Shown here in pieces: positions 1 through 32,296 of a stretch of DNA of 32,296 nucleotides. Numbering within the stretch: position 1 is the stretch's first letter; the number at the start of each line of letters is the position of its first letter. Source of the DNA: Candidatus Eiseniibacteriota bacterium (GTDB lineage: Bacteria; Eisenbacteria; RBG-16-71-46; CAIMUX01); the NCBI GenBank assembly GCA_029569475.1, contig JAKQSZ010000028.1:1-32296 (forward strand), given 5' to 3'. The position numbers and the translations under genes were made by a program. The notes under the pieces were generated by a model, which was not told where the DNA came from, did not search any database, and saw only the letters and a program-made list of their open reading frames with translations.

Positions 1-1118
1 TCAAACCCTGGAAAGGCGGCAGCGGGTGGGAAGTGGACATCCGGACACGAGGTCCGGCGGGCGAGAAGATCCGCTTGCGGGTCAAGTCCCCGGCCAAGTC
101 CCCGTCCGGCTCGCTGCGCTGGGCACAGGGACGCGAGCGAGAGCTGATCGAGTTCGGTCTCGAGGGGAGCGCCGCCGCAAAGGCTGCCGCGGCGAGCGAG
201 ATCCCGACCCTGGAGGCCTTCTCCAAGCGTTTCATCGAGGAGTATGCCGAGGCCAACCGCCAGAAGCCCTCCGGGATCGCGGCCAAGCAGACGATCCTCG
301 ACACGCACCTGATTCCGCTCCTGGGACAGAAGCGTCTCGACGAGATCGGGCCGGCCGAGGTCCAGAAGGTGAAGCTCGCGCTCAAGGGCAAGAACGCCAA
401 GACCACGAACAACGTTCTCTCGGTGCTCCACACGGCCCTCACGGTGGCGGCCGAGTGGGGCGTCCTGCCGGGCCAGCCCTGCGCGATGAGTCTCCTGCCC
501 TACGAACGTCCGGAGCGAGCGTTCTGGGACTTCGAGGAGCTGGAGCAGCTCGTCGGCGCCGCGCGGGATCTCGGCTGGAGGGAGCACCTGGTCGTGCTCC
601 TCGGATCGAAGGCCGGGCTGCGTTGTGGCGAGATCATGGCCCTGGCCTGGACGGACGTCGATCTGAAGCGCCAGCGCCTGGCCGTGCGCTCGAGCGAGTG
701 GAAGGGCCAGCTCACCGAGACCAAAGGCCGGAAGGTGCGCCTGGTGCCCCTGGCCTCGCCGCTCTATGCGGCGCTGAAGGCGCATCGGCACCTGCGTTCC
801 GAACGCGTCCTCTCCCGGGACGACGGCACTCCTCTCACCCAGAAAATCGTTCGTACGATCGTCCAGCGGTGCGAGCGGGCCGCGAGCCTGCGGGCGCTCG
901 GCGTCCACGCCCTGCGACACACCTTCTGCTCACACCTGGCGATGAGGGGCGTTCCGGCCCGCGCCATCCAGGAGCTGGCCGGCCATGCCCACCTGAGCAC
1001 GACCATGGGCTACATGCACCTCTCCCCCGCCGCGGTCGAGAGCGCCATTCGGACGCTCGAAACTGGTTTTGGCCGGGGAGAGATGGGGGAGACGGCTTCG
1101 GGGCAAGATGCGAAGTAG
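1..1118 (+). CDS. Tyrosine recombinase / phage-type integrase, 5' end outside the window
   Basis: Site-specific recombinase that cuts and rejoins DNA through a tyrosine. The frame is open from base 3 and reads a typical integrase arm region (KPWKGGSGWEVDIRT) before the first possible internal start, GTG at 33, so the true start lies upstream of the window. A SAM-like core-binding domain follows (about 190-480), then the catalytic domain. All the main catalytic residues are visible: Arg in GLRCGE (621-623), His and Arg in HALRH (906-908, 915-917), His in LAGHAH (984-986) and the Tyr nucleophile in GYMHL (1011-1013). The gene looks intact at its 3' end (TAG 1116-1118). It ends 23 bp from the 3' end of ssrA, a classic integration target, so it probably belongs to an integrated element extending to the left. 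Family assignment is firm; the type of element is inferred. Confidence 0.93.
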   Translation, partial: KPWKGGSGWEVDIRTRGPAGEKIRLRVKSPAKSPSGSLRWAQGRERELIEFGLEGSAAAKAAAASEIPTLEAFSKRFIEEYAEANRQKPSGIAAKQTILDTHLIPLLGQKRLDEIGPAEVQKVKLALKGKNAKTTNNVLSVLHTALTVAAEWGVLPGQPCAMSLLPYERPERAFWDFEELEQLVGAARDLGWREHLVVLLGSKAGLRCGEIMALAWTDVDLKRQRLAVRSSEWKGQLTETKGRKVRLVPLASPLYAALKAHRHLRSERVLSRDDGTPLTQKIVRTIVQRCERAASLRALGVHALRHTFCSHLAMRGVPARAIQELAGHAHLSTTMGYMHLSPAAVESAIRTLETGFGRGEMGETASGQDAK

Positions 1119-1190
1119 CTGGAACAAAACACGTTACGATGTGGAGGCGGCGGGAATCGAACCCGCGTCCGAAAGAAGCTCAACAAGGAT
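1119..1190. other. Candidate attachment site (att) at the ssrA 3' end
   Basis: The interval between the integrase stop codon and the T-arm/acceptor end of tmRNA is where ssrA-targeting integrases recombine. The tmRNA 3' acceptor strand and T-loop (1142-1190) are intact, as expected when the element restores the gene end. The second copy of the repeat would lie outside the window, so the exact core cannot be defined here. This is an inference from position. Confidence 0.35.
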
Positions 1191-1486
1191 ATCTACATGC
1201 TTGTCCGGTCGTTTGATCTCGTCCCTCAAGACCCCGGCCGGCAGGGTTCAAGAAGGACCAGCCCTGAAGTTCTCGTCAGCCGCGTCGGGCGCTTGGCCGA
1301 CCAGCCCACCGTAACAGCGTCCTCCTACGACCCGGCAGGCGCAATCGCAGGGGACGTCGCCGTTAGTTAGGCGGCGAGAGCCAACTCAGTGTCGGCAGTT
1401 GTGTTTTTGCCCGGTGATTAACGAGGTCCTGGCGCCTCGGCATGCAATCCCTGCCTCCCCTCCCCCGTCGAATCCAATTCGCCCCC
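1142..1486 (-). ncRNA. ssrA: tmRNA (ssrA)
   Basis: Transfer-messenger RNA that rescues stalled ribosomes together with SmpB. On the minus strand the 5' end reads GGGGGCGAAUUGGAUUCGAC, with the diagnostic UGGAUUCGAC just after the acceptor strand. The 3' end has a tRNA-like T arm (GGUUCGAUUCC) and the strand CGCCUCC, which pairs over 7 bp with the 5' GGGGGCG (one G-U). The discriminator is A at 1142 and CCA is not encoded. Length is 345 nt, normal for a one-piece tmRNA. An internal tag frame ends in ALAA-stop. The integrase gene abuts the 3' end. smpB is at 8511-8984. Confidence 0.95.
1367..1411 (-). other. tmRNA proteolysis tag reading frame
   Basis: Read from a GGC resume codon (1409-1411) to TAA (1367-1369), the frame gives GKNTTADTELALAA. 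With the charged alanine the tag would be A-GKNTTADTELALAA. The ELALAA ending fits the degron recognised by ClpXP-type proteases in other bacteria. The resume codon is chosen by analogy with other tags; the stop and the C-terminal residues are unambiguous. Confidence 0.85.
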
Positions 1487-1588
1487 AAACTTACTTCGCG
1501 TCCGGCCGGGCGGTCTGGCCGGTGCGCGATCCGGGAGTCCGGTCGCTGGAAGTCCGCGACACGGTCGCCACAGTCGTTGGAAAAGATG

Positions 1589-1661
<73 letters not shown>

Positions 1662-1841
1662 GTCACGGCAGATGCAGAGGATAGGATCCTCAGGACGCGC
1701 CGGTCAAGCCCATCTTCTGTTGGGATGGTCGAGCCGATCCTGGATGGCTCGCCCACCTTGCAGGGCCTTGCCTCCTTCTGTTTGGATGCCGATCCGCGGA
1801 CTCCGGCGGTGCCGAATCCGCCCGGACTGCGCCGCGCCGGA

Positions 1842-2324
1842 TCAGAACGGGAGGTCGTTGTCGTCGTCGCCGAACCCTCCGGCTCCGGCCGTATCCGGCG
1901 AATCCGGGACCGGGGCCGCCGGCCAGTCTGCCCGGGTCTCCCGCTGCCGGCTCCCGCCGCCGCCGGGAGCTCCCTCGCCCGTGTCGCCACCACGCCCGCC
2001 GAGCATGAGCATGTTCTGGACGATGACCTCGGTTGTGTACTTCTTGTTTCCCTGCTGGTCCTGCCATTGCCGCGTCTGCAGGCGTCCCTCGATGTAGACC
2101 TGCCGGCCCTTGCGCAGGTACTCGTTGGCGATCTCGGCCAGGCGCCCCCAGAGCACCAGCCGGTGCCACTCGGTCCGCTCCTGGGCCGGCTGGCCGTCGC
2201 GCCCGCCCCAGCTCTCGTTGGTGGCGAGGTTGAAGGTTGCGACCGCCTGGCCGCTGGGCGTGTGGCGCAGCTCGGGGTCGCTCCCCAGATTGCCGATCAG
2301 CATGACCTTGTTCAGACTTCTCAT
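1842..2324 (-). CDS. ssb: Single-stranded DNA-binding protein
   Basis: Protects single-stranded DNA and recruits replication and repair proteins. The 160-residue product has a complete OB fold: [18 protein letters not shown] at the N-terminus, the [12 protein letters not shown] and [14 protein letters not shown] strands, and the [12 protein letters not shown] strand near residue 105. A Gly/Arg-rich flexible linker then leads to the acidic tip DDDNDLPF, the standard partner-binding tail. The ATG start has a strong purine-rich RBS (GAGGAGGAGCAAGGG). It is divergent from the tRNA-Pro gene. Length is normal for bacterial SSB and nothing looks damaged. Confidence 0.97.
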
Positions 2325-2407
2325 CGTCCCTTGCTCCTCCTCGCGTCCTCACCCCCCGCCGGCCGGCGGGGCCTTTCCGGGCCAATCCAGGGGAAGGCCC
2401 GCACTTG

Positions 2408-2437
2408 TTGACACCTCGCGCGCCCGTGCCGTATTCT
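2408..2437 (+). promoter_or_regulatory. Sigma-70-type promoter of the tRNA-Pro group
   Basis: A perfect -35 TTGACA (2408-2413) and -10 TATTCT (2432-2437) are 18 bp apart and end 20 bp before tRNA-Pro. The arrangement fits a stable-RNA promoter. Confidence 0.7.
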
Positions 2438-2457
2438 GCCCTTCAGTCGTAGCAGCT

Positions 2458-2531
<74 letters not shown>

Positions 2532-2550
2532 ATCCCCTGCCTCGGCCGCT

Positions 2551-2606
2551 GATCGCTCCGACTGGATCGCTCGGACGGGATCGTCCCGACTGGATCGCCC
2601 CGACTG
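2551..2606. repeat. 14-bp minisatellite, four copies, in the tRNA spacer
   Basis: Four contiguous 14-bp units begin at 2551, 2565, 2579 and 2593, with consensus GATCGCYCCGACTG and one to three changes per copy. They lie between tRNA-Pro and tRNA-His. No coding role is visible. Confidence 0.8.
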
Positions 2607-2708
2607 GCGATGATCGCAGGATCGCGCGGCCGCGGTCACGCAGTGTTTGTCCTGCGCGAATCGCCGCGGCGCACGGGAGCCGGTCACCGTTCCGGCCACG
2701 CAGTTCGC

Positions 2709-2782
2709 GGTGGGTGTAGCTCAGTTGGCAGAGCGCTGGATTGTGGTTCCAGTTGTCGTGGGTTCGAGCCCCATCACCCACC
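2709..2782 (+). tRNA. tRNA-His (GTG)
   Basis: Acceptor GTGGGTG (2710-2716) pairs with CACCCAC (2775-2781). The extra 5' G (2709) faces C73 (2782), the tRNA-His identity element. The anticodon loop TTGTGGT is closed by CTGGA/TCCAG and gives anticodon GTG. Confidence 0.95.
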
Positions 2783-2812
2783 CACCTTCTTCCTTGGGTC
2801 CTCCGGCCCTTT

Positions 2813-2886
2813 GCGCCTGTAGCTCAGTCGGATAGAGCAACGGATTTCTAATCCGTCGGTCGCAGGTTCGAGTCCTGCCAGGCGCG
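2813..2886 (+). tRNA. tRNA-Arg (TCT)
   Basis: Acceptor GCGCCTG pairs with CAGGCGC. The anticodon loop TTTCTAA is closed by ACGGA/TCCGT and gives anticodon TCT. The T arm is GCAGGTTCGAGTCCTGC. It starts 30 bp after tRNA-His, so co-transcription is likely. Confidence 0.95.
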
Positions 2887-2932
2887 CAGTTGCCGCGCGA
2901 CATCCCGCGCTTCTGTAGTCGGCCCGGCTCCG

Positions 2933-3532
2933 TCACCAGCCATACCACCTGGCCAGCACGTCCGCCGCCGCCCGCACCGCGCGCCCGCGATGACTGATGG
3001 CGTCTTTCTCCGCCACGCTCATTTCAGCGAACGTCCGCCCGGTCTCCGCGATCCAGAAGACCGGATCGTAGCCGAAGCCACCCGCGCCCCGCGGCTCGAG
3101 CAGGATCCGCCCCTCGACGATCCCCTCGACGCACGCCTCGCGGCCGTCAGGATCGGCCAGCGCGACCACGCACCGAAACCGCGCCGTCCGTTTCTCGGGC
3201 GGCACGCCCGCCAGGTCAGCCAGCAGCTTCTCGACGTTCTGCGCGTACGTCACGCCCTCGCCCGCATACCGGCTGCTCCGCACCCCGGGCGCTCCGCCCA
3301 GCGCGTCGACCTCCAGCCCCGTGTCATCGGCGAGACACGTCGCCGGAATCCGCGCGAGTGTGGCGCGGACTTTCAGCAGCGCGTTCTCCGCGAGCGTCGC
3401 GCCGGTCTCCTCGACATCGGGCCAGTGCTCCAGTTCAGCGACGGAAATCACACGTACCGGCAAATGCTGCAAGGCATGCGCCAGTTCGCTCACCTTGTCA
3501 CGGTTCTTCGTGGCCAGATAGATCGCTCGCAC
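2933..3532 (-). CDS. rdgB: XTP/dITP diphosphatase (RdgB/HAM1 family)
   Basis: Hydrolyses non-canonical purine triphosphates (dITP, XTP) to monophosphates, cleaning the nucleotide pool. The 199-residue product shows the family marks: the N-terminal LATKNRDKVSEL substrate loop, the LADDTGLEVDALGGAPGVRS block (about residues 66-85), the FGYDPVFW motif near 155, and SHRGRA near the C-terminus. Length is typical. The start is GTG at 3532, seven bases after the purine-rich run GGGGGAG. It is the last gene of the minus-strand run murI-rph-rdgB; the equivalent gene in Bacillus (ysnA) also follows rph. Confidence 0.95.
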   Translation of the reverse strand: MRAIYLATKNRDKVSELAHALQHLPVRVISVAELEHWPDVEETGATLAENALLKVRATLARIPATCLADDTGLEVDALGGAPGVRSSRYAGEGVTYAQNVEKLLADLAGVPPEKRTARFRCVVALADPDGREACVEGIVEGRILLEPRGAGGFGYDPVFWIAETGRTFAEMSVAEKDAISHRGRAVRAAADVLARWYGW

Positions 3533-3614
3533 GCGTCTCCCCCATCGACGTCACCGTCCTTCCCACCTGACTGCCAGGCCGGTGGGGCGTCGGAACGCTC
3601 TCTTCGGGATCTCC

Positions 3615-4586
3615 CTACGACCGCCCGACGGATGGCCGTCGGGACGTCTCGGATGATGTCCCGCCGATCCCCTTCCTGGCCGCTCCCGGCGACTTCGGGC
3701 TGCCGCTGGTTGGCGTGATCGTCGCCGTGTTGGGGCCCGCCTTGCTCGTTGCGCGCGCCTTGGCCGATGGCTCGGCCTTGATCCCTGTTCCGGATGTCTG
3801 GAGTGTCTGGCCCGCGTCCTCGGCAACGCGCTCCTCGGGCCGGCCGCCGGCGATCCACACCGCCCCGTCCGGCTGCACCTCCGACTCGAGACACCTCCGC
3901 TGCAGAAGACGGATCTGGGAGATACCCTCCAACCCGACGCGAACCATCTTCGACAGCTCGTGGTCGGAGAACGAGCCGTGCTCGGCCGTGCCCTGGACTT
4001 CGATGAGCTGTCCCCGGCCCGTGGCGACCAGGTTCAAGTCAACCTCGGCGCGACTGTCCTCGTTGTGGCAGAGATCGAGGAGGATGACGCCGTCGACCCG
4101 GCCGACGCTGACCGCGGCCACGGAGTCGATGAAGGGGTCTTCCGCGATGGCGCCCGAGCTGAGCAGCCCGTCCACTGCCTCGCGGAGCGCCACGTAGCCT
4201 GCCGTGATCGCGGCGGTGCGAGTGCCGCCGTCGGCGTCAAGGACGTCGCAGTCGATCGTGATGGTGCGTTCTCCGAGGAGTTCCAGCCGCACGACCGAGC
4301 GCAAGGAACGGCCGATCAGGCGCTGGATCTCCATGGAACGGCCGCTGATCTTGTTGCGCGCGGCCCGTTCGGGGACCGAGGCCGGCAGCATGCCGTACTC
4401 GGCGGTGACCCACCCCTTGCCGGTGCCACGCAGGAAGGGCGGGGACTTGCCCTCGATGGTGGCGGCGCAGAGGATTTGAGTATGGCCGGCGCGGATCATC
4501 GCCGAACCCGCCGCCAGGCGCTGGCAGGAGCGCAGCAGATCTATCTTTCGGAGATCCTCGGGTCCGCGGCCGTCAGCTCGCTTCAT
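3615..4586 (-). CDS. rph: Ribonuclease PH with a long low-complexity C-terminal tail
   Basis: Phosphate-dependent 3'-5' exonuclease that trims tRNA 3' ends. Residues 1 to about 240 are a full RNase PH: RADGRGPEDLR start, TAEYGMLP near 62-69, the phosphate-site region RTAAITAGYVAL, DLCHNEDSRAEVDLNLV, and the EVQGTAEHGSFSDHEL block. The family normally ends near residue 240. Here about 80 further residues rich in Ser, Ala, Gly, Thr, Lys and Pro follow, with no recognisable domain and probably disordered. The ATG start is well supported by GAGAGGAG five bases upstream. The enzyme call is secure; the tail has no assigned role. Confidence 0.95.
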   Translation of the reverse strand: MKRADGRGPEDLRKIDLLRSCQRLAAGSAMIRAGHTQILCAATIEGKSPPFLRGTGKGWVTAEYGMLPASVPERAARNKISGRSMEIQRLIGRSLRSVVRLELLGERTITIDCDVLDADGGTRTAAITAGYVALREAVDGLLSSGAIAEDPFIDSVAAVSVGRVDGVILLDLCHNEDSRAEVDLNLVATGRGQLIEVQGTAEHGSFSDHELSKMVRVGLEGISQIRLLQRRCLESEVQPDGAVWIAGGRPEERVAEDAGQTLQTSGTGIKAEPSAKARATSKAGPNTATITPTSGSPKSPGAARKGIGGTSSETSRRPSVGRS

Positions 4587-4662
4587 GATTCTCCTCTCGC
4601 AGCTCTCACGGGAAGCGCGTCCTCCTCGAGAACGATCCCGAAGTCCCGCGGCACTAGTGAGG

Positions 4663-5649
4663 TCAACGCTCGAACCAGGGCAGGTCGCTCTGGTCCACCC
4701 ACTCGACGGAGGTGATGGGAGTACCGAGAAACCGGCCTCCGACGGCGCTGAACTGCGCGGGCACGTCGCTCACGAAGAACCGGCACTCCTTGCCCGCACC
4801 CGGACCCGCACCCGGACCCGCGCCTGCACCCGGACCCGCGCCCGCGTCCGGGCCCGCGCCCGCGAGCTCGCCCCCGCCTTCGCCCGCGCCCTCGCCTCCG
4901 CCCTCGCTCACGCCAGCCCTCTCAGCCATACCGTCTCCGCCATCCGGCTTGTCTCGCAGAAGCCCCCGGGATTCAAGCTGCCGGCGCACCAGTTCGACGG
5001 TCTCCTCGGCGGTGTCGATCAGCGTGACCGCGGGACCGGCCACCTTGGCGATCGTGTCCCTGAGCAGCGGATAGTGCGTGCACCCCAGGATCAGCGTGTC
5101 GATACCGGTGGCGATGATCGGATCCAGGTAGATGTGCGCCACCTCCTCGACCACGTTGCCGCTGGTCCACCCTTCCTCGGCCAGAGGCACGAATAGCGGG
5201 CACGGCGTCTCGACCACGGTGCACCCGGGATCCAGGGAGAGGATCAACCGCTCGTAGGCGCCCGAGGCGATCGTGCCGATGGTGCCGATGACGCCGATGC
5301 GGTGATTGCGGCTGGCAGCCACCGCGGCTCGGGCGCCCGGTTCGATGACGCCGACCATCGGCACGTCGAAGCGGCGCTGCAGGACGGGCAGGGCCATCGC
5401 GCTGGCGGTGTTGCAGGCCACGATGAGGTACTTCACGTCGCGACGCACCAGAAAGCGGGCGTTCTCGATCGAGAAGCGGGTCACTGTCTCTGGCGACTTC
5501 GTGCCATAGGGGACCCGGGCCGAATCGCCGAAGTAGATGATCCGCTCGTGAGGAAGTTTCTGCAGAAGCTGGCGAACGACCGTCAGGCCTCCAATCCCCG
5601 AGTCGAAGACCCCGATCGGCCCCTCGCGATCCACGATCCCCTCCGTCAT
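4663..5649 (-). CDS. murI: Glutamate racemase with a Gly-Ala-Pro linker insertion
   Basis: Converts L- to D-glutamate for peptidoglycan, in the cytoplasm. The product is 328 residues from ATG 5649 (a TTG two codons upstream is also possible). Visible motifs are GVFDSGIGGLTV near the N-terminus, YFGDSARVPYG, the first catalytic cysteine in VACNTAS (Cys79) and the second in LGCTHYPLL (Cys190). The racemase fold ends near residue 235. About 50 residues made mostly of Gly, Ala, Glu and Pro (GAGP repeats) follow, then a normal-looking C-terminal strand (FFVSDVPAQF...TPITSVEWV). The length exceeds the usual 260-280 because of this insertion. The gene lies between gerM-like and rph, as in Bacillus. 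Confidence 0.95.
   Translation of the reverse strand: MTEGIVDREGPIGVFDSGIGGLTVVRQLLQKLPHERIIYFGDSARVPYGTKSPETVTRFSIENARFLVRRDVKYLIVACNTASAMALPVLQRRFDVPMVGVIEPGARAAVAASRNHRIGVIGTIGTIASGAYERLILSLDPGCTVVETPCPLFVPLAEEGWTSGNVVEEVAHIYLDPIIATGIDTLILGCTHYPLLRDTIAKVAGPAVTLIDTAEETVELVRRQLESRGLLRDKPDGGDGMAERAGVSEGGGEGAGEGGGELAGAGPDAGAGPGAGAGPGAGPGAGKECRFFVSDVPAQFSAVGGRFLGTPITSVEWVDQSDLPWFER
4792..4938 (-). repeat. GC-rich coding repeat inside murI
   Basis: Iterated CCCGGACCCGCG-like units code for the GAGP-rich linker of the racemase. The copies are imperfect and keep the frame, which points to in-frame slippage. The unit is a multiple of three. Confidence 0.75.
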
Positions 5650-5655
5650 CTGCAA

Positions 5656-5774
5656 CGCTCCGTCATCTCCCGCGCTCCATCACGCCCCACGCCGTCTCCC
5701 GGCTCGGTCATCTCCCGCACTCCGTACCTTCCTTCATTCCGTCTTCTCCCGGCTCCGTCAGCTCCCGTGCTCCG
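5656..5774. repeat. Degenerate 15-16 bp repeat between murI and the GerMN gene
   Basis: The whole spacer consists of variants of GCTCCGTCATCTCCCG, about eight recognisable copies with variable spacing. No ORF or convincing promoter stands out in it. It occupies the upstream region of murI. Confidence 0.65.
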
Positions 5775-6545
5775 TCAGCTCCCACCACGTCCCTGGACCA
5801 TCCGGCTGGCCCCATCCACACCATTCGCCGCATCCCCTCGTTCTGCGTCCGGCGCCGGTTCCTGCTCATCAGGAAAGTCCCGGCTCGAAAGCGGCTCTTC
5901 CAGGTCGATGTATCCCCAAAGGCTGGTGACCACCTGGCCGCCGATCAGCAGCCGCACCTCCCGGATCTCGGGGAAGTTGTCGCAAACCGTGCGCACAATC
6001 GAGCCTACGGCGAGCCACTCCTCCCCGTCGCCACGTGTGCGGGTGCCGAGCAGCGAGCGGGTGAAGTCGAGGTAGGCCAGCCCCCAGGGGTCGACGAAGA
6101 CGCCGGTCAACGCTGTTTCCGGAGGCAAGGTGGGAGCAAGCCCGGTCAAAGATCCCTGCGCGAGTTCGCGGATGCAGTCCCGCAAGCGATCGGTCAAGGT
6201 CTCTCCCGCCACGATGACGCGCTGTTCGGGGCGCAGCGCGTAGCCGCCGGCGTCTCCGAAATAGAGGCGAACCGCCATCAGCCGGGCCTCCTCGACGGGC
6301 CGCAGTGGGCCCTCCACGGTCGGGCCCTCGATCTTCTCGCGGCCGAGGAAGTAGAAGATGGCCGCGGTGACCGCCACGACCGCGACTGCAGTGATGATGA
6401 TCCAACGCCCGATCGCGCCGTGCCTGGTCGTCCCGCGCTTGGTCCCGCCGCTCCTGGTCGACCCGCTCCCGGTCATCCGGCTCCTGGTCGACCCGCTCCC
6501 GGTCGTCCCGCTCATGGTCGATCCGCTCCCGGTTGTCCCGCCCAT
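5775..6545 (-). CDS. GerMN-domain membrane protein (GerM-like)
   Basis: Membrane-anchored protein with a GerMN domain, a module found in Bacillus spore protein GerM and in envelope proteins; its biochemical role is not established. From ATG 6545 the order is a repetitive Gly/Ser/Thr N-terminus (GSGST units), one TM helix (IIITAVAVVAVTAAIFYFL, about residues 48-66), then the GerMN domain (about 85-215) with GGYALRPEQR, PPETALTGVFVD, YLDFTRSL and VRTVCDNFPEIREVRLLIGG. The C-terminal tail is acidic and low-complexity. The start is uncertain. ATG 6476 has a good RBS (AGGAG four bases upstream) and skips most of the repeat. A different frame opens at ATG 6657, nine bases after the amidase stop, so a frameshift in the repeat is also possible. 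Confidence 0.8.
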   Translation of the reverse strand: MGGTTGSGSTMSGTTGSGSTRSRMTGSGSTRSGGTKRGTTRHGAIGRWIIITAVAVVAVTAAIFYFLGREKIEGPTVEGPLRPVEEARLMAVRLYFGDAGGYALRPEQRVIVAGETLTDRLRDCIRELAQGSLTGLAPTLPPETALTGVFVDPWGLAYLDFTRSLLGTRTRGDGEEWLAVGSIVRTVCDNFPEIREVRLLIGGQVVTSLWGYIDLEEPLSSRDFPDEQEPAPDAERGDAANGVDGASRMVQGRGGS

Positions 6546-6570
6546 GGTCGATCCGCTCGCGGTTGTGCCG
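6451..6570. repeat. 30-bp tandem repeat, four copies, in the 5' part of the GerMN gene
   Basis: Units start at 6451, 6481, 6511 and 6541, each exactly 30 bp, with partial units on both flanks. The shared core is TGGTCGAYCCGCTCCCGGT. Because 30 is a multiple of three, all three minus frames stay open through it: GSGST-type in the GerMN frame and RERVDQERDD-type in the frame starting at 6657. Confidence 0.9.
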
Positions 6571-6666
6571 CGCCAGGTCGTCCCGCGCGCCCTCTTGCCC
6601 CGCTCCTCGCCCCGCGTCTTTCAGGCCTCCCCTCGTGGCCGGGGGTCCTGGGCTCATCCATGTTCT

Positions 6667-8514
6667 TCATTCGATGCCCAGTCCGAGGAGGAACTCGTCT
6701 ATGGCGAAAGCCATGCTACGAGCCAGTTCGGCGCTCTTGAGCGGATCCGAGATGGCCTCCACCCCGAGCCGATCGCCGGTCGAGGCGGGATAGAGGAGGA
6801 CGGCCGGCATGGCAAGTCCCCGGAAGACACGCGCAGGCCGCCGGACGATGCGGACCGGCCTTCCTTCCCACTGGTAGGCGAGGTGGTCGGCGATGTTGCG
6901 CGCCAGGCGCCGCGAAGCGGGCTCGGCCATGCGGGCGACCTGGCTCCACGGCACCAGGCTGGCGATACCCCCGCCTCCGGTGTCGCTGTCGCGAATCTGC
7001 GGCCGGTCCTCCGACCAGGTCGAGGAACGCAACTCGACCGTCTCGAACCTTGCGGGCGGTCCGGCGATGCAGAGCAGAAACTCCTGCGGGGAGCCCGGCC
7101 AGCGCTCCATGCGCAGTCCCAGCCAGCAATCTCCGGCCGGAGCGGGCGCCGTCTCGGGCAGGCCGGAGGGAGAGCGCAGCGCGGAGCGGGCGGAACGGTC
7201 GGAGGTGAGGACCACCTCATGGCCGAAATCCCCCTGAAGGATTGCCCGGAGGTTGGCCGCCAGGAGACGGATCGCCCCATCGGTCGAGGTGGCCGGCGTC
7301 AGCGCGACGTCCTGCCCGGGAATCTGCACGGAGGGTGGGGGCAGGGGATCGACATCTTGCGGCGTCACAGCCAGGCCCGGAAGCTCCAGGAGAATGCGGC
7401 GGCGAGGCCCTCCGGTGCCGAGCCGCAGACGCGCCGGGTCGACATAGCTTTCCAGCGCCCCGTAGCGGCCACGGTCGACCTCGACCTGGCGAGCCGTGAA
7501 GTCGATCGCGATCCCGGCGTCATCCTTCAACGGGCGCGACCGCACACCCTTCCAGCGCGGATCGAAATCGAGCCAGAACTCGCAGCCCTGGGGAGTCGCC
7601 CGCACCTGGGCTATCGATATCCCATCCTGGACACGCCCCCCGGCCGTGAATCCTGCGGGAAGCCTGGCGCCCTTCACCTCAACGAGAGCCTGCCCCGCCG
7701 CGTCCACCACCAGGCGGATGGGGCTCTCCGGATGGACCCCATCGAGGGTCAGGGTCGCCACACCCCCGGCCTGGCTCAGCCTCGCGCCCGCCAGGTGCGG
7801 CCCGGGCAGCGCGATCTCCAGCATCCCGCGATACGGGTCCCACCGGCACCGCTGCTGCAGGATCGGCACCACCGCGCCATCGATGATGGATAGAGGCACC
7901 CAGAGAGCTTCCTGCCGGTAGCGGGTCGCCGCGCCGAGTTGCACCGGCCGGCCATCGACCCAGAAGACGGAGGTGTCGAGGACGAACCGGACCTCGAGAG
8001 AATCGACCAGGAAGCTCCCCTGCCAGGTCTCGGGGTTCCACGTAAGTCTACCCAGGGCTGCGGCGAGTCCCACGGCCTCAATGAGTCCGGCCTCGCCGTC
8101 ACGCAGGATCCGCAGGGCGAAGTCGGGCCGCCCATCCAGGACCCGCACCGTGATCGAGTCCAGCAGCGCGGACGCCTGGATCGCTGCGGCCACACTGGCG
8201 CCATCAGGGAGAGGGACCCGGCGCCGGGAAGGCTCCTCGACCCGGGACTGCCCCAGGCCGGGGGACAAGCCATCCTCCGTGGCACCCTCGTCGCCGGGAG
8301 ATGGGACGGTGGGCGCGTCGCGGACCTCGGGCTCCTGGCCGGACGGCAGGATCTCTTCGGAAGCCGATCCGTCCTGGGCCTGGGCACGGGCCGGTAGAGG
8401 CGCGAGGCAGGTCAGAAGCGCCAGGCACGCCAAGAACGACAGCCACGCCGAGAACGACAAGCACGGGAACACCGCTCGGCCGATGGCCCGGGACCCCGAA
8501 TCCGCGGGGGTCAT
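6667..8514 (-). CDS. Secreted N-acetylmuramoyl-L-alanine amidase-like protein lacking the zinc ligands
   Basis: 615 residues with a signal peptide (hydrophobic core about 20-40, cleavage near PARA-QAQ). A Ser/Pro/Glu-rich linker follows, then a region like copper-amine-oxidase-N (LDTSVFWVDGRPV...ALWVPLSII, about 175-215), an AMIN-like beta-rich part (about 230-390), and a C-terminal third with the outline of Amidase_3: AANLRAILQGDFGHEVVLTSDRS, then MPAVLLYPA and ELARSMAFAIDEFL. The DPGHGG motif, the second-ligand Glu and the SIHAN histidine of true amidases are all missing; the last site reads CWLGLRM. It is probably a non-catalytic wall-binding or regulatory relative. Its ATG overlaps the smpB stop codon (ATGA), and the GerMN gene follows, suggesting an envelope role for the pair. 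Confidence 0.75.
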   Translation of the reverse strand: MTPADSGSRAIGRAVFPCLSFSAWLSFLACLALLTCLAPLPARAQAQDGSASEEILPSGQEPEVRDAPTVPSPGDEGATEDGLSPGLGQSRVEEPSRRRVPLPDGASVAAAIQASALLDSITVRVLDGRPDFALRILRDGEAGLIEAVGLAAALGRLTWNPETWQGSFLVDSLEVRFVLDTSVFWVDGRPVQLGAATRYRQEALWVPLSIIDGAVVPILQQRCRWDPYRGMLEIALPGPHLAGARLSQAGGVATLTLDGVHPESPIRLVVDAAGQALVEVKGARLPAGFTAGGRVQDGISIAQVRATPQGCEFWLDFDPRWKGVRSRPLKDDAGIAIDFTARQVEVDRGRYGALESYVDPARLRLGTGGPRRRILLELPGLAVTPQDVDPLPPPSVQIPGQDVALTPATSTDGAIRLLAANLRAILQGDFGHEVVLTSDRSARSALRSPSGLPETAPAPAGDCWLGLRMERWPGSPQEFLLCIAGPPARFETVELRSSTWSEDRPQIRDSDTGGGGIASLVPWSQVARMAEPASRRLARNIADHLAYQWEGRPVRIVRRPARVFRGLAMPAVLLYPASTGDRLGVEAISDPLKSAELARSMAFAIDEFLLGLGIE

Positions 8515-8984
8515 CCCCGTGCCGCCCGTTTTGCCCGCTCCATCTCCCGGTCAGCCTCTCGCTTGGCGGTGGTTTCCCTCTTGTCGTAGCTCTTCTTCCC
8601 CCGACCCAGCCCAAGGTCGACCTTGACCTTGTTGCGCACCAGCACCAGGGCCAGCGGTATCAGGGTCAGTCCCTTCTCTTGTGTCTTGACCTTGAGCCGG
8701 TTGATCTGGGGTTTGTGGAGGAGCAGCTTGCGGCGCCGGAGCGGGTCGTGGTTGAAGCGATTGGCCTGCTCGTAAGGGCTGATGTGGAGTTGGAGGAGCC
8801 AGGCCTCTCCCCCTTCAATCACGGCGTAGCTGTCCCCCAGGTTGGCCCGGCCGGCTCGCAGGCTTTTGACCTCGGTCCCGGCCAGAACAAGTCCGGCCTC
8901 CCATGACTCGAGGATCTCGTAGTCATGGCGCGCCTTGCGGTTCGCGATCAGGATCTTCCGTTCCGGGTCGTTCTTGGGGGTCAT
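8511..8984 (-). CDS. smpB: SsrA-binding protein SmpB
   Basis: Partner of tmRNA in trans-translation; it binds the tRNA-like domain and occupies the empty decoding site. From ATG 8984 (RBS GGCGGAGC) the product is 157 residues, the family's usual size. Visible are the N-terminal IANRKARHDYEI, the core GTEVKSLRAGRANLGDSYAV (about 37-56), HISPYEQANRFNHDPLRRRKLLLH, and the basic C-terminal tail GRGKKSYDKRETTAKREADRE that folds in the mRNA channel. The reading frame extends 18 codons further upstream, but that part does not look like SmpB. The gene overlaps the next gene by ATGA, so translation is probably coupled. Confidence 0.97.
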   Translation of the reverse strand: MTPKNDPERKILIANRKARHDYEILESWEAGLVLAGTEVKSLRAGRANLGDSYAVIEGGEAWLLQLHISPYEQANRFNHDPLRRRKLLLHKPQINRLKVKTQEKGLTLIPLALVLVRNKVKVDLGLGRGKKSYDKRETTAKREADREMERAKRAARG

Positions 8985-9044
8985 TTGCTCCGCCTTCGGG
9001 TAGAGCAGACTAGTACCAGAGGAGACCGTCGGAGGCAATCGGGA

Positions 9045-9074
9045 TTGACACGCCCCCCGCGCCGTCCCTATGCT
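9045..9074 (+). promoter_or_regulatory. Sigma-70-type promoter of tRNA-Leu
   Basis: -35 TTGACA (9045-9050) and -10 TATGCT (9069-9074) with an 18-bp spacer, 40 bp before the tRNA. The spacing and -35 match the promoter in front of tRNA-Pro. Confidence 0.7.
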
Positions 9075-9114
9075 CGGCTCCTTGGTCGCCGGTCCCCGAT
9101 CGGCGCCAGGGTGT

Positions 9115-9201
9115 GCGGAAGTGGCGGAACTGGTAGACGCGCTGGGTTCAGGGTCCAGTGAGGGTTCCCTCGTAGGGGTTCAACTCCCCTCTTCCGCACC
9201 A
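9115..9201 (+). tRNA. tRNA-Leu (CAG)
   Basis: Class II tRNA with a long variable arm. Acceptor GCGGAAG pairs with CTTCCGC, the anticodon loop TTCAGGG gives CAG, the variable arm is TGAGGGTTCCCTCGT, and the T arm is AGGGGTTCAACTCCCCT. Unlike the other tRNAs here it has CCA encoded (9199-9201). Confidence 0.95.
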
Positions 9202-9574
9202 TCTCTTCTCTTCCTCTCTGCTTCCGTCTCTCTCTGTCCCTCTCGCTGTCGCTGTCGCGCCCGCCATGATGCCGTTGGCCCTGGCCCTCGACGCGGCGGT
9301 CCCGCCTCTCTCTTTCTCTCGTGGATGCCTTCCGCGCTGCCATCAGTCCATCTCGGGCCCTCTCTTCCTCCTCTCTGCGCCGTCTCTGGTGACCCGTGTC
9401 CGCCTTTGGCTTCTCTACTCGACTGCCTGGCCCGGGCGCCGCTTCCATCCAGCCATGGCGCCCTCGCTCCCGGGTCCACCACTATTGTCTTGCTGTCTCA
9501 AGCGCTACAGTGATAAGCTCGCTCGTACAGATTGATCGACGTGATCAGTTTTCAGCTCGTGCCACGGAGGCGAA
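9202..9574. other. Pyrimidine-rich intergenic stretch
   Basis: About 370 bp with no supportable gene. The first 230 bp are rich in TCTC, CCTC and CTGTC runs on the plus strand (microsatellite-like). The last part holds the RBS of the next gene. I see no clear promoter. Confidence 0.6.
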
Positions 9575-10771
9575 GTGGAGAGTTTTCGGTACACGACGCG
9601 AGGGCGCCGGTTCAAACGGCTCCTGGGCGCTGCCCTTGGAAAGACCTTGATCGGCCCGCAGGTCGTCAGCCTGGAGATCACCCATCACTGCAATCTCCGC
9701 TGCTCGTTCTGCGAGTCCCACGGCATCCTCCAAGCGGCTCCGATCACTTCGCGGCGCACCTACCAGGGCGGGCGGTCCACGATGCGCTTGGAGACCGTGC
9801 AGCGCCTGGCCGGCGAGATGGCGGAGATCGGGGTCGATCTCGTGGAGCTCTCCGGCAAGGGCGATCCGATCTCCCATCCGCAGCTCACCGAGGTGGTACG
9901 CGCCCTGCGCGCCGCCGGGCTTCAGTGCGCGATCGTGACCAACGGCACCCTGGCCCGTCCCGACCTGGCGCCTACCCTGGTGGAGACCGGACTCGGCCGC
10001 TTGAACGTCTCGCTCAACGCCGGCAGCCGCGAGTACTACCTGCGCAGCAACCATCGCGACCTCTGGGACAAGGCCATCCACTTCCTTCGTTCAGTGATCG
10101 AGGAGCGCAACCGCAGGGGAAGCCAGTACCCGTGGATCCGCTTGAGCCACGTGGTGTCCCAGGAAAACGTGGAAGACTTCGCGGGCATGGTGCACATCGC
10201 TCGCGACCTCGGCGTCAACGAGGTGACCTTCTACGCGATGGGCGAATTGCCGGAGAGCCAGCACCTGCAGCTGACCGGCGAGCAGGTCGGGGGCATTCAG
10301 GACCGGCTCGAGGAGTACGTCTCCGAGTTGAACGGCGCCGGGATCTCGCACACCCTCGAGAAGTTCGCCCGCGATCTCTCCCTGCGCGTGCGGCACGGGG
10401 CCCCGGTCCAGAGCAACCCCCTGCAGGAGAGGATCCCCTGCTACGAAGGCTGGGTGTTCTGCGTCATCGGACCTGACGGGACGGTGGTCCCTTGTTGTTA
10501 CTGCGAGGAGACGCACCTTGGCAATGTCACCGACACCAGCTTCGTGGAGATCTGGTACGGAGCCCTCTATCGCCAGTTCCGCAACGACAGCCTGAACATG
10601 CCCAAGTCCGGCCGCTGGATCTGCCGCGAGTGCTTTACGAGCTGTAACAAGGCGCAAGACAACCTGCACATCCACAACCGGATCCGTCCACTTCGCAAGA
10701 CACGGGAGGGAGTGAAGGCGGAGATCCCGGCACCCGTCGGATCGGTGAGCGCGGCCTCCCCGCAGGGCTGA
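9575..10771 (+). CDS. Radical SAM protein with a C-terminal SPASM-type domain
   Basis: 398 residues. The radical SAM cluster motif is C39-x3-C43-x2-C46 in THHCNLRCSFC, followed by a TIM-barrel-like region with the SAM-binding stretch ELSGKGDP (91-98, position of the usual GGEP) and VTNGTLA (121-127). The C-terminal part carries a SPASM-type cysteine set: C289, C296, C307, C308, C310, C350, C353, C357. Such proteins install modifications on peptides or activate other enzymes using [4Fe-4S] clusters. No precursor peptide or partner gene is evident next door, so the substrate is unknown. The start is GTG 9575 with GGAGG upstream. It stands alone between tRNA-Leu and a repeat-rich spacer. Confidence 0.88.
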   Translation: MESFRYTTRGRRFKRLLGAALGKTLIGPQVVSLEITHHCNLRCSFCESHGILQAAPITSRRTYQGGRSTMRLETVQRLAGEMAEIGVDLVELSGKGDPISHPQLTEVVRALRAAGLQCAIVTNGTLARPDLAPTLVETGLGRLNVSLNAGSREYYLRSNHRDLWDKAIHFLRSVIEERNRRGSQYPWIRLSHVVSQENVEDFAGMVHIARDLGVNEVTFYAMGELPESQHLQLTGEQVGGIQDRLEEYVSELNGAGISHTLEKFARDLSLRVRHGAPVQSNPLQERIPCYEGWVFCVIGPDGTVVPCCYCEETHLGNVTDTSFVEIWYGALYRQFRNDSLNMPKSGRWICRECFTSCNKAQDNLHIHNRIRPLRKTREGVKAEIPAPVGSVSAASPQG

Positions 10772-10796
10772 ACCAGTTCTCCGCGGGCCTGTTCTT

Positions 10797-10950
10797 TCGG
10801 CAGAACCGACCCTCCGGCAGACCGATCCGGCAGGACTGACCCTCCTGCAGACTGATCGTCCTCCAGCAGGCCGACCTTCCGGCGGACTGAGCCTCCAGCA
10901 GACCGCTCCCAGAAAAACTGATCCTCCGGCAAAGTCATCCTCCAGCAGAT
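10797..10950. repeat. Degenerate direct repeats, about 18 bp
   Basis: Eight or so variants of CCTCCRGCAGACYGA follow one another after the radical SAM gene, with spacing of about 16-20 bp and no conserved unique spacers. The remaining 250 bp up to the next promoter hold no gene I can support. Confidence 0.7.
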
Positions 10951-11192
10951 GGTCTCCCCGGACCACCTCGCAGCCTGGATCGTATACTTCAGAACTTCGA
11001 CAAAACGTAGGCTCCATCTGATCCTCTGAACAAGACAGTGGTCCGGACAGTTGGTCCTGATGCCGCGACAACTCGTCGCCGGGGGAAGACCCAGGACTCA
11101 TCTCGTCGCAGCCCTTCACGGCTCTCTCGACGACTCGGCCATGATCCCTGACGAGTTCGGGCATCCATTTTGCGGGACCGGAGAATCTTGTC

Positions 11193-11219
11193 TTGCCGGA
11201 TCCCGGCGCGTGCTATAAT
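11193..11219 (+). promoter_or_regulatory. Extended -10 promoter of the metallohydrolase gene
   Basis: TGCTATAAT (11211-11219) is a perfect -10 hexamer with a TGn extension. A weak -35 (TTGCCG, 11193-11198) is 15 bp upstream. Transcription would start near 11226, giving a short leader before the RBS GGGGGGCGG and ATG 11251. Confidence 0.65.
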
Positions 11220-11250
11220 CATTTGCACGAAACTTCAGGGGGGCGGTTTC

Positions 11251-13593
11251 ATGAGAAGCGACGCAGTGTTTGCACCCTGCCTGGAAGCCCGAAAGATGCC
11301 GGGCTTCGTGTCAAGGTCTGTGTCCCGAGGCGCCTGCTGGCTGACTTGTCTGGTCACCCTGGCCGGCCCGGCCTCGGCCTTCACCGTGCAACTCGAGGTC
11401 CGGGACGAGTTCGGCCAGATCACCCCGGCGCGCGTGTCGGCGCGCGATCACTCCGGGCGTTTCTTCCCAGCCGGGCCCGACACTTTCTACCTGAGCCATC
11501 GCGAGTGGCCTTGGATGGGGGAGTACTTCTATCCGATCGACCGTGTAACCATGCCCATGGCGGCGGGCAATGCCACCTTCCTGGTCAGCAAGGGGTTCGA
11601 GTACAAACCGATCCGGGCCCAGGTCAACATCGACCGGGACATGACATTGATCTTCAGCCTGTCCCGGCGCACGGACATCCGGAATGAGGGCTGGTACAGC
11701 GGCGACACCCACGTCCACTCCAACCATCATCCAAGCGAATTCACGATCACCCCCGAGCACCTGCTGAAGATGGCCCAGGCCGAGGGCTTGAACATCTGCT
11801 GGACGCTGGACAACGAACACCGCTTTACCGGAGCCCCGCATCCCTCGAGCACCCCGAATGAGATCATCTATTACACGGTGGAGTATCGCAACCAGGCCTA
11901 CGGCCATGCGGAGATGCTCGGGCTGAAGAGCATCACCAGCACAGGTTGTTGCACGCCTCCCGCCCAGGCCTTCCCGCTCCTCTCCGACTTCCACGACACC
12001 TGGAATCCGGGCTACGGGGAGGCGTTTCCGCTGGCGCATCCGTACACCGGCGCCGACTTCCTCGACGACGAGGGGGGCTATCCCGCATGGGGCCTCGCCC
12101 GCGAGATCCCGATCCAGGTCACGCGCGGCAAGATGGATGCGTTCGACATAGCTTCCTACGGGAACGAATCAGAACTGGCCTTGGAGTGGTGGTACAACAT
12201 CCTCAATCTCGGCTACAACATCCCGCCCTCAGCCGGCACCGATTGCGCCTTCAACGTCTACTGGGTCCGCCCCCCCGGCGGCTGGAGGGTGTACGTACGG
12301 GAGGAGGGCGGTCCCCACAACGCCGAACGCTGGGTCGAGGCGCTCAAGGCCGGGCGCACCTTCGTGACCAACTTCCCTCTCATCCCCCGATTCACCGTCA
12401 ACGGCGCCGAAGCAGGCTCCACCCTCGAGTTCCCCGACTCCACAACCACCGTCGAGGTGCACTTCCAGGTCGAATCCGCCTTGCCGGTGCCCAGGGCGGA
12501 ACTGGTTCGTAACGGCGTCGTCGAGCGGACCTTCTCCTTGAACCCCGGGCTGAACGGAACGAGCGCGGAGTTCGTCACCACGGTGGAGTTGCACGAGCCC
12601 TCCTGGCTGGCCTTGCGGGTCAGCGGCCACACCGACATGCGGATGGCTATCTCCGACACGCTCTTCGCCCATACCGGCGCCGTCATGGTAAAGCTCGCCG
12701 GGAAGGGCTGCTCCCATACCTACGATGCCGGGGTGATGTGCGACATGGCCGATTCGCTCGAGATGTTCGTCCAGAACCGCGGTAACTGGACCAGCGAGGG
12801 CAACCGGCTGTACGTCCTCAGCCGGATCGCCGGCGCGCATGACAGCCTGGCCCGGCACTTCCACCTGCCACCCGGACCTTGCTCGCTGCTGGCGCCGGCG
12901 GACCGCGACACGGTCTGGCCGAACGATCCGGATCCCTTCGTCTGGACGGCGGCGGTGGATCCCGAGGTAGGCGACCGGGTCAGCTACCGGGTTCACCTGT
13001 CGCCGGACAGCACTTTCAGCACCTTCTTCGCCTCGCCCCCGCTGTGGACCACCGAGTTCCGCCTGATGCTCCTTCCCTACGGAGCCGGACGGACTTACTA
13101 CTGGCGGGTGGTCAGCACCGACCGCGGCAAGCATGAGGGGTTGTGTGAACCGGCCTGGTTCAGCTTCTGGGTACCCCCGTCGGGAGGCCTGGCCGACGGC
13201 CTGCCGGTGGACGGAGAGATCAGAGGCCCGGAGGACGGCGGTGGCGCCTCGGCTGAAGGGGACCATGGCGCCGGCGCCCACGGATCGGTCCTTGTCTGGC
13301 CCAACCCGGCAACCGGGCCGGTAAGCCTCGGTTGGTCCCGTCCCGATGCGCAGGTCGGTCGGTTCGAGATCTTTGACTCCTCGGGTCGACTGGTGCGCCT
13401 GCTCTTTACCGATACCGCGCCCCCAGCGGACGGAAGGGGAAGCCCGCCCCTGGCGGTTCGCCAGGTCGGCTGGGACCGCCTGGACAACCACGGGCGCCGC
13501 GCCGGCCCCGGAATGTACTGGTCGCGGTACGTCACCTCCTCCCCGGCCGGCGTCATCCGGTCGCCCGCCACCGGCTTCATCCTGCTGCAATAG
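11251..13593 (+). CDS. Secreted CehA/McbA-family PHP metallohydrolase with FlgD-like C-terminus
   Basis: 780 residues from ATG 11251, chosen for its GGGGGGCGG RBS. A signal peptide (ACWLTCLVTLAGPASA, cleavage before FTVQ) is followed by a beta-rich domain (to about 140). The PHP-type domain starts with GWYSGDTHVHSNHH, the metal-binding HxH signature, and continues with ICWTLDNEHRF, FPLAHPY, MDAFDIASYGNES and PPSAGTDCAFN (to about 400). Beta-sandwich regions follow, one fibronectin-like (SYRVHLSPDSTFS...YYWRVVSTDRG). The last 90 residues (VLVWPNPATGPVSL...FEIFDSSGRLVRLL...GPGMYWSRY) resemble a FlgD/T9SS-type C-terminal domain. CehA relatives hydrolyse carbamates and other esters, but most members are uncharacterised and the substrate here is unknown. 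Probably exported to the surface. Confidence 0.85.
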   Translation: MRSDAVFAPCLEARKMPGFVSRSVSRGACWLTCLVTLAGPASAFTVQLEVRDEFGQITPARVSARDHSGRFFPAGPDTFYLSHREWPWMGEYFYPIDRVTMPMAAGNATFLVSKGFEYKPIRAQVNIDRDMTLIFSLSRRTDIRNEGWYSGDTHVHSNHHPSEFTITPEHLLKMAQAEGLNICWTLDNEHRFTGAPHPSSTPNEIIYYTVEYRNQAYGHAEMLGLKSITSTGCCTPPAQAFPLLSDFHDTWNPGYGEAFPLAHPYTGADFLDDEGGYPAWGLAREIPIQVTRGKMDAFDIASYGNESELALEWWYNILNLGYNIPPSAGTDCAFNVYWVRPPGGWRVYVREEGGPHNAERWVEALKAGRTFVTNFPLIPRFTVNGAEAGSTLEFPDSTTTVEVHFQVESALPVPRAELVRNGVVERTFSLNPGLNGTSAEFVTTVELHEPSWLALRVSGHTDMRMAISDTLFAHTGAVMVKLAGKGCSHTYDAGVMCDMADSLEMFVQNRGNWTSEGNRLYVLSRIAGAHDSLARHFHLPPGPCSLLAPADRDTVWPNDPDPFVWTAAVDPEVGDRVSYRVHLSPDSTFSTFFASPPLWTTEFRLMLLPYGAGRTYYWRVVSTDRGKHEGLCEPAWFSFWVPPSGGLADGLPVDGEIRGPEDGGGASAEGDHGAGAHGSVLVWPNPATGPVSLGWSRPDAQVGRFEIFDSSGRLVRLLFTDTAPPADGRGSPPLAVRQVGWDRLDNHGRRAGPGMYWSRYVTSSPAGVIRSPATGFILLQ

Positions 13594-13649
13594 ATCGCGG
13601 CACGGATCCGCGCGAGCGACAAACTCGAAGCTGGGCCTGCACTTTCACC

Positions 13650-13678
13650 TTGCGCACGTCGCTGCGCTTTTGTACGCT
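13650..13678 (+). promoter_or_regulatory. Promoter-like sequence before the mini-ORF/structured RNA
   Basis: TTGCGC (13650-13655), 17 bp spacer, TACGCT (13673-13678). Only half the positions match consensus, but the spacing is ideal and the predicted start (about 13685) lies just before the long Shine-Dalgarno sequence. Confidence 0.4.
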
Positions 13679-13709
13679 GCGGGTACACAAGAAAGGAGGT
13701 GGTCCATAT

Positions 13710-13745
13710 ATGCAAAATATGACCTGTGAGGTGCCTGAACGCTAG
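13710..13745 (+). CDS. 11-residue mini-ORF behind an extended Shine-Dalgarno sequence
   Basis: ATG CAA AAT ATG ACC... to TAG, product MQNMTCEVPER. Upstream, AGAAAGGAGGTGGTCC (13690-13705) is complementary over 16 nt to a typical 16S rRNA 3' end (GGAUCACCUCCUUUCU) with one G-U pair. That is far longer than any other RBS in this window. The ATG is 10 nt after GGAGG, a workable spacing. The peptide is unfamiliar. It may be translated, or the site may serve to hold a ribosome; the sequence cannot tell which. Confidence 0.4.
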   Translation: MQNMTCEVPER

Positions 13746-13823
13746 GCGGCCTGGCCGCGAGTTGATTTTTGCAGCGCAAGCTGCCCGCAGGCCGGCCGCC
13801 GGCGGAATCAAAACAGGTAGCCG

Positions 13824-13898
13824 AACCCAGGGATCCCCGAACTCGTCATTCGGGGCCGGTCTCGCAAGAGACCGGAAGGATCCCTGGGTTTCTCTTTT
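13824..13898 (+). terminator. Branched rho-independent-type terminator
   Basis: A perfect 13-bp GC-rich helix (13824-13836 with 13878-13890) is followed at once by TTTCTCTTTT. The loop is not simple but holds two further hairpins. It would end a plus-strand transcript of the mini-ORF unit and possibly read-through from the metallohydrolase gene. Confidence 0.6.
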
Positions 13899-13951
13899 GA
13901 GGATCCCTCTTCAAGGATCCCTGGGGTAAGGATCCCTGGGGTTTCTCTTTT
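13877..13951. repeat. Iterated AGGATCCCT motif and duplicated terminator tail
   Basis: AGGATCCCT occurs at 13877, 13900, 13914 and 13929. The first and last copies are both followed by GGG(G) and the same TTTCTCTTTT tail, so the 3' arm of the terminator helix has been duplicated. The copies stop 7 bp before the radC stop codon. Confidence 0.8.
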
Positions 13952-13958
13952 CTGCCGG

Positions 13959-14711
13959 TCAGCGGTGACGAACCGCCCCGTCACCATGCATGGGCATCAG
14001 GCCCGCCTCCCGGAAGGAGAAGGGGGCGCCTCCTCCCAGAATGATATGGTCGAGCACTTCGATGCCGGTCAGATCTCCGACGCGGCACAGACGCTGGGTG
14101 ATCTCCAGGTCGTCCTCGCTGGGGGTCGCGTCGCCGCTCGGGTGGTTGTGGATCAGGATCATCGAAGCGGCCGCGGCCAGGATCGCCGGGCGGAAGACCT
14201 CGCGCGGGTGCACGATGCTGGCCGCGAGGGAGCCGACGGAGATCAACTCGATGGCGAGGGGCATATGACGCGTGTTGAGCATCGCGATGAGGAAGTGCTC
14301 CTTCTTCGCGCGGGAGTACTGCTGGACGAGCGGGAGCAGGTCCTGAGGCGTGCGGATCGGTCGCTCGGTTCCGCCGATCCTGCCAAAGACGCGCCGGCCG
14401 ACCTCGAAGGCGGCCAGGATCTGGCAGGCCCGCGCCGACCCCAGTCCGCGGACGCGCCGCAGGTCCCGTGAGTTCGACTGCGCGAGCGATTCCAGCGGGC
14501 CGTCCTTGAGCAGGGATTCGGCCAACGCCCCGACCGGCGTGCCGTGACACCCCGTCCCCAGAATGGCGGCGAGAAGCTCACGATCCGAGAGGTGCTCGAC
14601 TCCGTGCTCCTGGATCTGCTCTCGCGGTCCACGACCCTCGCGCACTCCGATGCCGACGCGGTCATACCGAGGCGTGGCTCGTTGACGTACATTGCTCCCT
14701 GCTGCCGGCAC
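13959..14711 (-). CDS. radC: RadC-family (UPF0758) JAB/MPN-domain protein
   Basis: About 250 residues. An N-terminal helix-hairpin-helix-like part (EHGVEHLSDRELLAAILGTG, then LRRVRGLGSARACQILAAFEVGRR) is followed by the RadC JAB domain with KKEHFLIAMLNTRHMPLAIELISVGSL, HPREVFRPAI and the metal-site motif LIHNHPSGDATPSEDDLEIT. The historical link to DNA repair is not well supported, so the true function of the family is open. The frame is open further upstream. I chose GTG 14711 because GGGAGG lies six bases before it, the same arrangement seen before the nifS GTG; ATG 14738 or GTG 14645 are alternatives. The 264 bp between ftsY and this start show nothing else. Confidence 0.9.
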   Translation of the reverse strand: MPAAGSNVRQRATPRYDRVGIGVREGRGPREQIQEHGVEHLSDRELLAAILGTGCHGTPVGALAESLLKDGPLESLAQSNSRDLRRVRGLGSARACQILAAFEVGRRVFGRIGGTERPIRTPQDLLPLVQQYSRAKKEHFLIAMLNTRHMPLAIELISVGSLAASIVHPREVFRPAILAAAASMILIHNHPSGDATPSEDDLEITQRLCRVGDLTGIEVLDHIILGGGAPFSFREAGLMPMHGDGAVRHR

Positions 14712-14975
14712 GTCCTGCCTCCCTGCCCTTTCATCCATGAGGCCGTGGATCGAGTGGGGCTTTCCCCGGCCTGACCCGCGCAAGCCCGCGGGATCCACGT
14801 CACCAAACCGGGAGATAGCGAGGAACGTGCCAGGCACAACGATGTCGCCGACACCCGCAAGCGCCTCGCGTGGTCGTGCGCGACCGACCTGCACAAGCTG
14901 TTCCCATAGACCGACTGTCGGGTGCGTAGATCATGCCCGAGGGTAGCCGCGGACTCAGGCTGGGCTTCCGGTGTC

Positions 14976-15908
14976 TTACCCTTCGCTGCCCACCAGCCCT
15001 TCGGCGAACGATGCCGGATCGAAGTCCACGAGGTCGTCGGCCTTCTCTCCGACACCGGCATAGAGGACGGGGATGTTGCACTCGTGGGCGATCGCCAGGA
15101 TTACGCCGCCCTTGCTGGTGCCGTCGAGCTTCGCCAACAGGATCCCGTCGATCGGCACCGCCTCGGAGAAAAGCCGGGCCTGGGAGATGGCGTTCTGGCC
15201 GATCGTGGCATCGAGCACCAGCAGCGTCTTGTGCGGCGCTCCCGGCGAGGCCTTGCCGCAGACCCGATGGATTTTCTTCAGCTCTTCCATCAGGTTGCCC
15301 TTGGTCTGCAGGCGCCCGGCCGTGTCGACCAGGACCAGGCTCGTGCCGCGAGAGCGCGCCGAACGGACGCCGTCGAAGGCGACCGCCCCAGGGTCAGCGC
15401 CGGTCTGGCTGCGGACCATCTGGACCCCCAGCCGCTTGGCCCAGACCTCGAGCTGCTCGCTGGCCGCGGCGCGAAAAGTGTCGGAGGCCACGATCAGGCA
15501 GCTCCGCCCTTCGCTCTGGGCGCGGTGCGCCAGCTTGGCGAGGGAGGTGGTCTTGCCGACCCCGTTGACCCCCACGATGAGCAGGACCTCGGGCTCTCCC
15601 TCGGGAACCGGACGGCCGCCGGGACCCTCCAATCCGCCGCGCAGGATCTCCTCGACGATCTGCTTGAGGGCGGCGCGCAGCCCGGCCACGTCCTCGATCC
15701 GGTCGCCGGCCACCTTCTTCTTCAGCCGGTCAATCAGCTCGGAGGTTGCCGACGGGCCGACGTCGCCACGCAACAGGACGGCCTCGAGGTCGTCGTAGAG
15801 TTCGGGATCCAGGTCTTTGTGCTGCTGCAGCACCTCCTGAATTCCCTCGGCCACGACCTCACGGGTCTTCTTGAATCCCTCGGCGATCTTCTTGAAGAAC
15901 GATTTCAT
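14976..15908 (-). CDS. ftsY: Signal recognition particle receptor FtsY
   Basis: GTPase that docks SRP-ribosome complexes at the membrane for co-translational insertion. The 310-residue product is a compact NG domain without a long acidic A domain. It begins MKSFFKKIAEGFKKTREVV, an amphipathic lipid-binding start. The N domain runs to about 95. The G domain has G1 GVNGVGKTTS (113-122), DTFRAAASEQL, DTAGRLQTKGNLMEEL, the AKLDGTSKGG motif and GVGEKADDLVDFDP at the C-terminus. The ATG start is inside a longer open frame whose upstream part overlaps nrdR and is not FtsY-like. It is 130 bp downstream of nrdR on the same strand. Confidence 0.97.
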   Translation of the reverse strand: MKSFFKKIAEGFKKTREVVAEGIQEVLQQHKDLDPELYDDLEAVLLRGDVGPSATSELIDRLKKKVAGDRIEDVAGLRAALKQIVEEILRGGLEGPGGRPVPEGEPEVLLIVGVNGVGKTTSLAKLAHRAQSEGRSCLIVASDTFRAAASEQLEVWAKRLGVQMVRSQTGADPGAVAFDGVRSARSRGTSLVLVDTAGRLQTKGNLMEELKKIHRVCGKASPGAPHKTLLVLDATIGQNAISQARLFSEAVPIDGILLAKLDGTSKGGVILAIAHECNIPVLYAGVGEKADDLVDFDPASFAEGLVGSEG

Positions 15909-16038
15909 GTGGCTTGGACCCCGGCGAGCGACGGCTCGTGTCGAAAGGAGAAGACCCTGGGCCCGCGCGCGACAGGCAGACGCGGCCGCGGGGCGAACCC
16001 GATCACAATAGCGTATCGACCGGGGCCCGAGGCGAAGT

Positions 16039-16521
16039 TCAGGCGCCTGGATCGGGCGGCGGCGGGGCCGGTCCCCCGGGGAGTTCGCTGATGGTGTCCA
16101 GGAACTGCCGGATGTCGCTGAAGCTCTGGTAGACCGACGCGAAACGCACGTAGGCCACCGGATCGAGCCCGCGCAAGGCCTCCAGGACCCGCAAGCCGAT
16201 GTCCGAGCTGCGCACTTCCAGCTTGCCGCTGCGCGCGAGATCCGCCTCGATCCGTTCGGCCACCTCCTCAATCGTCGTGGCGGCGATGGGGCGTTTCTCG
16301 CAAGCCTTGGCCAGGCCGCGGATCAGTTTCTCGCGGCTGAAGGGCTCGCGCCGGCCATCCTTCTTGGCGACCTGGAAGGCGACGACTTCGATGTACTCAT
16401 AGGTCGTGAACCGGTTCTGGCAGGCCAGACACTCCCGCCTCCGGCGAATGGCCGTTCCGTCGCGGACCATCCGGGTCTCCAGCACACGGTCTTCTTCATG
16501 GGCGCAGCTCGGACATCGCAC
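16039..16521 (-). CDS. nrdR: Transcriptional repressor NrdR
   Basis: Zinc-ribbon/ATP-cone repressor of ribonucleotide reductase genes, which senses (d)ATP levels. 160 residues: the zinc ribbon uses C3, C6, C31 and C34 (MRCPSC...ECLACQNRFTTYE), followed by the ATP-cone (VAKKDGRREPFSREKLIRGLAKACEKRP, then VYQSFSDIRQFL near 130-142). The C-terminal tail is proline-rich. It starts one base after the birA stop codon, so it is probably translated with it. No ribonucleotide reductase gene or NrdR box is in view. Confidence 0.96.
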   Translation of the reverse strand: MRCPSCAHEEDRVLETRMVRDGTAIRRRRECLACQNRFTTYEYIEVVAFQVAKKDGRREPFSREKLIRGLAKACEKRPIAATTIEEVAERIEADLARSGKLEVRSSDIGLRVLEALRGLDPVAYVRFASVYQSFSDIRQFLDTISELPGGPAPPPPDPGA

Positions 16522-16522
16522 G

Positions 16523-17479
16523 CTACCGGCTCTCCCCCGAAGGCCTCGACCAGCTCTCGACCTCGCCGCTGACGATGACCCGATCTCCCTCTGACGTCGC
16601 CAGAATCAGCTCCCCCAATGGCCCGAGGTCCCGGGCCGTTCCCTCGATCCGGTCTGTGGACCTCCCCCCTGCCTGGTCCACGGTCGTCTCCTCGATCGGA
16701 TGGCGGGCGCCGGCGGGGTCGAGGCCCGTCCGGATCCGGACCCGGGCCCCTTGCAGGAAGAACCGGGACAGGAGTTCCCGGCGCAGGAACTCGAGGTCCA
16801 CGTCCCGCAACGCATTCTGGAATTGGCGATACCGAAAGGTCAAACGCTCGTTGAGCCGGATGGCCAGGCCATCAAACGCCGGAAGCGGGTCGATCCCTTC
16901 CAGGAAGAGCGAGGAGGCCTTGCCACGGATCTCCGGCGGGAAGTCCGCCTCACGGTGCGCCAGGTTGATCCCGACGCCGACGACGACGCCGGCGGATTGC
17001 TCGGGCGGGAAGGCGGTGCCAGCTTCGCCGACCACATCGGCCAGGATGCCGGCCACCTTGCCGCGGCGGCCGAACACATCGTTCGGCCACTTGATCATGA
17101 GACGCGGAGCGGCGGAACCCCCATCTTCGCTTCCGGCGTCGCTGCCGGTGCCGCATCCCGCACCGGAGGCGGCGTCGGGAACGGCGCAGGGGGTGGCGTA
17201 GCTGTCGAGGGTCTCGGCGAGGGCCAGCGCGACCAGCGGCGTCAGGCCCGGCCAAAGAGAACGGCTGACCTTGGGCCGGAGAAGAAAGCTCAGGTAAAGC
17301 CCGAGCCCGGGGGCGGAGTGCCAGCGGTGTTCCCCGCGTCCCCGCCCCTCCGTCTGCTCCAATGCGCGCACGCAAGTCCCTTCGGGAGCGCCGGCCCGGG
17401 CGCGCGCAATGCAGAGCGCCTGCGTGGAGGCGCAGGTCAAGAGGGGCGGGGTCTTGAGATCCAGGAGGGGTCGATTCAC
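16523..17479 (-). CDS. birA: Biotin--[acetyl-CoA-carboxylase] ligase, no DNA-binding domain
   Basis: Activates biotin with ATP and attaches it to the carboxyl-carrier lysine of acetyl-CoA carboxylase. From GTG 17479, which overlaps the nadC stop (GTGA), the product is 318 residues. Visible motifs are EQTEGRGRGEHRWHSAPG (biotinyl-AMP loop), LYLSFLLRP, LMIKWPNDV with the catalytic Lys region, AGILADVV and GVVVGVGINLA. A C-terminal beta domain follows. There is no N-terminal HTH, so it is a class I, non-regulatory ligase. A low-complexity Ala/Gly/Ser insert of about 25 residues sits just before the KWPND strand. Confidence 0.93.
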   Translation of the reverse strand: MNRPLLDLKTPPLLTCASTQALCIARARAGAPEGTCVRALEQTEGRGRGEHRWHSAPGLGLYLSFLLRPKVSRSLWPGLTPLVALALAETLDSYATPCAVPDAASGAGCGTGSDAGSEDGGSAAPRLMIKWPNDVFGRRGKVAGILADVVGEAGTAFPPEQSAGVVVGVGINLAHREADFPPEIRGKASSLFLEGIDPLPAFDGLAIRLNERLTFRYRQFQNALRDVDLEFLRRELLSRFFLQGARVRIRTGLDPAGARHPIEETTVDQAGGRSTDRIEGTARDLGPLGELILATSEGDRVIVSGEVESWSRPSGESR

Positions 17480-18348
17480 TCGAGACGCATCGCCAGGTCC
17501 AGAGACCGGACCGAATGTGTCAGCGCGCCGACCGACACCAGATCCACCCCCGGCACGGCGCGCGAGCGGGCGTTCTCGAGGTTGACCCCACCGGAGACTT
17601 CGATGAGGACCGGACGCGCCCGCTGGAGGCCGGACTGCGCCCGGCGGATGACCTCGACCGCGCGAGCGATCGCCGGCGGATCCATGTTGTCGAGCATGAT
17701 CTGATCGACCTCGAGGGGAGCGGCCTCGGCCACCTCTTCCATGGTCCGGGCCTCCACGGTCAGGTGCATCTTGATCTCCGAGGCGCGGGCCAGGCCGACC
17801 GCCGCCGCCAGGCCGCCGGCGGCGGTGATGTGGTTGTTCTTGATCAGAAAGGCGTCGTAGAGGCCCATCCGGTGATTGACGCCCCCGCCGTGGCGAACGG
17901 CGGCCTTCTCCAGAGGGCGCAATCCCGGCGTCGTCTTGCGGGTATCGGTGATCTCGGCCCCGGTCCCCGCGATGGCATCGACATAGCGACGCGTAAGTGT
18001 GGCAATCCCGCTGAGGCGCTGGATGAAGTTCAGCAGCACCCGTTCCATGGTGAGCAGGCTGCGCGACCGCCCGCGCAGCACGAAGAGCACGTCCCCGGCG
18101 GCGAAGGTTTTGCCGTCCTCCCACTCCTGGTCGAACGTGACGGCGGGATCGGAGAGACGGATGACCTCCCGGACCACCTCGAGTCCGGAAAAGACCCCAG
18201 GTTCCTGCGCCAGCACACGGGCGATGCCATGGGAATGCGCGCTGACGGTGGCCATGGTCGTGACGTCGCCGGGGCCGACATCCTCGGCCAACGCCCGAAA
18301 GACGATTTCCTCCAACTCGGCCCCTTGGCCCATCTCCGCGGTGGACAT
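17476..18348 (-). CDS. nadC: Nicotinate-nucleotide diphosphorylase (carboxylating)
   Basis: Converts quinolinate and PRPP to nicotinate mononucleotide, CO2 and PPi in NAD synthesis. 290 residues, normal length. Motifs: ALAEDVGPGDVTT at the N-terminus, NFIQRLSGIATLTRRYVDA, the quinolinate-binding TDTRKTTPGLRPLEKAAVRHGGGVNHRMGL split around residue 140-165, IKNNHI, and ISGGVNLE-like EVSGGVNLENARS with LVSVGALTHSVRSLDLAMRLE at the end. The ATG has GGGAGG six bases upstream. It is followed by birA with a GTGA overlap. No nadA or nadB is nearby. Confidence 0.96.
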   Translation of the reverse strand: MSTAEMGQGAELEEIVFRALAEDVGPGDVTTMATVSAHSHGIARVLAQEPGVFSGLEVVREVIRLSDPAVTFDQEWEDGKTFAAGDVLFVLRGRSRSLLTMERVLLNFIQRLSGIATLTRRYVDAIAGTGAEITDTRKTTPGLRPLEKAAVRHGGGVNHRMGLYDAFLIKNNHITAAGGLAAAVGLARASEIKMHLTVEARTMEEVAEAAPLEVDQIMLDNMDPPAIARAVEVIRRAQSGLQRARPVLIEVSGGVNLENARSRAVPGVDLVSVGALTHSVRSLDLAMRLE

Positions 18349-18398
18349 GAGAACCTCCCGACTTCGATGAGTGCACCTTTCAGGACTCGGCGTTCGAC

Positions 18399-18449
18399 GG
18401 TCCTGACGTCGCCGGAGCCGACGTCCTCGGTCAACGCCCGAAAGACGAT
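18399..18449 (-). pseudogene. Short duplicated fragment of the nadC 5' region
   Basis: These 51 bp match 18256-18306 inside nadC at 47 of 51 positions without gaps, 143 bp away in the same orientation. Read on the minus strand it gives IVFRALTEDVGSGDVRT against nadC IVFRALAEDVGPGDVTT. The frame does not continue into NadC-like sequence, so this is a remnant. It fills much of the 178-bp spacer between uvrB and nadC. Confidence 0.8.
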
Positions 18450-18526
18450 ACTCGGTACTCGACCGTGGTGGGTCGGCCGGCGCTGATCCCGGCGGGCCGG
18501 ATGTGGCAACGGCCCTTCCAATCGCC

Positions 18527-20509
<1,983 letters not shown>

Positions 20510-21103
20510 ATGCCCGACAGTCTATCCCAACTTGGGCAGTTCCACAGATCGTGAGTCGAGGAGGATATCGCAGAGCTCCACGCGCCGAACCGTCCCGGCT
20601 TGCATCCAATCCAGAGCGAGGACTAGCCTCGGCCCGACTGCAGGCGCGGCGGCAGCCCGCACGGCGCCGGGAGACCTGGTCCAGGGACCCGCACGGCACC
20701 AGGAATCCTGGTCCAGGGAGCTTCCCGCCTGGCACAGGCGGCCTCGTCTCAGCACCCGCGCCGGGGGCGCCTGGCGGGCGCCCGCCCTCACCGGCCGGCA
20801 GCCCAGAGAGGCCATCCCGGTCGAGCGGCCGATCACCCGCGGACATGGACGTCCGCGAGCGAAACTGCGCGGCCGCCTTGCCGTGGTTGTTCATGGCACC
20901 GGTCTTGAATGGTGTTGAGAAACAGGGCCCCCGGGATCCTGCTTCAGCCGCGCTTCACCGCGGCCGATCTTCCGTCGGGGGGTCCGACGGACCTCGGCAC
21001 GACCGGAACCTCCGGCCAGCGGGGCCAGCACGGGGCAGGCACACAGATCCAGTGGCTAACCACCGAAAGACCGGATCACCGGAACAGGGACTGTCCTGAA
21101 GAC
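20510..21103. other. Divergent intergenic region between uvrB and the PBP gene
   Basis: About 590 bp, very GC-rich, serving as the upstream region for both genes. It contains the 32-bp duplication described separately. The PBP frame stays open back to 20909, but that part reads as low-complexity sequence. No clear promoter is visible by eye. Confidence 0.55.
20656..20719. repeat. 32-bp tandem duplication
   Basis: 20656-20687 and 20688-20719 are adjacent copies of a 32-bp unit with four mismatches. Both begin CCCGCACGGC and end CCTGGTCCAGGGA. Confidence 0.85.
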
Positions 21104-24100
21104 ATGGCACACTTGAGCGAACGAACTGGTACAGCCTCCGCGCGAACTCGGCCGGCGATCCTCCCGGGCTCCGGCGCCGGCCGCCGGGCGCGCGGACGGA
21201 CGGCGAGGGGCGTGGTCCTGGGCCGGGTCCACGCGGGGACGGACCCCGCCATGGGCGTCAGGGGCGGCCATGCCGCGTCCCAGACGAGTGCTGCCCGCGG
21301 CGGCCCCAGCGCCGGCGCTCCGGGACGCCTGGCGGGCGGAGGACGGATCCCGATCGGCCTGCGAGGGCTCTCGACGGCCCGGGACGGGACGGGGCGGAGA
21401 GTCCCCGGTTTCCTTCTCCCTCTCCTTCTCCTCCTGGCAGCCTTGCTCCTGGTGTTCTTCGAGACCCGCGACTCGGGCCTCCAGTCCATCGTCTTCCACA
21501 AACTGGCCTCGCGCCTGACCTGGACGGTGGAGGACGGTCCCAGCCCCGCTGTGGCCTTCCCGGTAACCGGTCCCTTCGATGAGCGCCGCGGCTACTCCCT
21601 GCTGCCGCAGATCACCGACAGCCTGCTGGCCAACGGCTATCACATCGCCCGCCAGGTCCGGATGTCGCCCCAGATGCTGAATCTGATCGACCATGGCATC
21701 GCTCCGATCTACCCCGCCAAGGTCCAGGCCGGGCTCACGATCAAGGATCAGACCGGGGAGGAGATCTACCGCACCGGCGTGCCGGAGCGGCTCTACCCAG
21801 ACTACGCGTCGATCCCGCCCCTGGTGCGGGAGAGCCTGCTTTACCTGGAGAACCGCGAGCTCATGCAGGGAGAGCATCCCTACCGTAACCCGGCGGTCGA
21901 GTGGGACCGGCTCGCCCGGGCGGTGGTGGATCTGGGGCTGAACAAGCTGGGGCTGAAGAAGGGCCAGGCCGGCGGAAGCACCCTGGCGACGCAAATCGAG
22001 AAGTACCGCCACTCCGCCGAAGGGCGCACGGCAACGCCCCTGGACAAGGTGCGCCAGATGACGGCCGCGAGCCTACGCGCCTACCGCGACGGGCGGCAGA
22101 CGATGGGGGCGCGTGAACGCATCGTGCTCGATTACGTCAACTCCGTCCCCCTTGCCGCGCTTCCCGGCCTCGGCGAGATCAACGGCCTGGGCGACGGGCT
22201 CTGGGCGTGGTTCGGCGCCGGCTTCGCGGAGGTCAACCGCGTGCTCTCCACCACTCCGCGCACGCCGCGGGAACAGGCGCGCCAGGGGCTCGCCTACAAG
22301 CAGGTCCTGGCCCTTTTCCTGGCCCAGCGGCGTCCGAGCTACTACCTGCTCTCGGAGACCTCGGCCCTGGAGCGGGAAACCGACCAGCGCTGCCGCCTTC
22401 TGGCACGGGCGGGCGTCATCTCCCCGGAACTGCGCGATGCCGCCCTGGCCGCGCGTCTGGAGTTCCATGAGCGGCCGCCCCGGCGGGATCGCCCATCCTT
22501 CATCGAGCGCAAGGCCACCAACGCCATCCGTAGCCGCCTGCTCGCGCAGCTCCCGTTGCGGAGCCTGTACCAGCTTGACCGCCTGGATCTGACGGTGGAG
22601 ACCACGCTCGACCGGCCGACCCAGGAGCGCGTCACCCGGACCCTCGGACGGCTCGCGGACCCGGCCTTCGCCGATTCGGCCGGCCTGCGCGGGGACCGGT
22701 TGCTCATGCGGGGGGATCCGGCCAACGTGTACTACAGCTTCACCCTCTACGAGAGCACCCCGGAGGGAAACCTCCTGCGGGCTCAGGCCGACAACCTCGA
22801 TCAACCGCTGGACATCAACACCGGCGCCAAGCTGGATCTTGGCTCCACGGCCAAGCTGCGGACCCTCGTGCACTATCTGGAAGTCGTCTCCGACCTTCAC
22901 GCCGGTCATGCCGGAATGCGGCGCACCGAGTTGGTCGAGCGGGCGAACGAGGCGAAGGACCCGATCCGCCGGTGGGCCTTCGGTTGGATGGCGGCCTCGG
23001 CCGACACGTCGTTGCGGGCGATGTGCGAGGCGGCCCTGCAGCGCAAGTACTCGGCCAGTCCCGGCGAGCGGTTCTTCACCGGGGGCGGCCTGCACACCTT
23101 CGCCAACTTCCAGAAGGAGGACAACGGCCGGGTCATGCCGGTCGCCCAGGCCTTCCGGCAGTCGGTCAACCTCGTCTTCATCCGAATGATGCGCGACCTC
23201 GTGCGCTACGAGTCCGCCCTGCTTCCGATCATGGAGTCGGGGGACCTGCAGGAGCCGGGGAGCCCGGCTCGCCAGCAGTACCTGGAGCGCTTCGCCGATG
23301 AGGAGGGGCGGGTCTTCCTGTCCCGCTTCTGGAAGCGTTACGCCAAACAGGCGCCCGAGAAGCGGCTGTCCCTGCTGGCCGCCTCGACGCGGCCGACCCC
23401 GCGGCGGCTGGCCGTGATGTACCGGACGGCCCGTCCCGAGGCCTCGCCGGAAGAGCTGCATGGATTCCTCGTGCGGAACCTGAATGGTGTGGAGGTCTCC
23501 GCGGCCGACGCCGCCAGCCTTCACGAACGCTACGGGCCGGAGGCGTTTTCGCTGGCGGACCGAGGATACCTGGCCAATGTGCATCCCCTCGAACTCTGGC
23601 TGGTCGCCTACCTGGAGGCGCATCCGGGGGCGACTTGGAAGGAAACGGTCGAGGCGAGCGCGGAGGAGCGGCAGGAGGTCTACCAGTGGCTCTTCCGCGA
23701 CTCGAAGAAGCGGGCGCAGGACTCGCGGATCCGCACTCTCGTCGAGGAAGACGCGTTCGGCCTCATCCACCAGGCCTGGCGGCGGCTCGGCTACCCCTTC
23801 GGCTCGCTCGTCCCCTCCTACGCGACCGCCATCGGCAGTTCGGCGGACCGTCCGGCCGCCCTGGCGGAGTTGATGGGCATCCTCATCAACGATGGCGTGC
23901 GTTATCCGCTGCAGAAGCTCGAGCGGCTGCAGTTCGCGGAAGGCACACCCTTTGAAACCACCTTCGACGCCCCCGTCCTGCAGGGGGAGCAGTTGCTGCG
24001 GCCGGAGGTGGCGCGCGCGGCGCGGGCCTGCCTGATCGATGTGGTGGAAAACGGCACGGCACGGCGCGCGGCGGGGATCTTCACGACCGCCGATGGCGAG

Positions 24101-24364
24101 GTGATTCCCTTCGGGGGCAAGACCGGGACCGGCGACAACCGTTACGAGACCTACGCCCCCGGCGGGCGGCTGATCGATTCGCGGGTCGTCAATCGTACCG
24201 CGACGTTCGTCTTCCTGATCGGAGATCGTTTCTACGGAACGGTGACGGCCTACGTCCCGGGCCCCGGCGCGGAGCGCTACGTCTTCACCAGCGCCCTCGC
24301 GGTGCAGGTCCTGAAGACGCTGGCTCCCGATCTCATGCCCCTCGTGGCGCGACCGCCTGCCTGA
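21104..24364 (+). CDS. Class A penicillin-binding protein (GT51 transglycosylase / transpeptidase)
   Basis: Polymerises and crosslinks peptidoglycan outside the inner membrane. From ATG 21104 the product is 1086 residues. A basic, low-complexity N-terminus of about 100 residues precedes a TM anchor (FLLPLLLLLAALLLVFFE, about 102-119). The GT51 part has the catalytic Glu in LYLENRE (about 249, with Asn replacing the usual Asp) and AGGSTLATQIEKYRH (about 288). The transpeptidase part carries all three motifs: SxxK as STAK (581), SxN as SVN (687), KTGT at 1006. Spacing between these motifs is much wider than in E. coli-type PBPs, so extra segments are inserted. The start is uncertain because RBS support is weak. 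It is convergent with nothing and stands alone. Confidence 0.9.
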   Translation: MAHLSERTGTASARTRPAILPGSGAGRRARGRTARGVVLGRVHAGTDPAMGVRGGHAASQTSAARGGPSAGAPGRLAGGGRIPIGLRGLSTARDGTGRRVPGFLLPLLLLLAALLLVFFETRDSGLQSIVFHKLASRLTWTVEDGPSPAVAFPVTGPFDERRGYSLLPQITDSLLANGYHIARQVRMSPQMLNLIDHGIAPIYPAKVQAGLTIKDQTGEEIYRTGVPERLYPDYASIPPLVRESLLYLENRELMQGEHPYRNPAVEWDRLARAVVDLGLNKLGLKKGQAGGSTLATQIEKYRHSAEGRTATPLDKVRQMTAASLRAYRDGRQTMGARERIVLDYVNSVPLAALPGLGEINGLGDGLWAWFGAGFAEVNRVLSTTPRTPREQARQGLAYKQVLALFLAQRRPSYYLLSETSALERETDQRCRLLARAGVISPELRDAALAARLEFHERPPRRDRPSFIERKATNAIRSRLLAQLPLRSLYQLDRLDLTVETTLDRPTQERVTRTLGRLADPAFADSAGLRGDRLLMRGDPANVYYSFTLYESTPEGNLLRAQADNLDQPLDINTGAKLDLGSTAKLRTLVHYLEVVSDLHAGHAGMRRTELVERANEAKDPIRRWAFGWMAASADTSLRAMCEAALQRKYSASPGERFFTGGGLHTFANFQKEDNGRVMPVAQAFRQSVNLVFIRMMRDLVRYESALLPIMESGDLQEPGSPARQQYLERFADEEGRVFLSRFWKRYAKQAPEKRLSLLAASTRPTPRRLAVMYRTARPEASPEELHGFLVRNLNGVEVSAADAASLHERYGPEAFSLADRGYLANVHPLELWLVAYLEAHPGATWKETVEASAEERQEVYQWLFRDSKKRAQDSRIRTLVEEDAFGLIHQAWRRLGYPFGSLVPSYATAIGSSADRPAALAELMGILINDGVRYPLQKLERLQFAEGTPFETTFDAPVLQGEQLLRPEVARAARACLIDVVENGTARRAAGIFTTADGEVIPFGGKTGTGDNRYETYAPGGRLIDSRVVNRTATFVFLIGDRFYGTVTAYVPGPGAERYVFTSALAVQVLKTLAPDLMPLVARPPA

Positions 24365-24607
24365 CGATACCTGGCCGGCCCGCCGGCGGCACCGGACTGC
24401 CGGCGCGACACAGCGGGCCACGGCCCGAGGCAGCCGCCCACCGCCCCAAGTGGCCTGACCCACTGTACGACGCGAACGGCCCACGCCCTGACGGCACCCG
24501 GGCGGCGGTGATAACGCTCTCTCCTGCCCGGTCGGTCCTTGCGAATCCCCCCCTGCCCCCGTCTCCCCTGGTCTAGAATGGAGCCGGACATCGGGAAGGG
24601 AGGGGAC

Positions 24608-25558
24608 ATGGGCTGGGAGTACAGCGAGAAGACCAAGCAGATCTTCCTGGACGCCGTGCAGGGCAAGGCAGGCACCCACCTGGGAGAGATCGAGGATCCG
24701 GACGGTATCGGCGAGCACGGATCGATCGCCTGCGGCGACGCTCTGCGTTTCACGTTTCGCGTCCGCCGCCATCCGCAGGATCCCCTGAAGGACGTGATCA
24801 CGGAAGCTCGCTACCTGACCTTCGGCTGCACCTCGGCCATCGCTTCCTCCGAGGCGCTCTGCGCCCTGATCGAAGGCGCCGGATACACCCCGATCGAAGC
24901 GCTCACGATCAAGAACAGCGACATCGTCAACTATCTGGAGGGCCTTCCCGAGCAGAAGATCCACTGCTCGGTGATGGGCGCGGAAGCTCTCGAGGCCGCG
25001 GTCTTCAACTGGGCGCAGAAGCGCGGCGTGGACCTGAAGGAACTCGGCCTCGATCTTCACCAGGAAGACCAGGAAGAGGGACGCATCGTCTGTCAGTGCT
25101 TCTCGCTTTCAGAGCCCTACATCGCCCGCAAGATCCGCGAGCTGGGTTTGAAGACGATCCCCGAGATCACCGGCGCGATCAAGGCGGGCGGCGCCTGCAT
25201 GTCCTGCCACCATGCCCCCGGCGGACTGCAGGACCTTCTCGACGCCGCCTGGGGACGGCAGCCGACCCGCGTGCTGGAACGTCCGACCGACCCGCAACCG
25301 GCCGAGACGCCCGCCCCGGCACTCTCCCCCTTCCAGTTCATGAAGGCGGTCGAGCGTTGCCTGGACGATTACATCCGGCCGCAGCTGATGCGCGACGGCG
25401 GCGACGTCGAACTGGTCGACATCAAGGACGCCCTGGTCTATCTGCGCCTCTCCGGAGCCTGTGCCGGCTGCGCGGGAGCCGGGCAGACCATGAAGCTCAT
25501 GATCGAGCGGACCCTCAAGGAGAACGTCGACCAGCGCATCCGCGTCATCGAGGCTTGA
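24608..25558 (+). CDS. nifU: Full-length NifU-type Fe-S cluster scaffold
   Basis: Scaffold on which Fe-S clusters are built from sulfur supplied by the neighbouring desulfurase. 316 residues in three modules. The IscU-like N-terminus has cysteines C42 (IACGDALRF), C74 (FGCTSAIASS) and C120 (KIHCSVMG). The central BFD-like [2Fe-2S] module has C162-x-C164 and C197-x2-C200 (GGACMSCHH). A Pro-rich linker leads to a Nfu domain with C285-x2-C288 (SGACAGCAG). ATG 24608 has GGGAGGGG just upstream, and a TAGAAT -10-like hexamer lies at 24574-24579. Full-length NifU also occurs in non-diazotrophs, and no nitrogenase gene is in view, so a housekeeping role is likely. Confidence 0.95.
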   Translation: MGWEYSEKTKQIFLDAVQGKAGTHLGEIEDPDGIGEHGSIACGDALRFTFRVRRHPQDPLKDVITEARYLTFGCTSAIASSEALCALIEGAGYTPIEALTIKNSDIVNYLEGLPEQKIHCSVMGAEALEAAVFNWAQKRGVDLKELGLDLHQEDQEEGRIVCQCFSLSEPYIARKIRELGLKTIPEITGAIKAGGACMSCHHAPGGLQDLLDAAWGRQPTRVLERPTDPQPAETPAPALSPFQFMKAVERCLDDYIRPQLMRDGGDVELVDIKDALVYLRLSGACAGCAGAGQTMKLMIERTLKENVDQRIRVIEA

Positions 25559-25620
25559 CGCCCACGGCCGCGGGCCTCGTGCGGGAGGAGCGGGCGGAGG
25601 ACGGCACCGGGAGGCAGGAC

Positions 25621-26847
25621 GTGATCTACCTGGACAACAACGCGACGACCGCGCTGGCCCCTGAGGTCCTCGAGGCCATGCAGCCGTATCTGACCACGGA
25701 GTTCTTCAACCCGAGTTCGGCCTACGAGCGCGCTCAACCGGCGGCCCGGGCGATCCGGGAAGCGCGCCAGGAGATTGCCGGCTTTCTCGGCGCGGCCGAT
25801 CCGAGCGAGATCCTCTTCACCTCCTGCGCCACCGAGAGCATCAACGCCGCGGTCATCGGCGCCGCCCGGGCCAACACCGGCCGCCGGCGCATCATCACCA
25901 CCTCGGTGGAACACCCCGCGGTCTACGAGCTCTGCCGCGACCTGGCCCGCGACGGCTACGACGTGGTCTTCCTGCCGGTCGATCGCGCGGGACGGCTGGA
26001 TGTCCGCGACCTGATCCGGGCGCTGGACTCCACCACCCTGATGGTGGCGATCATGCACGCCAACAACGAGACCGGGGTCGTGTTCCCGATCGCCGAATTG
26101 TCACGGGTGGTCAAGGAGACCGATCCGAAGATCCTCTTCCTGACCGACGCCACGCAGACCGCGGGCAAGCTCCCGCTCGATCTGAGAGGCGAACTCCGCC
26201 ACGTCGATCTGCTCGCCTTCTCGGGGCACAAGCTGCATGCGCCCAAGGGGATCGGGGTCCTCTACATCCGCCGCGGCACGGCGGTGCGCGCCTACCTGGT
26301 GGGCGGCCATCAGGAGGGAGGACGCCGAGGGGGCACGGAAAACGTCGCCTTCATCGCCGGGCTCGGCGCGGCCTGCGCCCTGGCGCGGCAGGCGCACGCG
26401 ACCGACGGGACGCGGATACGGGATCTGCGCGACCAGCTCCAGAGCGGGCTTATGTCCCGCATTCCTTGCCTTGAGGTCAATGGGGGCGAAGCGACCCGGC
26501 TGGACAACACCCTGAACATCTCCGCCCACTTCATCGAGGGAGAAGGCATCCTCTACCGGCTGAGCGAGTACGACATCTGCGCCAGCAGCGGGTCGGCCTG
26601 CACCTCCGGATCGCTCGAGCCCTCCCACGTTCTGCGGGCCATGCGAGTACCCTTCACCGCGGTGCACGGCTCGATCCGCTTCAGCTTCAGCCGCTACAAC
26701 CAGGAGGAGGACGTGACACGCGTCCTCGAGGTCTTTCCGGAGATCGTGGCGAGCTTGCGGCGCATCTCGCCCTACTGGGACGCTTCAGGCAATCGACCTC
26801 GTCCCGAGGCTGAGGCCATGATGACAGCTCCGCCCGGGCCGCGCTGA
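25621..26847 (+). CDS. nifS: Cysteine desulfurase, NifS/IscS family
   Basis: PLP enzyme that takes sulfur from cysteine as an enzyme persulfide and passes it to NifU. 408 residues from GTG 25621, preceded by GGGAGG at six bases. It begins IYLDNNATT, with the PLP-stacking His98 (SVEHPAV), HANNETG (146-152), DATQTAGK, the PLP lysine K204 in FSGHKLHAPKG, GGHQEGGRRGGTEN, and the catalytic loop SSGSACTSG with Cys327. The C-terminal 25 residues are an unremarkable tail. It lies 62 bp after nifU, so the two form an operon. NifS and IscS cannot be separated by eye, but the pairing with full-length NifU favours NifS. Confidence 0.95.
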   Translation: MIYLDNNATTALAPEVLEAMQPYLTTEFFNPSSAYERAQPAARAIREARQEIAGFLGAADPSEILFTSCATESINAAVIGAARANTGRRRIITTSVEHPAVYELCRDLARDGYDVVFLPVDRAGRLDVRDLIRALDSTTLMVAIMHANNETGVVFPIAELSRVVKETDPKILFLTDATQTAGKLPLDLRGELRHVDLLAFSGHKLHAPKGIGVLYIRRGTAVRAYLVGGHQEGGRRGGTENVAFIAGLGAACALARQAHATDGTRIRDLRDQLQSGLMSRIPCLEVNGGEATRLDNTLNISAHFIEGEGILYRLSEYDICASSGSACTSGSLEPSHVLRAMRVPFTAVHGSIRFSFSRYNQEEDVTRVLEVFPEIVASLRRISPYWDASGNRPRPEAEAMMTAPPGPR

Positions 26848-26982
26848 ACCTGCGCCGAGCCGCTCTCGACCCTTGCGCGGCCTTCTGGACGTTGAACGAG
26901 CTCATCCGCGTCACGGCTGAGGGAGACATCGCGGCCGGTCCGTTCCGCAATGCGTTTGCTGCCGTCCGCGGCGGTTCGGCAG

Positions 26983-27903
26983 CTAGGGTACCGATCGCGC
27001 ATCTCTTGATGACCCTGACCCGGCGTTCGCCCAGCGGCCGAGGTAGCCTCCGAGCTCCGGATTGGCCAAGGCGAAGCCCGAGTGCCAATAGCGAGACGTG
27101 TCCGCATACGAGAAGCGGGCGTCGTGAAATCTGAGCAAGGCGGACCGGCCGTCCCGCAAGGAGATCTCCAGATGGCGCTCTAGGATCATCTCGCCGGAAG
27201 TGGCGGGCGTACTTCGGGTGAGCAACGCAAGAACGCTGTCAGACTCGGAGGCGTTGAGCTGGTGTTCCGTCCGCTCGGTCGACGAGTTCACGATCCTGAC
27301 TGAAATCACATCCTCGCGAAGGAACCGGTACCACAGGCGCCCGTCCACCAGGGCCATGATGGGGCGATCGAAGTCGGGGTCCGACATCCGCCGGACTGCC
27401 TTTCGGACCGCGGACCGAAAGTGACGACTCCCCGACCGGTTCGCGGCCCCCTCCAGCATGGCAGTGGACGCGAAGTCCCGCGCGTCGCCGAGCGCTTCGG
27501 CGGCGGCGATCCTCACACCCTGGTCCAATGTGGTGTCCAGGAAGGCTTCTCTGAGCAGGACCATGGCCTCCTCCGTTCCGATCCTGGACAGCGCGGAGAG
27601 GGCCGCCATCTGGACGTCGTGGTACTCGATGCCCATGGCCGCCTCGAGGACGTCCCTATGCGAGGAGCCGAGAAGTTGGAGTTGTTGGACGGCTGCAAGC
27701 CGGTTGGCGGACCCGAAGACCTTAAGCGCACTCAGCAGGGAATCCGCCTCCAGCAGGCGAGGTTCCGGCGGCGCTGGGATCGGATTGGCCTTGGCTGTTC
27801 GAGGGGCAAACCACGGGTCGGCGAAGGCCAGCCCGGAAACGACCCAGAAAACGAGCACAACGTGGGAAATCAGGAGAACGTGGACTCGCGCGATGCGTGG
27901 CAT
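26983..27903 (-). CDS. Secreted HEAT-repeat-like protein of unknown function
   Basis: 306 residues from ATG 27903, which has a strong RBS (GAGAGGAGG, six-base spacer); the frame upstream is not convincing. The signal peptide is MPRIARVHVLLISHVVLVFW and onward to LAFA, with cleavage before DPWF. Residues about 60-180 contain helical pairs of HEAT/armadillo style: LGSSHRDVLEAAM, VQMAALSALSRIGTEEAMVLLREAF and VRIAAAEALGDARDFAS. The C-terminal 120 residues look beta-rich (DVISVRIVNSSTERTEHQL, LEISLRDGRSALLRFHDARF). I recognise no specific family. HEAT repeats usually bind proteins. It is divergent from the Ycf48-like gene; the 366-bp shared upstream region has no clear promoter by eye. Confidence 0.7.
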   Translation of the reverse strand: MPRIARVHVLLISHVVLVFWVVSGLAFADPWFAPRTAKANPIPAPPEPRLLEADSLLSALKVFGSANRLAAVQQLQLLGSSHRDVLEAAMGIEYHDVQMAALSALSRIGTEEAMVLLREAFLDTTLDQGVRIAAAEALGDARDFASTAMLEGAANRSGSRHFRSAVRKAVRRMSDPDFDRPIMALVDGRLWYRFLREDVISVRIVNSSTERTEHQLNASESDSVLALLTRSTPATSGEMILERHLEISLRDGRSALLRFHDARFSYADTSRYWHSGFALANPELGGYLGRWANAGSGSSRDARSVP

Positions 27904-28269
27904 GGCTGGCCTCCTCTCCGGCGGGGAGTGTATGCCCCCCATCCTCCGCAGAACAACGAGCAGGTGCGACGAACCATCTTCATCCTTTCCGTCCCTGATC
28001 CAAACCGCCCTCAACAGAGACGAGACGACCGGGATGGTTGCTTACCTTCCCCAGGGGTTCGAGACGGGAAGACATGTACGAGATTGGGCGGCACCGCGAC
28101 TATTCGCTCGTGCCACACGGACCGCCCTCCGGCCGTGGTCATTTCAACCGAGACAACAGATCTGCATCAGCGAACGCGGTCGGCTCGGCCTCAGCGGAGC
28201 CACCACGACCATGATCGCGCCATGACTTCCAGGCGCCCATGTCGCTGGCAAGGAAGGGAGACAGACACC

Positions 28270-30591
28270 TTGAGCTACCGTCATCGTCAAGACCGCCCGT
28301 GGGATCACCAACAGACCATTCACTCGTGGATCCGGCGGCTGGACGGCCGGCCCGCCCTCCGCCACGCCGCCCAAACAGCCATCTTGTGCGCCTCACTCGC
28401 CATGGCAGCGGCTGCGCTGTCGGCGCACGCAACCGAGTGGGAGTTCTCGTGGGCCAACCCTCTTCCACAGGGCAACGCGCTCGGCGGGGTCGCCTTCGAG
28501 GACGCATCGACCGGCTACGCCGTGGGCGATCGCGGGGCGGTCATCAAGAGCACCGACGGCGGCCTCATCTGGGAGCACATCTCGCTCTTTCCGGCCCTGT
28601 CCGCCGACTTGAAGGACGTTCTGGTGCTGTCACCCGGGTCCCTTCTGGCGGTCGGGTCCTCTCCCGGCATCTTCCGATCCGACGATGGCGGGCAGACCTG
28701 GGCGCCGGTGCCGAACCCTTCGACCGCCACGCTGCAGGATATCGAGGTCCTGCAGGGCGCGACTTTGAGCGTCGTGGGAGCCTCCGGCCAGGTGCTGCGC
28801 TCCACCGATTCCGGGTCAACCTGGACCCTCCTGGGCACGGCCCCGATGGATCTCCAGGAACAGCACTGGATCTCCCCCTCCCGCGGCTACGTCCTCGGCA
28901 TCGGGAGTGTTCGCCAGACCACCGACTCCGGCCAGACCTGGACGGCTGTTCCGGGCGTCACGGACTCCGGCTCGGCCTTCAACGAGATGTGGTTCACCGA
29001 CGCGCAGCACGGGTACATGTTCGACGACTTCCATCTGTACAAGACAACCAACGGCGGGGCGAGTTGGACAGGCGACTTCATCTTCGGCCAGTTCCTCTAT
29101 TGCGCCAACGTCATCGTCCTGGGTCCGCTGCACTTCATCGCCGTCAGCAACCTGGAGGGTGCGGTGGTCGCCGAGACCACCGACGGCGGCTCCAACTGGG
29201 ACCTCCGGTTGTTGTCTGGCGCGGACGGCTTCCTCGACCTCGAACGTCTGCCCGATGGGGCGATGATCACCGCCAGCAACGGCGGCGACGTCTTCCGATC
29301 CACCGACGACGGCCAGACCTGGACTCTGCGCACCGGTGACCAACCCCCGCGCAACTACGTCGGCGCGATCGGCCTCTCCCCCGCCGGTCTCGGCGCGGCG
29401 GGGACCTCAGGGACTCCGGGGCTTCGCTGGTACCAGACCACCGACCATGGCGCCACGTGGCAGCCGAACCAGGCCGGTCCGGAGATCGCCTTCACCTCCG
29501 ACATCCGTTACTGGGATGGTGCCAACGGGATCGCGGCCGGCGACTATCTGCGCATGTGGCGCACCACCGACGGGGGCGCGCAGTGGACGGACATCGCCCT
29601 GCCGAACCCGCCGCAGAACGGAGCGGCGTGGGATCTCTCCTTGCCGGAAGCAGGAATCGGCTTCGCCGCGGTCTCCGGTCAGACGCAATCGACCGTATAC
29701 CGCACGACGGATTCCGGCTCTTCGTGGCATCAACGCGGAACAGGCCTTCCCGGTGGCGGCTATCTGGTCGGCATCTCCTTCGTGACCGGCCAGACCGGTT
29801 ACGTCACCGGATTCAGCACGGGGGCGGCTTTCCTGTACAAGACGACCAACGCCGGGGCCTCATGGACCGTGGTGCCGACGGCGGGCTTCCCGTCGCGGCC
29901 GAACGACCTGCTGTTCCTCGACGCTCAAGTCGGCTTCGCCACCGCCTGGCAGGCCGAGTCCGGGATCTTTCGCACGACGAACGGCGGCAGCACCTGGACC
30001 CGGGTTTCCACCCAGGCAGCCAACGAGATCGCCTTCGATGACGCCCTGCTGGGCTGCGCATCGGAGGAAACGTTCTGGACGCATGGTCGAGTCCAGGTGA
30101 CCGAGGACGGCGGCCTCAGTTGGAACTCGGTCGACCTCCCCTCCACCGGCGGCGGCTCGTGCGTCGCGGCGGTGGAAGGAGGATTCGTGGTGGGCGGCAC
30201 CAACGGGACGATCGTGCGCATGCTGCGCGCGGGAGGGACCTCCTCCGCGCCGCAACCGGGCGGCGCCGGCCCCGGTCGCAGCCCGGATCGCGGATGGGCC
30301 GAGTTCGAGAAGGGCGAGGCCTCGCATCTGCGAGTCGAGCGGCCGGTCGCGGCCGAGGTCGAGGTCAGTTTCATCCTTCGCGAGACCGGACATGTTGACC
30401 TGGCGGTCTTCGACGTGCGCGGCAGCCGCGTCGCGTCGCTCGTGCGCGGCACGATCGAGGGTGAGAAGACAGTAACCGCGAAGTGGACCGGCACGATGGA
30501 CCGGGGGGGCACGGCGCCCTCTGGTGTCTACTTCGTGCGCTTGTCCGCCGGCAGCGAGGGACGGGCCCGCAAGGTCGTTTTGGCGCGATAA
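28270..30591 (+). CDS. Secreted Ycf48/BNR-like beta-propeller protein with FlgD-like C-terminus
   Basis: About 773 residues. A signal-type segment (TAILCASLAMAAAALSAHA, cleavage before TEW) is followed by many copies of a blade motif of the type GxVxxSTDGGxxW: AVIKSTDGGLIWEH, IFRSDDGGQTWAP, VLRSTDSGSTWTL, VYRTTDSGSSWHQ, IFRTTNGGSTWTR and others. This is the Asp-box / Ycf48 pattern that folds into a propeller. The last 85 residues (VEVSFILRETGHVDLAVFDV, GSRVASLV, SGVYFVRLSAG) match a FlgD/T9SS-type C-terminal domain. Despite the name, a photosystem role is not implied; such exported proteins are usually unassigned surface proteins. TTG 28270 is chosen for the upstream GGAAGGGAG; ATG 28222 is the main alternative. 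Confidence 0.82.
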   Translation: MSYRHRQDRPWDHQQTIHSWIRRLDGRPALRHAAQTAILCASLAMAAAALSAHATEWEFSWANPLPQGNALGGVAFEDASTGYAVGDRGAVIKSTDGGLIWEHISLFPALSADLKDVLVLSPGSLLAVGSSPGIFRSDDGGQTWAPVPNPSTATLQDIEVLQGATLSVVGASGQVLRSTDSGSTWTLLGTAPMDLQEQHWISPSRGYVLGIGSVRQTTDSGQTWTAVPGVTDSGSAFNEMWFTDAQHGYMFDDFHLYKTTNGGASWTGDFIFGQFLYCANVIVLGPLHFIAVSNLEGAVVAETTDGGSNWDLRLLSGADGFLDLERLPDGAMITASNGGDVFRSTDDGQTWTLRTGDQPPRNYVGAIGLSPAGLGAAGTSGTPGLRWYQTTDHGATWQPNQAGPEIAFTSDIRYWDGANGIAAGDYLRMWRTTDGGAQWTDIALPNPPQNGAAWDLSLPEAGIGFAAVSGQTQSTVYRTTDSGSSWHQRGTGLPGGGYLVGISFVTGQTGYVTGFSTGAAFLYKTTNAGASWTVVPTAGFPSRPNDLLFLDAQVGFATAWQAESGIFRTTNGGSTWTRVSTQAANEIAFDDALLGCASEETFWTHGRVQVTEDGGLSWNSVDLPSTGGGSCVAAVEGGFVVGGTNGTIVRMLRAGGTSSAPQPGGAGPGRSPDRGWAEFEKGEASHLRVERPVAAEVEVSFILRETGHVDLAVFDVRGSRVASLVRGTIEGEKTVTAKWTGTMDRGGTAPSGVYFVRLSAGSEGRARKVVLAR

Positions 30592-30632
30592 GGCAATGTG
30601 TCCTTCCACCTTCGCTTGAGAGGGTGGGCCAC

Positions 30633-30960
30633 GGATCCTCCAGGAGCCTGGGATCCTGGGATCCTGGGATGCTGAGATCCTTGAGTCCCGGGGAATCCCG
30701 GGGATTCCTGCAGGACCCTGGGATCCTGAGATCCTGGGGGATCCTGGGATTCCAGGGGATCCAGGGGATCCAGGGGATCCCAGGGGATCCAGGGGATCCC
30801 AGGGGATCCTGGGGATCCTGGGGATCCTGGGGATCCTGGGGATCCTGGGGACCCAGGGGATCCTGGGGATCCTGGGGGCCCAGGGGATCCTGGGGACCCA
30901 GGGGGGATCCTGGACCCCAGTGGATCCTGGGGACCCAGGGGCATCTGGGAATCCTGGGGC
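30633..30960. repeat. GGATCC-centred minisatellite, mostly 9-bp units
   Basis: About 20 GGATCC hexamers in 330 bp. The core (about 30741-30850) shows GGGGATCCA units on the left and GGGGATCCT units on the right. The right side includes five uninterrupted 9-bp copies. It begins 42 bp after the Ycf48-like gene. All frames on both strands read simple triplet-like peptides, including GSP collagen-like on the minus strand, as expected from a 9-bp period. I treat it as non-coding. Confidence 0.9.
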
Positions 30961-31174
30961 ATGCTGTCGGTGATTGTTCCGATCCGTTGTTTGAGCGATC
31001 AAAGTCCCCAGCGTGTTCGTGACCCGCTTCTCGAGGTTGGAGGGCGAACGATTGGTTGGGACGTGCCTGTCTGCGCGAGAGCGGCCAACCCGAAGCGTCA
31101 GTCGCAGGACAAACGATCGGCCCGAAAACTATGGGCGGGCTGGAGGAGACCACGCGGCAGGTGCGGCGAGCTCT

Positions 31175-31260
31175 GAGCGAAGAAAGGGCGGAAGACGAGA
31201 AAACGAAGAAGGTGACGAGGACGAAGAAGAAAAAGAAAAAAACGAAAAAAAAGATGGAAC
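31175..31260. other. Purine-rich, A-rich tract in a GC-rich background
   Basis: Nearly pure A/G on the plus strand, with several runs of five to eight A, in a stretch without a supportable gene (30961-31307). It could be a bent or low-stability element, or simple slippage sequence. It sits just before the partial gene at the right end. Confidence 0.55.
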
Positions 31261-31307
31261 CCGATGAGTGATAATACGTACAATCGTCTGGTTCTCTGGT
31301 GCATCCA

Positions 31308-32296
31308 ATGACTGGGAGAGCATGGAGGTTATCCGAGAAGGAGGCTCCTTCGTTGGTCCACGCGCTCGCGTCCTTGGGCAGTATGATGCCGCTTGGCGAA
31401 TGCGTTCCCGGTGAGCGGGCACGCGTCTATCCCGAACCCGGCGAGGGGATCGCGCGCAGATGGGCAGAGCTTCACGGCGGTGCCGGGGTCGTTCGTGAAA
31501 GCGCCGGCTCAATCTATCGCGCAGGAGCTGCGCACGGCCGGGTCCGTCCACGACCCGCTGTGGCCCCCGACTCACCGGCCCAATCGAGACCGGCGCGGCG
31601 GCCCTGGATCGACAACGAGCTCTTCACCGCCATGCATGCCGTCCGCTACCTGGAGCGCCGCATCCTCCGGGAAGAGGCCCGCCTCCTGAACTGGACCTCC
31701 CACGACCACCGCTACCGCAGTCTCGGCTTCAACGCCTTCGCCGACTTCGCCCGCACGATGCAGATGGCGCCGCGGACCGCGCAGGAGCATGTCCGTCTGC
31801 ATCGATTGCTGGAAGGGCGCCCCCTGGCGGCGGAGGCTTTTCGGGCCGGGGATCTCTCGCTCTACCAGGTGCTGGCCCTTGCCCCGGTCCTGCGTGTGGC
31901 CGACCTGGACGCTGAAGGGGAAGTCGATTGGATCACGGAGGCCCGCGGTTGCACCGTCCAGGGACTCACCCGGAAGGTGCGGGCGGAGGTGAAGCGTCTG
32001 GCGGATCTCGCCGCGGGCGATGCGCAGGAACCCGCCTCGGGCTCTCTCGCCTCCGGCGCCTCTTCCACGAGTGCCCCCGCGGCCTCGTCGTCGATGGGCG
32101 GTCGCCGGTGGGATGTAACCCAGGACGATCGCGATGGCCCGCCGCTGGGACGCACCGTTCGTTTTGAGGCGCCGCCGGTGGCTGTGCTGGCCTGGGATCG
32201 CGCGATGGAGACGGCCAGCAAGGTCCTGGGCTGGGACGCGCCGGTGTACCAGCGGGTCGAGGCGATCCTGGCCGAAGCTTCTCCTCATACCGCCGT
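31308..32296 (+). CDS. Partial protein resembling the N-terminal part of DUF222-like/HNH endonuclease-family proteins, 3' end outside the window
   Basis: The frame is open from ATG 31308 to the window end without a stop. From about 31600 it reads convincingly as protein: WIDNELFTAMHAVRYLERRIL, then LGFNAFADFARTMQMAPRTA, EHVRLHRLLEGRPLAAEAF, GDLSLYQVLALAPVL, TVQGLTRKVRAEVKRLADLA, a Ser/Ala linker, and VRFEAPPVAVLAWDRAMETA. This helical layout (a surveillance-like helix-turn-helix segment, a linker, then the VxFxAP region) matches multicopy bacterial proteins that end in an HNH nuclease domain. That domain would lie beyond 32296, so the nuclease itself is not seen. The first 100 codons look less protein-like, and ATG 31383 or ATG 31632 are possible starts. 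Confidence 0.5.
   Translation, partial: MTGRAWRLSEKEAPSLVHALASLGSMMPLGECVPGERARVYPEPGEGIARRWAELHGGAGVVRESAGSIYRAGAAHGRVRPRPAVAPDSPAQSRPARRPWIDNELFTAMHAVRYLERRILREEARLLNWTSHDHRYRSLGFNAFADFARTMQMAPRTAQEHVRLHRLLEGRPLAAEAFRAGDLSLYQVLALAPVLRVADLDAEGEVDWITEARGCTVQGLTRKVRAEVKRLADLAAGDAQEPASGSLASGASSTSAPAASSSMGGRRWDVTQDDRDGPPLGRTVRFEAPPVAVLAWDRAMETASKVLGWDAPVYQRVEAILAEASPHTA

What the first reader, a model, noticed from the sequence alone, without database searches (positions are those of the whole stretch)
13685..13951. Possible undescribed structured RNA: mini-ORF, two GCAA three-way junctions and branched terminator
Seen: two nested helix systems, each closing two hairpins, and in each system one hairpin is capped by the GNRA tetraloop GCAA (13771-13784 and 13856-13875). 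The closing helix of the second is 13 perfect base pairs and runs into a U-rich tail. A promoter-like sequence precedes it, and the only gene downstream is convergent (radC), so an ordinary leader or riboswitch role is unlikely. Inference: a free-standing small RNA of about 210 nt. GNRA loops often dock into receptors, so the repeated GCAA caps could be tertiary contacts.
Basis: partly seen in the sequence, partly recalled or inferred. Interest (0 to 1): 0.75.

Follow-up and report, generated by a model that had tools for sequence, protein, structure and literature searches.

The report
Tiny ribosome-binding gene in structured RNA
The spot holds a small free-standing RNA that starts with a long match to the tail of the ribosome's 16S RNA, carries an 11-codon mini-gene folded into a knot, and belongs to a little-known RNA family found here in several bacterial phyla, which suggests an overlooked RNA that engages or senses ribosomes.

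Summary
The GCAA loops are not conserved (3 and 6 of 115 rows).

What is new lies in the family. A model built here matches 71 of 79 genomes of the Rokuibacteriota MAG's phylum, 76/198 Actinomycetota, 47/132 Zixibacteria, 24/149 Acidobacteriota, few elsewhere. Members carry a 13-16 nt antisense of the 16S rRNA 3' tail, then a mini-ORF ending GAG-GUG-N3-N3-N3-stop (150 of 151 rows), with an in-frame ATG/GTG/TTG in 145. Two helices over its 3' half covary. A pseudoknot to a terminator loop covaries overall, clearly within Actinobacteria, not in Zixibacteria. Neighbour genes differ between phyla. Proteobacteria hold a similar design (42 of 378 genomes), partly filed as another sRNA, CC2171.

Best reading: a ribosome-engaging structured mini-mRNA that traps or senses 30S subunits. 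Anatomy is shown; function is inferred.

The parts
13650..13678 (+). weak promoter-like boxes TTGCGC-17-TACGCT; likely 5' end about 13685
   Evidence: by eye, same place as clearer boxes in some relatives; consensus scan finds none
13690..13705 (+). antisense of the 16S rRNA 3' tail (AGAAAGGAGGUGGUCC), an over-long Shine-Dalgarno sequence
   Evidence: 16 bp, -29.8 kcal/mol with GGAUCACCUCCUUUCU; that tail found exactly in 6 of 18 genomes holding the RNA; each of 13 core positions can pair in 145-152 of 152 rows
13701..13724 (+). possible hairpin P0: 13701-13704 and 13706-13709 with 13717-13720 and 13721-13724, start codon at its loop
   Evidence: MFE; weak comparative support
13710..13745 (+). 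mini-ORF MQNMTCEVPER, stop UAG
   Evidence: stop exactly 5 codons from GAG in 150 of 151 rows
13719..13723 (+). 5' strand of pseudoknot PK (AUGAC)
   Evidence: pairs with 13845-13849; family-wide own-partner score 11.34 vs permuted 9.12 sd 0.24
13728..13733 (+). internal GAGGUG (codons 7-8), second anti-SD complement, 6 nt before the last sense codon
   Evidence: GAGGTG in 82 of 84 rows of A2; the Palleronia row reads GAGGTC and one row is truncated
13730..13737 (+). P1 5' strand (GGUGCCUG), pairs with 13814-13822
   Evidence: covariation
13740..13751 (+). P2 5' strand, holds the stop codon; pairs with 13794-13804
   Evidence: covariation; MFE
13771..13784 (+). GCAA hairpin at the tip of P2 (not conserved)
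13805..13813 (+). junction strand between P2 and P1 (family: AAUCCC-like), role unknown
   Evidence: alignment A1
13814..13822 (+). P1 3' strand (CAGGUAGCC)
13823..13891 (+). P3 branched terminator domain: closing helix 13824-13836/13878-13890, hairpins P3a 13837-13853 and P3b 13856-13875
   Evidence: MFE
13845..13849 (+). 3' strand of pseudoknot PK (GUCAU) in the P3a loop and its last stem base
13889..13898 (+). U-rich terminator tail
13685..13897 (+). Rfam RF02471 (Ms_IGR-5) match, model 1-184 of 184
   Evidence: 54.6 bits, gathering 45

Best explanation
This is a free-standing, structured mini-mRNA of the RF02471 (Ms_IGR-5) family. Its 5' end is antisense to the single-stranded tail of 16S rRNA, so it should dock 30S subunits strongly on a mini-ORF of about a dozen codons. 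The ORF is folded into its own structure: P1 and P2 cover its 3' half and stop codon, and a pseudoknot ties the codons before them to a loop of the terminator. The bases of that pseudoknot also fit the 3' part of the 16S-antisense segment (P0), so 30S docking would free them for the knot. When a ribosome reaches the stop codon, GAGGUG lies at initiation-like distance from the last sense codon and can hold the anti-SD of the terminating ribosome. Most likely job: to hold ribosomes or report 30S supply, with the RNA shape as the output. Shown: sequence, frame, covariation, spread, no neighbour shared between phyla. Inferred: 30S docking, the P0/PK switch, stalling, and the physiological role.
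For: Rfam match. Reading frame: in 119 of 121 pattern hits the stop lies 3 codons after CEV, in 81 of 83 model-found rows 3 codons after GAG GTG; over 151 rows the stop is 5 codons from GAG in 150, peptide 9-19 aa, start ATG/GTG/TTG in 145. P1/P2: on 79 rows not used for the model, own partners score 10.97 and 13.09 against 7.83 sd 0.31 and 9.41 sd 0.30 permuted; on A2 88.0% of 1312 cells pair vs 70.8% shuffled and 24-45% slid, 241 double-change cells vs 75.7. PK: 11.34 vs 9.12 sd 0.24, highest of 200 permutations 9.81. 16S pairing of the 5' segment. Of 20 neighbour proteins from 12 loci, 19 have Pfam hits, all different families. The S. lividans copy is transcribed (PMC8079986, passage); an M. 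smegmatis sRNA overlaps IGR-5 (PMC10454040, passage).
Against: No ribosome profiling, 30S binding or phenotype was available. The start codon lies 10-12 nt from GGAGG in 109 of 145 rows, longer than usual (recalled norm); TTG is commonest (68 of 145); 6 of 151 rows lack ATG/GTG/TTG in frame; L210 has no fixed stop. P0 is only just above permutation (11.18 vs 10.71, highest 11.11) and may be a by-product of PK. PK exceeds all within-group permutations only in Actinobacteria (12.38 vs highest 11.96), not in Acidobacteria, Rokuibacteriota relatives or Zixibacteria. In one search mismatched strands also exceed their permutations (10.05 vs 9.05, 7.65 vs 6.47), so kinship adds to such scores; within groups P1 is beyond all permutations in Actinobacteria and Acidobacteria, P2 only in Actinobacteria. 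In A1, one P2 pair is unpaired in 19 of 32 rows. In the 5' segment most changes are transitions, which keep G-U pairing for free. R1 was trained on rows chosen for exact AAGGAGGTGGTCC and TGTGAGGT, so invariance there is partly selection. 122 of 198 Actinomycetota genomes gave no match under strict filters.
Confidence: 0.45

Rival explanations
1. Ordinary trans-acting base-pairing sRNA with a target seed in a loop or in the C-rich P1 3' strand; the GGAGGUG segment is only a seed or a protection site and the ORF is incidental.
For: Free-standing with its own terminator; filed as sRNA in Rfam.
Against: The stop is in the same frame and place in 150 of 151 rows while the stretch before GAG varies in length; the best loop fits an internal pseudoknot.
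Confidence: 0.2
2. The peptide itself acts, for example as an arrest peptide or signal of about 12 residues ending EVxxx, and the RNA fold only tunes its translation.
For: Conserved Glu-Val and fixed distance to the stop.
Against: Other residues vary, including the frequent Cys before Glu-Val (TGT 34, CGT 24, AGT 5 of 81 rows). GAG GTG is spelled the same in 82 of 84 rows (GTC in the Palleronia row), pointing to the nucleotides.
Confidence: 0.15
3. Leader or attenuator for a downstream gene, with the mini-ORF as a sensor of translation.
For: Mini-ORF followed by a terminator resembles an attenuator; 7 of 17 loci have a co-directional downstream ORF (crude ORF calls).
Against: Downstream gene is convergent in the window (RadC) and in 10 of 17 loci in all; scanned neighbours share no family.
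Confidence: 0.05
4. Toxic minigene that drains tRNA by peptidyl-tRNA drop-off, like the lambda bar minigenes (recalled).
For: Very short ORF with a very strong SD.
Against: One copy in all but one of the matching genomes; one mycobacterial copy as query found nothing in phages; the last codon varies.
Confidence: 0.05

Closest known systems
Rfam RF02471 Ms_IGR-5
   Same: Full-length match above cut-off; same 5' segment, GUGAGGU strand, hairpin and terminator.
   Different: Rfam describes an actinobacterial sRNA; here matches reach other phyla, and a conserved mini-ORF, helix P1 (absent from the consensus structure shown) and a pseudoknot are added.
Rfam RF01867 CC2171 (Caulobacter sRNA)
   Same: 16S-tail antisense, start codon right after it, mini-ORF, terminator, one copy per genome.
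   Different: The window does not match it at the gathering cut-off; peptides differ; R1 matched only 2 of 249 Pseudomonadota genomes. Its inner structure was not compared here.
Ribosome-entrapment pseudoknots such as the rpsO leader, and the internal SD of prfB (both recalled)
   Same: Ribosome held by SD plus downstream pseudoknot; internal SD close to a stop codon.
   Different: Those sit in mRNAs of protein genes; this RNA has no shared downstream gene.

Membership tests
RF02471 Ms_IGR-5 | score above the gathering cut-off over the whole model | tested here: met
   54.6 vs 45 bits, model 1-184/184
RF02471 Ms_IGR-5 | actinobacterial origin, as in its description | tested here: inconclusive
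   no genome is held for the window; RF02471 also over cut-off in non-actinobacterial loci L103, L042, L100 among 18 scanned
RF02471 Ms_IGR-5 | terminal stem-loop followed by U-rich end | tested here: met
   P3
RF02471 Ms_IGR-5 | expressed as a separate transcript | not testable with these tools
   no RNA data for this organism; S. lividans member transcribed
RF01867 CC2171 | score above the gathering cut-off | tested here: not met
   not among the 7 matches in the window
attenuator or leader of a downstream gene | co-directional, conserved downstream gene | tested here: not met
RNA with conserved GNRA tertiary contacts | GNRA loops conserved in relatives | tested here: not met
   3 of 115 and 6 of 115 rows
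translated mini-mRNA | conserved reading frame with start and stop | tested here: met
translated mini-mRNA | ribosome footprints | not testable with these tools
   no ribosome profiling data in reach

The most novel reading that the evidence does not exclude
RF02471, RF01867 and their unlisted relatives are branches of one ancient RNA class, present in at least six phyla, that binds the free 3' tail of 16S rRNA and is built around a translated mini-ORF. It would serve as a cell-wide ribosome sensor or reservoir that flips between an SD-masked fold (P0) and a pseudoknotted, 30S-bound fold (PK).
Probability: 0.3. Interest if true: 0.9.

Novelty: new variant of a known kind. Interest (0 to 1): 0.72.

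Why it matters
Two RNA families filed as sRNAs in separate lineages share one anatomy: a long antisense of the 16S tail that leads straight into a conserved mini-ORF. If the ribosome-trap or sensor reading holds, many bacteria carry an unrecognised RNA link between ribosome supply and cell physiology. The question becomes directly testable in standard laboratory strains of Streptomyces and Caulobacter.

Tried and rejected
Riboswitch or leader of radC: rejected, the gene is convergent and neighbours differ between phyla. GCAA loops as conserved contacts: rejected. Conserved cysteine codon as a cysteine sensor: rejected after model-based sampling showed CGT, AGT, ATG and others in its place. Mobile or phage element: one mycobacterial copy as query found no phage record and one plasmid record, Nocardia; an exact pattern found no viral contig. 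P0 as an equal partner of PK: left open, weak support. Start-to-GAG openness as a frame test: dropped, since frame +1 also scores 136 of 151 because GTG often lies just before AGG; only the fixed stop distance is used. There, where a row had several GAGGTG, the one followed by the stop was taken. Automatic searches for the P1 3' strand by duplex energy mis-placed it in several rows. Row ends for A1 came from the first of these, six of them reset by hand (five are in A1), so the counts lean towards P1; two searches were added as a check on rows outside A1, whose ends were set by the model. A guessed DOI for the original IGR-5 paper gave an unrelated paper (outline); the original report was not read. 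PMC3828370 was seen in passages and does not contain 'IGR-5'; PMC11133741, PMC11701678 and PMC5596092 in passages; PMC8780764, PMC4974804 and PMC9569102 gave no passages. Text searches for core sequences and peptides found nothing in the held open-access library; other wording was tried (listings). Papers outside that library were not searched.

Full report
Observation. The two GCAA hairpins, the 13-bp helix with its U-rich tail, the mini-ORF and the convergent radC are present at the stated places. The fold is far stronger than shuffles (z = -5.4). The promoter is weak by consensus, though it sits where some relatives show clearer -35/-10-like boxes by eye.

Known family. Rfam release 15 places 13685-13897 in RF02471, Ms_IGR-5, an actinobacterial sRNA, at 54.6 bits against a cut-off of 45. 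So the RNA is not undescribed. In the held library three papers name the family (listing). A passage of PMC8079986 lists the S. lividans copy as transcribed by RNA-seq, and a passage of PMC10454040 notes an M. smegmatis sRNA overlapping IGR-5. I found no text there on a mini-ORF or 16S complementarity for it. RF02471 itself rings in 9 of 13 genomes of loci found here at E <= 0.001, over its cut-off in 6, and in 0 of 14 control genomes.

Relatives. A covariance model R1 was built from 32 sequences, the window and 31 of these loci. Under strict filters it matches 47 of 132 genomes of the Zixibacteria phylum, 2 of 249 Pseudomonadota, 71 of 79 of the Rokuibacteriota MAG's phylum, 1 of 118 Nitrospirota, 24 of 149 Acidobacteriota, 3 of 118 of the phylum of a Deltaproteobacteria MAG, and 76 of 198 Actinomycetota (phyla named from record titles). 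These tallies include the centre genomes, which were known to hold the RNA; for Nitrospirota the centre is the only match. (2 of 79, 2 of 59) largely repeat the genomes. One genome has two matches, the others one. With one mycobacterial copy as query, phage records gave none and plasmid records one.

Mini-ORF. In 120 pattern loci plus the window, read in the frame of TGT-GAG-GT, 119 of 121 have a stop exactly three codons after CEV; the two exceptions are Palleronia. That set was chosen on TGTGAGGT, so the test was repeated on model hits: 81 of 83 rows read GAG GTG N3 N3 N3 stop (TAG 65, TGA 11, TAA 5), while the codon before GAG varies (TGT 34, CGT 24, AGT 5, ATG 5, CTG 4 and others, of 81). 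On 151 usable unique rows the stop is exactly five codons from GAG in 150; 145 have an in-frame ATG, GTG or TTG after the antisense segment (TTG 68, GTG 43, ATG 34), and the peptide is 9-19 residues long. This is strong evidence for translation, short of footprints.

16S antisense. The bases 13690-13705 pair without a gap to GGAUCACCUCCUUUCU (-29.8 kcal/mol). That tail, with GGCU before it, is present exactly in 6 of 18 genomes that hold the RNA; in 3 more the only match is the antisense of the RNA's own locus, with one mismatch, and 9 gave no match. Over 152 rows positions 10, 12 and 13 of the 13-nt core stay pairable in 151, 152 and 145 rows, the rest in all. Most changes are transitions and the inner bases were fixed by the search, so this is consistent with pairing to 16S rRNA, not proof of it. 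In 1.23 Mb of fetched sequence 199 of 220 GGAGGTG[AG]TC sites are followed by such a mini-ORF, though the loci were chosen for it.

Helices. P1 (GGUGGCUG with CAGUCACC and variants) and P2 (stop-codon strand with CUGGCG-like strands) were first counted on A1: 85.1% of 511 cells paired, against 73.6% shuffled and 26-49% slid; 50 double-change cells against 18.9; 11 of 16 pairs with double changes, which 15 of 500 shuffles also reach. Row ends of A1 were chosen partly by pairing, so the test was repeated on rows outside A1. On 79 such rows own partners score 10.97 (P1) and 13.09 (P2) against 7.83 sd 0.31 and 9.41 sd 0.30 with permuted partners. Mismatched strands give 10.05 against 9.05 and 7.65 against 6.47, so kinship accounts for a part. 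Within groups P1 passes all 300 permutations in Actinobacteria and Acidobacteria, P2 in Actinobacteria. On A2, which is fitted to the model, 88.0% of 1312 cells pair against 70.8% shuffled and 24-45% slid, with 241 double-change cells against 75.7 and 13 pairs with double changes, reached by 0 of 500 shuffles.

Pseudoknot. A third contact was found by eye and then tested: the bases just before GUGAG pair with the loop of the first terminator hairpin, as GGAC/GUCC in Actinobacteria, GGUGAU/AUCACC in Binatota, GGUGA/UCACC in Rokuibacteriota relatives, CUACGGCA/UGCUGUAG in Nitrospirota, GACC/GGUC in some Acidobacteria, and AUGAC/GUCAU in the window. Over 115 rows the mean score is 11.34 with own partners against 9.12 (sd 0.24, maximum 9.81 of 200) with permuted ones; a control contact gives 6.54 against 6.53 (on 139 rows agrees). 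Permuted within groups, only Actinobacteria pass all 300 permutations (12.38, maximum 11.96); Acidobacteria 8.63 (maximum 9.41), Rokuibacteriota relatives 12.60 (13.13) and Zixibacteria 8.20 (8.80) do not. The alternative hairpin P0 is just above permutation (11.18 against 10.71, maximum 11.11). In 69 of 81 rows where both reach 4 bp, P0 and PK claim overlapping ORF bases.

Setting. Of 20 neighbouring proteins from 12 loci, 19 have Pfam hits and no family recurs. Within mycobacteria and close kin the neighbourhood is shared: the largest neighbour clusters cover 61 and 60 of the loci, all actinobacterial. Of 17 loci with a downstream ORF by a crude caller, 10 are convergent and 7 co-directional. 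The RNA is therefore best read as free-standing.

Similar design in Proteobacteria. Pseudomonadota were scanned with GAAAGGAGGTGRTCCAGTGTC allowing one mismatch: 42 of 378 genomes have one match each, the reversed control none. All 33 copies read (30 loci from that call plus L048, L065, L142) open into ORFs of 14-31 codons; the first two codons are set by the pattern. Peptide types include VS.TKRCHLAGIAR, VSHCHQP... and VSR..LERGVGTVRR. Five of 20 loci scanned match Rfam RF01867, CC2171, a Caulobacter sRNA, at just this place. Whether this shares ancestry with RF02471 or is convergent is open.

Mechanism. An SD this long is unusual, and its last bases lie close to the start codon, so a docked 30S may be held rather than released; the folded ORF ahead would add to the block. 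At termination GAGGUG is six bases from the P-site codon, close to normal SD spacing, and could anchor the ribosome again. That P0 and PK compete for the same bases suggests a switch driven by 30S binding. These steps are inference from geometry and recalled knowledge of initiation, not results. I rate the identification as a structured RF02471 RNA with a translated mini-ORF as very likely, and the ribosome-trap or sensor role as somewhat less than even.

Noticed in passing
window 13899-13951: Terminator tail duplicated: GGATCCCTGGG recurs at 13878, 13915 and 13930, the last followed again by a TTTCTCTTTT stretch; a perfect 15-base tandem repeat lies at 13913-13942.
   Followed up: partly
window 30650-30959: Long degenerate array of GGGATCCTGGGGATCC-like units that resembles the terminator helix sequence; may reflect a repeat type of this genome.
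   Followed up: no
L214-L243, L048, L065, L142: Proteobacterial RNAs with 16S-tail antisense and mini-ORFs; some carry anti-SD-like ACCTCC or CACCTC inside the RNA that could mask their own SD (seen by eye).
   Followed up: partly
window 13805-13813 and same place in relatives: Junction strand AAUCCC-like between P2 and P1 is well conserved although unpaired in the model; no partner was looked for.
   Followed up: no
L161, L162: Acidobacterial copies hold a second in-frame GAGGTG earlier in the mini-ORF, as if the segment had been duplicated.
   Followed up: no
window 1139-1486 (-) and five tRNAs: tmRNA and tRNA genes elsewhere in the window.
   Followed up: no
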